From: Chryseobacterium vaccae
Lineage (GTDB): Bacteria; Bacteroidota; Bacteroidia; Flavobacteriales; Weeksellaceae
Reading direction: 5' to 3'
Length of the DNA stretch: 64,000 nucleotides
NCBI RefSeq assembly: GCF_009602705.1
Contig: NZ_VSWH01000001.1
Location: forward strand, 5,009,001-5,073,000
Below, in pieces: positions 1-64,000 of the stretch. Both the position numbers and the translations under genes were made by a program. The notes under the pieces are model-generated. The model had not been told where the DNA came from. It saw only the letters and a program-made list of their open reading frames with translations, and did not search any database. The stretch's first letter is position 1, and each line of letters opens with the position of its first letter.

Positions 1-618
1 TTTGAAAGAGACAACCAATCCCAGCTGAACAATTATCTGAGCGGGAAGTTTGATGCTAAAACCCTTAAAGATTCAACGCGTTTATGGAACAATTACGCTA
101 CAGACTATAAGCCTCTTGTTGATTTTGCTAAACAGAAAAAGCTGAGTTTTATTGCAACCAATATCCCTAGAAGATACGCTTCCCAAACGTCCAAAGAAGG
201 AATCGAATCCTTAAATAAATTAAGTACACAGGAGAAAGCATACATTGCCCAGCTCCCCATAAAAGTTACTTTAGATACACCGGGATATCCTGAAATGAAA
301 GCCATGATGGGTGATCATGCGGAAGGAACAAAAGTAATGAACTTTATTTCTGCCCAGGCTGTAAAAGATGCTACCATGGCAGAGTCTATCCTGAAAAATT
401 TGCAGGCCGGGAAAACGTTTATCCATTACAACGGAAACTATCACAGCAAAGAATTCGGAGGCATTTATTGGTATATTAAACAGAAGAATCCCAACCTGAA
501 AATGGCCGTGATCTCTGTTTTTGAATCCGAAGATCCGGAACTGAAAATCCCTTCAAAGGACTATATCCCCACAGATTTTAATCTGATTATTCCTTCGGAT
601 ATGACGAAGACTTTTTAA
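1..618 (+). CDS. ChaN-like haem-binding family protein, 3' part
   Basis: The reading frame is open from the first base, so the gene begins upstream of the window and only the last 205 residues are visible. The segment has the feel of the ChaN/Cofac_haem_bdg family (iron-regulated lipoproteins of the TIKI-like fold): conserved stretches include PGYPEMKAMMGDHAE, FISAQAVKDATMAESI and a late FIHYNGNYHSKEFGGIYWY block in which the family carries histidines. The signal peptide and first catalytic/haem residues lie off the edge, so the call rests on the C-terminal half only. A hairpin terminator follows directly, so this is the end of its transcription unit. Confidence 0.7.
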   Translation, partial: FERDNQSQLNNYLSGKFDAKTLKDSTRLWNNYATDYKPLVDFAKQKKLSFIATNIPRRYASQTSKEGIESLNKLSTQEKAYIAQLPIKVTLDTPGYPEMKAMMGDHAEGTKVMNFISAQAVKDATMAESILKNLQAGKTFIHYNGNYHSKEFGGIYWYIKQKNPNLKMAVISVFESEDPELKIPSKDYIPTDFNLIIPSDMTKTF

Positions 619-635
619 TTAATAATATTCTATTT

Positions 636-661
636 AAAACAGGTTTTGGCCTGTTTTTTTA
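636..661 (+). terminator. Rho-independent terminator after the ChaN-like gene
   Basis: Stem AAACAGG (637-643) pairs with CCTGTTT (650-656) over a six-base loop and runs into seven or more T. It lies 18 bases past the stop codon. Confidence 0.75.
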
Positions 662-1049
662 TTTCCCGCAGATTACTCAGATTTCACAGATTTTTAAGGG
701 GATTTTATCTCTCGCATATTTTGCATATGGCGCAGATTTTTTTGTATTGATGTGATTAATTCTGCTTCATCAGAATCAATTAATATTCCTCAGACAAATT
801 TCAGTCCATTTAATTTTACCTCAATTCGGGATAAGAGTTTCTTATTGATACAGGTTTGAAGCTGGGAGCTGGAAGAGGGAAGTTATGAAGCCTGCTGATA
901 ATAAGTGTTCATTTATTTAAGATAATCTGATCATGCAGTAGCTTTCAGTATCTATAACTGAAAGTAACTTCCAGCCTCCTTCTTCCATCTTCCAGTCTTT
1001 TTATCCCTAAATTCCTTACCCCGAGCTCAGGTTAATTTACAACAATCTT
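662..1049. other. Non-coding spacer with dispersed repeat motifs
   Basis: No supportable gene. The first part (662-745) carries the CAGATT..CACAGATTTTT and CTCTCGCA..GCAGATTTTT motifs that recur near 1775, 2020, 2300 and 55600 in this window. A second part (about 856-1000) holds an imperfect inverted repeat built from GCTGGGAGCTGGAAGAG/GGAAGTTA on one side and TAACTTCCAGCC/TTCTTCCA..TTCCAG on the other. Confidence 0.6.
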
Positions 1050-1057
1050 TATCTTTG
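1050..1057 (+). promoter_or_regulatory. Bacteroidota -7 box for the deformylase-like gene
   Basis: TATCTTTG matches the TAnnTTTG consensus of Bacteroidota primary sigma factor promoters, 11 bases before the ATG at 1069. No convincing -33 TTG is seen, so this is a partial match. Confidence 0.45.
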
Positions 1058-1068
1058 TATTACATTCA

Positions 1069-1704
1069 ATGAAAATGAAAAAATTATCCTTTCTGTTCGT
1101 TTTATTTATCGGGGTTGTTAATGCTCAGAAGCTGACACCGGCTGAACTTTCAATCATCAATCAGGGAGACATCAGCACTGCGCTTCCTATTTACCAGACT
1201 ACAGACGGTCATCAGCATAAAACATTATTGGCTTTTTCTTCAGAAATTGATGCAACAGACCCTCATACAGCTGTTTTAGTTAAGAGAATGAAAGAGTCTC
1301 TTCTTTCTACAGACGGGGGAGTGGGGATTGCAGCACCGCAAGTAGGCATCAACAGAAAAGTAATCTGGGTACAGCGTTTTGATAAACAGGATGAACCTTT
1401 GGAATATTTCATTAATCCGGTTATTGTCTGGAAATCAGATATACAAAATCTCGGTCCTGAAGGTGATCTTTCCATTCCTGATTTCAGAGACCAGTTCTAC
1501 AGAAGCAAAGTAATCCAATTAGAATATGTTGATTTGAAAGGGCAGAGATATTCAGAGATTGTAGAAGGTTTCACAGCTGTTATTTTCCAGCACGAAATAG
1601 ACCATCTTTTCGGCATCCTGATTTCCGATAAAAAAGAACGGGAAAAGAATGATGCTTACAAAAAAGTTGATGCCTATCAAAAGACTGATCTGATGCGAAG
1701 GTAG
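1069..1704 (+). CDS. Exported peptide-deformylase-like protein with altered metal ligand
   Basis: 211 residues. An N-terminal signal peptide (about residues 1-19, ending VVNAQ) is followed by a peptide deformylase fold. The three family motifs are present in order: GGVGIAAPQ (83-91, motif I), EGDLS (131-135, motif II) and QHEIDH (174-179, motif III with the HExxH zinc/iron site). Motif II is normally EGCLS, and its cysteine is a metal ligand; here it is Asp133. Cytosolic deformylases remove the N-formyl group from new proteins, but a signal peptide puts this protein outside the cytoplasm, so it is unlikely to be the housekeeping Def. It may be a deformylase acting on exported peptides or a metal hydrolase with altered specificity. 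An in-frame ATG at 1075 is an alternative start. It stands alone between spacers. Confidence 0.8.
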   Translation: MKMKKLSFLFVLFIGVVNAQKLTPAELSIINQGDISTALPIYQTTDGHQHKTLLAFSSEIDATDPHTAVLVKRMKESLLSTDGGVGIAAPQVGINRKVIWVQRFDKQDEPLEYFINPVIVWKSDIQNLGPEGDLSIPDFRDQFYRSKVIQLEYVDLKGQRYSEIVEGFTAVIFQHEIDHLFGILISDKKEREKNDAYKKVDAYQKTDLMRR

Positions 1705-1740
1705 AAACAGAAAATTTATAAAATTTAATGCGAAGTTTTT

Positions 1741-2254
1741 TGCCACGGATACACGAATTTTTTGCTTTTAAATCTCTTGCATATGTGGTAGATTTTTTTG
1801 AGTTTACTGTTGTTGGTTTGCGCAAGGACGCTATTTTTTTCTTGCTTTATGGGTATAAGGCGCTAAGATTTTATTTCCGATAAAATTTAATACTGTATCA
1901 GTTGCTGAAAATCCTTGATTTTCTTGCGCCTTAAAACGTTATCATAGTCAAAAACCTTTGCGCCATCGCGTTTTCCAGCCCAAGGATTGCCACTGATGCA
2001 CGAGTTTTTTTGCTTTTAAATCTCTTGCATATGTGGTAGATTTTTTTGAGTTTACTGTTGTTGGTTTGCGCAAGGACGCTATTTTTTTTCTTGCTTTATG
2101 GGTATAAGGCGCTAAGATTTTATTTCCGATAAAATTTAATACTGTATTAGTTGCTGAAAATCCTTGATTTTCTTGCGCCTTAAAACGTTATCATAATCAA
2201 AAACCTTTGCGCCATCGCGTTTTCCAACCCGAGGACTGCCACGGATATACGAAT
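1741..2254. repeat. Tandem intergenic repeat, two full units of 247 and 249 bp plus a partial third
   Basis: Unit 1 starts at 1741, unit 2 at 1988 and a truncated third start at 2237. Each begins TGCCAC(G/T)GAT(A/G)(C/T)ACGA and contains the same landmarks in order: CTCTTGCATATGTGGTAGA, TGTTGGTTTGCGCAAGGACG, GGGTATAAGGCGCTAAGATT, ACCTTTGCGCCATCGCGTTT. The two full units differ at only about a dozen positions, mostly single substitutions and T-run length. No open frame spans them. The stretch 2255-2370 after them carries further CACAGATTT motifs and nothing coding. Confidence 0.9.
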
Positions 2255-2368
2255 CATTTTATTAGTGCATCCGCGGCATAAACCAGAACATCAATTTTTC
2301 CCACAGATTTCACAGATTTTTTATTCCTGAGATCCGCTTCTATTTACCATGTTGATATGATTTAGGCA

Positions 2369-2400
2369 CAAAAAAACATCTTATCAAAGAAATAAGATGT
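2369..2400 (-). terminator. Rho-independent terminator of the nitroreductase-ohrR-ohr unit
   Basis: On the minus strand ACATCTTAT (2392-2400) pairs with ATAAGATGT (2376-2384) and is followed by a run of seven T. It sits 22 bases beyond the ohr stop. Confidence 0.8.
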
Positions 2401-2421
2401 CCTTTATTATATAGAAAATAA

Positions 2422-2844
2422 TTAGTTATTCGTTACGGAAAGTTTCACTTCCATATTATTTCTTGTTGCATTAGAATATGGACAGATCTCGTGGGCTTTC
2501 TCTGTAAGTGCCTGTGCTTCTTCAATGGAAACACCAGGAATATTGACATCCAGTTCTGCCGCCAGTCCGAATCCTCCGTTGTCAAGCTGTCCTATGCTTA
2601 CCTGTGCCGTTACAGTTGTTTCACCGGTCTTTATTTTAGAAAGGCTGATGACGCGGTTAAGAGCACTGTCAAAACAGGCAGAATATCCCGCTGCAAAAAG
2701 CATTTCAGGGTTGGCGAAATTATCATTGCTGCCACCTAAAGCTTTAGGCATTCTTACATCAAGGTCCAAAACTCCGTTTTCACTTTTTACATGACCGTTT
2801 CTTCCGCCTTGTGCTGTTACTTTTGTTGTATATAACGTTTTCAT
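2422..2844 (-). CDS. ohr: Organic hydroperoxide resistance protein Ohr (OsmC family)
   Basis: 140 residues, the usual Ohr length. Ohr is a thiol peroxidase that reduces organic and lipid hydroperoxides in the cytoplasm with electrons from lipoylated proteins. Both redox cysteines are in the expected contexts: YSACFDSAL in the middle and ICPYSNATRNN near the C-terminus. The N-terminal TAQGGRNGHVKSENG segment is also typical of Ohr rather than OsmC. The start codon abuts the stop of the MarR gene upstream with no gap, so the two are almost certainly co-transcribed and probably translationally coupled. Confidence 0.95.
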   Translation of the reverse strand: MKTLYTTKVTAQGGRNGHVKSENGVLDLDVRMPKALGGSNDNFANPEMLFAAGYSACFDSALNRVISLSKIKTGETTVTAQVSIGQLDNGGFGLAAELDVNIPGVSIEEAQALTEKAHEICPYSNATRNNMEVKLSVTNN

Positions 2845-3279
2845 TTATTTTTCTATTTTGTTTAAAATTTTTTGGATCGTTTCCTTAAGGTGAATAAGAT
2901 CTTCGGTTTCTATACCGATTTTATTCTGGATTTTTCCGGGAATTTCACAGGCTTTCTTTTGCAGCTGTTTCCCTGATTCCGTTAAAAATACTTCAACCAC
3001 TCTTTCATCTTCTTTTTTCCGTTTTCGGTCAATAATTCCTTTACTCTCCAATCTTTTCAGAAGGGGAGTTAAGGTTCCGCTGTCCAGGAAAACTTTTTCA
3101 CCAATATGGCTTACCGTAACCCCGTCACTCTCCCATAATACCATTAGTACAAGGTATTGAGGATAGGTAATATCAAGCTCATCCAGAAAAGGACGGTAAA
3201 GACCTGTGATCTCTTTAGCAATAACATATAAGGGAAAGCAGATCTGGTTTTCTAATTTTGGCGGGTTTGAATTATCCAT
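2845..3279 (-). CDS. ohrR: MarR-family peroxide sensor, OhrR type
   Basis: 144 residues. OhrR is a dimeric repressor that leaves its operator when a reactive cysteine is oxidised by organic hydroperoxide. The sensing cysteine is seen at residue 14 within LENQICFPLY, the position characteristic of OhrR. The winged-helix core follows: LTPLLKRLESKGIIDRKRKKEDERVV contains the recognition helix and wing. It lies directly between the nitroreductase gene (31 bases upstream) and ohr, and a palindrome at 4029-4052 upstream of the cluster is its likely operator. Confidence 0.92.
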   Translation of the reverse strand: MDNSNPPKLENQICFPLYVIAKEITGLYRPFLDELDITYPQYLVLMVLWESDGVTVSHIGEKVFLDSGTLTPLLKRLESKGIIDRKRKKEDERVVEVFLTESGKQLQKKACEIPGKIQNKIGIETEDLIHLKETIQKILNKIEK

Positions 3280-3310
3280 AAAGCTGAGTATGAAAGAAAT
3301 GTTGAAGATA

Positions 3311-3943
3311 TTACTTTTTGATGATAAATTCCTCCATTGGAATCCTTACTTTTTTCATAGAAGACAGCCAGTCATTCGTTTCATCTCTGTATCCGAGGTA
3401 TAAAAGGCTTACACTTCTAAGTCCCAATTCTTTTAATCCAAGAATTTCATCCACAACCTGATTGCTGAAACCTTCTGCCGGAGTACTGTCAATTTTTAAC
3501 TCGGCCGCCTGAGCAAGGGCCATTCCCAGAGCGATATACGTTTGTCTGGCAGTGTGGGCAAAATGTTCTTCAGAACTCTGAGCGTTGTACATCTCCTTAA
3601 TTTTATCGGTATAAGACCCGAAACGTCCTCTTGGAAGTTCTCTTACATCGGTGTGGTAGTCATATACTTTATCGATCTTTTCATTAGAATAGCTGTCCCA
3701 TGCAGCGAATACAAGAACATGAGAAGAATCTCTCATCACTTCAGGATTCAGGGCACCGGCCACCATTTTATTTTTTAACTCCTGATTTTCCACAACAATA
3801 ATGCGGAAAGGCTGTAACCCTGAGGAAGTGGGTGCTAATCTCGCAGCTTCTAAAATTTTGTTCAGATCCTCTTCAGATACTTTTTTGTTGGAATCATATG
3901 CTTTTACCGCATGTCTCCATTGTAAATCTTCTATTAATGACAT
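3311..3943 (-). CDS. NfsB-like NAD(P)H-dependent nitroreductase
   Basis: 210 residues of the FMN-binding nitroreductase fold. Early residues RHAVKAYDSNKKVSEEDL and AARLAPTSSGLQPFRI match the family's FMN phosphate-binding region, and the C-terminal half has the ALGMALAQAAEL and GLRSVSLLYLGYRDE segments. Such enzymes reduce quinones or nitro compounds using NAD(P)H; the physiological substrate cannot be told from sequence. As first gene of a peroxide-responsive operon it probably handles electrophiles or quinones made during oxidative stress, which is inference from context. Confidence 0.88.
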   Translation of the reverse strand: MSLIEDLQWRHAVKAYDSNKKVSEEDLNKILEAARLAPTSSGLQPFRIIVVENQELKNKMVAGALNPEVMRDSSHVLVFAAWDSYSNEKIDKVYDYHTDVRELPRGRFGSYTDKIKEMYNAQSSEEHFAHTARQTYIALGMALAQAAELKIDSTPAEGFSNQVVDEILGLKELGLRSVSLLYLGYRDETNDWLSSMKKVRIPMEEFIIKK

Positions 3944-4015
3944 TTCTTTATTTTTAAATTAAATTACTTCAGTTAAAATCTCCTGCTTCATAAGCAAAAG
4001 GTTAAAATTACACTG

Positions 4016-4052
4016 CAAATATACAAACAATTAAATTGTGTACAATTTAATT
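4016..4052 (-). promoter_or_regulatory. Promoter with overlapping palindromic operator for nitroreductase-ohrR-ohr
   Basis: Reading the minus strand, a TTG (4043-4045) and TATATTTG (4016-4023) are 19 bases apart, a good Bacteroidota -33/-7 pair. A 24-bp palindrome (4029-4052) with arms AATTAAATTG and CAATTTAATT around a TGTA centre covers the -33 box and spacer, exactly where a repressor would block polymerase. A further half-site (AATTTAATTG) follows at about 4059-4068 towards the divergent SDR gene. The arm size and symmetry suit a MarR/OhrR dimer; that OhrR binds it is inference. Confidence 0.7.
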
Positions 4053-4177
4053 TTAGAAAATTTAATTGTGCTTTGCATAATTTGTTTTTATTGTTGAATG
4101 ATTTTTTCCGCAGGAATCGGATTTTTTAGAAGGGGCTGTATTTTAATCTTTGCAGAAGAATTTTTAAACAAAAAAAA

Positions 4178-4930
4178 ATGCAGCGATTTAAAAACAAAAC
4201 CATTTTAATTACAGGCGGAACCAACGGAATGGGATTGGGCACAGCGGAACAGTTTATCCGTGAAGGTGGAAGGGCAGTTATTACGGGCAGAAGTGAAGAG
4301 ACTGTCCATAAAGCTTTAGAAAAATTAGGAGAAAATGCTTTTGGAATTGTTTCCAATGCCGGGAAAATGCAGGATCTGATGAATCTGCGTAATGAGGTGC
4401 TGAAGTACACCGAAAGTATTGATGTACTCTTTCCCAATGCCGGATATGGAAGGTTTGCTCCAATTGAAAATGTGGAGACAGAGCAGTTTGACGAACTTTT
4501 CAATATGCTGGTGAAGGGCCCTTTCTTTACCGTTCAGCAGATCCTGCCGATGATGAAAAGAGGAAGTTCGGTGATTTTCAATACTTCTGTAGCAACTGAA
4601 ATTGCGATGCCGAATTTTTCGGTGTATTCAGCAGCGAAATCGGCGGTACAGTCTTTTATTAAAACCTTTGCAGTAGAATTAACAGATCGTGGGATACGGG
4701 TGAATGGAATCAGCCCCGGCCATATTAAAACCAATATTTTTAATAATACAGGTCTGACCGCTGAACAGATTGATCAGGCGGTTATCGGTATTATCCCTAC
4801 AATCCCCTTTAAAAGACAGGGAGAACCTACAGAGATTGCCAATACAGTCCTATTTCTGGCTTCGGATGATGCCTCTTATATTCATGGTGCAGAAATAAAG
4901 GTAGATGTGGGAATTTCTGTGATCCGTTAA
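4178..4930 (+). CDS. Short-chain dehydrogenase/reductase
   Basis: 250 residues, classical SDR. Seen in order: nucleotide-binding TGGTNGMGLG near residue 12, NAG at about 88, the catalytic Ser in SVIFNTSVA and the YxxxK pair in YSAAK, then the PGHIKTNIF loop. The Arg after the glycine motif (TGRSEE) suggests NADPH preference. Substrate is unknown. It is transcribed divergently from the ohrR cluster and shares its regulatory spacer, so it may respond to the same signal; that is inference. Confidence 0.9.
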   Translation: MQRFKNKTILITGGTNGMGLGTAEQFIREGGRAVITGRSEETVHKALEKLGENAFGIVSNAGKMQDLMNLRNEVLKYTESIDVLFPNAGYGRFAPIENVETEQFDELFNMLVKGPFFTVQQILPMMKRGSSVIFNTSVATEIAMPNFSVYSAAKSAVQSFIKTFAVELTDRGIRVNGISPGHIKTNIFNNTGLTAEQIDQAVIGIIPTIPFKRQGEPTEIANTVLFLASDDASYIHGAEIKVDVGISVIR

Positions 4931-4971
4931 TAGAAAAAGATCCCGCCGAGAACTGAACGGGACCCTTTAAG

Positions 4972-5005
4972 AACAGTCTGCTGAGAAGAATGCAGACTGT
5001 TTTGA
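4972..5005. terminator. Hairpin terminator between convergent genes
   Basis: Perfect 10-bp stem AACAGTCTGC (4972-4981) and GCAGACTGTT (4992-5001) with a 10-base loop, followed by TT. It serves the SDR gene and possibly the convergent lipoprotein gene. Confidence 0.6.
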
Positions 5006-5048
5006 AATCAATATTTTAATCAAAATGTATAGAAAGAAATCAACAGGA

Positions 5049-5366
5049 TTATTGGTTCTTTTTTACTTCTTTCATTTCTTTAATGATGTTGGTATTATTC
5101 TCGATACCTATATCAAAAGCTTTTCCTTTTTTATAGCTTTGAGTTGCCTTGTCCAGGATAATACCATCATCTTTCTTTTTGGATACATAGAATACCTGCT
5201 GGCTTATTCCTATGGATACGCGCATGAAATTTTCCGGATTGTCCGGGTCTTCTGTAATATTGCTGATGGTTGAATTATTATACCATGTCAGATTTTTTTG
5301 GCTTGAATTACCGGAGCAGGAAGTAATCATAACAAATAATAAGAGTATATAAGTCCAGGCTTTCAT
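5049..5366 (-). CDS. Small putative lipoprotein
   Basis: About 105 residues when started at the ATG at 5366, which begins a normal signal sequence (MKAWTYILLLFVMITSC) with a lipobox cysteine at residue 17. An ATG 39 bases further upstream would put a polar stretch before the signal and is less likely. The rest has no recognised domain; it has a lysine-rich tail. It lies 70 bases downstream of the protein-glutaminase gene on the same strand, so it may share its transcript. No function is assigned. Confidence 0.7.
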   Translation of the reverse strand: MKAWTYILLLFVMITSCSGNSSQKNLTWYNNSTISNITEDPDNPENFMRVSIGISQQVFYVSKKKDDGIILDKATQSYKKGKAFDIGIENNTNIIKEMKEVKKNQ

Positions 5367-5436
5367 AAAATAAAGTATTAAATAACAGTTCCTGCAATTT
5401 ATCAATAAAATAGATACAGGAACTGCTAAAATTTAG

Positions 5437-6387
5437 TTAAAATCCACAGTGTCCCACATAAGGAGCCGGGGAAGGAGAGCATCCTGATAAGGAGCTGAAA
5501 GTGGTCAGTACACAGTTGGTGTTGATGTAGCTGTTATCATACATCAGCGCACCTGCCGGGCTTCTGTAATACACATTTCCTGCTGTATTAGCATATGAAC
5601 TTACCGATACCGATCCACAGCTGGAATTGGCACATGCAGCTCTCCATACAGCGTCTGTAACCGGTCCGCTTGGGAAAAGGGAAGGGTCAAAGATTCTTTT
5701 CTCTGTAACACCGGAAGCGTTTTTATAGCTTACAAGAAGAGCAACGTGGTAGCTCCATGATACACAGCAGGTACCTGTAGAAGCTTTTAAGTTGCCATAG
5801 ACAAATTGTTTTTCAGCATCATAACCATTATTGATAAGGATCTGTCTCATTTTGTGGGCTCTGGCATAGCATCCGTCAACAGGATATCTGAAAGTAATAC
5901 AAGGTGAAGAAGCTGTTGAGGTTCCACAAGCCTGATTTTTGATCAGGGTGAACATACTGTTTAAAGTCGCAACATTAGGTAGAGCGCTGGTCAGTTTATT
6001 GGTTTCTTCTTTTACTTCTTTTGATAAAACAGATTTAAAATAACGAAGATCTTCATCGGTCGCTTTTTCAATTTTTGCAATTTCAGAGGTATTTGGCTTA
6101 AGGAAAACATGAACAGGGGTTTCATTTTTCACGGCTTGTCGGAGCATTTCGACATAACCTTCATTTTCTTTGGTCTGCTGAATGGTATAGAACTGTGCGG
6201 TAACAATGAATGAAACTTTAAGGGTTCCGTTTTCTTCCTCAATCCCCACCGGAATGGTTTTTCCAAAGTCTTTTAAAGCAACGTTGCTTTCTTTGGTGGT
6301 CAGGTCCTGATTCGCATTGGAATCGGCACAGGCATTAAGTGACAGAACGCTCACAAATGCCATCATGGATAGGATAAGATTTTTCAT
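5437..6387 (-). CDS. prgA: Secreted protein-glutaminase (protein deamidase) precursor
   Basis: Protein-glutaminase (EC 3.5.1.44) hydrolyses the side-chain amide of glutamine in proteins to glutamate. The protein closely resembles the Chryseobacterium proteolyticum enzyme: signal sequence with a lipobox-like LNAC, a pro-region of about 110 residues, then a 185-residue mature enzyme beginning LTSALPNVATLN. In mature numbering the catalytic triad is in place: Cys42 (VDGCYARAH), His83 (SWSYHVA) and Asp103 (FDPSLF). Paired cysteines (CGTSTASSPC, TGTCC, CANSSC, ending GHCGF) fit the disulphides of the secreted form. Start chosen at 6387 because the known family begins MKNL; an ATG at 6396 is also in frame. 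The pro-region is expected to occupy the active site until proteolysis. Confidence 0.95.
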   Translation of the reverse strand: MKNLILSMMAFVSVLSLNACADSNANQDLTTKESNVALKDFGKTIPVGIEEENGTLKVSFIVTAQFYTIQQTKENEGYVEMLRQAVKNETPVHVFLKPNTSEIAKIEKATDEDLRYFKSVLSKEVKEETNKLTSALPNVATLNSMFTLIKNQACGTSTASSPCITFRYPVDGCYARAHKMRQILINNGYDAEKQFVYGNLKASTGTCCVSWSYHVALLVSYKNASGVTEKRIFDPSLFPSGPVTDAVWRAACANSSCGSVSVSSYANTAGNVYYRSPAGALMYDNSYINTNCVLTTFSSLSGCSPSPAPYVGHCGF

Positions 6388-6396
6388 AATTCTCAT

Positions 6397-6762
6397 GATT
6401 TTGTGGTTTATAATATATTAAGTTGGTGTAGTTTTTATTTTTATTTAAAATTAAATTAGTTCACCTAATTGTGATATTAAATGTAAATAAAAATAAAATA
6501 TGAACCAATTATTTTGAAATAAAAATCAAAATATTTTTGCTTTGAATGAGGGTTGTATGGTTTGAAAACCAGTGATATAAATGATTTTCTCATCTTTCGG
6601 TGCTTTAAACTGTTTTTAATACATCCTGATAATAGGTTCCGGACTGGTCTACCATATCATCATTCTCAAGTCCTCCCTCTGTTTTCGTTATGGTTATTAA
6701 ATAAAAAATTCCCCATGCATCAGTGTGATGATACATAGGGAATATATATTTTTGTTAATAAA
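6397..6762. other. AT-rich spacer with a terminator hairpin
   Basis: No supportable gene; a 61-codon frame here starts at TTG and runs through the hairpin. The half next to the glutaminase gene is very AT-rich and must contain its promoter, but no good TAnnTTTG box was found on the minus strand. At 6709-6742 a hairpin (TTCCCCATGCATCA with TGATGATACATAGGGAA) followed on the minus strand by a T-rich run (6702-6708) is the terminator of lipB. Confidence 0.6.
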
Positions 6763-7491
6763 TTATTTGTAAAGAAGCTCAGCCTGGAAAACATCTGCAA
6801 AATGCTTTCTGATCTTGGCTTTTACGTCTTCCATTTCCTCTGGTGTCAGATCTCTTTCAAGTTCTCTTTTTAAAGAAGTTACCTGCTTGTCTTTGATACC
6901 GCATGGAATAATATATTCAAAATAGCGCATATCTGTATTTACATTCAGGGCAAAACCGTGAAGGGTAACCCATCGGGAAGCTTTCACTCCCATGGCGCAG
7001 ATCTTTCTGGCATAAGGTTTACCTACATCCAGCCATACTCCTGTTTCTCCCGGAGAACGCTCTCCTTTAAGACCGTAGTCACCAATGGTTCTGATGATTA
7101 CTTCTTCCAGATTTCTCATATACAGATGAATATCCGTAAAGAAATTTTCAAGATCCAGAACCGGGTAGCCTACAATCTGTCCATAGCCGTGATAGGTAAT
7201 ATCACCACCGCGGTTGGTTTTCACAAAAGTAGCTTCAATCTCTTTTAGCTTGTCAATTCCGGCAAGCATATTTTCTTCATGTCCGCTTTTGCCCAATGTG
7301 TAAACGTGAGGATGTTCCACAAAAAGGAGGTGATTAGGCGTAGTAATATGCTGTTCTGCAGGAAGGTCGCGGTTTTTAATTTTGGTATCGATGATATTTT
7401 TCATCAGACTTTCCTGGTAATCCCAGGCGGGCTGATATTCTTTGATGCCCAGATCTTCAAATGCGACTGCTTTATTCTGATTTGTATTCAT
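6763..7491 (-). CDS. lipB: Lipoyl(octanoyl) transferase
   Basis: 242 residues. LipB moves octanoyl from acyl carrier protein to the lipoyl domains of 2-oxoacid dehydrogenases and the glycine cleavage H protein, in the cytoplasm. Family blocks are clear: HPHVYTLGKSG, RGGDITYHGYGQIVGYPVLDL, the Lys-bearing CAMGVKASRWVTLHGFALN and the catalytic-Cys IIPCGI. It is a single-gene unit with its own promoter box and terminator. Lipoylated proteins are also the electron donors for Ohr and the context of GcvT, both elsewhere in this window. Confidence 0.96.
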   Translation of the reverse strand: MNTNQNKAVAFEDLGIKEYQPAWDYQESLMKNIIDTKIKNRDLPAEQHITTPNHLLFVEHPHVYTLGKSGHEENMLAGIDKLKEIEATFVKTNRGGDITYHGYGQIVGYPVLDLENFFTDIHLYMRNLEEVIIRTIGDYGLKGERSPGETGVWLDVGKPYARKICAMGVKASRWVTLHGFALNVNTDMRYFEYIIPCGIKDKQVTSLKRELERDLTPEEMEDVKAKIRKHFADVFQAELLYK

Positions 7492-7554
7492 ATACTGATG
7501 TCTGTTTTATTTTAATGGATGAAACCATGATTTCATACCACTTTTTTGACCGTA

Positions 7555-7562
7555 CAAATTTA
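7555..7562 (-). promoter_or_regulatory. -7 box for lipB
   Basis: TAAATTTG on the minus strand fits TAnnTTTG and lies 64 bases before the lipB start. No clear -33 partner. Confidence 0.4.
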
Positions 7563-7569
7563 GTGAATT

Positions 7570-8304
7570 TTACCCTTTTACAGCATGGATAAAATCTATG
7601 GCAACATTCTTCCAGTCTTTATGCTGCAACAGGATATTCACAAATGCGGTTCCTATAATACCACCGTCTGCTTTTTCCGTCACATTTTCAAAATCTTCCT
7701 TCGATTTGATTCCAAAACCGATCATTACCGGATTTTTTAATGGAAGAGAGGCTAACCTTGTCAAATAGCTTTCATTCTTTAAAACAGCATTCTCATTACC
7801 TGTTGTAGATGAGGAACTTACTGCATACAGGAATCCTGAACTTAAGGAATCCAGATACAGAATTCTCTCGTCGGAAGTTTCCGGAGTAACCAGGAAAGTA
7901 AAGTTGAGGTTGTATTTTTTTAAGATCTGCTGATAGTTTTTTTCGAATTCAATAGGAGGAAGATCCGGAATGATTAATCCTGAAACCCCACTTTCTGAGC
8001 ATTCAAGGCAGAATTTTTCAAACCCAAAACTTAAAACCGGGTTGATGTATCCCATCAGAATTACTGGAATCCTGATTTCCTCTTTAATCGTTTTTAATTG
8101 TGAGAAAAGCTTTTCAATGGTCATTCCGTTTTGTAAAGCTAGTTCATGAGCCTGCTGAATTATGGGTCCGTCTGCTACGGGATCAGAGTAAGGCATTCCT
8201 ATTTCAATCATATCAGCCCCAGAATCCTGAATAAGTTGTATAACGTCTGCAGTATCTTCCAGTTGCGGAATTCCTGCTGTAAAGTATATGTTTAGTTTTT
8301 TCAT
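7570..8304 (-). CDS. trpA: Tryptophan synthase alpha subunit
   Basis: 244 residues, slightly shorter than the E. coli enzyme. TrpA cleaves indole-3-glycerol phosphate to indole and glyceraldehyde 3-phosphate and passes indole to TrpB. Signature MIEIGMPYSDPVADGPIIQ carries the catalytic Glu, and IIPDLPPIEFE carries the second catalytic acid (Asp). The phosphate-binding VMIGFGI and GGIIGTAFV loops are present. Its ATG overlaps the stop of the DoxX-like gene by four bases (ATGA), so it is translationally coupled to a gene that is not part of the tryptophan pathway. Confidence 0.97.
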   Translation of the reverse strand: MKKLNIYFTAGIPQLEDTADVIQLIQDSGADMIEIGMPYSDPVADGPIIQQAHELALQNGMTIEKLFSQLKTIKEEIRIPVILMGYINPVLSFGFEKFCLECSESGVSGLIIPDLPPIEFEKNYQQILKKYNLNFTFLVTPETSDERILYLDSLSSGFLYAVSSSSTTGNENAVLKNESYLTRLASLPLKNPVMIGFGIKSKEDFENVTEKADGGIIGTAFVNILLQHKDWKNVAIDFIHAVKG

Positions 8305-8843
8305 ATTTTTAAAAAGGTTAATAACGATCCTAAAGCTTCCTGAATAACGGCCAATACTACAAAAAGCCCAAGAATTAATAAGATACTTATGATTTTCTTT
8401 TTTCCCGGAATGCTGAATTCAATCGCTGCGTTTTTAATCATGAGCAATACTTTTTCCCTGTTAAACCAAAGCACTCCAATCACTAAAAGCTGGTAAAATA
8501 CAGCGTTGGCCATGGCACCCCGGTGAACCCCATAAAAATAATCCTGCATGATGATATTAATGAGGATACTTGAGAGAACGATACATCCTATTATTCTTGT
8601 TTTCGGAACTAATAACAGCAATGCTCCGAGGATTTCAAATAGGCCCAAAATAGTAGAGTAGCTTTTGGAGTAAGCATAGAATGCCCACATTAAACTCATT
8701 CCGTCGTAGGAAAAAAGCGGACGTTTATATTGGGAAATGTTCCCGAACTGTACATATTTTGCACTTCCATAAATACACATATTAAATGCTGTAAAGAGTA
8801 CAAAAGACCATTCCAGAACGGCAACTAAATATTTTTTATTCAT
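8301..8843 (-). CDS. DoxX-like integral membrane protein inside the trp operon
   Basis: 180 residues from the ATG at 8843, which overlaps the end of trpB by eight bases; an ATG at 8885 would add 14 unlikely residues. Four to five hydrophobic segments are seen, with the central [28 protein letters not shown] segment characteristic of DoxX/DoxD-type membrane proteins. Function unknown; DoxX proteins are associated with quinone/thiosulfate oxidation or redox-partner complexes in some bacteria. It is locked into the trp operon by overlaps at both ends (8 bases with trpB, 4 with trpA), so it is produced together with tryptophan synthase. Confidence 0.8.
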
Positions 8844-10026
8844 TATTATTAAGATGTTTAAGATAGGTCTCCATGTCTTTATCACCTCGTCCGCTCAGAC
8901 AGATAACGACGATATGATTTTCCTTGAATTTCTTTTTATCTAAAACAGCAAGAGCATGGGCGCTTTCGAGCGCCGGGATAATTCCTTCCAGCCTTGTCAG
9001 CTCAAAAGCCGCTTTTAGGGCTTCATCATCGTTAATACTGAAAAATTCGGCTCTTTTTTCTTTGAATAAATGGGCGTGAAAAGGGCCAATTCCCGGGTAA
9101 TCAAGCCCTGCGGAAATCGAGTGGGGTTCAATTACCTGCCCGTCTTCCGTCTGCATCACAAGACTTTTGCTTCCGTGAAGAACTCCTGAAGTTCCCAGAA
9201 AAGTGGTTGCAGCAGATTTTCCGGAATCAATACCGTAACCTCCGGCTTCTGCGGCAATAATTTTTACGTCCTTTTCTTCTACAAAATGATAGAAAGTCCC
9301 TGCAGCATTGCTTCCTCCGCCTACACAGGCAATAACGTAATCAGGATTTTCTTTTCCCGTCTGCTCCAGAAGCTGTTCCTTAATCTCTTTTGAAATAATG
9401 CTCTGAAATCTGGCTACCAGATCAGGAAAAGGGTGAGGGCCCACTACACTTCCGATTACATAATGGGTGGTGACCGGATTGTTGATCCAGTCTCTTAACG
9501 CTTCGTTTACGGCATCTTTGAGTGTTTTGGAACCTGAAGTAGCTGCAACAACTTCTGCTCCGAGCATTTTCATTCTTGCTACGTTGGGAGCCTGTCTCTG
9601 AATATCGATTTCTCCCATGTAAACGATGCACTTCATCCCAAGAAGAGCGCAGGCGGTAGCAGTAGCCACACCATGCTGTCCGGCTCCTGTTTCTGCAATA
9701 ATTCTGGTCTTTCCTAAACGTTTTGCGAGCAATACCTGTCCTAAAGCATTATTGATCTTATGAGCTCCTGTATGGTTAAGATCTTCTCTTTTAAGATAAA
9801 TCTGAGTATTGTATTTTTCACTTAAATTTTTAGAAAAATAAAGCGGAGTAGCGCGGCCTACATAGTTTTTAAGCAGATCCTGATATTCTTTCTGAAATTC
9901 TTCAGATTCTATAATTTCAAGGTAGTTTTCCTGGAGCTCTTTTACATTCGGATAAAGCATTTCAGGGATAAAAGCACCTCCAAATTCTCCATAATATCCG
10001 TGTTCATCGGGGTTTTTATAATTCAT
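8836..10026 (-). CDS. trpB: Tryptophan synthase beta subunit
   Basis: 396 residues, TrpB1 type. It joins indole and L-serine with pyridoxal phosphate. The PLP-lysine motif [15 protein letters not shown], the [16 protein letters not shown] substrate loop and the phosphate-binding glycine cluster [10 protein letters not shown] are all intact, as is HAHL/GRGDKD near the C-terminus. In the operon it follows an insertion of about 1.6 kb after trpF; the preceding gene ends 17 bases upstream of its start. Confidence 0.98.
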
Positions 10027-10043
10027 TTCTTTTTATTCTTTTA

Positions 10044-10580
10044 TTAATTAAAATAGGCATTGTTTTCAGGGCCGAGGGATTTCAGCAGTTCTTTTCTTTC
10101 ATCAGACAGATGGAAGATCAGGATGTCATCATCTTCAGAAGAGTTGCATACTGTTCCGTTATTTTCCATAATGTTTTTGGCCTTATTCTTTAAAATTTCA
10201 ACATCACACTGTTGATAGAACGGGCGCAATTCTTTGAGACAGAATCCTATGACTTCCAGATTTCTCTGTTCCGTATTTTCTTTTAAAAATTTTACCAGAA
10301 TAGAGCCATATCCTTTCTTTTCCTGTGCCGAAACCAATCCTACAATTTCAGCAAAAATATACTGTTTTCCAGAGATATCAAGAGTGAAATCAAAATTGAG
10401 CCGGCTCAAAGCCAATATTTCATCACGCTGATTCACCAGAAAATGAAACTCCGAATTTCTAAAAGAAAACCGAAAATCTGAAGTATTCATGGTCATCCAT
10501 TCAGAAATATCCCAGAGTTTAAGGATATACTCGATTTCCGGGTTGCTTAATTCATTCGTTTTTTTGATCAAGTAATTCAT
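10044..10580 (-). CDS. GNAT-like acetyltransferase family protein
   Basis: 178 residues. The segment IFAEIVGLVSAQEKKGYGSILVKFLKE has the shape of GNAT motif A (acetyl-CoA binding: beta strand, V/I, then R/Q-x-x-G-x-G/A), although the loop is QEKKGYG. The rest is divergent and lacks a clear substrate signature. Its start overlaps the previous gene by 29 bases and its stop lies 17 bases before trpB, so it is within the trp transcript. Not a tryptophan pathway gene; probably accessory. Confidence 0.6.
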   Translation of the reverse strand: MNYLIKKTNELSNPEIEYILKLWDISEWMTMNTSDFRFSFRNSEFHFLVNQRDEILALSRLNFDFTLDISGKQYIFAEIVGLVSAQEKKGYGSILVKFLKENTEQRNLEVIGFCLKELRPFYQQCDVEILKNKAKNIMENNGTVCNSSEDDDILIFHLSDERKELLKSLGPENNAYFN

Positions 10581-11088
10581 GGATAAACTTATTTATAAAA
10601 TCCTGATTGTACTGATATTGCTGTGCAGGGATCAGTTTTTTGTGATAAAGCATTTCAATTTTGTTTGCCAGATCAATCCATGTAGCCATATCTATTTTAG
10701 AATCATACATGGTGACTGCAATTTCAAGGTTATCAATTAAAAAATACGGATCGGAATCTTCATAAAGCAGAAAAACTTTAGCGTAAATTTTCCCGAGATC
10801 ATATTTAACATTGGCTTTGACATGGCTGTCTAAAAATTTATCAGAAATAATCACCAGATAATAGCTGTTCCACAAGCCGATCCGTTCAAAAAAGTACTGA
10901 ATATCACTTTCATTAAAACCTTTGATGATATTGATAAATTCAAGAAGTGGTCCGTCTATGGTCCAGTATTCCACATCCCTGTCATTTTGGGACACAAAAT
11001 TATATAGAGCCTGTATTTTTTCATTCCCGAACTTTGGCGGAAACAGGGTTTTGTAAAATGTTTTTTTTAACTGATGGATATTCATCAT
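10552..11088 (-). CDS. Uncharacterised protein in the trp operon insertion
   Basis: 178 residues (or 177 from the second Met). Cytosolic by appearance: no signal peptide or membrane segment, rich in aromatic residues and acidic patches (EYWTIDGPLLEFINIIKGF, FLLYEDSDPYFLIDNLEIA). I do not recognise the family. It overlaps the GNAT-like gene by 29 bases, so the two are a coupled pair lying between the IS200-type transposase and trpB. Confidence 0.6.
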   Translation of the reverse strand: MMNIHQLKKTFYKTLFPPKFGNEKIQALYNFVSQNDRDVEYWTIDGPLLEFINIIKGFNESDIQYFFERIGLWNSYYLVIISDKFLDSHVKANVKYDLGKIYAKVFLLYEDSDPYFLIDNLEIAVTMYDSKIDMATWIDLANKIEMLYHKKLIPAQQYQYNQDFINKFIHELLDQKNE

Positions 11089-11166
11089 TTTATTTGTTGT
11101 TTTTTTAGAGTTCCCGAAGGAATAATTTAATTAGGGACAAAAAAATCTATTTTCATCTAACCTCTT

Positions 11167-11619
11167 TCAGTCCCATAAATATTTTTCATCATATTCAATA
11201 TCATGTTTCTTCAGTATTTCAAGAAGTTCATCCTTAAACTTCTGCTCCTGATGATGAAGACGCTGATTTTTGATATAGTTAATAATGTTATTAATTTCAC
11301 TCCGGCTCACCGAAAATGCAGCATAACCATCCTGCCAGAAGAAATTTTCATATTTCGATCCTTTTGTTTTGATCCATTTTGATGAATGCGCTTTAATTTC
11401 CTGAACCAGTTTCATCAAGGCTGTTTTTCTTGAAAGCAAACACAAAATATGAATATGATCGCCCGTTCCGCCAATCTGAAGTGCCGGACTTTCAAAATCA
11501 TGACATAATACAGCAATGTAGGAAAACAATTCTTTTTCTATCGCTTCATCAATGAAATCTTCCCGATATTTTGTACTGAAAACAATATGGAGATAATTTT
11601 TTACTAATGACTGGGGCAT
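11167..11619 (-). CDS. IS200/IS605-like transposase (REP-associated tyrosine transposase)
   Basis: 150 residues of the Y1 transposase HUH fold. The metal-binding HUH motif is seen as GDHIHIL, and the nucleophilic tyrosine as the Tyr of NYIKNQRLHHQ in the C-terminal helix. N-terminal KNYLHIVFSTKYRED is a family hallmark. Length and both catalytic motifs suggest an intact gene. Such enzymes cut single-stranded DNA at hairpin ends; a matching hairpin lies 38 bases upstream of the start. It is in the same orientation as the trp operon. Confidence 0.88.
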   Translation of the reverse strand: MPQSLVKNYLHIVFSTKYREDFIDEAIEKELFSYIAVLCHDFESPALQIGGTGDHIHILCLLSRKTALMKLVQEIKAHSSKWIKTKGSKYENFFWQDGYAAFSVSRSEINNIINYIKNQRLHHQEQKFKDELLEILKKHDIEYDEKYLWD

Positions 11620-11656
11620 TTTTTTGTGTTTTTATGTTTTTTGTTTCGTTATTTTA

Positions 11657-11673
11657 ATCGGATTGCATCCGAT
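11657..11673. repeat. REP-like perfect palindrome next to the trpF stop
   Basis: ATCGGAT, loop TGC, ATCCGAT: a perfect 7-bp stem two bases beyond the trpF stop codon and upstream of the HUH transposase. This is the size and position expected of the hairpin recognised by REP-associated tyrosine transposases. Confidence 0.75.
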
Positions 11674-11674
11674 T

Positions 11675-12367
11675 CTATGTTAAGTCGTCCCTTCGGAACT
11701 GGTTTTGGAATATCTTTTTTATTTTATTCAGGTCTTTAATGCCTGGTGATGTTTCAAATTTGGAATTAATATCTACCGCAAATGGTTTTTGCTGCAAATG
11801 ATTGATATCGTTAATATTATTTTCGGAAATGCCGCCGCTCAGGAAATAGGGAAGGGATATTTTCAGTCCATTTAATAGAGTCCAATCAAACTGTTTTCCC
11901 GTCCCTCCGAATGCACTGCTGTCTGTATCAAAAAGAATATAACTGATGGCAGAGATTTGAGAATTCAATATCTTTTGTATCTTATTTCTGGTTTCGTGAT
12001 TATTTTCACCCACTCTTATCACCTTTATAATTTTAGTTTCAGAGGATAATTTTTCTTTTAACTGACTTGTAAAATCTTCGTTTTCGTCTCCATGGAGCTG
12101 GATGAGGTGAAGACCTGCTTTTTCTGCAATGTCTGCAATTTTATTTATTTCCTCATTCACAAAAACACCTGTTTTCCCTGAATGGCTGATGTTGGAAATA
12201 TCTTCCAGCTTCAGGTGATTCAAAACATATCTTGGCGATTTTTCATAAAAGATAAATCCCAGAAAATCAACTTTCATCGAAATAAGTTCTTTGATTTGAT
12301 CAACTTGTGTTAAACCGCAGACTTTCAGTTTAGTATTTATATTGCTGGTAATAGATTGCATACTCAT
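11675..12367 (-). CDS. trpF: Phosphoribosylanthranilate isomerase
   Basis: 230 residues from the ATG at 12367, one base after the trpC stop; an ATG at 12361 is also possible, and an upstream ATG at 12400 inside trpC is less likely. TrpF isomerises phosphoribosylanthranilate to CdRP. The catalytic cysteine is in LKVCGLTQ, the catalytic Asp in SYILFDTDSSAFGGTGKQFDW, and the phosphate-binding FLSGGISENN follows. The last residues (QFRRDDLT) are read from the hairpin-bearing end of the neighbouring IS200/RAYT-type element, so the natural C-terminus seems to have been replaced by element sequence. Confidence 0.95.
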   Translation of the reverse strand: MSMQSITSNINTKLKVCGLTQVDQIKELISMKVDFLGFIFYEKSPRYVLNHLKLEDISNISHSGKTGVFVNEEINKIADIAEKAGLHLIQLHGDENEDFTSQLKEKLSSETKIIKVIRVGENNHETRNKIQKILNSQISAISYILFDTDSSAFGGTGKQFDWTLLNGLKISLPYFLSGGISENNINDINHLQQKPFAVDINSKFETSPGIKDLNKIKKIFQNQFRRDDLT

Positions 12368-12368
12368 C

Positions 12369-13148
12369 TTACTTACGAATTTCAACACTGAATTCTTCAA
12401 ACGCTTTCATCGGATTTGCATTTCTCATAAAATATTCTCCCATCAGAAAACCTTCAAATCCTTTATCTTTTAAGTAATGAAAATCTTCAATACGGTAAAT
12501 TCCGCTTTCCGCAACAGATACCGTATCTTTAGGAAGCTGGTCTTTTAGACGGACAGAATGCTGAAGATCAACCTTAAAATCCTTTAAATTTCTGTTATTG
12601 ATCCCAACCAGGTCGATGTCTGGATTGAAATGTCCAAGTTCCTCTTCTGTATGGATTTCCAGTAATACATCCAGATCAAGCTGATGGGAGAGTTCTGTGA
12701 ATTCCTGAACCTGTTGTGGTGAAAGACATGCGGCAATCAGTAAAACGGCATCAGCACCCATACTTTTTGCCTCATAAAACTGATATTCATCAATCATAAA
12801 ATCTTTTCTGAGGATTGGAATATTGAGTTGGCTTCTAACATTTAGAATATCATCAAAACTGCCGCCGAAAAAATCTTTATCGGTTAGAATTGAAATTCCG
12901 GAAGCTCCGAAATTTTGATACGCTGTTGTTACTTCCAATGGTAAAACCAGGTCATTAATGGTTCCTTTGGAAGGTGATTTTCTTTTAAATTCAGCAATAA
13001 TTCCGCTTTTATTTTGTACAGATTCTTTCAGAGAAAAGCTTTTTCTTCCGAAAAATGCCGATTCTTTCAATTGATCCGTTGAAATTTCTGCTTTTGAAAC
13101 GGCAACTTCTTCTTTTTTTCTCGCAATAATGGTATCCAGGATCGTCAT
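12369..13148 (-). CDS. trpC: Indole-3-glycerol phosphate synthase
   Basis: 259 residues, monofunctional. TrpC closes the indole ring from CdRP. Characteristic segments: IIAEFKRKSPSKG (catalytic Lys), ISILTDKDFFGGSFDDI, PILRKDFMIDEYQ, DAVLLIAACL, VGINNRNL and VSVAESGI, together giving the full set of catalytic Glu/Lys residues of the TIM barrel. A 55-base gap separates it from trpD; trpF follows after one base. Confidence 0.98.
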   Translation of the reverse strand: MTILDTIIARKKEEVAVSKAEISTDQLKESAFFGRKSFSLKESVQNKSGIIAEFKRKSPSKGTINDLVLPLEVTTAYQNFGASGISILTDKDFFGGSFDDILNVRSQLNIPILRKDFMIDEYQFYEAKSMGADAVLLIAACLSPQQVQEFTELSHQLDLDVLLEIHTEEELGHFNPDIDLVGINNRNLKDFKVDLQHSVRLKDQLPKDTVSVAESGIYRIEDFHYLKDKGFEGFLMGEYFMRNANPMKAFEEFSVEIRK

Positions 13149-13203
13149 GGTTTTCTATTTATAAGGTATAAAGAGATCATAAGTTCACTTTTAATGTATA
13201 TGA

Positions 13204-14232
13204 TCAGCCGTTGATCAATAATTCCAGGCTTCTCAATGCTTTTCCACTGTGCAGGCTCTCCCGGGCCAGCTGCAGACTTTCTTCATATGTTCCGAATTTA
13301 TGGGTGTGGTAAAGGGCAGTGGCTGCATTGGCAAGGACTACTGAATTTTGGGATTCTGTTCCTTTTCCTTCCAGGATATTTCTAAAAATCCGGGCCGATT
13401 CTTTTGGGTGTTCACCTCCTTTTATACTTTCCGGAGTGACAGGCTGGGAGCCTAAATCTTCCGCAGAATAAATTTCCTCAGTATTTTGGGTGATCATCTT
13501 ACTGTCCTGGGTAAGGCTTATTTCATCATAACCGTCCAGTCCGTGCAGAAGAATAAATTCCTGGTTCTCTTTCTGAAGAAGATACTGGTAGATTCTTGCG
13601 ATTTCCATATTATAAACCCCGATCACGGAATATTTAGGCTTTGCTGGGTTTACCAGTGGTCCTAAGAGATTAAAAAATGTTCTTAGTCCTAAAGCTTTTC
13701 TCAAAGCACCCACAGACTGTAGGGCAGGATGAAAATACGGGGCATGAAGAAAGCAGATATTGGCTTTTTCCAGATCATCATTCAGCTGGTCGGAATTATT
13801 TTTAAACTGGTATCCCAATTCCTCCATCACGTTGGATGATCCCGTTGTGGCAGATGCTCCGTAATTTCCGTGTTTGGCTACCTTTTGTCCTGCTCCGGCA
13901 ACGACAAAGCTTGCCAGGGTTGATATGTTGATTGTGTTTTTTCCATCGCCTCCGGTTCCTACAATATCCATTGTATCATCGGTGTAAAGATTGACGGGAA
14001 CAGCCATCTGCAGCAAAGCTTCTCTAAAGCCTTTCAATTCGTTAAGAGTGATGTTCCTCATCAGAAATACACTGATAAAAGCGGTAACCTCCGCAGAATT
14101 GAATTTATTTTGAGCGATCTCAATCATCGTAGCTTTTGCTTCAGATTTAGATAAGGTATGATGATTGAACAGGTATTGAAGAATTTCTTTCATCTGTGGA
14201 GTTTTTACGGTTGTTGAAGAAGAGTTTGTCAT
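13204..14232 (-). CDS. trpD: Anthranilate phosphoribosyltransferase
   Basis: 342 residues. TrpD transfers phosphoribose from PRPP to anthranilate. The PRPP-binding glycine loop is seen in DIVGTGGDGKNTINISTLAS, the anthranilate site in KHGNYGASATTGSSNVMEELG, and RTFFNLLGPLVNPAKP follows. Unlike enterobacteria it is not fused to TrpG. It begins three bases after the trpG stop, suggesting coupling. Confidence 0.98.
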   Translation of the reverse strand: MTNSSSTTVKTPQMKEILQYLFNHHTLSKSEAKATMIEIAQNKFNSAEVTAFISVFLMRNITLNELKGFREALLQMAVPVNLYTDDTMDIVGTGGDGKNTINISTLASFVVAGAGQKVAKHGNYGASATTGSSNVMEELGYQFKNNSDQLNDDLEKANICFLHAPYFHPALQSVGALRKALGLRTFFNLLGPLVNPAKPKYSVIGVYNMEIARIYQYLLQKENQEFILLHGLDGYDEISLTQDSKMITQNTEEIYSAEDLGSQPVTPESIKGGEHPKESARIFRNILEGKGTESQNSVVLANAATALYHTHKFGTYEESLQLARESLHSGKALRSLELLING

Positions 14233-14235
14233 TCT

Positions 14236-14835
14236 TTAATCATTTAAGAAATTTCGGATAATAACTTCCCCGTCAGGAGTTAAGATACTTTCAGGGTGAA
14301 ACTGCACCCCGTGTACGTCATAGGTTTTATGCTGAAGAGCCATGATCATTCCGTCTTTATCTACGGCTGTGATTTCCAGTTCTTCGGGAAAACCTTCGGG
14401 ATTAACGGCCCAGCTGTGGTATCTTCCGACTTCCAGCCCGCTGGAAAGATTTCTGAAAAGCTTGGTATCTTCTTTTATCAGTTCCGCAGAGGTTGCTACC
14501 CCGTGAAAAATTTCAGAAAGATTGATCAGATTTCCTCCAAAAGCTTCAGCAATAGCCTGCTGCCCGAGGCATACTCCTAAAATACTTTTGCTGGGTGCGT
14601 ATTCCCTGATAAGATCAAGTAAAATCCCTGCTTCTTCAGGAATTCCGGGACCCGGAGAAAGAATGATTTTGTCATATTTTCCGATCTCTTCTAAAGTAAT
14701 TTCATCATTTCTTACCACATCTACTTTTTGGTTCAGAATTCTTTCGATAATCTGGACAAGGTTATAGGTAAAGCTGTCGTAATTGTCGAAAACGAGAACT
14801 TTAGTTGGGATTTGAGAGCTTATATTATTGTTCAT
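14236..14835 (-). CDS. trpG: Anthranilate synthase component II (glutamine amidotransferase)
   Basis: About 199 residues from the ATG at 14835; an in-frame ATG at 14874 would add a hydrophobic extension not seen in the family. Class I glutamine amidotransferase: FDNYDSFTYNLVQ at the N-terminus, oxyanion SPGPGIPEEAG, nucleophile in LGVCLGQQAIAEAFGG and the His/Glu pair in VQFHPESILT. Supplies ammonia to TrpE. A homologous PabA role cannot be excluded, but its place between trpE and trpD argues for TrpG. Confidence 0.96.
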   Translation of the reverse strand: MNNNISSQIPTKVLVFDNYDSFTYNLVQIIERILNQKVDVVRNDEITLEEIGKYDKIILSPGPGIPEEAGILLDLIREYAPSKSILGVCLGQQAIAEAFGGNLINLSEIFHGVATSAELIKEDTKLFRNLSSGLEVGRYHSWAVNPEGFPEELEITAVDKDGMIMALQHKTYDVHGVQFHPESILTPDGEVIIRNFLND

Positions 14836-14880
14836 TTTTTTATTTTTAATGGTTTGGAAGATGAATTGGAACACTGCATT

Positions 14881-16305
14881 TTAATTGATCACTAATTTGC
14901 CTGCTTTATCTACTGCTTTTTTCAGTGCATTTAATTTATTGTTAACTTCCTGCAGCTCATTTTCAGGTACTGATCTGGCCACAAGCCCGGCTCCGGCTTG
15001 ATAATACAGGGTATTGTTTTTACTTAGAAAAGTACGGATCATAATGGCCTGATTACAGCCTCCGTTGAGCCCGATCATTCCAATACATCCCCCGTAATAG
15101 CCACGGGAATTCTTTTCATACTGATTGATGAGCTGAAGGGCTTTATGTTTTGGAGCACCGCTTAACGTTCCCTGCGGAAAGGTAGCGGAGACCATTTCCA
15201 ATGGATTGATGTCTTCCTGAATATCGGCGGTAACTTCACTTACCATATGAATGACGTGAGAGAAAAGCTGGATCTCTTTCAGTTTGGTAACAGTTACATT
15301 TTTACCTAATTTGCCAAGGTCGTTTCTGGCAAGATCTACCAGCATGGTATGTTCTGCATTTTCTTTAGGATCATTTTTTAATGCTTCAATGGATTGAAGA
15401 TCAGTTTCAAAATCTCCCGTTCTTTTAAAAGTTCCTGCAATAGGATGGATGATAGCCTTTCCGTTTTTAATGATGAGCTGGCTTTCCGGGCTGGAGCCGA
15501 ATAATTTGTAATTTCCGTAATCAAAAAAGAAAAGATATGGAGAGGGATTGATATTTCTTAAAGCACGGTATACATTGAATTCATCACCTTTAAACTTCTG
15601 TTCAAATCGTCTGCTTAGCACCAGTTGAAATACGTCACCTCTCATACAGTGTTTCTGGGCTGTTTTTACCAGCTCTATATATTCTTCATCGGTAAGATTA
15701 GAGGTTTCATCACCGGTTTTTTCAAAAGGGTAGACCGGAGTATTCTGGTTTTTGATCAGATTTTCCAGCAGATAAACTTCAGATTTTATACCGCTGATCT
15801 GGTTTTCAATGATATGCATTTCATCATTGTAATGGTTGATGGCAATAACATATTGGTATAATCTATACCGCAGAATGGGAATTTCTACTTCCGGGCTTTG
15901 CGGCTTCAGGCTGATGGTCTCAAAAAACTGTACAGCCTCAAAGCTGGTATATCCGAAGAGGCTTTGGGCAGTCTGTTCAACCGGATCTGTGGAAGCTTCA
16001 CATTCGAAAGTAGTACGAAATTCATCAAATATTTCTGTAATATTCCGGTCTCCGATAAATTGTTTTACGGGATCGGAACCGGGAAGCTTGACTTCAAATT
16101 CGCTGAGGTTTTTAACTTCTATTCCGGCTATGGCATTGATGGCAATAAAAGAAAAATTATTATCAATGTTTTTAGAATCCGAGCTTTCCAGAAGGATGGT
16201 ATCACGGAAACGGTCCCGTATCTGAAGATAAATATTCATCGGGGTATGAAGATCACCCAATGTTTTTTTCGAAACGGTTTTTATTTTAATTTTTTGAATA
16301 GACAT
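14881..16305 (-). CDS. trpE: Anthranilate synthase component I
   Basis: 474 residues. TrpE converts chorismate plus ammonia to anthranilate and is the first enzyme of the pathway. The feedback-binding LLES motif is near residue 38 (TILLESSDSKNIDN), and the chorismate-binding core has RGDVFQLVLSRRF, PSPYLFFFDYG, IHPIAGTFKRTG, EHTMLVDLARNDLG and TFPQGTLSGAPKHKALQLI. Presence of LLES predicts inhibition by tryptophan. First structural gene of the operon, preceded by a 180-base leader with an attenuator. Confidence 0.98.
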   Translation of the reverse strand: MSIQKIKIKTVSKKTLGDLHTPMNIYLQIRDRFRDTILLESSDSKNIDNNFSFIAINAIAGIEVKNLSEFEVKLPGSDPVKQFIGDRNITEIFDEFRTTFECEASTDPVEQTAQSLFGYTSFEAVQFFETISLKPQSPEVEIPILRYRLYQYVIAINHYNDEMHIIENQISGIKSEVYLLENLIKNQNTPVYPFEKTGDETSNLTDEEYIELVKTAQKHCMRGDVFQLVLSRRFEQKFKGDEFNVYRALRNINPSPYLFFFDYGNYKLFGSSPESQLIIKNGKAIIHPIAGTFKRTGDFETDLQSIEALKNDPKENAEHTMLVDLARNDLGKLGKNVTVTKLKEIQLFSHVIHMVSEVTADIQEDINPLEMVSATFPQGTLSGAPKHKALQLINQYEKNSRGYYGGCIGMIGLNGGCNQAIMIRTFLSKNNTLYYQAGAGLVARSVPENELQEVNNKLNALKKAVDKAGKLVIN

Positions 16306-16341
16306 CTGCTGTTTTTTGTTTGTTTATTGAGATTGAATCAT

Positions 16342-16374
16342 AAAAAAAGGCTTCAACGGAATCCGTCAAAGCCT
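16342..16374 (-). terminator. trp operon attenuator hairpin
   Basis: On the minus strand AGGCTT..ACGGA (16374 down) folds with TCCGT..AAGCCT over a short loop and is followed by seven T (16348-16342). It lies between the leader peptide and trpE, so it is an attenuator rather than an end-of-operon terminator. The 5' arm (16362-16374) can alternatively pair with TTCGTCGGGTCT (16429-16440), which lies just after the Trp codons, giving a plausible antiterminator of 6 plus 5 pairs including G-U. Confidence 0.85.
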
Positions 16375-16406
16375 CTATATTGTTTTTGCTTATTTCTATT
16401 GTAAAA

Positions 16407-16484
16407 TTAACAACAGGACAATACTTCCAGACCCGACGAAGAGTTTGAAAGCCACCACCACATATTGTTGTTGATATTTAACAT
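16407..16484 (-). CDS. trpL: trp leader peptide with three consecutive Trp codons
   Basis: A 25-residue frame reading MLNINNNMWWWLSNSSSG.. and ending in CC-stop. The three TGG codons are at 16452-16460. With only four tryptophans per few hundred residues being normal, WWW in a 25-residue frame directly before an attenuator in front of trpE is strong evidence of ribosome-mediated attenuation: stalling at low charged tRNA-Trp would free the segment at 16429-16440 to form the antiterminator. An internal ATG at 16463, immediately before the WWW, may be the true start if transcription begins close to 16484. Confidence 0.9.
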   Translation of the reverse strand: MLNINNNMWWWLSNSSSGLEVLSCC

Positions 16485-16488
16485 GGGA

Positions 16489-16496
16489 CAAATGTA
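16489..16496 (-). promoter_or_regulatory. Candidate -7 box of the trp operon
   Basis: TACATTTG on the minus strand matches TAnnTTTG. It ends only four bases before the first leader ATG, so either the leader mRNA is nearly leaderless or translation starts at the internal ATG (16463). No clear TTG -33 box. Confidence 0.45.
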
Positions 16497-16547
16497 GAAA
16501 TTTTTTTTGATACAGAAATAAAAAAAATAAAAAAACTTTAATACACT

Positions 16548-17120
16548 TTACCGGTAGTTTGCCCGGTAATATCGTACCCCTTTCATCCCGACAAACAGCA
16601 TAAGAACTCCCATGACTCCCAAAAAGACAATTATTAAATACGTGTTTTTCTGATGGGTGTTATTGTAATCATTCACCGTTAAATACTGAAAGTTGTTCTT
16701 ATGAATTTCAACGATGCTTATGGTGTTTTTGCGTAAATAATTTTCCGGAAACGGAACATTTTCTGATCTTAAAATCTTCCTCCTGAATTCTTTACTTTCA
16801 ATGAAGAAACTAAGAGTATCATACTGCTTGTTTTCGGACATTAATTCGTGAGTATAAGTTTGATCTATGGAAATACTGCCAATCACGAACTTTATTTCCG
16901 GATACTCTTTTAATCTGATAACTAAAGTTTCGCTTCCACTTTTTCCTTTTTCAATTATAATATTTTCTTTTAAAATTCCTTTTATTTCAGTAATATTATC
17001 AAGGGTTATCTGTTGGTTCATAAAAGCCTTGACCGCAATAAAAAAGAAGATGAAACATGAAATGGAACAAATCCAGATCATTTTCAAAATAGTTTTTTTT
17101 TCTATAAAGTCTGTTTTCAA
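16548..17120 (-). CDS. Membrane protein of unknown function
   Basis: 190 residues with one hydrophobic segment near the N-terminus (ILKMIWICSISCFIFFFIAV) and one near the C-terminus (YLIIVFLGVMGVLMLFVGM), enclosing a soluble domain of about 110 residues probably outside the cytoplasm. I do not recognise the domain. Topology resembles bacterial proteins of the DUF3592 type, but no family motif is certain. It is a single gene upstream of the trp promoter on the same strand. Confidence 0.6.
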   Translation of the reverse strand: MKTDFIEKKTILKMIWICSISCFIFFFIAVKAFMNQQITLDNITEIKGILKENIIIEKGKSGSETLVIRLKEYPEIKFVIGSISIDQTYTHELMSENKQYDTLSFFIESKEFRRKILRSENVPFPENYLRKNTISIVEIHKNNFQYLTVNDYNNTHQKNTYLIIVFLGVMGVLMLFVGMKGVRYYRANYR

Positions 17121-17299
17121 TAGATAGTGGTTGTAAAGGGGATAAAGGGCAGGTTCAGTTCAAATGATAATTAAAAACTCTGGACTAAATTTAGAATTAT
17201 TTTTAAATAAGATTTATTGAATTTCATCAAAGGATAAAATATTTGATAATCATGGATGTATTGAGTGAATTTAAACAGACTTTTAACGCTCCAAAACTG

Positions 17300-17944
17300 C
17301 TATCTGGAGCTGTTTGATTCTTTTTTTAATTCCTCAAGTTTATTCCTGTATTCAGGATCGTCATATAACTGTAAATACTCTTCCAAAGCGGCAGAATATT
17401 CTTGAATAAATTCTTTATTGGTCCTGTCTGTTTCATATTTTATTCTTGCAGAATTCACCGGAGCCAATTTTTCATATCTGAGCAGATTTTTTCCTGCTTC
17501 CGATTGATAATACAGGATGACAATATTTTTTTCATAGCCCGGAATATATTTTACCGGGAATGGCTTTTCTACCTCTGGAATTCTGATCGCATTTTCAATA
17601 GGATAAATAGAGGCCGTTGTGGTAGAAAAGAATGTGGGGGTATATTTTCCGTTCTGATTTTTTACAATAGCTTCATAATCATGAATGTACATGTCATTTA
17701 ATGTAGAATTGGTCTCAACATCTGAAGTGATAACAGCAATACTTTCTACTCCGTATTGATTTAAAAACCAAGCGTTCAGGTATTGTCCGGCAAAGCCGTT
17801 CAGAATAGCCAGCGGCAAAATCGGAGCAAGAAGCCATGCTTTTTTTGTCAGAAATGAAAGCAACCCAAAGAACAGCAGAAGAACGATCACAGTATAAAAA
17901 CCATGATGGCTGGTGAAAAACAGGATTTTAGAAATGAAAATCAT
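17300..17944 (-). CDS. Membrane protein of unknown function
   Basis: 214 residues with two hydrophobic segments within the first 60 residues (FYTVIVLLLFFGLLSFL and WLLAPILPLAILNGFAGQY), then a soluble, acidic domain of about 150 residues with a Glu/Lys-rich C-terminal helix. Not recognised. A weak hairpin (GCTCCA with TGGAGC, 17287-17311) overlaps the stop codon. Layout (membrane anchor then soluble domain) is like that of its downstream neighbour at 16548-17120, but no sequence similarity is obvious. Confidence 0.55.
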   Translation of the reverse strand: MIFISKILFFTSHHGFYTVIVLLLFFGLLSFLTKKAWLLAPILPLAILNGFAGQYLNAWFLNQYGVESIAVITSDVETNSTLNDMYIHDYEAIVKNQNGKYTPTFFSTTTASIYPIENAIRIPEVEKPFPVKYIPGYEKNIVILYYQSEAGKNLLRYEKLAPVNSARIKYETDRTNKEFIQEYSAALEEYLQLYDDPEYRNKLEELKKESNSSR

Positions 17945-18083
17945 AGTTTAAATTTAAAATTATCTGCGGATATAGCCGTTATAAAATCATTAAATTTCTG
18001 TATAAATATCATGAATGTGGACATATGTCATGAGTTTAAACGCTAATTTTTTATATTTTTGTCTAAATTTTATAGAAAAAATA

Positions 18084-18305
18084 ATGAAAAAAGTATTAGC
18101 AATCGCATTTATCGGAGGTTTATTGGCTGTTAGCTGTTCTAAAAAACCTGATCACACATTACAGGATAGCAACACCATGCTGCCAGAACCTGATGCTCCA
18201 ACTGTAGCTGCAGATTCTACAGCTAAACCAGCCGCAACGCCAGCCGCTGCTCCTGCAACTTCCGCTCCTGAAGCTGCTAAAACAGATTCTACAGCGAAAA
18301 AATAA
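18084..18305 (+). CDS. Small Ala/Pro-rich lipoprotein
   Basis: 73 residues. The signal sequence MKKVLAIAFIGGLLAVSC ends in a lipobox cysteine (residue 18). The mature part is low-complexity, dominated by Ala, Pro, Thr and Ser (ADSTAKPAATPAAAPATSAP), with repeated DSTAK. Start placed at 18084; an upstream in-frame ATG at 18015 would bury the signal. Its stop overlaps the ATG of the cytochrome gene by one base (TAATG), so the two are coupled. It may be a flexible partner or spacer for the cytochrome; that is inference. Confidence 0.75.
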   Translation: MKKVLAIAFIGGLLAVSCSKKPDHTLQDSNTMLPEPDAPTVAADSTAKPAATPAAAPATSAPEAAKTDSTAKK

Positions 18306-18679
18306 TGAAAAAATTACTTTTGGCAGGAGTTACAGGATTTCTGATCCTTTCCTGTTCTAAAAAAGAAAATACGGCGGTAGAAAGTATACCATCTGAAACC
18401 ACTGCGGCTTCAGAGCCTGCAAAATCAGATCTTTCCGGTGAACAGATTATCGGGACATTAGACTGTTCAGGATGCCATGCCGTAAATGAAAGAATGATAG
18501 GACCTTCTTATAAGGAGATCGCAGAAAAGTATTCTGATAAGGATATTGAACTTCTGGCTTCCAAGATTATAGAAGGCGGAAGCGGAGTTTGGGGAGGCGT
18601 TCCGATGGCTGCCCATCCACAGGTTTCTAAAGAAGATGCCAAAAAAATGGTAGCCTATATTTTAAGCCAGAAAAAATAA
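18305..18679 (+). CDS. Cytochrome c lipoprotein
   Basis: 124 residues. Signal sequence with lipobox ILSC (Cys17), an acidic linker of about 25 residues, then a small class I cytochrome c domain: haem-binding CSGCH near residue 58 and the distal methionine in GGVPMAAHPQVS. The fold size matches cytochrome c-551/552 electron carriers, here anchored in the membrane facing the periplasm. Likely a soluble-domain electron shuttle to a terminal oxidase. Confidence 0.9.
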   Translation: MKKLLLAGVTGFLILSCSKKENTAVESIPSETTAASEPAKSDLSGEQIIGTLDCSGCHAVNERMIGPSYKEIAEKYSDKDIELLASKIIEGGSGVWGGVPMAAHPQVSKEDAKKMVAYILSQKK

Positions 18680-18682
18680 AAT

Positions 18683-19615
18683 ATGGCCGCTGAAAAATCC
18701 AGTCTGCACACAAGAAATCTGCATCGGGATCCTTATGATTTTGAGCAGCTTATTTCTTGTGTGCCGGAACTGAAGCATTATGTTTTTGTAAATACTTACC
18801 ATACGGCAACTATCAATTTTAGCATTCCTAAAGCTGTAAAATTACTGAACAAAGCCTTACTGTTACATTTTTATAATATCAAAGACTGGGATATTCCGGA
18901 GACTAACCTATGTCCTCCTATTCCCGGGCGGGTAGATTACATTCATTATATTGCTGATCTGCTGGCAGAACAATATCCGGAAATTCCGACAGGAAGTTCA
19001 GTAAAAGGACTGGATATCGGAACAGGAGCTAATCTGATTTATCCTTTGCTGTCCTATAGGTCTTACGGATGGACAATGACCGGAACGGATATTAATAAGG
19101 ATTCACTTAAAAATGCACAGCTTATTTTGGACCAGAATCCTGATTTATCATCTTTTATTCATGTGAAGCAACAACCCGATTCCAATCATATATTCAAAAA
19201 TATTGTTGAGCCTGGTGAGCGGTTTATATTTTCGATGTGTAATCCTCCTTTTCATGATTCTGAAGAATCTGCGTTAAAAGGAAGCGTAAGAAAAAGAAAG
19301 GGCTTGGGACAGTCAAAATCCCGGAAGCCTCTGCTTAATTTTGGAGGACAACAGTCCGAATTATGGTGTGAAGGCGGTGAACTGGCCTTTATCTCAAAAA
19401 TGATTGAGGAGAGTTCTTCTTATTCATCTCAGGTTTTATGGTTTACATGCCTGGTTTCAAAAGGCGATAACCTTTATAAATTAATGACGCTCATCAAAAA
19501 AGTGAAAGCCGCTGATTTTAAAATTATCGATATGGCACAGGGGCAAAAAGTCAGCAGAATATTGGCCTGGACATTTGTTCCGGAGAAGGACAGAGCGGGG
19601 TTTAAATGTCAATAG
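18683..19615 (+). CDS. rlmF: 23S rRNA (adenine(1618)-N(6))-methyltransferase
   Basis: 310 residues. RlmF methylates A1618 of 23S rRNA using S-adenosylmethionine. Seen: LHTRNLHRDPYDFEQLI at the N-terminus, SAM-binding GLDIGTGANLIYPLL, and the N6-adenine methyltransferase NPPF motif as MCNPPFHDSEESA, followed by GGQQSELWCEGGELAFI. Starts three bases after the cytochrome gene, so it is on the same transcript although functionally unrelated. Confidence 0.95.
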   Translation: MAAEKSSLHTRNLHRDPYDFEQLISCVPELKHYVFVNTYHTATINFSIPKAVKLLNKALLLHFYNIKDWDIPETNLCPPIPGRVDYIHYIADLLAEQYPEIPTGSSVKGLDIGTGANLIYPLLSYRSYGWTMTGTDINKDSLKNAQLILDQNPDLSSFIHVKQQPDSNHIFKNIVEPGERFIFSMCNPPFHDSEESALKGSVRKRKGLGQSKSRKPLLNFGGQQSELWCEGGELAFISKMIEESSSYSSQVLWFTCLVSKGDNLYKLMTLIKKVKAADFKIIDMAQGQKVSRILAWTFVPEKDRAGFKCQ

Positions 19616-19766
19616 TCAATTGTTGTATGTAAAAATTCACAGCAAAGCAGATTCACCATTGCCCATTCACATTTTCAAAAGTCTCTCATCTCTCCGTCTA
19701 TTATCTCTCATCTCAATAAAAATTCTCCTTCACCACCGTCATTTACTAAATTTCTGATAAAAGACA

Positions 19767-19797
19767 TTGATGGTCAACTCAAAAATGCCTAAATTTG
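19767..19797 (+). promoter_or_regulatory. lysS promoter
   Basis: TTG (19767-19769) and TAAATTTG (19790-19797) separated by 20 bases, 22 bases before the lysS ATG. Both boxes fit the Bacteroidota consensus. The spacer upstream (19625-19665) carries a repeat shared with 51785-51820. Confidence 0.65.
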
Positions 19798-19819
19798 TAC
19801 GCTTTTAGAAAAATAAGAA

Positions 19820-21517
19820 ATGCAATTATCAGAACAAGAAATCATTAGGAGAGAAAAGCTGAACAAGCTTACTGAAATGGGAATTAATGCGTTCCCTGCG
19901 GATGAGTATACTATTACAGATACTACAGAATCTATAAAACAGGATTTTTCTGAAAATAAACAGGTGAAGATCGCTGGTAGATTAATGTCCCGCAGAATTC
20001 AGGGAAAGGCTTCTTTTGCAGAATTGCAGGATTCTAAAGGAAAGATTCAGGTTTACTTCAACAGAGACGAAATCTGTTCGGGAGAAGATAAGGAATTATA
20101 TAACGAAGTGTACAAGCACCTTTTAGATATTGGTGATATCATCGGTATTGAAGGTACTTTGTTTACTACTCAGGTAGGAGAGAAGACGGTTTTAGTAAAG
20201 AACTTTACGCTTCTTACTAAGTCACTTCGTCCGCTTCCTCAGCCGAGAACTGATGATAACGGAGTAGTACACGATGGCTTTACAGATCCTGAACTAAGAT
20301 ACAGACAGCGTTATGTAGATTTAACGGTAAATCCTCAGGTGAAAGAAATTTTCGTGAAAAGAACAAAATTGTTCAATGCTATGAGAACATTCTTCAATGA
20401 TGCAGGATATTTTGAAGTGGAAACACCTATTTTGCAGTCTATTCCAGGAGGAGCAGCTGCAAAACCGTTTATCACGCATCACAATGCTTTAGATATTCCA
20501 TTATATTTAAGAATTGCTAACGAATTATATCTAAAAAGACTGATTGTTGGAGGATTTGATGGTGTTTATGAGTTCTCGAAAAACTTCAGAAATGAAGGAA
20601 TGGACAGAACCCACAACCCTGAGTTTACTGCAATGGAAATCTATGTAGCTTATAAAGACTACAACTGGATGATGGATTTCACTGAGAAATTATTGGAGTT
20701 CTGTGCCATTCAGGTAAATGGAACTACTACAGCTACGTTTGGAGAGCATAATGTTGATTTCAAAGCTCCATATCCAAGAGTTTCCATGACGGAAGCGATC
20801 CTGAAATTTACAGGTTTCGATATTACAGGAAAAACAGAGCAGGAATTATATGATTTCGCGAAGTCTATCGGTATCGAAGTGAACGAAACAATGGGTAAAG
20901 GAAAATTAATTGATGAGATCTTCGGCGAAAAATGTGAAGGAAACTTCATCCAACCGACTTTCATTACAGATTACCCGGTTGAAATGTCTCCACTGACTAA
21001 GAAACACAGAAGCAAAGAAGGCTTAACGGAACGTTTTGAGTTGATGGTATGCGGAAAAGAAATTGCCAATGCCTATTCAGAGCTTAATGATCCAATTGAT
21101 CAGAGAGAGCGTTTTGAGGCACAGATGGCTTTGTCAGAAAGAGGAGATGATGAAGCAATGTTCATTGATCAGGACTTCTTAAGAGCCCTTGAATACGGTA
21201 TGCCGCCAACTTCAGGATTAGGAATAGGTATGGACAGATTGATCATGTTCCTTACCAATAACGCATCCATCCAGGAAGTATTGTTCTTCCCTCAGATGAG
21301 ACCTGAAAAAACGGTTCCTCAGATTGAATTGGGTGAAGATGAAAAAGTAATTCTTGAAATCCTTAATTCTCAGGAAGAACCAATGGCTTTGACAGAAGTG
21401 AAAGACAGAAGCCAATTGTCAGGAAAGAAATGGGATAAAGCTTCCAAAACTTTAACGAAAAATAACCTGGTGAAAGTAGAAAAGATTGATGAAAATCTTT
21501 TGATGAAACTGGTTTAA
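19820..21517 (+). CDS. lysS: Lysyl-tRNA synthetase, class II
   Basis: 565 residues. Charges tRNA-Lys in the cytoplasm. N-terminal OB-fold anticodon domain (VKIAGRLMSRRIQGKASF), class II motif 2 as FEFSKNFRNEGMDRTHNPEFT-like, and motif 3 as GLGIGMDRLIMFLTNN. The family is usually about 500 residues; here roughly 60 extra residues follow motif 3 (EEPMALTEVKDRSQLSGKKW to the end) and look like a winged-helix-type appendage. Confidence 0.97.
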   Translation: MQLSEQEIIRREKLNKLTEMGINAFPADEYTITDTTESIKQDFSENKQVKIAGRLMSRRIQGKASFAELQDSKGKIQVYFNRDEICSGEDKELYNEVYKHLLDIGDIIGIEGTLFTTQVGEKTVLVKNFTLLTKSLRPLPQPRTDDNGVVHDGFTDPELRYRQRYVDLTVNPQVKEIFVKRTKLFNAMRTFFNDAGYFEVETPILQSIPGGAAAKPFITHHNALDIPLYLRIANELYLKRLIVGGFDGVYEFSKNFRNEGMDRTHNPEFTAMEIYVAYKDYNWMMDFTEKLLEFCAIQVNGTTTATFGEHNVDFKAPYPRVSMTEAILKFTGFDITGKTEQELYDFAKSIGIEVNETMGKGKLIDEIFGEKCEGNFIQPTFITDYPVEMSPLTKKHRSKEGLTERFELMVCGKEIANAYSELNDPIDQRERFEAQMALSERGDDEAMFIDQDFLRALEYGMPPTSGLGIGMDRLIMFLTNNASIQEVLFFPQMRPEKTVPQIELGEDEKVILEILNSQEEPMALTEVKDRSQLSGKKWDKASKTLTKNNLVKVEKIDENLLMKLV

Positions 21518-21537
21518 AAATAACTTTAAAGAAGTAT

Positions 21538-21575
21538 AAAACGGGCTGCCTCAAATTTGAAGCAGCCCGTTTTTA
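21538..21575 (+). terminator. Terminator of lysS
   Basis: AAACGGGCTGC and GCAGCCCGTTTTT form an 11-bp GC-rich stem with a T tail. Confidence 0.9.
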
Positions 21576-21664
21576 TGTAGTAACGGCTACATATCGTTTC
21601 TGATATTCTGCATGATAATAATAAAAGGAAAATAACTTTAAGATGTTATCATACTCTTCAAAAT

Positions 21665-22174
21665 TCATTGATTTTCTTTTTTCCATTTCCGAAGCTGTGC
21701 CCTGAAATTCTTAAATGGAGCTGCAGTGTTAATATGGATCCATTTCCAAATTGGCCATTTTGCAGGAGTGGTTGCCCATTTTCTCTGTTCCGGAAGAAAT
21801 AAGGTTTCATGATCAAGATTTTCTATCCATTGGACAATCTCATCTACTTGTTTTCTCAGAAGATCTCTTTGCTGCTGCAGGCTGTAAGAACTGTATTTTT
21901 CGTAAAAAGATTCATATAACCCTTTTAAATTATTCCATTTGTATTCCGATGTGGGAGTTTTTACTTCAATACCTTTCTGCTCATCAGATTCCCATTGTAA
22001 AAGAAGACTAGTCCAGCCCAGCTGATAGGAAATATTTTGAGCAGGTGTTTTATCAACTCCCGGTTTCAGCAGATCTTTTTCTTCTTCTTTGATATCGTTG
22101 AATTCCTGATCATAAAGCAGGTAATTCTTTTTTATGGTATCAATCAGATCCGTCTTATTTTCGTATTGAATCAT
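21665..22174 (-). CDS. ClbS/DfsB family four-helix protein
   Basis: 169 residues from the ATG at 22174; a longer frame reaching 22264 runs into cydB and is unlikely. Family features are LIDTIKKNYLLYDQEFNDI at the N-terminus, YQLGWTSLLLQWE, the Trp-rich KWNNLKGLYESFYEKYSSYS and WPIWKWIHINTAAPFKNFRAQLRKWKK at the end. ClbS, the best-known relative, hydrolyses the colibactin cyclopropane as self-protection; most homologues are of unknown function. It follows cydB by nine bases and may be on the same transcript. Confidence 0.85.
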   Translation of the reverse strand: MIQYENKTDLIDTIKKNYLLYDQEFNDIKEEEKDLLKPGVDKTPAQNISYQLGWTSLLLQWESDEQKGIEVKTPTSEYKWNNLKGLYESFYEKYSSYSLQQQRDLLRKQVDEIVQWIENLDHETLFLPEQRKWATTPAKWPIWKWIHINTAAPFKNFRAQLRKWKKENQ

Positions 22175-22182
22175 ATTCTTAT

Positions 22183-23187
22183 TTATTTTCTCTGTTTGCT
22201 GAATGAAGCCATCAGATAAAACAAAAACGGAAGAATAAACAGAGAACCCAGCATCAGAGCCCATCCTAAAGCTGAGATGGTTTTAGGAGGAGCTGTATGA
22301 GCCAGTAATGAAAGGTGCTGTCCGTTTCCTAATAAAATGATATCCGGATTGTGCTGATAGGTAGCGGCAACAAGGATCATCACCATCTGGAAACCTGCAA
22401 GAGCGCGTACCGGAAGCAGTTTTTGTGTATTCATAGCCCGAAGAATAAGCAATAAGGCAATGGTCGCAAAAGCAATCGCCATAATTCCCAAAGGCTTTGA
22501 AAATACCCACATCAAAAGAGGAATGTCTGAAAGATAGGCGGTTAAAAATACCAATGCCCCCGTGATGACCACAAAGATCATGGTCTGTTTGGATTTTCTG
22601 ATCATCAGGAGCAGGTCTGCTTTATCCCGCGTCTCTCTTAATGAGAATATAGAAGCCAGATAAGCGCAAAGGGCTACAGTAAATAATCCCACAGAAACCC
22701 CGAACCAGTTCAGCCAGCTGAAAATATACAGATCCAGAAAACCAACGGCATCAGGATTGATAGAATGTGAAACGGTAGCTGCAGCAATCAGACCCAGAAA
22801 AAAGGGGGTCAGAAGGCTGGCATAATAAAAGATCTGGGTATATAAAACCTGCCAGTTGTCTTTCACCGCATCATAATGTCTGAATGTAAAAGCCGTTCCT
22901 CTTGCGATAATTCCTAAAAGCATTAGTACCAGAGGAATATGAAGGTAAGTAGACATCGTCGTATAAATTTCAGGAAAACCTACAAAAAGAATCACAATAG
23001 CGATGATCAGCCACATATGATTGGCTTCCCATACCGGAGCAATAGATTCATACATGATCTCTTCGGTTTTATGGCGAGCTTTTTTATGGGTAAAAAGTTC
23101 TACAATTCCGGCTCCGAAATCGGCTCCGCCTAAAATAATATAAAGACAGATAGAAAGCCAGAGAAAACCTATAACAATGTAGATCAT
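22183..23187 (-). CDS. cydB: Cytochrome bd-type quinol oxidase subunit II
   Basis: 334 residues with about eight to nine membrane helices. Typical start YIVIGFLWLSICLYIILGGADFGAGIVEL, then EAIMYESIAPVWEANHMWLI-like segment (here EEIMYESIAPVWEANHMWLI) with the Trp57-equivalent. Partner of CydA in oxygen reduction. Its ATG overlaps the cydA stop by four bases (ATGA). Confidence 0.96.
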   Translation of the reverse strand: MIYIVIGFLWLSICLYIILGGADFGAGIVELFTHKKARHKTEEIMYESIAPVWEANHMWLIIAIVILFVGFPEIYTTMSTYLHIPLVLMLLGIIARGTAFTFRHYDAVKDNWQVLYTQIFYYASLLTPFFLGLIAAATVSHSINPDAVGFLDLYIFSWLNWFGVSVGLFTVALCAYLASIFSLRETRDKADLLLMIRKSKQTMIFVVITGALVFLTAYLSDIPLLMWVFSKPLGIMAIAFATIALLLILRAMNTQKLLPVRALAGFQMVMILVAATYQHNPDIILLGNGQHLSLLAHTAPPKTISALGWALMLGSLFILPFLFYLMASFSKQRK

Positions 23188-24527
23188 GATTTTTTGTTTT
23201 TATCGTTAAACTGAGGATCGGTAGGATCATAAAGCTTCGGTACCATCTGGATTTGTCTTCTCAGCAGGAAAATAATAATCAGGGATAATGAAACGAAAAT
23301 GGCAGTAAAGAAATAAAAAGAATACTGTATTCCCGGCATTGGAGTTACGGCATCTATTGTTCTCATCACTCCGTAAATAATCCATGGCTGGCGTCCTACT
23401 TCAGTAACTGTCCATCCTGCTTCTAAAGCAATATATCCAAAAGGAGTCGCAATCAGAAATGTTTTTAAAAGCCAGTTTTTGGTGAGCCATTCTTTCCTGA
23501 AAAAATGAGCATACAGGTAAACGGCTCCAATACATATCATGACCACCCCAAAGAAGATCATAATCTGAAAAGCATAATGGGTAACAGCAATTGGAGGCCA
23601 TTCATCTCTTGGGAAATCATTCAGACCCTTCACCTCGGAGTTGAAGTCATTGCTTACCAGAAAACTCAAAACTTTAGGGATCTTTATAGCATATTTTATT
23701 TCACCTTTTTCTTCATCAGGAATACCTCCAATAACAAATGCCGCTCCTTTTTCAGTTTCAAAATGAGCTTCCATTGCAGCAAGTTTAATAGGTTGTCTTT
23801 CAGCAACAGATTTGGCGGCAACATCACCGCTTAAAGGGGCTCCGAACGCCCCTATTAATGCAAAACCGGCAGCTATTCTGAATGCTTTGGTATGAAATTC
23901 CACATTTTTCTTCTTCATAATCAGAAAAGCATGCACCCCGGCTACCGCAAATCCTGTAGCGCAAAATGCAGCAACAGTCATATGAAGTGCCTGCGGAAAC
24001 CACGCATCATTGAACATTGCTTTGATTGGGTCAATATTCAGATACTGTCCGTTGATATAATCGAATCCGGAAGGAGAATTCATCCATGCATTGGCTGCAA
24101 CCACCAGAATTCCGGAAGCCAAACCACTTAACCCTACAAGAAATCCGCAGAACCAGTGAAACCATTTGTTGAACTTCTCCCATCCATATAAAAAGAATCC
24201 TATCGCAATAGCTTCAATAAAAAATGCTGTTCCCTCTAAAGAAAACGGCATTCCGAATATAGGTCCGGCATGTTTCATAAATCCGGGCCAGAGAAGCCCC
24301 AGCTCAAAGGATAACATTGTTCCGGAAACGGCCCCAGTTGCAAACAGGATCGCAACACCTTTACTCCAGGCTTTAGTGAGCCCTTTATATACTTCATTAT
24401 TGGTCTTAAGGTATTTCCAGTGAGCGAAAGCCATCAGAAAAGGCATGACCATTCCCACACAGGCGAAAATGATATGGAAACCTAGTGATATGGCCATCTG
24501 CGCACGGGCGGCAATAAAATCATCCAT
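23184..24527 (-). CDS. cydA: Cytochrome bd-type quinol oxidase subunit I
   Basis: 447 residues, the short-Q-loop form. High-affinity terminal oxidase that oxidises quinol and reduces oxygen. The N-terminal haem-ligand histidine is in LGFHIIFACVGM, the proton-channel acidic segment in LSFELGLLWPGFMKHAG, and GRQPWIIYGVMRT near the end is the family signature. The quinol-binding loop is short, as in cyanide-insensitive-type oxidases. Divergent from the T9SS cargo gene. Confidence 0.96.
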   Translation of the reverse strand: MDDFIAARAQMAISLGFHIIFACVGMVMPFLMAFAHWKYLKTNNEVYKGLTKAWSKGVAILFATGAVSGTMLSFELGLLWPGFMKHAGPIFGMPFSLEGTAFFIEAIAIGFFLYGWEKFNKWFHWFCGFLVGLSGLASGILVVAANAWMNSPSGFDYINGQYLNIDPIKAMFNDAWFPQALHMTVAAFCATGFAVAGVHAFLIMKKKNVEFHTKAFRIAAGFALIGAFGAPLSGDVAAKSVAERQPIKLAAMEAHFETEKGAAFVIGGIPDEEKGEIKYAIKIPKVLSFLVSNDFNSEVKGLNDFPRDEWPPIAVTHYAFQIMIFFGVVMICIGAVYLYAHFFRKEWLTKNWLLKTFLIATPFGYIALEAGWTVTEVGRQPWIIYGVMRTIDAVTPMPGIQYSFYFFTAIFVSLSLIIIFLLRRQIQMVPKLYDPTDPQFNDKNKKS

Positions 24528-24618
24528 AATATCAACTTTTGAGTAAATAAATTTACGGATAAATTATTGATGATGAATATGATTTACAACAGCATGAATT
24601 TTAGAAATCGGTTTTAAC

Positions 24619-24650
24619 TTTGGTGTTTTTTGAGAATAAAACTATATTTG
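24619..24650 (+). promoter_or_regulatory. Promoter of the T9SS cargo gene
   Basis: TTTG (24619-24622), 20-base spacer, TATATTTG (24643-24650), then ATG at 24673. Confidence 0.6.
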
Positions 24651-24672
24651 CCAAAATTAAAAACACATAACC

Positions 24673-26070
24673 ATGGAAAAAAGACTCATTCTGGCGGCAG
24701 CCTTATGCTTTTCATCTGTATTGTATTCTCAATTATCTTTAACGAAAGATGCCTCTTATGGAACGAATGGTACAATAGATTTTACCGTAAATAATAGTAA
24801 CGACCTTGTATGGAACAGACATTACGTGACTTCTGACAATTATGTTGTAATCTGTCCATTAGATGCTGCTTCTAATGCCAATTTTATGACCTATGATGCC
24901 AATGGAACGCTGCTAAGTACGATAACATTGCCTGCACAGGGTGTTGCTTCTGTTTTATATGCTGATAGTAATACTGTATATCCGGTTGCTGATGGTAAAT
25001 TATATAAGTATTCAATCAATGGAAGTGCTGATCCTTCATTTGGTAATGATGGAGAGTTGCTGATTGGTAGTAACTTTTCTGCGACCAACTATTCAACAGC
25101 ATCTTATCTTTCTGATGGTAAAATCTTAGTGCGAAATCAGGATAGCTTTACAAGGTTTAACGCTAATGGAGCTGTTGATATCTCATATGGTAATAACGGA
25201 ACCGTAAATATTACAGCAGCTTCACCATCTTCCTCTGTTCTTAATGAGGGAATCAACAGTACTTATTTTTTTGAAAACTCAGGAGGAAGGAGAAAAATTA
25301 ATGTAAATACAGGAGCTCTGGATGTATCGTATGGAAACAATGGATATTCGGTATACTCCAACCAATCGGGATATGTTCCCTTTGATCCGGAAGCGGTGAC
25401 TAATAATTTTGAAATTTTTACACTTCTTTTTAAGAATGGAAGCAGTTTTGATTACGCACTTTCCAAGACTAAAAATGACGGAAATATTGATAATGCTTTT
25501 GGAAACTCAGGAATTGTGAGTCTTCCTCAGACATTCAATAACAAAGTTCTTTATTATGGATTAACAATGGGAATGGATGACTACAATAACAATGTTTTTC
25601 TTCCTTTAACAGTAAGACAGCAGCAAGGAGATGATACTGATGCTAAAGTAGGATTTTCATGTTATGCAGCCGCAGGAAACCTTATTAAAATTAACGGATC
25701 TGATATTTTTGAATCTGATATCCCAGGAAATAGCAATAATATAAGCGTTGAAGTAAAAGGTAATTACTTATATCTGTTTACTCAGACTTCCGTAAGCCGA
25801 TATATTATCAGCGGAGGAACATTAAATCTTAAAGAAAGGATTACAGACTATAACCAGATTCATTTTAACAATCCATTCAGTAGCGAGATTATTCTGAATT
25901 CAAAAGAAAAGATAAAACAAATAGAAATTTATGATGGAAATGGCCGTTTAATGTTGAAAGAAAAAGGACAGGATCGTATTAATACCACTCAACTGAACAC
26001 AGGGATTTATCTGATTAAATTCATAACAGAATCCAATAAAATTATTTCCAGACAGGCAATAAAAAATTGA
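24673..26070 (+). CDS. Secreted delta-60-repeat protein with type IX sorting domain
   Basis: 465 residues. Signal peptide (about 1-19), then a repeat region of 50-60 residue units, each ending in a motif such as ADPSFGNDG, VDISYGNNG, LDVSYGNNG, IDNAFGNSG. These are delta-60-type repeats likely to fold as a beta propeller. The last 70 residues form a type A C-terminal domain (FNNPFSSEIIL, IYDGNGRLM, LNTGIYLIKF..RQAIKN), which directs export by the type IX secretion system and attachment to the cell surface. Function on the surface is unknown. A terminator follows at 26113. Confidence 0.9.
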   Translation: MEKRLILAAALCFSSVLYSQLSLTKDASYGTNGTIDFTVNNSNDLVWNRHYVTSDNYVVICPLDAASNANFMTYDANGTLLSTITLPAQGVASVLYADSNTVYPVADGKLYKYSINGSADPSFGNDGELLIGSNFSATNYSTASYLSDGKILVRNQDSFTRFNANGAVDISYGNNGTVNITAASPSSSVLNEGINSTYFFENSGGRRKINVNTGALDVSYGNNGYSVYSNQSGYVPFDPEAVTNNFEIFTLLFKNGSSFDYALSKTKNDGNIDNAFGNSGIVSLPQTFNNKVLYYGLTMGMDDYNNNVFLPLTVRQQQGDDTDAKVGFSCYAAAGNLIKINGSDIFESDIPGNSNNISVEVKGNYLYLFTQTSVSRYIISGGTLNLKERITDYNQIHFNNPFSSEIILNSKEKIKQIEIYDGNGRLMLKEKGQDRINTTQLNTGIYLIKFITESNKIISRQAIKN

Positions 26071-26112
26071 TTCTTAAATGGTAATGATTTTTGTGAATTA
26101 CTCTAAAAACAC

Positions 26113-26137
26113 AAGCAGGCTCAGGTCTGCTTTTTTT
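26113..26137 (+). terminator. Terminator of the T9SS cargo gene
   Basis: AAGCAG (26113-26118) and CTGCTT (26127-26132) stem, followed by seven T. Confidence 0.7.
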
Positions 26138-26233
26138 ATGCTGATAACAATACTTTTTTGACATTTTTTAACTTTCATACCTCGAAAAAAATCACGATAT
26201 TTGTAGGTCTTTGCATTTGGCAGGATTTAATAA

Positions 26234-28174
<1,941 letters not shown>

Positions 28175-28194
28175 TCGTTGAAAAATATAAATTA

Positions 28195-28224
28195 AAAAGG
28201 CTTCAGAAATGAAGTCTTTTTTTT
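28195..28224 (+). terminator. Terminator of gyrB
   Basis: AGGCTTCA-gaaa-TGAAGTCT stem followed by eight T. Confidence 0.85.
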
Positions 28225-28301
28225 ATAAATATTATTCCCGATTAAAATAAAAAAATTAACAGTTATTAAGAATTTACTATTTTTGCACAATTTTAATAAC
28301 T

Positions 28302-30194
28302 ATGATGAAATTTTTGATCTTGGGGGCATTATCCACAGCCTCAATATATTTCGCCCAGACCTATCCGGTTTCTGCAATCCCCGAAAATTTAAAGAAGAAT
28401 GCCGATGTTGTCATCAGAAAGGATTTCACAACCATTCAGATCAATAAAATTGATGAAATACAGTATACCAACAATACTGTAACAACTGTTCTGAACAAAG
28501 AAGGAGATTCCAAAGCTACAGCATATATTCCCTATAAAAAAGGAGATAATATTTCCGAAGTAAAAGTTACAGTGTATGACGAGAGTGGAAAGAAAGTAAA
28601 AAGCTTTTCAAAATCTGATTTCGGAGATTTTGCAAATAACGGACAGGGAGTATTTTATTCAGACAGCAGAGTTTTAGTTTTGTCGTATACTCCGGCTCAA
28701 TATCCGTATACGATTGATTTCTCTTATAAGACTGAATTAGAGAATACTATTTTTATTCCTGATTTTATGCCATTTTCTTCAACCAATACCTCTTTGGAAG
28801 AGAGCCAGTTTAAAATCATCAATAAATCAGGCATTGAGCTGAGAACTAAAACCTATCCGTCAAAATATGACTATACATCCGTTTCATATAATGATAATGG
28901 AAGTGAAAAGATTTACTCCTATAAAAATGTTCCGGCTATCGATAATGTGCCGATGTTGCCCCAGCCTGTGAAAATTTTACCCAAAGTAAGTTTTGCGCTT
29001 TCTAAATTCAATCTAGAGGGAAAACAGGGAACTTTAAATAACTGGACCGATTTCGGAACCTGGTATTATAATAATCTTGTTGAACCGGTTTCTATAGCTA
29101 CTCCTGCCATTAAAGCTGAGGTTGAAGCTTTGAAGCTGACAGGTTCTACTGAGGAAAAAGTGAAGAAGCTTTTCCAGCATATGCAATCGAAAACCCGCTA
29201 TATATTTGTAGGACTTGGGATTGGCGGATGGCTTCCGATGCTTCCTGATGAAGTTCAGAAGAAAGGTTATGGAGACTGTAAAGGCCTTACCAATTATATG
29301 AAAACCTTGCTGAATGAGGCAGGAATTCCTTCCAATTATTGTGTAATTAACTCTGGTTCGTCACAGATCTCCTTCGATCCTGATTTCCCTGCAATGGGAG
29401 GAAATCATGCTATTCTTATGGTTCCGACTGAAAAAGGAAATATCTGGCTTGAAAATACCTCCCAGCAGATTGCTTTCAACCATTTGAGTTATAGCACAAC
29501 AGATAGAAATGTTCTGGCCGTAACAAAAAAAGGAATAGAACTCATCAATACTCCTTCCTATACAGCCGAGCAGAATACTGAAAAACAGAAAATTAAAATC
29601 AGTCTTAACGAAGATAATAGTATTAATGGTGAGGCTCAATTCGCTTACACCGGAAGTCAGTATGACTTTAACCTGTCCTACGCCTATCGGTCCCCGAAGG
29701 AGAAAATAGAAACCGTGAAAGACAGATTTGATGTCTTAAATTTTGAAAAAGTTGAGGTGAAAAATTTTGTCAATGATAAAGATAATGCCTCTATCAAGTT
29801 TGATTTAGATTTTAAAGCAGGAAATTATTCTAAAAATGTAGGAAGCGGATTGATTTTCAGAGCGGTACCTATTTTCAGCAATTACAACTACAAAGCCGAT
29901 GAAAAAAGAGAGCTTCCGTTTGAAGTAGGACAGTCCTATGAAGATCAATATGAGATCAGCTTTGCTATTCCAAAAAACTATAAAGTAGATGAGATTCCTG
30001 ATACTGTACAGATTAATTCTGAATTTGGAACTTATAAATTGAATATTGACAAAAGTGATAATGAAGTAAAAGTCACCAGACTTATTAAAATGAACAAAGG
30101 CTTATTCCCGAAGGAAAAGTATAATGAGTATATGAACTTTAGAAAGAAAATCGTCAACGGAGACAATTCAAAAATTTTAGTAACAAAAATATAA
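28302..30194 (+). CDS. DUF3857 / transglutaminase-like exported protein
   Basis: 630 residues. Signal peptide to about residue 19, an N-terminal beta-sandwich (DUF3857) of about 220 residues, then a transglutaminase-like cysteine-protease fold: Cys326 in GYGDCKGLTNYM and the His of GGNHAILMVP, followed by an acidic WLENTS; a C-terminal beta domain completes the protein. These proteins are common in Bacteroidota, are exported to the periplasm or surface, and their substrates are unknown. A TATTTTTG box at 28278-28285 is a likely -7 element. The next gene is a paralog 10 bases away. Confidence 0.85.
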   Translation: MMKFLILGALSTASIYFAQTYPVSAIPENLKKNADVVIRKDFTTIQINKIDEIQYTNNTVTTVLNKEGDSKATAYIPYKKGDNISEVKVTVYDESGKKVKSFSKSDFGDFANNGQGVFYSDSRVLVLSYTPAQYPYTIDFSYKTELENTIFIPDFMPFSSTNTSLEESQFKIINKSGIELRTKTYPSKYDYTSVSYNDNGSEKIYSYKNVPAIDNVPMLPQPVKILPKVSFALSKFNLEGKQGTLNNWTDFGTWYYNNLVEPVSIATPAIKAEVEALKLTGSTEEKVKKLFQHMQSKTRYIFVGLGIGGWLPMLPDEVQKKGYGDCKGLTNYMKTLLNEAGIPSNYCVINSGSSQISFDPDFPAMGGNHAILMVPTEKGNIWLENTSQQIAFNHLSYSTTDRNVLAVTKKGIELINTPSYTAEQNTEKQKIKISLNEDNSINGEAQFAYTGSQYDFNLSYAYRSPKEKIETVKDRFDVLNFEKVEVKNFVNDKDNASIKFDLDFKAGNYSKNVGSGLIFRAVPIFSNYNYKADEKRELPFEVGQSYEDQYEISFAIPKNYKVDEIPDTVQINSEFGTYKLNIDKSDNEVKVTRLIKMNKGLFPKEKYNEYMNFRKKIVNGDNSKILVTKI

Positions 30195-30203
30195 AACATA
30201 CCC

Positions 30204-32138
30204 ATGAAGAAAGTCTTATTATTGGCCTTTTGCTATTGCAATTTGGCATTAGTCAGCGCTCAGAAACGCCAATTCCTGGATCCTCCTAAATTTAACAATG
30301 AGGACCTGAGTAAAACAAAATCTGCTTTGGATGAGAATGCTCCGGCTGAAATTTTATACAGATCAGTTCATTATTATATTGACGGAACTAAAGGAGAATT
30401 CCACAAAAATGTGGTCTGTAGAGTGAAAATCTATGATAAAGATAAGGCCGAGGACTGGCTTAACCTTGAAATACCATTGTATCAAAACTCTAGTGCCAGA
30501 GAAACCCTGAATAAAATAAAAGCCTTTACCTATAACCTTGAAAATGGCAATCCCGTTTCTATCAAAGTGGATAAAAGCTCAAAGTATAAAAGTAAAGAAA
30601 GTAAATATACCACTGTCACAAAATTTGCATTTCCTAATGTGAAGAACGGTTCTATAATAGAATATCAGTATGAGGTTTTATCGCCTTTCTTGTATTCAAT
30701 ACCACAAACCTTGATAGAAAGCGATACTCCTTCACTATATACAGAATATGTCTTGGACAGCCCGGTCAATATTTCATATAATGTGAATTATACAGGATCT
30801 TTAATGCCAAAATACAGAATGGTTGAAGATAAACTGATGAATGGTATGGAGTATAAGACTTACAGATTAGGTTTTGAAAACTTAAAAGGGTTTAAAACGG
30901 AGAAGTTTGTGAAGAATGACAGGAATTACCGTACTAAAATAAGCGCAGAACTTCATTCTACCAATATCGGACAGTTGAAATTATACTCCTCATCCTGGGA
31001 AGAAATTAAAGAAAAGCTCTATAGTGACGATGATTTTGGTGGAGAATTAAAAAAGACAAGATTGGCAAAAGAAAATATGCCCGCTCATATTGCCGGATTA
31101 AAAACAGATGAAGAAAAAGCAAATGCGATTTTCGATTATGTAAAAAATACCTTTACCTGGAATAATGACAGAGGAATTTATACAGAGGAGGGATTGAAAA
31201 AATTAATAGAGACCAAAACAGGAAATGCAGCCGAAATCAATCTGTTCCTGGTGATGATGCTTAGGGAAGCAGGTATTAAAGCAGATCCGCTTCTTATTTC
31301 TACAGTAGATAACGGGTTGATTAACCTGGCATCTCCAAGTCTTATGAGTGTCAACTTTGTGCTGGCTGCAGTAAGCAATAAAGAAGGTTATAACCTGTAT
31401 GATGCTACGTCAAAGCAGTCTTCAATGAATAATCTTCCTCCCAGAGACTGGAATGAGTACGGAATTTTGATGGCAAAAGATAAAGCACGGCAGATGCAGG
31501 TGTCAAATGCTACAGCGAGTCTCAATTATCTTATGGCTAATGCCAAGATTAATGATGATGGCAGTATTTCAGGAACTTATACTGATAAAGATACCGGAAC
31601 TTATGGAATGTTTGCTAAGGAAAGTTATGATGAAAATGCTGAAAAATATAAAAAGCAGTACAAAGAAAATTTCTCAATAGATTTTACAGATATCAACTGT
31701 AAAGTTTTGGATAAGGGAGAATTTGAAAGCACGATGAAATTCACCTCTGAGAACCTGATAGACAAAATAGGAAAAAAAATGATCATCAATCCTATGCTTT
31801 TCCTGGGAAAAACTTCCAATGAATTTGATCAGACAGAAGCAAGAAAATATCCTATTGATTTAATATCTGCTTTTGCCAAAATAAAAAAAATCACTTTGGA
31901 AATTCCGGAAGGGTATACTATTGAAGAAATGCCTAAGAGCAAAAAGATTGTTACAGATGATAAAGAAATAGAGTATAGCTATACTGCCGATTTGAAAGGG
32001 AATAAGCTGGAGGTGACTTCAGTCATCAAAATTGCAAGCCCGGATTATCCTAAAGAATATTATCCTGCATTTAAACAAATCTGGAACACTGCTTCAAAAA
32101 GTGAAAATCAGGTGATCAGCCTGATTAAAAAATCTTAG
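30204..32138 (+). CDS. DUF3857 paralog lacking the transglutaminase cysteine
   Basis: 644 residues, same architecture as its neighbour: signal peptide, DUF3857 domain and a transglutaminase-like region. Where the upstream paralog has GYGDCKGLTNYM, this one has TKTGNAAEINLFLVMML, so the catalytic cysteine is gone, and the following His block is also not recognisable (SLMSVNFVLAAV). It is probably a non-catalytic binding partner. The two genes form an operon ended by a hairpin at 32176-32204. Confidence 0.85.
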   Translation: MKKVLLLAFCYCNLALVSAQKRQFLDPPKFNNEDLSKTKSALDENAPAEILYRSVHYYIDGTKGEFHKNVVCRVKIYDKDKAEDWLNLEIPLYQNSSARETLNKIKAFTYNLENGNPVSIKVDKSSKYKSKESKYTTVTKFAFPNVKNGSIIEYQYEVLSPFLYSIPQTLIESDTPSLYTEYVLDSPVNISYNVNYTGSLMPKYRMVEDKLMNGMEYKTYRLGFENLKGFKTEKFVKNDRNYRTKISAELHSTNIGQLKLYSSSWEEIKEKLYSDDDFGGELKKTRLAKENMPAHIAGLKTDEEKANAIFDYVKNTFTWNNDRGIYTEEGLKKLIETKTGNAAEINLFLVMMLREAGIKADPLLISTVDNGLINLASPSLMSVNFVLAAVSNKEGYNLYDATSKQSSMNNLPPRDWNEYGILMAKDKARQMQVSNATASLNYLMANAKINDDGSISGTYTDKDTGTYGMFAKESYDENAEKYKKQYKENFSIDFTDINCKVLDKGEFESTMKFTSENLIDKIGKKMIINPMLFLGKTSNEFDQTEARKYPIDLISAFAKIKKITLEIPEGYTIEEMPKSKKIVTDDKEIEYSYTADLKGNKLEVTSVIKIASPDYPKEYYPAFKQIWNTASKSENQVISLIKKS

Positions 32139-32175
32139 TATTCAGATCTGAAATAAAAAAAATAGAGACTTTTTC

Positions 32176-32204
32176 AAAACCATTCATCTTTTTGAATGGT
32201 TTTT
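32176..32204 (+). terminator. Terminator of the DUF3857 pair
   Basis: AAACCATTCA and TGAATGGTTT stem with a T tail. Confidence 0.8.
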
Positions 32205-32228
32205 GCATTCCTATCGGAAATTGGAGTT

Positions 32229-33056
32229 ATGAAAAAAAGTATTGCTGTTCTGGCTGTTTTGTCTTTGTTGGCCTTTTCTGCGTGTAAAAAAGAAGAAAAA
32301 GGAGAAATTCCGGCAGATAAAACAGAAAGCCTGAAACCTGTAAGTTTAAAAATTGATTCAGTGAGTGTATCTGATTCTGTAAAGATCAGTGATTCCCTAT
32401 CAGTAGCGTTCTCTTCTAAGTTCCTTGTTTTCCCGGAACTGAAGGAGAAAACGCTTTTAGATAGTATTTATTTTGATCATAAAGGAATCAGAGATTTCTC
32501 TAAACAAGGACTGGAACTATATCTGAACAACGAAAAAAATAACTATTTCAATTCTGTGAAAAAAGAAAGTAAAGATGTGCTTTCGGATATTTCTTCTGCC
32601 CAAAACTGGTATTCCGAATCCCGGATGAACTTGGTTTCTAACATGAATGATTACATGCATATTAAATATGCCCAAAGTTCATATACAGGCGGAGCTCATG
32701 ATAACTATGGTTTTTCAGAGAGGGTTTTTGACCTTAAAAAAAATAAAAGGCTTATGCTTAAAGAGATCACTTCTATGCCTAAAGCCAAGCTGGAAGCTAT
32801 TCTGATGAAGAATGTCAATACAATCCCTAATGGAGCTACAGACGAAAAAGGAGAAGTTAAAAACTCTGAAATGCTATTAGTGGAAGCCATTCCTGTAACA
32901 GATAATTTCTATTTTGACCAGAAAAACCTGTATTTTCATTACAGCCCTTATGAAATTGCCGCTTTTGCAGCAGGAGATATCATCATTCCTGTTTCCTGGA
33001 ACGAGCTGGTGGGTACCCTGAATTCTGAATTCAAAGAAAGAATGAAAATAAAATAA
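32229..33056 (+). CDS. RsiV-like (DUF3298) lipoprotein
   Basis: 275 residues from the ATG at 32229. The frame is open upstream to 32196 but that part overlaps the preceding terminator. Signal sequence with lipobox LAFSAC (Cys17). The C-terminal 120 residues carry the DUF3298/DUF4163 signature: SSYTGGAHDNYGF, then ERVFDLKKNKRLMLKEI, and LYFHYSPYEIAAFAAG near the end, as in the lysozyme-binding domain of RsiV. Ligand unknown here. A terminator overlaps the start of the next unit. Confidence 0.82.
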   Translation: MKKSIAVLAVLSLLAFSACKKEEKGEIPADKTESLKPVSLKIDSVSVSDSVKISDSLSVAFSSKFLVFPELKEKTLLDSIYFDHKGIRDFSKQGLELYLNNEKNNYFNSVKKESKDVLSDISSAQNWYSESRMNLVSNMNDYMHIKYAQSSYTGGAHDNYGFSERVFDLKKNKRLMLKEITSMPKAKLEAILMKNVNTIPNGATDEKGEVKNSEMLLVEAIPVTDNFYFDQKNLYFHYSPYEIAAFAAGDIIIPVSWNELVGTLNSEFKERMKIK

Positions 33057-33058
33057 AT

Positions 33059-33086
33059 AAAATGCTTCCCGATCAGGAAGCATTTT
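33059..33086 (+). terminator. Terminator of the DUF3298 lipoprotein gene
   Basis: AAAATGCTTCC-cgatca-GGAAGCATTTT, an 11-bp perfect stem. A TATTTTTG box (33088-33095) for the next gene follows at once. Confidence 0.85.
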
Positions 33087-33100
33087 CTATTTTTGCGGTA

Positions 33101-33952
33101 ATGGAAAAAGCAGCGTTTATCATCAACCCCTTTTCGGCTAAAAAAAATTATCAGCCGTTTCTTAATGAACTTAAAAAAAAGGTCGATAATCCCTTGTACT
33201 ATGTCTCTGAGTCTATTCCGGGGACAGATGATTTCATCAGAACCCACTTTGATGAGGTGGATATATTTGTAGCGATCGGAGGGGACGGAACTATTTCTAC
33301 CGTTGCCAAAAACCTGATCAATACAGAAAAGATTCTGGCTATTTTTCCAGCCGGATCAGGAAATGGCTTTTCCAATGAAACCCGGTTTAACAAAAATCTG
33401 GATGAACTTTTAGAAAAAATCAAAGCCGGAAAATCCAGAAAGATTGATACCTTTATGGTCAATGAAAGGCTTTCAATCAATGTTTCAGGAACAGGTTTTG
33501 ACGGTAAAGTAGTCAAAGAGTTTGAAAAAACAAGCCGCGGTTTTAAAAATTACATTAAAGTTTCCCTTAAAACTTTCTTTAACTATAAACCAATCAAGGT
33601 TAAGTTTTTTGATGAAGAATACCAGAAATATAACGGAAAATACCTGATGCTGAATATTGCCAACACCCGCCAGTTCGGAAACAATGCCTATATTGCCCCG
33701 AATGCAAGTAAAAGTGACGGACTTGTTGATATGGTTTTGGTGAAAAAATTTCCGCTTACTTATTCCGCTCTTTTTGCCTTCAGAATGTTTACTAAACGAC
33801 TGAAAGATGATGAATATGTAACCTATCTTCCCGTTTCTGAAATATCATTTAAGGTAAATACCAAAAACTGGCATCTCGATGGAGAATTCAACAAAATAAA
33901 ATCCCCTGTCCATGTAAAAGTGCTGCCTGCCAGCCTGAATATCCTGGTTTAA
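33101..33952 (+). CDS. Diacylglycerol/lipid kinase family protein (YegS type)
   Basis: 283 residues from the ATG at 33101; an in-frame ATG at 33062 lies inside the terminator and is rejected. DAGK catalytic domain: AAFIINPFSAKK, the ATP-binding VAIGGDGTISTVAKNL, and FPAGSGNGFSNETRF. The second half (KNYIKVSLKTFF..SKSDGLVDMVLV, NWHLDGEF) matches the C-terminal beta domain. Phosphorylates a lipid alcohol such as diacylglycerol; which one is unknown. The TATTTTTG box ends only five bases before the ATG, suggesting a very short leader. Confidence 0.9.
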   Translation: MEKAAFIINPFSAKKNYQPFLNELKKKVDNPLYYVSESIPGTDDFIRTHFDEVDIFVAIGGDGTISTVAKNLINTEKILAIFPAGSGNGFSNETRFNKNLDELLEKIKAGKSRKIDTFMVNERLSINVSGTGFDGKVVKEFEKTSRGFKNYIKVSLKTFFNYKPIKVKFFDEEYQKYNGKYLMLNIANTRQFGNNAYIAPNASKSDGLVDMVLVKKFPLTYSALFAFRMFTKRLKDDEYVTYLPVSEISFKVNTKNWHLDGEFNKIKSPVHVKVLPASLNILV

Positions 33953-33989
33953 TCCTTTGCTTAAAAAATAGTGATAAATTAAGATCCCA

Positions 33990-35288
33990 TCAAATTTCCA
34001 GCTTTTTCTCAATCTCAGCCGGATGCTTCAGGCAGTATTGCAGCTGTTTTTTATCCAGTTGTTTCTCCCAGTTGGCAACCACTACGGTAGCAACAGAATT
34101 TCCGATGACATTGGTCAGGGCTCTGCATTCGCTCATAAACTTATCAATTCCCAGAATCAGGGTCATTCCCGCAATCGGGATTTCAGGAACAACAGCAAGG
34201 GTAGCTGCTAAAGTAACAAATCCCGCTCCTGTAACACCTGCAGCTCCTTTCGAACTCAACATGGCTACCAGAAGTAGCATCAGCTGTTTTTCAATCGGAA
34301 GATCAATATTCAGAGCCTGTGCGATGAATAAAGATGCAAGTGTCATATAAATATTGGTCCCATCCAGATTAAAAGAATAACCGGTTGGAACTACCAGTCC
34401 TACAATGGCTCTGGAACAGCCTGCTTTCTCAAGCTTTTCCATAATACCCGGAAGTGCGGATTCAGAAGAGCTGGTTCCTAAAACAAGAAGAAGCTCCTCT
34501 TTCAGATAGAACATTAGTTTGAAAATATTGAATCCGTTATACCATGCAACGGCTCCTAAGACCAAAACAACAAACAGAAAAGAAGTAATATAAAATGTAG
34601 CGACCAGGAATATCAGATTCAAAACAGAATGAAGGCCGTATTTTCCAATCGTAAATGCCATGGCACCGAAAGCCCCGATGGGAGCCAGTTTCATCAGCAT
34701 ATGAACGATCTTAAAGACCGGTGTTGAAAGATCCTGAAGAAAATCTGTCACTTTCTGGCTTTTTTCCTTTGTTAAAACAAGTGCTACTCCCATTAATATA
34801 GCTACTAAAAGTACCTGAAGAATATTTTCACCTACCAGAGGACTGAAAAGCGTTTCAGGAATAATATTCATAATGAATCCTGTAAAAGTAGATTCATGAG
34901 CTTTCTGTTGATATTGAGAAACATCTCCTGAAAGAGAAGAAGGATCGATATTTAATCCGTGTCCCGGCTGAAGAAGGTTTCCTACAATCAATCCGATAAT
35001 CAAGGCTAGAGTGGAAAATGTAAAGAAATAAATCATGGCCTTTACGGCAATCCTTCCAACTTTTTTAAGGTCAGTCATATGAGCAATTCCCAGGGTAAGG
35101 GTTATGAAAATCACCGGTGCGATAATCATTTTGACAAGTTTAATGAATCCGTCGCCCAGAGGTTTCATTTTTTCACCCAGTTCAGGATAATAATTTCCTA
35201 GAAGAATACCCGCTGCGATAGCGATAATCACCTGGAAGTAAAGCTGTTGATGGAATTTTTTCGCTTTCAAAGATTGGCTTGTTTTCAA
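33990..35288 (-). CDS. Dicarboxylate/glutamate:cation symporter (DAACS family)
   Basis: 432 residues. About eight membrane helices plus two re-entrant loops. Family signatures: the serine-rich hairpin [17 protein letters not shown], then [25 protein letters not shown], the second hairpin [20 protein letters not shown], and [16 protein letters not shown] with the substrate-binding Asp/Arg/Asn. Imports C4-dicarboxylates or glutamate/aspartate with protons or sodium. Substrate choice between DctA and GltP cannot be made safely. Confidence 0.92.
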
Positions 35289-35641
35289 AGCACGAAAATT
35301 AAGAATTTTTATCTTAAAACATGACGAAAGTCATTAATAATTGCAGGTCTTAGCCTAAACCAACAAATAAAAATACAGGATAATGGTTAACCAGAAAGAT
35401 TTTTATGCCTTTAACGGATGATTTCAGTCTTGAATTTTGTATACTTTTTTTGACTACGTAGAATCTTCGATTTTCAAGAAAAAGTATAATGGGAAGAAAC
35501 AATAATTTTTAAATTTCTGCTAACTCTTTTTTGTCTGTCCCCAGATCGCGGAAACTTTAATCTTTCAAATAAAATGTGAACAAAAAATATCCCGGATCAT
35601 ACTACCCGGGATATTTTTATAAAATTATATTCAGATACTGG
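35289..35641. other. Spacer between symporter and ggt genes
   Basis: No gene. It holds the symporter promoter region (minus strand) and the ggt terminator: on the minus strand AAAAATATCCCGG folds with CCGGGATATTTTTT (35582-35619) into a strong hairpin with a T tail. Between them is a featureless AT-rich stretch with a small CTACGTAG palindrome at about 35454. Confidence 0.7.
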
Positions 35642-37330
35642 TTATTCAACAGCAACAGAGTCATCACCACGGCCATCTGCCACAGCATGAATATTTCCGT
35701 TGTCATCAAGGACAATCATTTCTGTTTTTCCGATTTGCTTTACCTTTTCAATCACATAGTTCTTACTTTGCAGTTCAGCAATGGTACTTTCGGGGAAATT
35801 ATTTTCCACTTTTATCGTTTCCGGAAGCCATTGATGATGAAATTTAGGAGCATTGACAGAGATATTGGCATTGAGTTTAAAATCAACGACGTTGACAATT
35901 GATTGGTACACAGAGGTAGGGATTGTTGTTCCTCCCGGAGTTCCTACAACCATATAAGGTTTCCCGTTTTTCAGAAGAATGGTTGGAGTCATGGAAGAAA
36001 GCATCCTTTTATTGGGTTGAATTGAATTAGCTTCTCCGCCTACTGCTCCGAACATATTCGGTACGCCGGGTTTGATGGAGAAATCGTCCATTTCATTATT
36101 TAAGAAAAATCCTGCTCCCGAAACTACGACTTTGCTTCCGTAATAACCGTTAAGTGTTGTGGTTACAGAAGCTGCATTTCCGTCTTTATCCAGAACAGAA
36201 ATATGGGTAGTCTGGGTAGATTCTTTCGGCTGAGGAATAATTTTTCCAACTTCAGAACTCGGAGTTGCTTTGTTGAAACTGAAACTTTTCCATCGGCTTT
36301 TTAAATAATTATCAGAGATCAGATAGGCAGTCTTATCCTGGATAAAGTCTGGATCACCCATGTATTCTGCGCGGTCTGCAAAAGCTCTTCTTTCTGCTTC
36401 AGTCATGATCTGAACTGCTTTTGTAGAGTTCTGCTGGTATTTTTCAAGGTTTTCAAAGCTGGCCATTCTGAGCATTTGAGCGAGAAGAACACCCCCGCTT
36501 GAAGGCAAAGGCATGGAAACCACATTATTGCCTTTATAATCAAATTCTAAAGCTTTTCTTTCTGCAACTTTATAGTTTTTAAGATCTTCCAGCGTAATAA
36601 TTCCGTTGCCTCTTTTCATTTCAGCAACCAGAAGTTCAGCGGTTTTTCCTTCATAGAAACCTTTAGCTCCCTGCTTCTGGATTAGTTTCAAGGTTTCGGC
36701 AAGTTCTTTCTGAATCAGAAGATCGCCTGCTTTCCATGGATTGTCTTTTATAAAAACGATGGAAGATGTATTGTGTTTTTTGAAATATTCCCTGTTGTTA
36801 TTGAGCATATCGGCTTCCTGCTCCGTGATGGCAAACCCCTGTTCCGCCAGATCAATGGCTGGCTGGATGATCTTTTCCATGGGCAGTTTGCAATGTTTTA
36901 AAGTAGCGAAAAAGCCGGCAACGCTTCCCGGAATGCCTACTGCCAGTCTTCCGTTTTGAGAAAGATCCGTATCTGCTTTTCCTTTTTTATCGATGTACAT
37001 GTCTCTGGAAGCCTTTTTTGGGGCAGTTTCCCTATAATCCAAAGTAAATTTCTCCCCATTGTTTTTCACCCCGACTAAAAATCCGCCTCCGCCGATATTT
37101 CCGGCCTGGGGATATACAACGGCTAAAGCGTATTGTGCAGCTACAACAGCATCATAGGCATTTCCACCCATTTTAAGAACTTTTGCGCCTGCTTCACTGG
37201 CTAGAGGATGGGCAGATACTACAACACCTTTGTTCTTTACTTTTACCTCTTTTACAATGCTGATATCAGTGAACTGGGCCCAGTACAATTGACCGGCCAG
37301 CAATACCGCAGCAATAAAAAACTTCTTCAT
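35642..37330 (-). CDS. ggt: Gamma-glutamyltransferase
   Basis: 562 residues. Exported (signal peptide about 1-18, ending LYWAQ). GGT hydrolyses or transfers the gamma-glutamyl group of glutathione in the periplasm and matures by self-cleavage. The new N-terminal nucleophile is Thr374 (QTTHISVLDKDGNAASVTTTLN region); the large subunit carries DYRETAP, and the small subunit FFLNNEMDDFS and the SSMTPTI, GTPGG oxyanion region. The length is typical. Divergent from the next gene. Confidence 0.97.
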   Translation of the reverse strand: MKKFFIAAVLLAGQLYWAQFTDISIVKEVKVKNKGVVVSAHPLASEAGAKVLKMGGNAYDAVVAAQYALAVVYPQAGNIGGGGFLVGVKNNGEKFTLDYRETAPKKASRDMYIDKKGKADTDLSQNGRLAVGIPGSVAGFFATLKHCKLPMEKIIQPAIDLAEQGFAITEQEADMLNNNREYFKKHNTSSIVFIKDNPWKAGDLLIQKELAETLKLIQKQGAKGFYEGKTAELLVAEMKRGNGIITLEDLKNYKVAERKALEFDYKGNNVVSMPLPSSGGVLLAQMLRMASFENLEKYQQNSTKAVQIMTEAERRAFADRAEYMGDPDFIQDKTAYLISDNYLKSRWKSFSFNKATPSSEVGKIIPQPKESTQTTHISVLDKDGNAASVTTTLNGYYGSKVVVSGAGFFLNNEMDDFSIKPGVPNMFGAVGGEANSIQPNKRMLSSMTPTILLKNGKPYMVVGTPGGTTIPTSVYQSIVNVVDFKLNANISVNAPKFHHQWLPETIKVENNFPESTIAELQSKNYVIEKVKQIGKTEMIVLDDNGNIHAVADGRGDDSVAVE

Positions 37331-37391
37331 AGGATTTTCTTTATAACAAAAGTAGATATTTTTTCAATGTAAAGAGCGGCCTTTTAAACCT

Positions 37392-37526
37392 ATGAGGTAT
37401 TCCGGATTGACAGGTGTGGTAAACAAAAGAGATGTGAAACCTGATCTTATTGATGATTTTTTACTGAAAGTTAATTATGAGTGGTTTCCCGGAAATCTGA
37501 ATTCTTATGATGATTTTTTTCAATAG
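37392..37526 (+). CDS. Short open frame, possible gene remnant
   Basis: 44 codons, MRYSGLTGVVNKRDVKPDLI to NSYDDFFQ. Its composition is protein-like (aromatic and acidic residues, no low complexity) and it lies in a 285-base gap. No family is recognised and no promoter or ribosome site is obvious, so it may be the fossil of a longer gene. Confidence 0.25.
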   Translation: MRYSGLTGVVNKRDVKPDLIDDFLLKVNYEWFPGNLNSYDDFFQ

Positions 37527-37583
37527 CTGTTATAGAGCCCGTTTTTAAAGTCACCTTTTTTATTATGATAAGCATGATTTTTT

Positions 37584-37591
37584 TACTTTTG
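37584..37591 (+). promoter_or_regulatory. -7 box for the threonine-dehydrogenase-like gene
   Basis: TACTTTTG matches TAnnTTTG, 24 bases before the ATG at 37616. Confidence 0.5.
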
Positions 37592-37615
37592 TACAATTCT
37601 AAAAAAATCTGAAAA

Positions 37616-38581
37616 ATGGAATCCTATACGGAAAGAATACTGATCACGGGAGCCTTGGGACAAATAGGCACCGAACTTACCAACAGACTTGTTGAAATTC
37701 ACGGAGCAGACAATGTGGTTGCTTCAGGACTGGACAGATGGCAGGAAGGAATTACTTCTGCGGCTCATTACGAGAGAATGGATGTTACCAATACCCAGTT
37801 AGTAAGACAGGTTATTAAAGATTATGATATCACAACAGTGTATCACCTGGCTTCGCTTTTATCCGGGACCTCTGAAAAGCAGCCTATTTTTGCATGGAAA
37901 CTAAATCTGGAACCTCTTCTTCACTTTTGTGAAATGGCGAAAGAAGGACTTATTAAAAAGATCTTCTGGCCAAGTTCAATCGCTGTGTTCGGAAAAGGAA
38001 TTCCAAAGCATGATGTAGGGCAGGATGTTGTTCTTAATCCGACTACCGTGTACGGAATCTCTAAAATGGCAGGAGAGAAGTGGTGCGAATACTATTTCGA
38101 TAAGCATGGAGTAGATGTAAGAAGTATCAGGTATCCGGGATTGATTTCATGGAAAACTCCTGCTGGGGGAGGAACCACGGATTATGCTGTGGAGATTTTT
38201 TACAAAGCCATAGAAGATGGAAATTATACAAGTTTCATTTCTGAGAATACAGGAATGCCAATGTTGTATATGGATGATGCCATCAATGCAACCCTGAAAT
38301 TAATGGAAGCCCCGAAAGAAAGTTTAACCGTTCGTTCATCATACAACCTGGGAGGAATGTCATTTACTCCGAAAGAACTGGCGGAGGAAATCCAAAAAGA
38401 AATACCGGAATTTACGATCGATTACAACCCGGATTTCAGACAGGCAATTGCAGATTCATGGCCGGCTTCCATCGATGATTCTGTGGCTAAAAAAGACTGG
38501 GGATTAACCTACGATTTCGGAATTTCTGAGATGACGAAGGACATGATTAAAAATCTTAAAGTAAAATTAGCTAAGAATTAA
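37616..38581 (+). CDS. NAD-dependent epimerase-type L-threonine 3-dehydrogenase
   Basis: 321 residues, extended SDR fold. N-terminal NAD-binding TGALGQIGTEL, the catalytic Tyr-Lys pair in TVYGISKMAGE, the serine in WPSSIAVFG. The substrate-binding SIRYPGLISWKTPAGGGTTDYAV and YLNLGGMSFTPKEL-type segments (here YNLGGMSFTPKEL) are characteristic of the UDP-galactose-4-epimerase-like L-threonine dehydrogenases found in Flavobacteria, which oxidise threonine to 2-amino-3-ketobutyrate. A sugar-epimerase role is less likely but possible. Confidence 0.82.
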   Translation: MESYTERILITGALGQIGTELTNRLVEIHGADNVVASGLDRWQEGITSAAHYERMDVTNTQLVRQVIKDYDITTVYHLASLLSGTSEKQPIFAWKLNLEPLLHFCEMAKEGLIKKIFWPSSIAVFGKGIPKHDVGQDVVLNPTTVYGISKMAGEKWCEYYFDKHGVDVRSIRYPGLISWKTPAGGGTTDYAVEIFYKAIEDGNYTSFISENTGMPMLYMDDAINATLKLMEAPKESLTVRSSYNLGGMSFTPKELAEEIQKEIPEFTIDYNPDFRQAIADSWPASIDDSVAKKDWGLTYDFGISEMTKDMIKNLKVKLAKN

Positions 38582-38665
38582 TTGCTTAAAGTTAAAGTTT
38601 AATTAAAAACTTATTTAACATCTGATTTTTAATTAATTATAAAATCTATCTAAAATTTAATTAAT

Positions 38666-39418
38666 ATGATATTGTTAACTTTTAACATCCTGAATATTGA
38701 AGCTTCTGTGAAAAAAGAGGCTCAGATCTCCGATGAAGAAAGATTGAAAATTACAGAAGACAATACCAAAGCACTGTTAAGAATTTTAGATATTCATGAC
38801 GTAAAAGCAAGTTTTTTTATAGAGATTTCTATTGCAGAAAAACTTAAAAATCTAATCAAAGCAATTTCATCCCAAGGGCATGAAATTGCTTTTTATAACA
38901 AGGGCTCCAATCTTCAGGAAATTGAAGAGGTGAAAAAAAGTATTCAGGAACTTCTGGAAAAACAGATCCGGGGAATCCGGCAGAAAGATCATAAAGAATC
39001 TCAGGAGAATCTGAAATCTCTGGAATTTAATTATATTTCCAATATCGACAATGCGGATATTCTTTTTCCGTTCAAAAGACTGGAAAGGGATACCGAGATC
39101 ACGGAAGAAGACGGACTGAGCGTCGTTCCGGAAAGTATCTCTCCTTACAGCCAGCTGCCGTATAATGATTTTGTGTTTCAAATCCTGCCAATGAAGTATT
39201 ATCAGAACATGGTATTTGAAACCCTGAAGAAGGATGATTTTGTTCTGATCTATCTTAATTCCTGGCAGTTTACCGATTTTAATAAATATCGGTTTGATAT
39301 CCCGTTTTACAGGAGCTTGTTTTCGGGCAAAAAAATGGAGGACAAACTAGATGCCCTCCTTACCTGGATCAACGAGAAAGAGCTGGCTACTTCCCGGATG
39401 AAAGATTATATATTTTAG
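38666..39418 (+). CDS. Polysaccharide-deacetylase-like protein with degenerate active site
   Basis: 250 residues with the outline of a NodB-like deacetylase: LLTFNILNIEASVKKE at the start, DIHDVKASFFIEISIAEKL, and SSQGHEIAFYNKGS, then LPMKYYQNMVFETLKKDDFVLIYLNSWQF and WINEKE near the end. Active relatives have LTFDVE/DD (metal-binding Asp) and GHEIxxHSxxH; here the Asp is Asn and the HxxxH is AFYNKGSN. Therefore it is probably non-catalytic. It starts 84 bases after the previous gene and could share its transcript. Confidence 0.65.
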   Translation: MILLTFNILNIEASVKKEAQISDEERLKITEDNTKALLRILDIHDVKASFFIEISIAEKLKNLIKAISSQGHEIAFYNKGSNLQEIEEVKKSIQELLEKQIRGIRQKDHKESQENLKSLEFNYISNIDNADILFPFKRLERDTEITEEDGLSVVPESISPYSQLPYNDFVFQILPMKYYQNMVFETLKKDDFVLIYLNSWQFTDFNKYRFDIPFYRSLFSGKKMEDKLDALLTWINEKELATSRMKDYIF

Positions 39419-39751
39419 TAATACAATCAGTAATTATAAAGATAGCTCAGAAAGAGCTGGAGATTATTTCGGCTAATTCCAAGGCACAGCTTTACTGCTT
39501 GTTGTATTTTGATGTAAAAAATGATTATTATAAATTATTTTAAATGATTTTTTTTATCACTTGGTGGTTTTTAATTCATGTTTGCTTTCAGAGCTCAGAA
39601 GCTGTACATAATTGAATTTAAGGCTTTTTATATCTGTTTTTTGAAATTAATAAGGGGTCCTGAAGTAAGTAGGAGAGCAAGAGATAAAAAGCTATCTAAT
39701 TACTCTGTTTAGCCCCCCTCTTTTTTTAAAAAACCTTACATCAGTATCCTG
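39419..39751. other. Spacer with a possible coding remnant
   Basis: No complete gene. A frame without an ATG reads KIAQKELEIISANSKAQLYC to DYYKLF-stop (ending 39543) and looks protein-like, so it may be a decayed gene. The rest is AT-rich and ends with CCCCCCTC plus a T/A-run near 39715-39735. No recognised regulatory site for the convergent metallophosphoesterase gene. Confidence 0.45.
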
Positions 39752-40954
39752 CTAGCTCAGCTCAAAAAGTGTAATTTCCGGCAAAACACCTACTCTTCCC
39801 GGATAGCCAAGGACTCCGAATCCTCTGTTAACGTAAAGCATTTTTCCTTCACTTTCATATAAATCTGCCCATTTGGGGTAACGGTATTGTACCGGAGACC
39901 ATTTTACATTTTTCAGATCAAGTCCGAACTGCATTCCGTGGGTGTGTCCGGAAAGAGTTAAATAAATGTTTCCGGGGTGTTTTTTCACGACGTAATCAAA
40001 ATGGGTAGGATCATGGCTCATAAGGATCTTCGGAGCGGATTCCGGAACTCCTTTTAAGGCCTCGTCAATTTTTCCGAATTGAGGGAAAGGTTTTAATCCC
40101 CAGTTTTCAACCCCGAGGATGTATAGTTTTTCACCATTTCTTTCAATGATTCTGTTTTCGTTTCTCAGCATATCAAATCCAGCCTGTTTTTCATAATCGA
40201 TAAGAGTATCGAGATTTTTCTTTTTAGCATCCAGAGAGGTCCAGGTTACATAATCACCATAATCATGATTTCCTAATACGGCCAACTTTCCGTCTTTGGC
40301 TTTGATTTTTGAAAATAACGGAATGAAAGGTTTGAACTCATCGGCTACATTATTGACCATATCTCCGGTAAAAAGAACAAGATCAGGTTTCTGTTCATTG
40401 ATCAGGTCTACAGCATGTTGCAGTTTGCTTGGATCTGGAAAGCTTCCGCTGTGAACGTCAGAGATCTGAATGACTTTGTATCCTTTGAAACTTTTGCCCA
40501 ATCCCGGGATTTTCACTTTGATTTTTCTTACCTTATGTCTGTATTTCCCGAAAGTAATTCCATCAATAAAAAGTGCTGAAAGTACACCTCCGAGACCTAG
40601 TCCTACCAGGCTCAGGAATTTTCTTCTCTCAGGGAAAAAGTTTTCTTTAGGCTGTGTTAGGCCTACTAAATAGCTTCCGGTTCTGAAAATATCATCAATC
40701 AGCAAAAACAGGACAATGAAAATTTTCGGAAGAATAAAGATCAGGAATAGAGAGATGGCGATCTGGGCTCTCAGGGAAGTTCTGTCTGCCTTTTGGAAAT
40801 GAGAAATTTCGTAGGCGAAAAATCCGTAAACAGCTAAAGACACGACCCAATATCCGAGCCGTACCCAGAAATTATCGGTTAAGGTTCTTATTGCCTGATA
40901 AATATAAACTTCCAAAATAAAGAAGATACCGGCAACAATTAAAAAATTTTTCAT
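39752..40954 (-). CDS. Membrane-anchored metallophosphoesterase
   Basis: 400 residues from the ATG at 40954; an ATG at 40975 lies in the stem of the upstream terminator, so it is unlikely. Four hydrophobic segments in the first 150 residues precede a calcineurin-like phosphoesterase domain with all five metal motifs: ISDVHSGSF, LVLFTGDMVNN, AVLGNHDYGDY, LMSHDPTHF and LTLSGHTHGMQFG. Related YkuE/YaeI-type enzymes act on membrane lipids such as UDP-diacylglucosamine or on phosphodiesters; the substrate here is unknown. Confidence 0.88.
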   Translation of the reverse strand: MKNFLIVAGIFFILEVYIYQAIRTLTDNFWVRLGYWVVSLAVYGFFAYEISHFQKADRTSLRAQIAISLFLIFILPKIFIVLFLLIDDIFRTGSYLVGLTQPKENFFPERRKFLSLVGLGLGGVLSALFIDGITFGKYRHKVRKIKVKIPGLGKSFKGYKVIQISDVHSGSFPDPSKLQHAVDLINEQKPDLVLFTGDMVNNVADEFKPFIPLFSKIKAKDGKLAVLGNHDYGDYVTWTSLDAKKKNLDTLIDYEKQAGFDMLRNENRIIERNGEKLYILGVENWGLKPFPQFGKIDEALKGVPESAPKILMSHDPTHFDYVVKKHPGNIYLTLSGHTHGMQFGLDLKNVKWSPVQYRYPKWADLYESEGKMLYVNRGFGVLGYPGRVGVLPEITLFELS

Positions 40955-40963
40955 GATCAGATC

Positions 40964-40998
40964 TAAAAAAAGCACAAAAGAAGACTTCCTTTTGTGCT
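40964..40998 (-). terminator. Terminator of the FabH-like gene
   Basis: On the minus strand AGCACAAAAG pairs with CTTTTGTGCT (arms 40989-40998 and 40971-40980), followed by T run at 40965-40971. Confidence 0.85.
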
Positions 40999-41024
40999 TT
41001 TATATTTTTTAATTAAAATTAGTA

Positions 41025-42092
41025 TTAAGGAAATCTGTAAACGATAGCATTGATGTTCATTCCGGCGCCTACCGAAGTCATCACAATGTTACCATTATCT
41101 TTAAACGATTGACCCTCCATTTTTCCTTTAATTATTAAATCATACATGGTGGGAATTGTTGCAACTGACGTATTTCCAAGGTCTTGGATTGTCATAGGAG
41201 AGATTGAATGGTCGTAATCTTTGATGTCATAAAGCTTGTGAAGCCTTTCAATCATGGCGTAATCCATTTTGGCATTAGCCTGGTGGATCAGGATTTTATC
41301 GATGTCTTCAATAGAAAGTCCGGCTTCATCAATGGTTTCTTTGATGGCTACAGGAACATTTTTAAGAGCATATTCATAAATTTTTCTTCCCTGCATTCTT
41401 ACGAAAATGCGGTTCTGATCAGCGTCTTTGTTGATAGATGGTCCGTTGGCCAGGTAATTCAGTTCAATACCATTATCACAGATTGTGTTGTGAGAAATGA
41501 TTCCTACATTTTCGTCATCAGTAGCTTTTACTACTACAGCACCTGCACCGTCTGCAAAGATCATTCTGTTTCTGTCGTACGGATCAGTTACTCTGCTTAA
41601 TGTTTCACCTCCAATGACAAGGATAGTTTTTGCTGTTTTAGCTTTGATTAAATTATCTGCCAAAATCATTGCTTCCACCCATCCCGGGCATCCGAAAAGC
41701 ATATCATAGGTAACGCATTTTCTGTTTTTGATGCCTAGCTTGTTCTTCACTCTTGCTGCCATTGTCGGCATAAAATCTGCATAGCCGTTTTGAGTTACTT
41801 CCCCAAAATTACTTGCATAAATGATATAATCGAGTTCTTCACCATCTATTTTTGCGTTTTCAATAGCGAGTTTAGCAGCTTCATAACCGATTTGTGAGTT
41901 GGAAAGATCGTCCTCAATAAATCTTCTGTTTTCTATTTCTGTGATTTCTACAAACTTGGCAATAGTTTCTTCCGCAGGCTTTTCAATCTTCACCCCGTCT
42001 TCCGTATAGAACTCAGAATCCATGAAATAGTCTCTACCAATAACTCTGTTAGGAATATAGGATCCGGAACCAATAATGATCGTATTCGGCAT
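41025..42092 (-). CDS. 3-oxoacyl-ACP synthase III family protein
   Basis: 355 residues, thiolase fold. Catalytic triad in KAS III contexts: Cys135 (LFGCPGWVEAM), His (LIHQANAKMDY) and Asn (QDLGNTSVATIPT). Longer than E. coli FabH (317) with an insert near residues 25-60, a form common in Bacteroidota and often additional to the housekeeping FabH, for example in aryl polyene/flexirubin or branched acyl pathways. Which acyl-CoA it uses is not visible. Single gene with its own terminator. Confidence 0.85.
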   Translation of the reverse strand: MPNTIIIGSGSYIPNRVIGRDYFMDSEFYTEDGVKIEKPAEETIAKFVEITEIENRRFIEDDLSNSQIGYEAAKLAIENAKIDGEELDYIIYASNFGEVTQNGYADFMPTMAARVKNKLGIKNRKCVTYDMLFGCPGWVEAMILADNLIKAKTAKTILVIGGETLSRVTDPYDRNRMIFADGAGAVVVKATDDENVGIISHNTICDNGIELNYLANGPSINKDADQNRIFVRMQGRKIYEYALKNVPVAIKETIDEAGLSIEDIDKILIHQANAKMDYAMIERLHKLYDIKDYDHSISPMTIQDLGNTSVATIPTMYDLIIKGKMEGQSFKDNGNIVMTSVGAGMNINAIVYRFP

Positions 42093-42193
42093 TCGTTTAT
42101 ATGATTTTTTTAAAGATGCAAAGTTAATAATTAATATTAATAACGGAGAATTAAAAATATTATTAAATTTGCAAAAATTGTACTTTACAATCT

Positions 42194-42763
42194 ATGAAAA
42201 ACAATCCGTCCTTAAAAGGCTTACTTATTGCAGCTGTGGCGTTTATCGTTGCCTTTGGGATCTACTTCCTTTTTTTAGCTAAGAAGAATTATTATGTCGT
42301 AGATAATCCTACCCCCAATACGTATTATTTTAAAATCAATAACGGTTCCGAAGGTATTATCTCTGCCGGGCAGTCTGTGCATGTTGATCTGAATAAAGGA
42401 AAAAACTCTATCAAAGTTTTTGACCAGAATAAAAAAATGCTCTATGATTCCGCATTTGAAGTGAATAAAATTCGTGGTCTGCTTAATATTGCGCACCAGG
42501 ATTATTACGTCAATGATCAGTATTACGGATATAACCTTAAAAAGGATTCACTGCTTATGCAGTTGGGCAAGACAACCATTGATGGTAAAGAGTATTTCGG
42601 AGGAGCTAAGCATTTTAACAGGCTGTTTACGGATGATTTTTATTACAATGTGGACGAAGATTATGATAAACTGATCAAAAATATCCAGAAAGTGGAATCC
42701 AGATCGAAAATCTTCAGAAAACAGGATTACCTTAATTATTATAAAGAATATTACAAGTTTTAA
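42194..42763 (+). CDS. Membrane-anchored protein upstream of menG
   Basis: 189 residues. One N-terminal membrane helix (GLLIAAVAFIVAFGIYFLFL), then about 160 residues rich in Tyr, Asp and Lys with no recognised domain. A TAAATTTG box at 42164-42171 is a likely promoter element. It ends three bases before the menG start and is therefore the first gene of a menG-porT operon. Function unknown. Confidence 0.7.
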   Translation: MKNNPSLKGLLIAAVAFIVAFGIYFLFLAKKNYYVVDNPTPNTYYFKINNGSEGIISAGQSVHVDLNKGKNSIKVFDQNKKMLYDSAFEVNKIRGLLNIAHQDYYVNDQYYGYNLKKDSLLMQLGKTTIDGKEYFGGAKHFNRLFTDDFYYNVDEDYDKLIKNIQKVESRSKIFRKQDYLNYYKEYYKF

Positions 42764-42766
42764 GTT

Positions 42767-43498
42767 TTGACAAAAGATATTACCAAAGTTACTCCCTATA
42801 ATTCCGAGGCTACAAAGAAGAGCCAGGTAGAGGATATGTTCGACAATATTGCACCGAAGTATGACCTTCTGAATCATGTTTTATCTATGAAAATTGATGT
42901 TTTGTGGAGAAATACATTGGTGAAAATGATGAAAAATGACAGTCCCCAGGAAGTGCTGGATGTGGCTACAGGAACGGGAGATCTGGCGATCACCATCGAA
43001 AAAGGAACCGGTGCAAAAGTAATTGGTTTGGATTTATCACAACAAATGCTAAATGTTGGCGTTATTAAAATAAAAAAACTTAAATTAGACGGCAAAATTT
43101 CCATGCAAAAAGGAGATGCGGAAAATTTACCTTTCGAGGACAATAGATTCGATGCTGTTTCCGTTGCATTTGGAGTGAGGAATTTTGAAAACCTTACCAA
43201 AGGTTTGGCAGAATTAAGAAGAGTAGTTAAAGATAACAAGAGTGTTTATATACTGGAGTTTTCAAAGGTTGAGGGGTTCTTAGGACCATTTTATATGTTT
43301 TATTTCAAAAATATATTACCTGCCATTGGCAGATTGGTTTCCAAAGATAATAGGGCATATACATACCTTCCGGATTCTGTAAATGCTTTTCCTTTCGGGG
43401 AGAAGATGAAACAAATTCTTTTAGATACAGGATTTAAGAAAGTAGAATATAAAAAACTAAGTTTAGGTATAGCCACAATTTATAAAGCAACAAAGTAA
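42767..43498 (+). CDS. menG: Demethylmenaquinone/ubiquinone methyltransferase
   Basis: 243 residues with a TTG start at 42767; the first ATG would fall at the QVEDMFDNIAPKYD motif, which belongs to the conserved core, so TTG is needed. SAM-dependent C-methylase of the UbiE/MenG family: MFDNIAPKYDLLNHVLS, glycine-rich VLDVATGTGDLAI, GDAENLPFEDNRFDAV and FGVRNFENL. Bacteroidota make menaquinone, so the last step of menaquinone synthesis is the likely role. The quinone feeds CydAB elsewhere in the window. Confidence 0.94.
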   Translation: MTKDITKVTPYNSEATKKSQVEDMFDNIAPKYDLLNHVLSMKIDVLWRNTLVKMMKNDSPQEVLDVATGTGDLAITIEKGTGAKVIGLDLSQQMLNVGVIKIKKLKLDGKISMQKGDAENLPFEDNRFDAVSVAFGVRNFENLTKGLAELRRVVKDNKSVYILEFSKVEGFLGPFYMFYFKNILPAIGRLVSKDNRAYTYLPDSVNAFPFGEKMKQILLDTGFKKVEYKKLSLGIATIYKATK

Positions 43499-43501
43499 CC
43501 T

Positions 43502-44284
43502 ATGAATAAATTTTTATTAAGAGCACTGGTTTTAGCCTCAGTAAATATCGCTGTTTTCGCAGATGCGCAATTCAGAACCCGAAACAGAATGGATAAGTTG
43601 GAAGACTTTGACGAACAGAAATTCAGTTGGGGTTTTTACTTGAATGGCAACAGACTGGACTACCGTATCGTTCTTCACCCAAGATATGGTATGAATGGAA
43701 ATCAGAATCTTGTTACATCTAAAGAAAGTTACAGTTTCGGTGCGGGTCTTATCGCCAAATGGAGACTGAACGATTATTTGGATTTAAGATTAGAACCAGG
43801 CTTACAATTTGCTCAGAGGCAGTTGATCTTTGAAACGCAGTCTAATGACCAGTATGCAGCTGGAACTTTAACAAACCCTGCGTTTATGCCTTTTCCTTTA
43901 ACGGATAAAGACAAAACAAGAGAGATTAAATCTACTTTGGTAGACGTTCCTGTACTATTGGAGCTTCACGGTCAGAGATGGTATAACTCAAGACCTTATA
44001 TCGCTGCGGGGGTTAACTATATTGTAAACCTTCAGTCTAACTCTACTTCGGAAGATGACAATATGCAGCAGGTATTCAGATCAACCACGCATAACTTTGC
44101 ATGGTCTGCTGAAATGGGAATTCAGTTCTATTTTAATAAATTTAAACTGACTCCTGCCGTGAGAGGAACATTCTTTATGAATAACGAGAAAGTGGCAGAT
44201 AATGCCAATACACCTCCATACTGGGCTACTGCAATGTCTACTCTTCAGACAAGAGCAATAATGTTCGTGTTGAAGTTTGAGTAA
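43502..44284 (+). CDS. porT: Type IX secretion system outer-membrane protein PorT
   Basis: 260 residues. Signal peptide to about residue 22 (FADAQ), then a beta-barrel of the outer-membrane PorT family: SWGFYLNGNRLDYRIVLHPRYG, GAGLIAKWRLNDYLDLRLEPGLQFAQRQL, VDVPVLLELHG, aromatic-ending strands and a C-terminal aromatic residue (KFE). PorT is needed for type IX secretion and gliding in Flavobacterium, where it is likewise next to the ubiE/menG homologue. The three-base gap from menG implies one transcript. Confidence 0.9.
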   Translation: MNKFLLRALVLASVNIAVFADAQFRTRNRMDKLEDFDEQKFSWGFYLNGNRLDYRIVLHPRYGMNGNQNLVTSKESYSFGAGLIAKWRLNDYLDLRLEPGLQFAQRQLIFETQSNDQYAAGTLTNPAFMPFPLTDKDKTREIKSTLVDVPVLLELHGQRWYNSRPYIAAGVNYIVNLQSNSTSEDDNMQQVFRSTTHNFAWSAEMGIQFYFNKFKLTPAVRGTFFMNNEKVADNANTPPYWATAMSTLQTRAIMFVLKFE

Positions 44285-44307
44285 AAAATACTTTATAAAA
44301 AATATAT

Positions 44308-44335
44308 AAGGAGATGCTTCTGCATCTCCTTTTTT
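44308..44335 (+). terminator. Terminator of the menG-porT operon
   Basis: AAGGAGATGC-ttct-GCATCTCCTT, a perfect 10-bp stem, followed by T run. Confidence 0.88.
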
Positions 44336-44365
44336 GTGAACAGATCAAAATATTGGGACATTTAT

Positions 44366-44396
44366 TTTTGTTACTGTTAATATTTTGTTATTTTTG
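44366..44396 (+). promoter_or_regulatory. Promoter of the zapB-like/zapA operon
   Basis: TTTTTG (44365-44370), 18-base spacer, TATTTTTG (44389-44396), 29 bases before the ATG at 44425. Confidence 0.55.
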
Positions 44397-44424
44397 CTAT
44401 TAGTTAGAATATACAAAACCTGAA

Positions 44425-44727
44425 ATGCTTCAAGATTTAGAAAACAATTTTTCAGAATTAGAAAAAAAGATTTTGAATTTACAAAAGAATTATAAAAATC
44501 TTGCTGAAAAATTATCAGAATTAAATACTGAGCATGAAGAACTGAAAAAGAGATACGACGAGGAGAGGAGGAAAAATCAGGTATTAGCAGAAGAACAAAA
44601 AAATATAAAACTTTATTCAGCAATATCAGGAAATCCGGAACATAACAGGCTGATGAAAAATCATATCAACAGACTGGTGAAGGAAATAGATTTCTGTATT
44701 GCACAGCTTCAAAACAGTGGATTATAA
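44425..44727 (+). CDS. Short coiled-coil protein upstream of zapA (ZapB-like)
   Basis: 100 residues, nearly all predicted coiled coil (LENNFSELEKKILNLQKNYK, heptads continuing to residue 70). The ATG of zapA overlaps its stop by one base (TAATG). A small coiled-coil gene coupled to zapA is the usual Bacteroidota arrangement and suggests a role with ZapA at the division ring; no direct evidence. Confidence 0.75.
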   Translation: MLQDLENNFSELEKKILNLQKNYKNLAEKLSELNTEHEELKKRYDEERRKNQVLAEEQKNIKLYSAISGNPEHNRLMKNHINRLVKEIDFCIAQLQNSGL

Positions 44728-45014
44728 TGGAGGTAAGAAGAATAACCGTAAACATTGCAGGAAGAGTGTATCCGCTGAACGTACCGGCCGCAGAGGAAGA
44801 AACCTTGCGTAAGGTAGGGAAGCAGATTGAAAATATGATTAAAGATTTTGAACAGAATTTCGATGTAAGAGATAAACAGGATGCTCTGGCTATGTGCGCC
44901 CTTAAATTAGGAACCAATGCCGAAGTGGTATCTCTTAACTACGATAAAAATATAAATTCTACCAATGAAAGATTAATAAAGATTAATCAGTCGTTGGATG
45001 AAATCGGGAAATAG
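44727..45014 (+). CDS. zapA: Cell division protein ZapA
   Basis: 95 residues. RRITVNIAGRVYPLNVPAAEE matches the ZapA N-terminal beta domain, followed by EETLRKVGKQIENMIKDFEQ and a C-terminal helix. ZapA crosslinks FtsZ filaments at midcell. Coupled to the upstream coiled-coil gene and followed by a structured RNA. Confidence 0.88.
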   Translation: MEVRRITVNIAGRVYPLNVPAAEEETLRKVGKQIENMIKDFEQNFDVRDKQDALAMCALKLGTNAEVVSLNYDKNINSTNERLIKINQSLDEIGK

Positions 45015-45032
45015 ATTTTTTTTCCTGGAAAA

Positions 45033-45206
45033 GACTGCCTACAATAATTCTAACACATTAAAGGTAAACTCAACGCTAAACAATTACCGAACAAATGTCC
45101 GCTGAATGGCGTGCCGGTTCGTCCGGATTACAGACAGCAGAAATCAGTTCAAATCGTGTTGATTAGGAGTTTACTCTCAATCTCTGGATTATTGTGGGCT
45201 TTTTTT
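45033..45206 (+). ncRNA. ssrS: Probable 6S RNA (Flavobacteria-type)
   Basis: The 230-base gap between zapA and rny contains a long rod-like RNA. GCCTACAATAATTC (45037-45050) pairs with GGATTATTGTGGGC (45186-45199); inside this, GGTAAACTC (45063-45071) pairs with GAGTTTACT (45167-45175); a central hairpin CGAAC/GTTCG (45088-45092/45117-45121) follows. A T run (45201-45206) ends it. Closing stem, open bubble and terminal hairpin are the 6S RNA architecture, which mimics an open promoter and holds RNA polymerase. A position next to zapA is a conserved place for 6S RNA in many bacteria. Confidence 0.75.
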
Positions 45207-45243
45207 ATTTAGATATGAAGACAATTAAAACTCAATATATATT

Positions 45244-46812
45244 ATGACAGCAGCCATTATAGCCGGCGTTATTTGCTTAGTTATCGGGGCAGTACTAGGG
45301 ATGTTTTTCTCTAGAAGCTCACTGAATACTAAGGCAAAATTTATTATAGATGATGCAAAGAAAAATGCCGAAAACCTTATAGAAAAAGCAAACGTTCAAG
45401 CTGAATCCATAAAGAAAGAAAAGAATCTTCAGGCCAAAGAAAAATTCTTGGAACTGAAATCACAGCATGATGCAGACATCCAGTCCCGCGAAAAGAAAAT
45501 GCAGGAAGTAGAAAAAAGGACTAAAGACAAAGAGCACAAGCTGAATGACGAATTAAGCAAGACAGGAAAACTTGAAAAAGACCTTGACAAGCAGATCGCA
45601 GATTATGCTAAGAAAAATGAAATCTTAGACAGAAAACAGCAGGAACTGGATATAGCAACCGCTAAAAAAGTGGAAATCCTTGAAAAAATATCCAATTACA
45701 CCGCAGAAGAAGCTAAAGCAGAATTGGTAGAAACCATGAAAGCTGAGGCTAAAACAAGAGCTCAGGCACACGTTCAGGGAATCATGGAGGAAGCTCAGAT
45801 GAACGCCAAGAACGAAGCCAGAAAAATTGTTATCCAGACGATTCAGAGAATCGGAACCGAGCAGGCTATCGAAAATTCAGTATCTGTTTTCAACATTGAA
45901 TCTGATGAAGTAAAAGGTAGAATTATCGGTAGAGAAGGTAGAAATATCCGAGCTTTAGAAGCAGTAACAGGTGTAGAAATTATTGTTGATGATACCCCTG
46001 AAGCCATCCTTCTTTCATGTTTCGATCCGGTAAGAAGAGAGATTGCAAGATTATCCCTTCACAGACTGGTAACGGATGGAAGAATCCACCCGGCAAGAAT
46101 TGAAGAAGTGGTGGAAAAAACAAGAAAACAAATCGAGGAAGAAATTATTGAAGTAGGAAAAAGAACCATTATTGATTTGGGAATCCATGGATTACATCCT
46201 GAATTGATCAAGATTGTAGGTAGAATGAAATACCGTTCTTCTTACGGACAAAACTTACTTCAGCACTCAAGAGAAGTAGCGAATATTGCTGCAACTATGG
46301 CTGCGGAACTAGGACTAAACGTAAAATTAGCCAAAAGAGCAGGTCTTTTACATGATATTGGTAAAGTTCCTGAGCAGGAATCTGAATTACCGCATGCTTT
46401 ATTAGGAATGCAGTGGGCTGAGAAATACGGAGAAAATCCAGAGGTTGTCAACGCAATCGGAGCTCACCACGATGAAATTGAAATGAAATCTCTGTTATCA
46501 CCAATCATCCAGGTAGCTGATGCGATTTCAGGAGCAAGACCGGGAGCAAGAAGACAGGTATTGGAATCTTATATCCAGAGACTGAAAGACCTTGAGTCTG
46601 CAGCATTAAGCTTTGACGGTGTATCCAGCGCTTATGCAATCCAGGCAGGTAGAGAACTGAGAGTAATGGTAGAAAGCGGAAAAGTGAACGATGAAGTAGC
46701 TTCTCAGTTATCTTACGATATCTCAGAAAAGATCCAGAACGAACTTACTTACCCTGGACAGGTGAAAGTAACCGTAATCAGAGAAACAAGAGCTGTGAAT
46801 ATTGCAAGATAA
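45244..46812 (+). CDS. rny: Ribonuclease Y
   Basis: 522 residues. Endonuclease that starts mRNA decay, tethered to the membrane. Seen: N-terminal membrane helix ([20 protein letters not shown]), long coiled coil (about residues 30-200), KH domain ([21 protein letters not shown]) and HD domain ([29 protein letters not shown]). Preceded by the structured RNA region and followed by a strong terminator. Confidence 0.97.
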
Positions 46813-46834
46813 TAACAGATCAAGATATTTTATA

Positions 46835-46866
46835 AAAACCTTTCAAGAAATTGAAAGGTTTTTTAT
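46835..46866 (+). terminator. Terminator of rny
   Basis: AAAACCTTTCAA-gaaa-TTGAAAGGTTTTTT stem-loop; nearly the same sequence recurs at 48947-48982. Confidence 0.9.
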
Positions 46867-46884
46867 TTTTATCAAAACTTAAAA

Positions 46885-48126
46885 ATGCAAGAACTGTCTT
46901 TGTCTTCAAAACTGAAATACATTTTTTCTATTCCCGTCATTATTTCTGCTTTGGGATATTTCGTAGATATTTATGACCTGCTGCTATTCGGGATTGTGAG
47001 AATTCCCAGTTTAAAAGCACTGGGTCTTAATCCGGATACCGATGGAACTTTTATCCTGAACTGTCAAATGGTAGGGCTTCTTATCGGAGGGGTTTTCTGG
47101 GGAATTTTTGGAGATAAAAAAGGAAGGCTTTCTGTGCTTTTTGGTTCTATTTTGGTCTATTCCCTGGCGAATATAGCCTGTGGATTTCTACCTTACTTTC
47201 CTAAAGAGCATTTGGTGTATCAATATGCCGGGTTAAGGTTTATTGCGGGTATCGGACTGGCTGGAGAGCTGGGAGCGGGAATTACCCTTGTTTCTGAAAG
47301 CCTGCCGAAGAATCTCAGAGCAATTGGTACCTCAGTTGTGGCTGGTTTTGGTCTCATGGGGGCAGTAGTGGCTCAATTGACTGTAGAACTGGCCGGAGGG
47401 TGGAATATTTCCTACATTATCGGTGGTATCATGGGAATTTTGCTGCTGCTGTTAAGGATCAGTGTTTCAGAATCAGGAATTTATAAGAATATTGAACATA
47501 AAAATGTCTCGAAAGGAAATTTTCTTTCTTTTTTTACCCATAAAGACCGTCTGATCAGGTACCTGAAATGCATAGCAATAGGGTTGCCTACCTGGTACTG
47601 TATAGGTATTCTTGCTGTTTTAGCCAATCAGTTTGCTCCTGAGTTCGGAATAAAAGATATTAGCCCCGGAAAAGCAATTATGTGGGCTTATGTTGGGATT
47701 TCTGTTGGCGATCTGATGAGCGGCTTTATCTCTCATGCCTTGAAATCACGTAAAATGGCCATATTTTATATGCTGCTTTTCACGGTGGTTGGAGTAGGGA
47801 TCATGCTGTTTGGAAATACTGAGACAGAAACCAAATATTATATCTTCTGCGTATGGCTGGGATTAGGAACCGGGTATTGGGCGATGTTCGTTACTCTGGC
47901 GGCAGAACAGTTCGGAACCAATATCAGAAATACAGCAACCACAACCGTGCCTAATATGGTAAGAGGCTTGGTGCCGGTAATGATTCTGGCCTTTGATCTT
48001 TTAAAGAATAATTTTACGGTAATAATAAGTGCGGCTATAGTAGGAGTTGTTGTTTTTGGACTTGCATTTTATTCTTCATTGACAATTTCTGAGACACATA
48101 ATAAAAATCTAGAATTTATAGAATAA
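46885..48126 (+). CDS. MFS transporter
   Basis: 413 residues, about 12 membrane helices. Major facilitator: loop 2-3 motif FGDKKGRLSVLFGS, helix 4-5 region GIGLAGELGAGITLVSESLPKNLRA, and a second-half counterpart near GYWAMFVTLAAEQFGTN. The E-S-L-P-K pattern and organisation are like metabolite:proton symporters. Substrate unknown. Confidence 0.88.
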   Translation: MQELSLSSKLKYIFSIPVIISALGYFVDIYDLLLFGIVRIPSLKALGLNPDTDGTFILNCQMVGLLIGGVFWGIFGDKKGRLSVLFGSILVYSLANIACGFLPYFPKEHLVYQYAGLRFIAGIGLAGELGAGITLVSESLPKNLRAIGTSVVAGFGLMGAVVAQLTVELAGGWNISYIIGGIMGILLLLLRISVSESGIYKNIEHKNVSKGNFLSFFTHKDRLIRYLKCIAIGLPTWYCIGILAVLANQFAPEFGIKDISPGKAIMWAYVGISVGDLMSGFISHALKSRKMAIFYMLLFTVVGVGIMLFGNTETETKYYIFCVWLGLGTGYWAMFVTLAAEQFGTNIRNTATTTVPNMVRGLVPVMILAFDLLKNNFTVIISAAIVGVVVFGLAFYSSLTISETHNKNLEFIE

Positions 48127-48245
48127 TTTATTCAGTTTAAAAGCTATATTTTTAAAATTTGTTATAATTTTTTATAATTTGTGTAGTAAATTAAACATAT
48201 GGTTATTGTGAATGCTTATTATTGGTTTAATCAATGCGAATTTTA

Positions 48246-48275
48246 TTGTTTTGTGTTTATGATTATTTAGTTTTG
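48246..48275 (+). promoter_or_regulatory. Promoter of GG-leader peptide 1
   Basis: TTG (48246-48248), 19-base spacer, TAGTTTTG (48268-48275), 43 bases before the ATG. Confidence 0.6.
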
Positions 48276-48318
48276 AAATGTAATAAAAAACAAATATTAA
48301 TCTTAAAGCAAAATTATT

Positions 48319-48477
48319 ATGAAAAATGCGAAGAAACTAAAAGCAGCAGATTTGAAAAACATTAAAGGAGGAGCAAGTGGAACTCCAGATTTATCTAAGT
48401 GTTATTGCGTTTGTGGAGGAGTTGTAGGTGGTCCGGAATATTGTGCTGACTATGTGAGTTGCCCACTAGACTTCTAA
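48319..48477 (+). CDS. Double-glycine-leader Cys-rich peptide 1
   Basis: 52 residues. Leader MKNAKKLKAADLKNIKGG, then a core with cysteines at 28, 30, 32, 42 and 48. The leader fits the bacteriocin/natural-product type cut after GG by a peptidase-containing ABC exporter. Shares leader and cysteine spacing (C-x-C-x-C-x9-C-x5-C) with the two genes downstream, but lacks their sixth cysteine. Own promoter and terminator. Modification or activity is unknown; such peptides in Chryseobacterium are usually annotated only as bacteriocin-like. Confidence 0.85.
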   Translation: MKNAKKLKAADLKNIKGGASGTPDLSKCYCVCGGVVGGPEYCADYVSCPLDF

Positions 48478-48541
48478 TCATTATTCTCATGTAGCGATTG
48501 AAAGCTATCCAGATGGAATAGTATTATCAAATTTTATTTGC

Positions 48542-48580
48542 AAATAGCCTTTCGGAATTTCCGGGAGGCTATTTTATTTT
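48542..48580 (+). terminator. Terminator of GG-leader peptide 1
   Basis: AAATAGCCT and AGGCTATTT arms enclose an inner CGGAA/CCG pairing, then TTATTTT. Confidence 0.8.
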
Positions 48581-48676
48581 AATCTTTTGTGCGCGTCACG
48601 GTTTGTTGTGAAAATCGGAATTTAAAGCTGTATAAGTTTAAAATCAGTATATTATTGAGATTTACACTGAATTATG

Positions 48677-48706
48677 TTGCATGTGATTAATATTTGTTTA
48701 ACTTTG
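48677..48706 (+). promoter_or_regulatory. Promoter of GG-leader peptide 2
   Basis: TTG (48677-48679), 19-base spacer, TAACTTTG (48699-48706). The surrounding 80 bases up to the ATG are nearly identical to those before peptide 3. Confidence 0.75.
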
Positions 48707-48755
48707 AAAGACAACTGAATTATATTATTAATCTCCAACCTAAATCACAATCATT

Positions 48756-48926
48756 ATGAAAAACGCTAAAAAACTAACAAAAACAGATCTTAAAAACATT
48801 GTAGGAGGAGTTGGCGGAGTAGCGACTCCCGATCTTTCAAAATGTGGCTGCAGCTGCACAGGAGCGGTAACAGGGCCAACCTACTGCATAAAGTATAAAA
48901 GATGTCTTCAGGTAATGACTTGCTGA
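48756..48926 (+). CDS. Double-glycine-leader Cys-rich peptide 2
   Basis: 56 residues. Leader MKNAKKLTKTDLKNIVGG is identical to that of peptide 3 except for one residue. Core cysteines at 30, 32, 34, 44, 50 and 56 (last residue), giving C-x-C-x-C-x9-C-x5-C-x5-C with TPDLS before and GP.YC in the middle. Small, soluble, no membrane segment. Monocistronic between its own promoter and hairpin terminator. Confidence 0.88.
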   Translation: MKNAKKLTKTDLKNIVGGVGGVATPDLSKCGCSCTGAVTGPTYCIKYKRCLQVMTC

Positions 48927-49256
48927 TATAAAAACATTTCATACAGTAAAACCTTTCAAGAAATTGGAAGGTTTTATTTTTAAAGCTGTCCGGGCTTTTC
49001 TTTACAGGGCAAAACGATAACTTTTTTAACTTTCATTTTAAAATAAAAATAAATATAAACACTTTTAAGAGCTTTAAAAAAGAAGTCCATTATCATTTTC
49101 TTGAACCATTATAATACACTGCTATTTTCAGATATCAAGGCTGTTGAAAGCATCAGGTAATAAAATTGTTTAATAAATATACCGGATTAGAAACTCTTTA
49201 TTATATCAATAATACTAATGATATCAAGCTTTTATTAAATTTTATAATAAATTATG
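48927..49256. other. Spacer between peptide genes 2 and 3
   Basis: After the terminator at 48947-48982 the region is AT-rich and non-coding. No recognised element up to the promoter at 49257. Confidence 0.6.
48947..48982 (+). terminator. Terminator of GG-leader peptide 2
   Basis: AAAACCTTTC..GGAAGGTTTTATTTTT; closely related to the rny terminator. Confidence 0.85.
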
Positions 49257-49286
49257 TTGCGAATAATTAATATTTGTTTAACTTTG
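49257..49286 (+). promoter_or_regulatory. Promoter of GG-leader peptide 3
   Basis: TTG (49257-49259), 19-base spacer, TAACTTTG (49279-49286); duplicate of the peptide 2 promoter. Confidence 0.75.
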
Positions 49287-49336
49287 GAAGGTAACTAAAC
49301 TATATTATTAAATCTCAAAACTAAATCACAACCATT

Positions 49337-49516
49337 ATGAAAAATGCTAAAAAACTAACAAAAACAGATCTTAAAAACATTGCAGGAGGAATAAGCGGAA
49401 AACCTGATTTATCTCTTTGCGGATGCAGTTGCTCAGGTTCTGTAACCGGACCATGGTACTGCGTGCAGTATATCGCCTGTACACAAGGATATAACTGTGG
49501 CGAGGCAGCAATGTAA
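49337..49516 (+). CDS. Double-glycine-leader Cys-rich peptide 3
   Basis: 59 residues. Leader MKNAKKLTKTDLKNIAGG; core KPDLSLCGCSCSGSVTGPWY onward, with cysteines at 28, 30, 32, 42, 48 and 54, the same spacing as peptide 2. It differs in having a five-residue C-terminal tail. Almost certainly a tandem duplicate of peptide 2 with its own control signals. No modifying enzyme or exporter gene is seen beside it. Confidence 0.88.
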   Translation: MKNAKKLTKTDLKNIAGGISGKPDLSLCGCSCSGSVTGPWYCVQYIACTQGYNCGEAAM

Positions 49517-49560
49517 GAATGATTTCAGTTAAGAAATAAACATTTCCACATTTAATATGC

Positions 49561-49591
49561 AAAAGCCTTTCGGATTTCCGGAAGGTTTTTG
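49561..49591 (+). terminator. Terminator of GG-leader peptide 3
   Basis: AAAAGCCTTTCGG and CCGGAAGGTTTTT arms, followed by T and G. Confidence 0.8.
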
Positions 49592-49766
49592 TGCTTTAAG
49601 CTTACAATAATAAGTCCGCTTCATCGAATCAACTGAGTTAATTCCTACCTTTGCCTACTGAAATAAGCAGTATTATAAATGTTTGCGTTCCAAAAAATAG
49701 GTGCAATTTGAATTAATTATAAGTTGATTATTTATCCGGAATAGAGATACTTTCCCATGCATTCCA

Positions 49767-50702
49767 CTAAAAAATAATATAAAGCAAACTTCCTATGCTG
49801 ATTACGATCCATAAGATAACAGCCATTGCCAATGGTTTAATTCCAATCGTTTTTAAAGTCTGTATCGAAAGAGTAGAACCAATAAAAAATAAAGTCAGAT
49901 TCAGTCCGGATTTGGCGAGTGAAGTTATACTGCTGCTGAAACGTTCAAAGACAGGAAAATAAGTATTCAGAAGAATAGCAAGAACAAACCATCCGATAAA
50001 CCATGGAATTTTAATTTTAGACTCATTGTTTTTGAAAATAAACATGGTAATCACAGAGACCGGAATAATCCATAGCGCACGGGCCAGCTTTACCGTTGTA
50101 GCAGTTTTTAAGGCTTCAAATCCGTATTTTCCGGCAGCACCCACTACAGAGCTGGTATCATGAATTCCTACTGCACACCACAATCCAAACTGCTCCTGTG
50201 AAAGATCAAGCATATGCCCGATAGCGGGATAGATAAATAAAGCGATAGAATTTAAAGTAAAAATGATGGCAAGCCCCAACGATATTTCTTTGCTATCTGG
50301 TCTTATGATAGGAGAGACGGCTGCAATGGCACTTCCTCCGCAGATTGCTGTTCCGGCGGAAATCAGATAAGAAAGTTTCTTCTCCAGCTTAAATACCCGT
50401 CCCAGAAAATATCCCAGTACCATAACGGTTATAATACTCATTACAGTTAAAAGAAAACCAGATTTCCCGGCTTGTAAAGCTTCATCAAGTTTAAGTCCGA
50501 AACCCAAGCCGACAATGGAAACCTGAAGAAGCAAATGAATATATTGATGAAGATGCTTCTCAAATGGATTTCCAATAAGAACAACTAAAACAAACCCGGA
50601 TGCTAAAGCGATCGGTGAAGAAACCCATGGTGTGAGACAAAAAACAGCAAAAATGATAAAAATTATTTTACGTAACGCGTTGTTTTGGATGAAATCTTTC
50701 AT
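49767..50702 (-). CDS. YeiH-family putative sulfate exporter
   Basis: 311 residues from the ATG at 50702 (an ATG at 50729 adds nine residues). About ten membrane helices. Family segments: LLQVSIVGLGFGLKLDEAL, GTAICGGSAIAAVSPIIRPD, and WCAVGIHDTSSVVGAAGKYG, the last strongly conserved in the YeiH/DUF340-like group proposed to export sulfate or sulfonates. The gene is downstream of a LysR regulator in the same direction, the usual YeiE-YeiH arrangement. Confidence 0.88.
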   Translation of the reverse strand: MKDFIQNNALRKIIFIIFAVFCLTPWVSSPIALASGFVLVVLIGNPFEKHLHQYIHLLLQVSIVGLGFGLKLDEALQAGKSGFLLTVMSIITVMVLGYFLGRVFKLEKKLSYLISAGTAICGGSAIAAVSPIIRPDSKEISLGLAIIFTLNSIALFIYPAIGHMLDLSQEQFGLWCAVGIHDTSSVVGAAGKYGFEALKTATTVKLARALWIIPVSVITMFIFKNNESKIKIPWFIGWFVLAILLNTYFPVFERFSSSITSLAKSGLNLTLFFIGSTLSIQTLKTIGIKPLAMAVILWIVISIGSLLYIIF

Positions 50703-50767
50703 ATAACAAGTTTTGAAATCAGATCCCAAAATTCCGTAATTTAATATTATAAAGTAAATCGTATTTT

Positions 50768-50796
50768 GTTATAATGGATAACTTTTTATTATAACT
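50768..50796. promoter_or_regulatory. Candidate LysR operator between lysR and the YeiH gene
   Basis: GTTAT-N5-ATAAC (50768-50782) is a palindrome of the LysR T-N11-A type; a second partial copy TTATTATAAC follows at 50787-50795. It lies 66 bases before the YeiH start. Binding by the neighbouring regulator is inferred. Confidence 0.5.
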
Positions 50797-50844
50797 AAAG
50801 GTGAAAGATGTTTTTGTTATACGAAGTTATGTTGTGTGTTTTAA

Positions 50845-51720
50845 TTAGCTGGTAAATCTCAAAAACAATTTAATTAATTCTGATTGTTCCCCTTTGGGAA
50901 GGATGAAATGGAAATTTCTTTCGATGCTGAAGTTTTTAATATCAACTACTGTAAGGGTGTTGTTTTTCAGTTCATTGATGATGGTGCTGATAGACAGGAA
51001 TGCCATAGAGTCTGAATGAAGAAGGTAATTTTTGATGCTTTCACTGCTTCCCAGCTGAATAACCGTATGAAGTTCTTCAATATCAACATCTTTTTCCTTT
51101 AATCGGTTTTGAATAAACTCCTGCGTTCCCGAGCCCTGTTCCCGGAAAATAAGATCCAGGCTGTAAAGATCCTTCAGGCTTAATGTCTTATGGGCTAAAG
51201 GATGATCAGATTTTGCAGCCAGCACAATTTCGTCAGCTTTAAACGGTTGGTAATCAAAAAAAGAAGACTGAGATTCTCCTTCAATGATACCAAGATCTAT
51301 TTTACCTTCCTTTAAAAGATCAGAAATAATTTCAGTATTGTGAGCGATCAATTCGATCTTAATATCTTTGTAATAACTAATGAATTTGGCAAGAATTTCA
51401 GGAAGTACATACTGGGCAACGGTAGTACTGGCTCCAATAATGAGCTTTCCTTTGTGCTGTTCATTAATTTGGCTGATCTCAAATTCCAGGTCGCGGTAGA
51501 TATTCCGGATCTTTTCAGCATATTCAAATAAAATTTTTCCACCTTGTGTAAGCTGAATAGAAGTCCCTTTTCGGTCAAACAGCTTTGTTCCCAGCTGGCT
51601 TTCAATCTCTTTAATGTGTTTGGTTACGGCAGGCTGGGAAATATGCAGCTCTTCTGAAGCCTTGGTAAAGCTCAGTCTGGAAGCTGTTGTATAGAAAACT
51701 TTTAATCTGTAATCAAACAT
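50845..51720 (-). CDS. LysR-family transcriptional regulator
   Basis: 291 residues. N-terminal winged helix: FYTTASRLSFTKASEELHISQPAVTKHIKEIESQLGTKLFDRKGTS. The rest is the periplasmic-binding-like effector domain (KLIIGASTTVAQYVLPEIL, IDLGIIEGES). Closest in context to YeiE, which controls YeiH exporters. The effector is unknown. Confidence 0.9.
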   Translation of the reverse strand: MFDYRLKVFYTTASRLSFTKASEELHISQPAVTKHIKEIESQLGTKLFDRKGTSIQLTQGGKILFEYAEKIRNIYRDLEFEISQINEQHKGKLIIGASTTVAQYVLPEILAKFISYYKDIKIELIAHNTEIISDLLKEGKIDLGIIEGESQSSFFDYQPFKADEIVLAAKSDHPLAHKTLSLKDLYSLDLIFREQGSGTQEFIQNRLKEKDVDIEELHTVIQLGSSESIKNYLLHSDSMAFLSISTIINELKNNTLTVVDIKNFSIERNFHFILPKGEQSELIKLFLRFTS

Positions 51721-51776
51721 CCTGTGGATTTATGGGGCAAACTTAAGGATTTTCCGGGAAAGAGACCGTGGAAATG

Positions 51777-51863
51777 GTCAATGGTGAATTGGCTTTGCCG
51801 TGAATTTTTACGCACAGCCCCAATTCACCATTGACTTACACAGCAAAATTCACCATTGACATT
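51777..51863. repeat. Large inverted repeat plus a third arm copy between lysR and the CLC gene
   Basis: GTCAATGGTGAATTGG (51777-51792) and CCAATTCACCATTGAC (51820-51835) are a perfect 16-bp inverted repeat with a 27-base loop; ATTCACCATTGAC recurs at 51850-51862. The left half plus loop resembles the spacer at 19628-19662 on the opposite strand. Confidence 0.8.
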
Positions 51864-51873
51864 TCTACCACTT

Positions 51874-53181
51874 TTACAAAAACTCCGAAACAGACTTATC
51901 TTCCTGAGCTGCATACCTTCTGTTCTTAGCTTCTCCAATCTTCTGTTTCGTATAAATACTGTTATGCCCGGAAAGTAGGTAAGATACTACACAGGCAGTC
52001 GCTATATAAACTCCGGATTCAGCTCCGAAAAGTTCGATTCCCATCAACATACAGGCCAAGGGAGTATTAGTTGCTCCGGCAAAAACGGCAACAAACCCCA
52101 TTCCGGCAAGCAGACCAAACGGCAGCGGAATAAAAAGAGACAAAGCGCTTCCTAAAGTGGCTCCGATAAAAAATAAGGGAGTTACTTCACCACCTTTGAA
52201 TCCGGCAGAGAGTGTGATTATCGTCAATATCATCTTTAAAGCAAAATCATAAAGGGGAAGCTGCTTTTCGAAAGATTCTACAATAACCGGAACGCCAAGA
52301 CCAACATATCTTGTAGTTCCCATAGCGAATACTGTTAAAGCGATAATAATACCTCCAATTACAGGGCGAAATGGAGGATATGTGATCTTTGATTTAAAAA
52401 CCAAACCTGCCCAATGGATAACCCTGCTGAAAGCAGCAGCGCAGATTCCAAAAATAATACCAGCCAGAATACTATATAGAAAAGGCAGAAATTCCAGTTT
52501 GGGGATAATGTCGATATGATAATGAGTGTGTTTTACATTCCAGAGACTAGTAGCCCAATCAGCAAGAATAGCAGAAGCAAAAGCGGGAAAAATTGCATTA
52601 TACCGAATTCTTCCGATCAGGAAAACTTCAAGCCCGAATACCGCTCCGGCGAGAGGGGTTCCGAAAACAGATCCAAAACCGGCAGCAATGGCAGCAATCA
52701 GCAGAATTTTTCGTTCATTCTTATCCAGTTTGAATGGTTTACTGAGCTGGTCGGCTATGGCTCCGGCCATCTGAAGAGCAGTTCCCTCACGGCCTGCTGA
52801 TCCTCCAAAAAAATGAGTAGCAATAGTCCCCAGATAAACAAAAGGAGCCATTTTGAACGGAATAGTTTCTTTCGGATCATGGATGCTGTCAATCAGCAAA
52901 TTGTTTCCGGCCTCAACATCTTTTCCGAAATAATAATATAAAAGCCCGATTAAAAAACCAGCCACAGGAAGCAGAGCAATCAGCCAAAGGTGATTTTCCC
53001 TGAAATGAGTTGCCCATTCCAAAGATTGAAGAAATCCCGCAGATGCTGTTCCCACAAGAACTCCAAGGATCATACTAATACACAGCCATTTTGCAAGATA
53101 AGGCAGCGCAGGATATTTTCTGAAGAAAAATTGCAGATGAAAAATTGCTTTTCTGTTAAATGTTCGTTGGTTTTTTGACAT
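51874..53181 (-). CDS. CLC-F-type fluoride/proton antiporter
   Basis: 435 residues, CLC chloride-channel fold (about 16 helices). Two features mark the fluoride-selective branch: GREGT (130-134, with the gating Glu132) in place of GREGP, and GNN at 92-94 in the segment where chloride transporters have GSGIP. GFGSVFGTPLAGAVFGLEVF is the conserved helix-N-side segment. The upstream riboswitch (53216-53275) is of the fluoride type and settles the function: export of fluoride ions in exchange for protons. Standard annotation as a chloride channel would be misleading. Confidence 0.9.
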   Translation of the reverse strand: MSKNQRTFNRKAIFHLQFFFRKYPALPYLAKWLCISMILGVLVGTASAGFLQSLEWATHFRENHLWLIALLPVAGFLIGLLYYYFGKDVEAGNNLLIDSIHDPKETIPFKMAPFVYLGTIATHFFGGSAGREGTALQMAGAIADQLSKPFKLDKNERKILLIAAIAAGFGSVFGTPLAGAVFGLEVFLIGRIRYNAIFPAFASAILADWATSLWNVKHTHYHIDIIPKLEFLPFLYSILAGIIFGICAAAFSRVIHWAGLVFKSKITYPPFRPVIGGIIIALTVFAMGTTRYVGLGVPVIVESFEKQLPLYDFALKMILTIITLSAGFKGGEVTPLFFIGATLGSALSLFIPLPFGLLAGMGFVAVFAGATNTPLACMLMGIELFGAESGVYIATACVVSYLLSGHNSIYTKQKIGEAKNRRYAAQEDKSVSEFL

Positions 53182-53215
53182 AATAATCCTGATAAGTTAT
53201 TGTTAATAATCTCTT

Positions 53216-53275
53216 AATCAGGCGTCATCAGCTTTTGTAAAGCGGTTGGGTAAGGAAGAGCACCATTTCCTTTTT
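53216..53275 (-). promoter_or_regulatory. Fluoride riboswitch (crcB motif)
   Basis: On the minus strand the leader reads AAGGAAATGGTGCTCTTCCT, then AACCGC, then GCTGATGACGCCTG. These are the conserved blocks of the crcB/fluoride aptamer (GGnGAUGG, AACCGC, GCUGAUGRCNCCU) in the right order and spacing. It ends about 35 bases before the start of the CLC-F gene; no T-run terminator follows, so control may be at translation. Confidence 0.9.
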
Positions 53276-53330
53276 TGATACTGCAAATATAGGAATTAAG
53301 ATTACAAGATAAAAGATCTTACCGTTATGT

Positions 53331-54170
53331 TTAGTATATAGGATAGTGTATTGCTTTATCTATTTCAATAGGATTGTTGTACTTTCTGATAACCTCCTGC
53401 ATGCTTTTCGTTTGGGTATTCAGTTCATCAACTGTACGGATTTCTTTTCCGTTGATATTGATTTTCAGATCAGTGTTGGTTTTACTGAAATTATTTCGTT
53501 CAAAAGCAAACGGATCATTATAAAACTCCATAGTAAGCTTGTATTTCTGCTTTTCACTGATAGGAACCGCCTTATTTCCGAAATTAGATTCTACAAAATT
53601 CTGAGTAGAATAAACTTCCGATAGTTTTTGACTTTTAACAAGAGTATAAATAAAGTTATCCTTACCATCTGACAGTTCAAAGATCAGTCCCGGCAGACCC
53701 CGGAACTTAAAAGGTCCTTCATTGAAAGGAATGTCTTTACAGAACCACGCGGTCCAGCTTCTGCCTCCGAATTTCGCAACGGCTTTTTGTAAAGTATAGT
53801 TTTCAACCTTTTTGGTATCGTCAGAAATAATCCAATTTATTTTGTCGTTGGTTTTGAAAGAATAATATCCTTGTTTAATATTGAGGTAATTTTCATGCTC
53901 AAAAGAATTGATCTTTCTTTTCACGATCTGGCCGGACATGTCCGTATAACTGGAATTCATCCCGAACTTTTTATTTAAAGAGTCAGTAATAGCCAGATCC
54001 TGTCCATAGAACTTTACTTCTTTTGGAGTAATATCAAGGATCATATTCTGCTTCTCATGATGCTTTTCTGTAGAATCCATCTTATACTGTAACTGATAAA
54101 TAAACCGATGTGTCTGGGCCTGAACCAAAGCCATAAGTAGTACAGCCGTAATCGTAAAAATATTTTTCAT
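53331..54170 (-). CDS. GLPGLI family exported protein
   Basis: 279 residues. Signal peptide to about residue 18 (LVQAQ). The family-defining GLPGLIFEL occurs in the middle (KFRGLPGLIFELSDGKDNF). The family is nearly confined to Bacteroidota and has no known function. It is upstream of the CLC-F leader on the same strand, but the riboswitch begins the next unit. Confidence 0.9.
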   Translation of the reverse strand: MKNIFTITAVLLMALVQAQTHRFIYQLQYKMDSTEKHHEKQNMILDITPKEVKFYGQDLAITDSLNKKFGMNSSYTDMSGQIVKRKINSFEHENYLNIKQGYYSFKTNDKINWIISDDTKKVENYTLQKAVAKFGGRSWTAWFCKDIPFNEGPFKFRGLPGLIFELSDGKDNFIYTLVKSQKLSEVYSTQNFVESNFGNKAVPISEKQKYKLTMEFYNDPFAFERNNFSKTNTDLKININGKEIRTVDELNTQTKSMQEVIRKYNNPIEIDKAIHYPIY

Positions 54171-54241
54171 GGGTTATAAAAAATGCGGGGTTTCATTAAA
54201 CTGTTTATCTAACTATTTTTATCTTCAATTTCATACACTGT

Positions 54242-54709
54242 TTACAAAAACGGTTTCATTTCGTCTTCTATCTGCGTTCTCAGGTCCATAAGCCGTTTAG
54301 CATACTGTTCCTGCTGCTTTTGTTCTTCCGTTTCAGGAACCCATTTGGGTACCGGCAGTTTTTTACCGTTTTCATCTACTGCTACAAAAACAATGATACA
54401 GTGTGTTTTTTTATCAAAAGTAGGTTGTTTAAGATTTCTTGAAAAAACATTGATGGCAATATGCATGCTTGATGATCCAGTATAGATCACCTGTGCATCT
54501 ACTTTAACGACTTCTCCGATTTTGATGGGCTCGTAAAAACGGATTCCTCCTACATAAACCGTCACAGAATAGTTTCCGCTCCATGTCGTGGCGCATGCAT
54601 AACCTGCCTGGTCAATCCACTTCATGACACTTCCACCGTGTACGTTTCCCCCGTAATTAACATCTGAGGGTTCCGAAATAAATTGAAAAGTAATAGGTTT
54701 GTTATCCAT
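54242..54709 (-). CDS. Acyl-CoA thioesterase, hotdog fold (YciA type)
   Basis: 155 residues. Hotdog signature DVNYGGNVHGGSVMKWIDQAGYACATTWSG carries the Asn/Asp pair of the active site. Acts on acyl-CoAs; chain preference is unknown. Divergent from the arsC-like gene. Confidence 0.88.
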   Translation of the reverse strand: MDNKPITFQFISEPSDVNYGGNVHGGSVMKWIDQAGYACATTWSGNYSVTVYVGGIRFYEPIKIGEVVKVDAQVIYTGSSSMHIAINVFSRNLKQPTFDKKTHCIIVFVAVDENGKKLPVPKWVPETEEQKQQEQYAKRLMDLRTQIEDEMKPFL

Positions 54710-54765
54710 CTTTATAAAATTTGAATAAAGTTATTTAATAATTTTCAGAATCTTAGATTAAATCC

Positions 54766-54773
54766 TACTTTTG
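54766..54773 (+). promoter_or_regulatory. -7 box for the ArsC-like gene
   Basis: TACTTTTG (TAnnTTTG), 56 bases before the ATG. Confidence 0.4.
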
Positions 54774-54828
54774 AGCAGCGAAACTTCAAATAAAGACCGA
54801 AATTTAACCAATAACAGATTAAAAAACA

Positions 54829-55185
54829 ATGAAGAAAGTATTTTATCTTAATACATGCGATACCTGCAGAAAGATTTTAGCACAATTTGACCTTACAGAT
54901 TGGGAACTTCGTGAGATCAAGAAAGAACCGATAACCAAAGAAGAGCTTGCGGAAATGCATAAAAAGACAAAATCATATGAAGCATTATTCAGCAAAAAAT
55001 CTACGCAGATTAAAGCAAGAGAACTAGATGTAAAATCTTTGGGTGAGAAAGATTTTAAAGAACTGCTTCTGGATCATTATACCTTTTTGAAACGTCCGGT
55101 TTTCCTTACAGAAAAGGAAATTTTTGTTGGAAATGATAAGAAAAATATTGAAGCCCTGAAAGTATTCTTCGGAGTAGAGGAATAG
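54829..55185 (+). CDS. ArsC/Spx-family thioredoxin-like protein
   Basis: 118 residues. Thioredoxin-like fold with redox CxxC (Cys10, Cys13) in NTCDTCRK, then REIKKEPITKEEL and KRPVFLTEKEIFVG. Members reduce arsenate with glutaredoxin/glutathione or act as Spx/MgsR-type regulators; the CxxC and lack of the ArsC arginine cluster leave the role open. Confidence 0.8.
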   Translation: MKKVFYLNTCDTCRKILAQFDLTDWELREIKKEPITKEELAEMHKKTKSYEALFSKKSTQIKARELDVKSLGEKDFKELLLDHYTFLKRPVFLTEKEIFVGNDKKNIEALKVFFGVEE

Positions 55186-55201
55186 CTCTTGTTCAGTATA
55201 T

Positions 55202-55240
55202 AAAAAGTTTCGGCTCCGCTTTGCGGAGCCGAAACTTTTT
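55202..55240. terminator. Very strong bidirectional hairpin after the ArsC-like gene
   Basis: An 18-bp perfect stem (55202-55219 with 55223-55240, core GTTTCGGCTCCGC/GCGGAGCCGAAAC) around a TTT loop, flanked by A and T runs. Confidence 0.92.
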
Positions 55241-55309
55241 ATATTTAAAATACTACTCATCAGTATTTTAAAGTTTTATTCATATATTTAAAATACCAAA
55301 AATAGTAAT

Positions 55310-55498
55310 ATGAATAAAAACATTTTTAAAGCCCAAAAACTAGGCCGGCCAGCATTAAAAGAAATTAGCGGTGGTGGAAAAGTAATTGTAGTCAACTGCT
55401 ATACGCTTTGTGGTGAAGCCGGAGGAGTAGTTTCAAATCATCCCGGAAGAGGGGATATGTGTACCCCGGACAGGTCACTCTGTTGCTATTGCAGATAA
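55310..55498 (+). CDS. GG-leader Cys-rich peptide 4 (unrelated core)
   Basis: 62 residues. Leader ends in LKEISGGG, a double-glycine leader of the LGRxxLKxIxGG type. Core GKVIVVNCYTLC.. to LCCYCR has six cysteines (30, 34, 51, 58, 59, 61) in a spacing unlike peptides 1-3. No promoter box recognised. Terminator follows at 55509. Function unknown; likely an exported peptide. Confidence 0.75.
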   Translation: MNKNIFKAQKLGRPALKEISGGGKVIVVNCYTLCGEAGGVVSNHPGRGDMCTPDRSLCCYCR

Positions 55499-55508
55499 TG
55501 AAAAATAC

Positions 55509-55538
55509 AGAGATTGTAAAATTTACAGTCTCTTTTTT
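55509..55538 (+). terminator. Terminator of GG-leader peptide 4
   Basis: AGAGATTGTAAA and TTTACAGTCTCT arms followed by six T. Confidence 0.85.
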
Positions 55539-55857
55539 ATTTGTTGATCAATAAAAACCGGAGATTTTTAAAGTCTAAGTGAACTTAAAATAATTTCCCA
55601 CAGATTCCACAAATTTCACTGATGTTTGCGGATGTTTTTTCTCTCGCAAATTTAGCAGATGTTTATCTTTTGTGAACTTATAAATTCAAAGATATTAAGC
55701 TTAAAAATAGCATGAGTGCCAAAATCTTTTGTACCATTGACTTCGTCGAACCTTTGGTTTGTGGTTAAAAGATCTATTGAAAGGAATATTGAGTCATTTA
55801 TATAAAAAAAGAGACCATCATGAAGACAGTCTCTTATTCAATATCATATCAGAACAA
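55539..55857. other. Repeat-bearing spacer with gcvT terminator
   Basis: No gene. About 55597-55665 carries the CACAGATT..CACTGATG..CTCTCGCAAATTTAGCAGATG repeat type seen near 660-745 and 1770-2040. At 55802-55835 a hairpin (AAGAGAC, 55809-55815; GTCTCTT, 55829-55835) with T run on the minus strand ends gcvT. Confidence 0.65.
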
Positions 55858-56934
55858 TTATACAAAAGGAGCTTTTACCACTTTTGCGGGAATGTTCTTA
55901 TTTCTTACCTGGATGAAAATTTCAGAACCCAGTTTGAAGTGAGGCTTATCCACATAAGCTAAACCTAAACCGATCTTTTTCATTGGAGACTGTGTTCCGG
56001 AAGTTACTTTTCCAATCACGTTTCCTTCAGCATCTACCACAGGGTAGTCATGTCTTGGAACCCCTTTATCCTGAAGCTCAAAACCTACTAATTTTCTGGT
56101 TACCCCTTCTTCTTTCTGTTTTGCGAAAACATCTTTAGACACAAAGTCTTTATCAAATTTTGTGATCCATCCTAAACCAGCTTCAATAGGAGAAGTAGTG
56201 TCATCAATATCATTTCCGTAAAGGCAGAATCCTTTTTCAAGTCTTAAAGTATCTCTGGCAGCCAGTCCGCAAGGAATAATTCCTTCAGCTTCTCCGGCTT
56301 TCATGATTTCGTCCCAAAGTTTTACGGCATCCTCATTGTTGAAATAGATTTCAAAACCACCGCTTCCTGTATATCCTGTATTGGAAATGATCACATTATT
56401 TACTCCGGCAACACTTCCTACAGTGAAGTTATAATAAGGAATCTCTGAAAGGTTGGTTTCAGTAAGCTTCTGAAGTATTTCAGTAGCCTTAGGTCCCTGT
56501 ACAGCCAATAATGACATATCATCAGATGCATTGGTCATTTTAGCCCCAAAAGTATTATATTTTGAAATATGATTCCAGTCTTTATCGATATTGGAAGCGT
56601 TTACTACAACAAAATATTTGTCGTCCTCCATCTTATAAACGATAAGATCATCCACGATTCCTCCGTTTTCATTCGGAAGGCATGAATATTGTGCTTTTCC
56701 GTTTTCCAGAGCGTCTACATTGTTGGTTGTAACCAATTGTAAAAGGTCTTTAGATCCCGGTCCTTCAATGAAGAATTGTCCCATGTGTGAAACATCAAAC
56801 AATCCTGCTTTTTCTCTTACCGCAAAGTGCTCTTCCGTTACTCCTGAATATTGTACAGGCATTTCAAAACCTGCAAAAGGTACGATTTTAGCGCCTAAAG
56901 AAGCGTGCTTGTCGTATAAAGCTGTTTTCTTCAT
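55858..56934 (-). CDS. gcvT: Aminomethyltransferase (glycine cleavage T protein)
   Basis: 358 residues. Transfers the methylene of glycine from lipoylated H protein to tetrahydrofolate. Seen: [63 protein letters not shown] with the folate-binding Asp/Glu region, [14 protein letters not shown], and [10 protein letters not shown]. The normal length; a single gene without the other gcv genes nearby. Gene at 56945 lies 10 bases upstream on the same strand. Confidence 0.97.
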
Positions 56935-56944
56935 ATTTTAATTC

Positions 56945-57418
56945 TTATTTCTTTATTTTAAAGCTGTTAAAAGTTTCATTAAAAAGGCTCATATAATTTC
57001 CATTCCAGAATTTCTGCCCGCAGTTGATGGAAACCAGATAAATGCTTTTATCTTTCTGAAAAGCCCGGGTAACCCAGAACAGTTTTTCCTTTTCGTCAAA
57101 ATACTCGTAGAAATATTCTGTATATCCCTTTTTGCCTTTATTTTCTTTGATTTTGTTTTCCTCCTCATTGGATTTGTATAAAGCCAGTATGAATTTTTTC
57201 ATTTCGGCTTTAGGAATTTCAAGATCGTGGTATTCTGAAATGGTTACAGCACCAATCTCACTCGTAGGAAAAATATTGATAATATCGCTGTCGTTGGTAG
57301 ATTTCCATCCGTCAGGAACATTAATGGAGTAATTAGGGCTGTCATACACTTTTGATTTCTGAGCAAACAACAAGCTGCCTGATAAAAAAGTGAATGCTAA
57401 AAGTGCTTTTTTTATCAT
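56945..57418 (-). CDS. Exported protein of unknown function
   Basis: 157 residues. Signal peptide to about 19 (SGSLLFAQ), then YSINVPDGWKSTNDSDIINIFPTSEIGAVTISEY, the pattern of PsbP/DUF1795-like beta proteins that bind in the periplasm. Starts directly after idi (no gap), so it is co-transcribed. Confidence 0.65.
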   Translation of the reverse strand: MIKKALLAFTFLSGSLLFAQKSKVYDSPNYSINVPDGWKSTNDSDIINIFPTSEIGAVTISEYHDLEIPKAEMKKFILALYKSNEEENKIKENKGKKGYTEYFYEYFDEKEKLFWVTRAFQKDKSIYLVSINCGQKFWNGNYMSLFNETFNSFKIKK

Positions 57419-57928
57419 TTAAAAATGGTGTTTATATTCTTCAAGGATGATTTTGAACCATTCTGTAAAATACTCAGGAGAATTGGCTATTTCTTGATCT
57501 AGATCTTCCATTGAAATAAACCTTACTTCTTCCACTTCCTCTTTATTTAAATTGAATTCAGATTCGTAATTCCCGGTAAATACATAATCCAGCTCATGTT
57601 CCCAGAGTCCTCCGCCTACATCAGCCTTGTAAATGAAATTAAACTTTTCAGAAAGTTCTGTTTCAATTCCCAATTCTTCTTTTAATCTTCGTTGGGCACC
57701 TTCCAGATAAGTTTCCTCTTTTCTGGGGTGAGAGCATACCGCATTAGTCCATTGGTTAGGAGAATGGTATTTCCCGGAAGCTCTTTTCTGAAGAAGCATT
57801 TCCCCGTTGTTGTTAAAAAGAAATACAGAAAATGCACGATGCAGAAGCCCGTTGACATGAGCCTGCTGCTTTTCCATCAAACCCAGAACTTCATCTTCAG
57901 GATTTACTAAAACTACAAATTCTTCCAT
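57419..57928 (-). CDS. idi: Isopentenyl-diphosphate delta-isomerase (type I)
   Basis: 169 residues, Nudix fold. Interconverts IPP and DMAPP. The catalytic cysteine is in WTNAVCSHPRKEE, the Nudix box GAQRRLKEELGIE follows, and the catalytic acid is in WEHELDYVFTG. Supplies isoprenoid precursors for menaquinone, undecaprenol and carotenoids. The end abuts the following gene. Confidence 0.95.
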   Translation of the reverse strand: MEEFVVLVNPEDEVLGLMEKQQAHVNGLLHRAFSVFLFNNNGEMLLQKRASGKYHSPNQWTNAVCSHPRKEETYLEGAQRRLKEELGIETELSEKFNFIYKADVGGGLWEHELDYVFTGNYESEFNLNKEEVEEVRFISMEDLDQEIANSPEYFTEWFKIILEEYKHHF

Positions 57929-58448
57929 TTCTACAAATGTAAGCCTAATAAATGTATTTTGGAAATTTTTGGTAAAACATCATATTTTATGGTTGCCAGG
58001 CTCTTTCTTCCTCCTTCCAGCGTATTAAGCTTAAACTCTATTCATCTAATTTCTACCCAATAAAATTAAAAATGACAAAATCAGACAAACCTACACCTTA
58101 TTCAATAGGGTTGGGCTTTAGCCCAACACCCATAAAAAACAATATTCGTAAAAACACCCATCCGTAAAAATTCAACATCAATAAAATCCAACATCCCGCA
58201 TGTTTCACCATTGAAGTCTAATACAAAACAAGTCGCAATACTTATATCATAAATTCATTCGGATCAAATAAATCCAATAACATAATAAATAATAATTAAG
58301 AAAAATTTTAATAAAAATGATTTATTGAGAAGTAAAATATTTATATTATTCATTGAATATATGTTTTTATAGTAAAATTTTAACATAAACCCAATTTGAT
58401 ACTTCTGTTAGTTTTAAAAGCCTTAACTTTACATCTTAATTAGAAGTG
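57929..58448. other. AT-rich spacer with a short palindrome
   Basis: No supportable gene in 520 bases. TTGGGCTTTAGCCCAA (58111-58126) is a GC-rich palindrome in an otherwise AT-rich stretch, possibly a REP-like unit. Near 58425 TAACTTTA resembles the -7 box but lacks the final G. Confidence 0.6.
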
Positions 58449-58850
58449 ATGGAATTAGAATACATAGAGCACGTAAGTCCGATTCTTAAGGACGGGGTGA
58501 AAAATTACTTAATTGATATCGACGGAACCATTACAGATGATGTTCCCAACGAAGAACCGGAAAGAATGGTTACCTGTGAGCCTTATCCTGACGCACTCGA
58601 AACAATCAACAAATGGTATGATGAAGGGCACCAGATCTGTTTTTTCACATCAAGAACAGAAAACCTGAAGCAAATTACCATAGACTGGCTAGATAAGCAC
58701 GGTTTCAAATACCACAGTGTACTCTGCGGAAAACCAAGAGGAGGAAACTATCACTGGATAGACAATCACCTGGTAAGAGCTACAAGATACAAAGGCAAGT
58801 TTACAGACCTTGTAGAGAAGCAGGTTACCATAGAAGTTTTCAAAGATTAA
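58449..58850 (+). CDS. HAD-like small phosphatase
   Basis: 133 residues from the ATG at 58449 (GTG three bases earlier is possible). HAD motif I DIDGTI near residue 24, motif II in CFFTSRTEN, and a late acidic WIDNHL region in place of motif III/IV. No cap domain, like the C-type small phosphatases. In Flavobacteria such proteins are often miscalled phosphoheptose isomerase. Substrate unknown. Followed 100 bases later by the SerA-type gene. Confidence 0.8.
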   Translation: MELEYIEHVSPILKDGVKNYLIDIDGTITDDVPNEEPERMVTCEPYPDALETINKWYDEGHQICFFTSRTENLKQITIDWLDKHGFKYHSVLCGKPRGGNYHWIDNHLVRATRYKGKFTDLVEKQVTIEVFKD

Positions 58851-58949
58851 TCAACGATAATGCGAAGATTTAAAGATTATAAGAAGAAGTGTACGCACAG
58901 AAAATTCTATAATTTTTAAATCTTTCAGTTTTTAATATATATTGTATTT

Positions 58950-59909
58950 ATGAAAGTTTTAGCAAACGACGGTCTCGATCAATCCGGAATTGACGCACTT
59001 ACTGAAAAGGGTTTTGAGGTGATTACAACAAAAGTTCCTCAGGAGTTTTTAGTGGATTATATTAATGAACATAAGATCCGTACCCTGTTGGTGAGGAGTG
59101 CTACCCAGGTTAGAAAAGATATTATTGATAACTGTCCCTCTCTTGGGATCATTGGACGTGGAGGAGTAGGAATGGATAATATCGATGTGGATTATGCCAG
59201 AGAAAAGGGAATTCATGTGATTAACACTCCTTCTGCTTCTTCAGAATCAGTGGCAGAACTTGTTTTTGCGCACCTGTTTTCGGGGGCAAGATTTCTTCAG
59301 GATTCAAACCGTAAAATGCCTCAGGTGGGAGATACAGAATTTGCCGCTCTTAAAAAAGCATACACCGCGGGAATTGAATTGCGAGGGAAAACCATCGGAA
59401 TTATAGGAATGGGCCGAATTGGGCAGGAAGTTGCCAGAATCGCATTAGGATTGGGGATGAGAGTGATCGCAGCTGATAATAATGTAGGAAAGGCCAGCAT
59501 CAAAGTAAAATTCTATAACAATCAGTTTATTAATGTAGATATAGAAACAGAACCACTTCAGGATGTTTTAAAACACTCAGATTTCATTACGCTTCATGTG
59601 CCTGCTCAGAAAGAGGGATATATGATCGGTAAAAATGAATTTGACAGTATGAAAGACGGAGTAGCGGTAGTCAACTGTTCAAGAGGAGGAGTGATTGATG
59701 AAACGGCCTTAATTGAAGCATTAGATTCCGGTAAAGTAAAATTTGCAGGATTAGATGTTTTCATTAACGAACCGGTACCTTCCAAAGAAATTTTAAATCA
59801 TGCTAAAATCTCCCTGACACCCCATACAGGTGCATCAACACTGGAAGCTCAGGATAGAATAGGACTTTCGTTGGCGGAGCAAATTTCAAGTATTTTGCAG
59901 ATTCAATAA
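58950..59909 (+). CDS. D-3-phosphoglycerate dehydrogenase family
   Basis: 319 residues, D-2-hydroxyacid dehydrogenase fold, short form without ACT domain. Substrate Arg in LLVRSATQV, NAD-binding GIIGMGRIGQEVA, catalytic Arg in NCSRGGVIDE, Glu in FINEPVP and His in LTPHTGAST. Probably first step of serine synthesis (SerA), although other 2-hydroxyacids are possible. serC is not adjacent. Confidence 0.85.
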   Translation: MKVLANDGLDQSGIDALTEKGFEVITTKVPQEFLVDYINEHKIRTLLVRSATQVRKDIIDNCPSLGIIGRGGVGMDNIDVDYAREKGIHVINTPSASSESVAELVFAHLFSGARFLQDSNRKMPQVGDTEFAALKKAYTAGIELRGKTIGIIGMGRIGQEVARIALGLGMRVIAADNNVGKASIKVKFYNNQFINVDIETEPLQDVLKHSDFITLHVPAQKEGYMIGKNEFDSMKDGVAVVNCSRGGVIDETALIEALDSGKVKFAGLDVFINEPVPSKEILNHAKISLTPHTGASTLEAQDRIGLSLAEQISSILQIQ

Positions 59910-59924
59910 AACGCAGTACAGCAT

Positions 59925-59966
59925 AAAAAAGAAAGGCACTTCAATCTGAAGTGTCTTTCTTTTTTA
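59925..59966 (+). terminator. Terminator after the SerA-type gene
   Basis: AAAGAAAGGCACTTCA-atc-TGAAGTGTCTTTC, a long stem with T run. Confidence 0.88.
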
Positions 59967-60021
59967 TACATTAAACTTGTTTAAACTTTTTAGCAGGACA
60001 TTAAAAGTTTAAACAGCTTTA

Positions 60022-60393
60022 TTATTTTTGTTTCAGGAGATCTCTAATTTCCGTCAGTAGTTTTTGGTCTTCAGTAGGTCCGGCAGGAGCAGCCTCTTCT
60101 TTTTTGATGATTTTGTTAGCTCCTTTTATGATCCAGAAAAGTACCATTGCGATACACAGGAAACTGATAACGGCAGAAAGAAAATTACCATAAGTAACCC
60201 CATTCCATGAAAGTTTTGAAATGTTCTCGGCGCCTGCAGCCTTCAAAGCCGGATTCAGTAACAAAGGAGTAATAACATCCTCTACTAAAGATGAAACAAT
60301 TTTTCCGAATGCACCTCCAATGATCACACCGACTGCCAGATCAAGTACATTGCCTTTAAAAGCAAAGTCTCTAAATTCTTTAACAAATCCCAT
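60022..60393 (-). CDS. mscL: Large-conductance mechanosensitive channel
   Basis: 123 residues. Opens under membrane tension to release solutes. First helix FVKEFRDFAFKGNVLDLAVGVIIGGAFGKIVSSLVEDVITPLL with the constriction glycines, second helix AVISFLCIAMVLFWIIKG, C-terminal cytoplasmic helix LLTEIRDLLKQK. Single gene. Confidence 0.96.
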   Translation of the reverse strand: MGFVKEFRDFAFKGNVLDLAVGVIIGGAFGKIVSSLVEDVITPLLLNPALKAAGAENISKLSWNGVTYGNFLSAVISFLCIAMVLFWIIKGANKIIKKEEAAPAGPTEDQKLLTEIRDLLKQK

Positions 60394-60629
60394 AATTTAT
60401 ATTTTTTAATTAGTATCCACACAAAAATATAATTAAAAAATGTAAAAAACACCACTTTTTATCGTTTTTTTATCTCTAATATGCGGAATTTTATTATTGA
60501 TATGAGTTGTATTTTTATATGAAGTTAGATTTAATTTAAATAATTTGTTTTATGATTAAATCATGTTTACGTTATTTCTTAAATCGGTTGTAATGAAAAA
60601 TCTTTTGTAATTTGCCTAAAACTTATCGT

Positions 60630-62144
60630 ATGAAAATCTTTACTGCAGAACAAATTCGTCAATGGGATGGGTTTACCATTTCTCATGAATCAATTACTTC
60701 TCTCAAACTGATGGAAAGAGCAGCTTTGGCACTGGCCGGATGGATCTCGGAAAACTGTAAAAACTATACCAGATTAGCCCTTTTTTGCGGTCATGGAAAC
60801 AATGGAGGCGATGGGTTTGCAGCAGCCCGCATTCTGTACACCAAAGGATTTGATGTTGAGGTATTTGTACCAGACCTTAAAGCTGAATTTTCTGAAGATG
60901 CTTCAGTGAACTTACAAAGGCTGAAAGATTTCTCAGGGATTTCAGTCCGGGAACTTAATGGAACGGAAGAATACTCATTTGATAATGAAACGGTTATTGT
61001 TGATGCTCTTTTTGGAACGGGGCTGTCCAGACCTTTAGATGGAATTTACAAAAAGCTGGTTACGGAAATTAACGGAAAGGATAATATGAAGATTTCTGTA
61101 GATATTCCTTCTGGTTTGTCAGCAGATACTATTTTTACAGATGATACGGTTGTTTTTAAAGCTGATTACACATTAAGTCTTCAATGCTGGAAGAAGAGTT
61201 TTCTGCATCCGGAAACAGGAAAATATACAGGGAAAGTAGTTGTTCTGGAGATCGGGCTAAGTCCGGAATTTCAGAAACAGGAACAATCTGAAAATTATGT
61301 TGTTGATGAGCGTGTGATCTCCCGGATTTTTAAACCTAGAGAAGAATTCTCCCATAAAGGAACCTATGGAAAAGTTACCATTGTTGGCGGAAGTTATGGC
61401 AAAATAGGTGCAGCAGTATTATCCACCAAAGCTGCGTTGAAAACAGGTGCCGGACTGACCTTTACGCTGGCACCCGACTGCGGATATATGATTTTGCAGA
61501 CAGCGTGTCCCGAAGCGATGTTCATAAAAGGAGGTGATGAATATATTGAAAATATTGATAATGAAGAAAATAGCATGTACGGTATCGGGCCGGGATTAGG
61601 AATCCATGAGAAAACCAGAAAAGCTCTTTTGGCCTTTTTAAAAGGATACAATAACCCCGTAGTGTTAGATGCTGATGCATTGAATATGCTTTCAGATAAA
61701 CAGGACAACCTGAAATATATCCCAGGAAAATCGATTATCACTCCACATCCTAAAGAATTTGAAAGATTGTTCGGAAGCACAGCCAATTCCTTTGAGCGTT
61801 TGGAACTGGCCCGTAAAAAAGCAGGTGAACTTAATATTTATATTGTTTTAAAAGATCATCATACCCAGATCGTTACTCCTGAAGGAAAAGTGTTTTATAA
61901 TATCACGGGAAATGCCGGACTTGCCAAAGGCGGAAGCGGAGATATTCTTACCGGGATTCTGACCTCACTGCTGGCTCAGGGATATTCAGTAGAAGAAACC
62001 TGTTTGCTGGGAGTTTGGCTTCACGGAAAAGCAGCTGATCTGGCTGCGGAAAAATATGCTAAAGAATCAATGCTTCCAACAGATGTTATTAATGAATTGG
62101 GAAATGTTTTTGCAGAGTTGAATAGGAAGAAGGTAAAATTGTAG
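60630..62144 (+). CDS. nnr: Bifunctional NAD(P)H-hydrate epimerase/dehydratase
   Basis: 504 residues from the ATG at 60630; upstream TTG at 60612 is less likely. N-terminal YjeF epimerase domain (about 1-210: FCGHGNNGGDGFAAARIL, VDALFGTGLSRPLDG) and C-terminal ribokinase-like dehydratase (about 225-500: GIGPGLG, ITPHPKEFERL, GNAGLAKGGSGDILTGI). Repairs hydrated NADH and NADPH. A terminator at 62177-62212 follows. Confidence 0.95.
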   Translation: MKIFTAEQIRQWDGFTISHESITSLKLMERAALALAGWISENCKNYTRLALFCGHGNNGGDGFAAARILYTKGFDVEVFVPDLKAEFSEDASVNLQRLKDFSGISVRELNGTEEYSFDNETVIVDALFGTGLSRPLDGIYKKLVTEINGKDNMKISVDIPSGLSADTIFTDDTVVFKADYTLSLQCWKKSFLHPETGKYTGKVVVLEIGLSPEFQKQEQSENYVVDERVISRIFKPREEFSHKGTYGKVTIVGGSYGKIGAAVLSTKAALKTGAGLTFTLAPDCGYMILQTACPEAMFIKGGDEYIENIDNEENSMYGIGPGLGIHEKTRKALLAFLKGYNNPVVLDADALNMLSDKQDNLKYIPGKSIITPHPKEFERLFGSTANSFERLELARKKAGELNIYIVLKDHHTQIVTPEGKVFYNITGNAGLAKGGSGDILTGILTSLLAQGYSVEETCLLGVWLHGKAADLAAEKYAKESMLPTDVINELGNVFAELNRKKVKL

Positions 62145-62176
62145 AAGGAAAAGACATACAGAAAGTAAGAGTATAC

Positions 62177-62212
62177 AAAAAGACCAGTCTGCATGATACA
62201 AACTGGTCTTTT
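62177..62212. terminator. Shared terminator of nnr and lgt
   Basis: AAAAGACCAGT and ACTGGTCTTTT, an 11-bp stem between convergent genes. Confidence 0.85.
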
Positions 62213-62243
62213 ATATTGAAGATAATTTCTTTTTATTTTCAGA

Positions 62244-63512
62244 CTATTCCGGTTTTTCGTTCTCTGCCGGAGTGATTTTGAACTTCTTGGAAACCATCAT
62301 AATAATTACCCCTGCAATCATAAATGGAATGGAAAGTACCTGTCCTGTATTAAGTGCGCCCAATTGGATGAACTCATCGCCTTGAGGTTCTTTCAGGAAT
62401 TCAACAAAGAATCTTACTGCCCAAAGAATAATGAAAAACAGTCCGAACAACCATCCCTGCTGGTATTTTTTATTGGTTTTTCTGTACAATATCCATAATA
62501 AAATGAATAGACATATATACCCGAATGCTTCAAAAAGCTGGCTCGGGTAACGTGGTACAGTAACTCCGTATTCATCACTTTGCTGAGGGAAAAGAATAGC
62601 GAACGGAGAATTGGGATCTGCCGGTTTCCCAACAATTTCGGAATTGAAAAAATTTCCCAGTCTCACAAATGCTCCGCCTAAAGCAACTACAATTCCCAGT
62701 CTGTCATATACCCAGAACGGATTTTTTTTGATGACTCTGAATGAGTAGTATAAGGTGGTAAAGATCAGCGCAATCGTAGCTCCATGGCTGGCTAATCCCG
62801 AAAATCCTGTAAATTTAATCCCGTTTTTAGTGCTTATAGGTAAAAACACACTCCAGAAATCTTCTTTGAACAATTCCGGCTGATAGAAAATAACGTGACC
62901 AAGTCTTGCTCCGAGAATGGTTCCAATCAGCGTCCAGGTAAAAAGAGGCTCCAGATATTTTTGGTTGATGTTGTCAATCTTAAAGATTCTGGTCATCAGG
63001 ATATACCCGAATCCGAAAGCAAAAACAAACATCAGGCTATAGAAATGCAGGGTAAAAGATCCTATCTGGATTCCTTTTGATGGATCCCAGATTTTGAAAG
63101 ATGTTTCAAGGGCCACATGATCAGATTCAGTAATGGGTTTTGCAGATTTTACAGCGTATTTAAAATGTTTAATGTTGTCCTGGGTAACCTGACCTTCAAT
63201 CAGTTTGAAATCTTTATCAAAAAACTGATAATGAGCACTTTTATATTTCACCAGAGTCAGCATACTGTAATTGAGATATGCCGGTTCAAAACTAGACTCA
63301 TTCAGAATAACCAAAACATTTTTATCGGTTGGTTTTTCCGGAAAAGCACTAAGATCGTCGTTTTCTGTTGTAGAAAAAATCTTTACCGGAATGCTGCTTT
63401 CATTTACTTTTAACGTTCCGTCAGACAGGCCTCCCGGATATTCCTGTGCAAAAGCAATTTGCGTAAAAAAGGCAAAAATAAAGAGGTAAATTCTGAAAAA
63501 AGTAGTACTCAT
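62244..63512 (-). CDS. lgt: Prolipoprotein diacylglyceryl transferase with N-terminal extension
   Basis: 422 residues, whereas the family is about 260-290. Residues 1-22 are a signal peptide (FFTQIAFAQ) and about 23-145 form an unrecognised, probably periplasmic beta domain. From about residue 150 (IGSFTLHFYSLMFVF) the protein is a normal Lgt of about seven helices: SHG at 242-244, the signature RLGNFFNSE (284-292) and RYPSQLFEA. Lgt attaches diacylglyceryl to lipobox cysteines, of which several are encoded here. Co-transcribed with yidD 31 bases upstream. Confidence 0.94.
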   Translation of the reverse strand: MSTTFFRIYLFIFAFFTQIAFAQEYPGGLSDGTLKVNESSIPVKIFSTTENDDLSAFPEKPTDKNVLVILNESSFEPAYLNYSMLTLVKYKSAHYQFFDKDFKLIEGQVTQDNIKHFKYAVKSAKPITESDHVALETSFKIWDPSKGIQIGSFTLHFYSLMFVFAFGFGYILMTRIFKIDNINQKYLEPLFTWTLIGTILGARLGHVIFYQPELFKEDFWSVFLPISTKNGIKFTGFSGLASHGATIALIFTTLYYSFRVIKKNPFWVYDRLGIVVALGGAFVRLGNFFNSEIVGKPADPNSPFAILFPQQSDEYGVTVPRYPSQLFEAFGYICLFILLWILYRKTNKKYQQGWLFGLFFIILWAVRFFVEFLKEPQGDEFIQLGALNTGQVLSIPFMIAGVIIMMVSKKFKITPAENEKPE

Positions 63513-63543
63513 TTCTATTGATTTAATAGTTGATTTATTAATC

Positions 63544-63786
63544 TTATTTTTTGGGTGGAACAGGATCGTAGCCGCTGCCTCCCCAGGGATGACATCTTGA
63601 AATTCTTTTCGCTCCCAGCCAGAATCCTTTAAAAATACCGTGTACCTGAAGAGCTTTTACCATGTAATGAGAACAGGTAGGCTCGTAACGGCAGTTTTTG
63701 GGAAGCAGAGGCGAGATGAACCATTGGTAAAATTTTATCAAAATTACCAAAGGAAAAGTAATGATTTTATTGAATGTAAGTTTCAA
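63544..63786 (-). CDS. yidD: Membrane protein insertion efficiency factor
   Basis: 80 residues. [20 protein letters not shown] and the [13 protein letters not shown] block ([18 protein letters not shown]) are the YidD signature, with an amphipathic N-terminal helix. Helps YidC insert membrane proteins. Usually next to rnpA-yidC; here it precedes lgt. Confidence 0.95.
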
Positions 63787-63824
63787 AACAATGCAAAAAT
63801 AGGGTAAAAAAATGAAAATTAGTT

Positions 63825-63832
63825 TAATTTTG
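63825..63832 (+). promoter_or_regulatory. -7 box for rarA
   Basis: TAATTTTG (TAnnTTTG), 56 bases before the TTG start. Confidence 0.4.
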
Positions 63833-63888
63833 TTAGAAGTTTCGGAGAACCAAAATCGGATTCTCTATTCAAAAAAAATAAAATTATC

Positions 63889-64000
63889 TTGAGCCAGAAT
63901 ATACCATTAGCCGAAAAATTAAGACCTAAAACATTAGATGAAGTTTTAGGACAGGAGCATCTTACCGGTGAAAAAGGCACGATCAGGAAAATGATCGAAA
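63889..64000 (+). CDS. rarA: Replication-associated recombination protein A (5' part)
   Basis: Only the first 37 residues are in the window. Start is TTG at 63889, as no ATG is in frame before the conserved SQNIPLAEKLRPKTLDEVLG. This N-terminus followed by GQEHLTGEKG is that of RarA/MgsA AAA+ ATPases (Holliday-junction related), which clear stalled forks. Walker motifs lie beyond the edge. Confidence 0.85.
   Translation, partial: MSQNIPLAEKLRPKTLDEVLGQEHLTGEKGTIRKMIE

Follow-up and report, generated by a model that had tools for sequence, protein, structure and literature searches.

An array of three cysteine-rich GG-leader peptide genes, of a family conserved in most Chryseobacterium genomes, and its candidate C39-ABC exporter

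The peptide genes and their products

Three adjacent open reading frames of 52, 56 and 59 amino acids lie on the forward strand of the window, by which we mean the whole 64,000-nucleotide stretch of Chryseobacterium vaccae contig NZ_VSWH01000001.1 that was analysed (Table 1). Their translations confirm them as genes for GG-leader peptides with nearly identical leaders, as the preliminary description of this DNA had proposed. The leader (K-N-A-K-K-L...D-L-K-N-I-x-GG) is 18 amino acids long including the GG; it is identical in peptides 2 and 3 up to the residue preceding GG, and differs at three positions in peptide 1 (KAA for TKT). In all three peptides the GG site closes the conserved leader, as in GG peptides exported by C39 transporters. 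PDLS and GPxYC are present in each core, as already reported. The six-cysteine scaffold described for the array holds in its spacing (C-x-C-x-C-x9-C-x5-C in all three) and in its cysteine number for peptides 2 and 3, but peptide 1 lacks the sixth cysteine.

Table 1. Features of the array, its most constant neighbour and the C39 domain-encoding places of the genome
Feature	Position	Strand	Remarks
RNase Y-like gene (presumably rny)	45244..46812	+	most constant upstream neighbour; used as synteny anchor only
Promoter, peptide 1	48246..48275	+	TTG-N19-TAGTTTTG; read from sequence
Peptide 1 gene	48319..48477	+	52 aa, 5 Cys; predicted mature peptide 34 aa, net charge -3
Intrinsic terminator, peptide 1	48542..48574	+	fold -20.7 kcal/mol, z -5.25
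Extended conserved promoter block, peptide 2	48639..48706	+	TTG-N19-TAnnTTTG at 48677-48706 (TTG 48677-48679, TAACTTTG 48699-48706); weight-matrix score 55.4-56.6
Peptide 2 gene	48756..48926	+	56 aa, 6 Cys; predicted mature peptide 38 aa, net charge +3
Intrinsic terminator, peptide 2	48945..48978	+	fold -16.0 kcal/mol, z -5.73
Extended conserved promoter block, peptide 3	49219..49286	+	TTG-N19-TAnnTTTG at 49257-49286 (TTG 49257-49259, TAACTTTG 49279-49286); weight-matrix score 58.6-61.6
Peptide 3 gene	49337..49516	+	59 aa, 6 Cys; predicted mature peptide 41 aa, net charge -1
Intrinsic terminator, peptide 3	49559..49592	+	fold -21.4 kcal/mol, z -6.28
Candidate exporter cassette (L004)	4.06 Mb, about 1 Mb from the array (5.06 Mb)		521-aa VKOR-thioredoxin protein, two leader_Chryseo peptides, 730-aa C39-ABC protein, 432-aa HlyD protein
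Second C39-ABC exporter locus	L005:4224-13715		flanked by genes for an outer-membrane beta-barrel protein and for a Por-secretion-tail protein
Third C39 place	L006:7253-10816		lone C39 domain, 242 aa, adjoining a 732-aa protein

For comparison across the genus, loci were seeded with two motif patterns and then with a cysteine-spacing expression. The best 80 of 134 confirmed candidates in named genomes gave 79 loci, which together with the window hold 107 copies. Both the leader and the cysteine spacing are kept in these homologues. Six cysteines are found in 104 of the 107 copies, and this sixth cysteine was not required by the selection pattern; the three five-cysteine copies are peptide 1 and one copy each in loci L087 and L122. 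The residues between the cysteines had been thought to vary, which is true of the residue preceding Y and of those between the fourth and fifth cysteines. Otherwise they are mostly conserved across the genus: in a column count of 106 copies (one with a different spacing was left out), the G, V, G and P of C-x-G-x-V-x-G-P are found in all 106, a figure that is inflated since the seeding patterns contain part of the motif and copies were picked by cysteine spacing, which also makes the invariance of cysteines 1 to 5 a matter of construction.

The closest family model is NCBIfam NF047798 (leader_Chryseo, “bacteriocin-like protein”, cut-off 23.5 bits), which peptide 3 narrowly exceeds with 23.7 bits, while peptides 2 (22.4) and 1 (14.1) fall below. 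The array peptides are probably secreted, GG-cleaved and disulphide-bonded, and of the class that NCBI names bacteriocin-like. No Pfam model reaches its cut-off for any of the three; Bacteriocin_IIc (PF10439, gathering cut-off 27.1) matches peptide 2 with 15.1 bits and peptide 3 with 16.1, and has no match listed for peptide 1. A search of PDB sequences found no relative, and an RNA family search of positions 47500-50500 found no family. Carriage as cargo of a mobile element or phage was rejected, there being no relative of peptide 3 (the only query) in plasmid and phage records and no relative in viral contigs. Among the literature matches listed, consisting of titles and abstract openings with few subscription journals covered, we recognised no description of the family.

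Other leader peptides are encoded in the same genome. The window itself holds a fourth GG-leader open reading frame with six cysteines (55310-55498, forward strand, 62 amino acids), whose core is unrelated and whose leader differs (QKLGRPALKEISGGG), and which has no NCBIfam match at E≤0.1. At approximately 979-983 kb (L036/L219) there is a graspetide-type locus, with a TIGR04193 maturase (322 bits) beside two KGG precursors.

Promoters and terminators

Upstream of each gene is a TTG-N19-TAnnTTTG motif, and downstream a hairpin that precedes a T-rich stretch. None of 200 shuffles folds as well for any of the three hairpins, the first of which is the only one reported by a simple consensus terminator scan. 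Across the 107 copies, TTG and TAnnTTTG separated by 17-21 nucleotides are found upstream of 69 (mean of 1.7 in shuffles, and none in downstream DNA), with the N19 spacing in 51 and TAnnTTTG alone in 94, and a stem with a T-run lies 3' of 100, compared to 4 in one shuffle. The motif sites, folding, shuffles and counts together bear out the suggestion that each gene has a promoter and terminator of its own. In Flavobacterium psychrophilum, the main sigma factor has TAnnTTTG as its -7 box, according to the excerpted text of PMC9723704.

Conservation extends beyond the promoter motif itself. When 94 of the 107 copies are anchored on the -7 box and reduced to 55 rows, it amounts to 0.67 bit per position in the nearest 16 upstream nucleotides, 0.50 in the preceding 24 and 0.17 in the 120 beyond (a higher figure, 0.94 bit for the last 24 nucleotides, contains the fixed letters of the anchor). 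A weight matrix of this block, built without the window copies, scores 55.4 at peptide 2, 61.6 at peptide 3 and 9.6 at the best other site in the whole window; a second matrix scan gives 56.6 and 58.6 for the two peptides. The extended block was not found at peptide 1, which is absent from the best 10 and the best 4 window sites of two matrix scans. The upstream DNA of peptides 2 and 3 is 81-82% alike over 100 nucleotides, in agreement with their description as near copies.

We considered whether the block is common to other leader peptides or to the exporter genes described below, and rejected this: of 30 leader-peptide stretches fetched (L007-L036), two hold the array itself, and none of the remaining 28, some of which overlap, nor the exporter locus L004 nor L005 has a site that scores above 0. 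The block is not universal even within the family, since scores of no more than 12.1, close to that of the best unrelated site in the window, are obtained for 12 of the 52 training rows. A dedicated regulator could account for the conserved spacer, as could descent alone.

Distribution, age and selection

A family profile of 65 rows matches 135 of 148 Chryseobacterium genomes (E≤1e-8), with one to three matches in each. In a sample of 197 genomes at the family level, the 46 that match at E≤1e-5 are all Chryseobacterium and none belongs to the other 32 genera; the 151 without a match include at least four Chryseobacterium among those listed. The chromosomal place is also constant. The flanking genes resemble, on our reading of their sequences, MFS, YeiH, LysR and ClC genes; at least one conserved flank is kept in all 79 loci, with rny upstream in 75 and the MFS-like gene in 69. 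One array-negative genome, G029, keeps the promoter block between the MFS- and ClC-like genes (score 35.4, L202:3246-3420), followed by an apparent decayed leader-like stretch and no open peptide gene, which points to loss of the array. Eleven of the other 12 array-negative genomes were scanned for the block, and none scores above 8.6; this is weak evidence of absence, since array-bearing G142 scores only 6.1.

The array had been described as an expanding family, which we do not find. Most loci are single-copy (57 of 79, with two copies in 19 and three in 3), and each coding sequence of the window pairs best with the gene at the corresponding position in L087 and in L122. The three genes therefore appear to be old paralogues, and recent tandem expansion was rejected. 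The upstream DNA of peptide 2 gives a different signal: it is 82% alike with that of peptide 3, slightly more than with the corresponding stretches of L087 (80%) and L122 (64%). The promoters of peptides 2 and 3 may thus have been homogenised, against a simple picture of old paralogues.

The peptides are under strong purifying selection. Median dN/dS, taken over pairs with dS of 0.1-1.5, is 0.07 for the core of type 2 (12 copies), 0.13 for that of type 3 (74 copies), 0.13 for the other 20 and 0.145 for all 106; with a leader median of 0.16, the core is as strongly constrained as the leader. Of 62 homologue clusters of peptide 2, a number that takes in the array paralogues, 59 are non-self, compared to 3 of 5 and 3 of 4 for two other leader peptides of the same genome, a small control. 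By far the most conserved of these three is the array, whose genus-wide conservation appears to be unusual relative to the two other leader-peptide cores compared.

A candidate exporter locus

No modification enzyme adjoins the array, and the preliminary description had predicted a C39-peptidase ABC exporter elsewhere in the genome. A genome search found three places that encode a C39 domain (Table 1), among them a cassette about 1 Mb away. Because of the two further C39 places, the cognate exporter has to be inferred; the cassette at 4.06 Mb is the likely one. The second place, L005, also encodes a 437-aa protein that matches no Pfam or NCBIfam family. At the third, the 732-aa protein has a Tox-MPTase4 C-terminus barely over the cut-off, and with the lone C39 domain possibly forms a processing pair. 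At E≤1, leader_Chryseo matches the source genome 36 times, and 21 of these matches exceed the cut-off; Chryseobacterium genomes in general have 0-48 matches at E≤1e-3.

The exporter is matched (E reported as 0) in 139 of the 148 genomes, 138 of which have a copy of at least 89% identity among the matches listed; the copy in G088 is 90% identical over residues 96-730. An exporter orthologue is found in 134 of 135 array-bearing genomes. The exception, G063, is a 75%-complete assembly in which the exporter is broken into four pieces that lie in different frames and show 91-94% identity. Eight genomes (G011, G057, G060, G079, G098, G104, G115 and G140) have neither the exporter nor the array (E≤1e-8) nor any leader_Chryseo match (E≤1e-3), and five keep the exporter without the array. 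The resulting table (both 134, array only 1, exporter only 5, neither 8) gives a Fisher p of 2.4e-9, or 2.7e-10 if G063 is counted as exporter-positive (135/0/5/8), and that of leaders and exporter (135/1/4/8) gives 9.2e-10, all of these tests ignoring descent.

Descent was taken into account with an rny tree of 31 genomes, i.e. that of the window and 30 of the 148 (all 13 array-negative genomes, G142 and 16 hand-picked array-positive ones), the same 30 being used in three further genome searches. On this tree there are five supported independent pairs for array and exporter, of which three agree, two show no difference and none opposes (p = 0.25). The link between array and exporter is consistent over several losses, and with so few independent events it is not proven.

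The VKOR-thioredoxin protein (E≤1e-20) gives the same counts as the exporter, with G142 as the exception, and 2.8 of 4 pairs on the rny tree agree with none opposing. Its matches in array-negative G053, G067 and G088 are distant or partial (25-46% identity). G142 carries the array, the HlyD protein and an exporter of 92% identity, and has no match to NF047798 (E≤1e-3) or to the VKOR protein. The earlier view that maturation must be encoded elsewhere is therefore plausible in the form of oxidation by the VKOR-thioredoxin protein, but this protein is not strictly required, since array-bearing G142 does without a match to it.

In G053 (L215:11613-13262), the neighbours of the conserved exporter include a distant relative of VKOR (25%) and another kind of GG peptide, which carries a WCCDSC motif, as if the exporter had been re-used for another cargo.

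Proposed mechanism and possible roles

Each array gene would be transcribed separately and translated, after which the leader would dock on the C39 domain and be cut after GG, and the peptide would be exported through the C39-ABC protein with its HlyD partner. In the periplasm, the VKOR-thioredoxin protein would probably assist in joining the cysteines by oxidation into disulphides. The same exporter may be a hub for about two dozen leader peptides scattered over the genome. The genes, their conservation and chromosomal place, the control signals and the co-absence with the exporter are results of the analysis, while the steps from translation onwards, cleavage, export and disulphides among them, are inferred from what is generally known of C39 exporters and from the example of the bacteroidetocins. 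As for function, the near fixity of the mature peptide across the genus would imply a target that is itself conserved and belongs to Chryseobacterium, whether in signalling, in the envelope or outside the cell, and would fit less well with a weapon that diversifies fast. A fixed locus and a near-fixed core in most of the genus suggest a self-directed, kin-directed or envelope role, the first two of which are speculative. To the whole of this reading, from separate transcription through export by the distant cassette and VKOR-aided disulphide formation to such a role, we give a probability of about one half.

Only slightly less likely, if still the minority choice, is a role as a bacteriocin that acts on a conserved target. 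The peptides would then be weapons of narrow, within-phylum range, secreted against an essential and conserved envelope target of relatives, and because of such a target the core would be fixed and an immunity gene unneeded; the purifying selection is compatible with this too. NCBI's name for the leader family points the same way, as does the similar gene logic at L004. The bacteroidetocins set a precedent, as they combine GG leaders and cysteines with a C39 ABC transporter and an oxidoreductase for thiols, and inhibit their producers too (excerpts of PMC6671954). They show that a bacteriocin can do without an immunity gene, and BamA is named as their target in a later paper (PMC8546649). However, near-universal presence at one fixed locus is unusual for a weapon, the exporter genes are not adjacent to the array, and 70 of the 107 mature peptides have a predicted net negative charge.

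It is possible, and rather improbable beside a self-directed or bacteriocin role, that the exported peptide binds metal, e.g. copper or zinc, through C-x-C-x-C, or acts as a redox-binding peptide. The conservation of C-x-C-x-C would suit this, and the five-cysteine versions in three genomes mean that not all cysteines need pairing, while the fixed non-cysteine residues (VTGPxYC) exceed the needs of a chelator and the VKOR-thioredoxin protein encoded with the exporter points to oxidation. That the peptides are substrates of a radical SAM or ATP-grasp enzyme instead of simple disulphide peptides is very unlikely. In its favour, their leaders match the model of rSAM-modified GG peptides (TIGR04149), if weakly and below its cut-off of 25 bits (13.3, 19.0 and 16.5 for peptides 1 to 3). 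Against it, a genome search at E≤1e-3 found no SPASM-type maturase near the array and only two distant SPASM places (0.98 and 4.36 Mb), and the one examined encodes a grasp-with-SPASM maturase (TIGR04193) beside distinct precursors of its own.

Within the self-, kin- or envelope-directed reading, we tentatively suggest a more specific picture, itself a doubtful one: the array may encode an extracellular peptide that defines the genus, either as a signal among kin or as a factor of the envelope, with its own conserved promoter module. It would be the conserved client of a general C39-ABC/HlyD/VKOR hub, whose other clients would be leader peptides of patchy occurrence, with as many as 48 matches in one genome. 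“Bacteriocin-like” leader peptides are abundant in Chryseobacterium and are not known to have a role. As the array family is held across most of the genus, one knockout or synthetic peptide could reveal the role of at least one of them, and the co-absence described above ties the scattered set to one export locus. Were the peptide a signal, it would be one shared by most of a genus in a Gram-negative phylum, and few such signals are known to have been described.

Comparison with known systems

Nearest among known systems are the leader_Chryseo peptides (NF047798), which have the same leader sequence and GG site, with peptide 3 scoring above the cut-off of their model and peptides 2 and 1 below it; the array differs in a core whose conservation spans the genus, which is not so for the two other cores compared.

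The class IIf bacteroidetocins, as far as the excerpted text of PMC6671954 describes them, resemble the array in their GG leader, cysteines and small mature peptide, and in genomes with genes for a C39 ABC transporter and for a thiol oxidoreductase. Their leaders of 15-16 amino acids ending in GG are shorter than the array's 18. Compared by description, bacteroidetocins A and B have four cysteines in similar positions and the wider set at least two, while the array peptides have six or five. Genes for a transmembrane protein, an ABC transporter/peptidase and mostly a thiol oxidoreductase lie near those of the bacteroidetocins, whereas the array's likely exporter is about 1 Mb off, and a genus-fixed chromosomal locus is a feature of the array, unlike bacteroidetocins. 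According to the same excerpts, toxin activity was attenuated when the thiol oxidoreductase had been deleted, the fragments detected by mass spectrometry accounted for most of the mature peptides, and a change in migration after reduction was read as an indication of disulphides. Chryseobacterium is not mentioned in the main text of that paper.

Chryseoviridin and other graspetides of Chryseobacterium (PMC8939145, in part) are likewise leader peptides of this genus with tandem precursor genes, many with GG; the array differs from them in its cysteine-rich core and in its distance from the SPASM places of the genome. Finally, in the portion of PMC7018657 drawn on here, the C39-ABC exporters of the pneumococcal Rtg system process GG peptides with signalling or competitive roles, as proposed here. 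Rtg is a Gram-positive system, whereas in Chryseobacterium the peptides are scattered, and the candidate exporter comes with an HlyD partner and a VKOR-thioredoxin protein.
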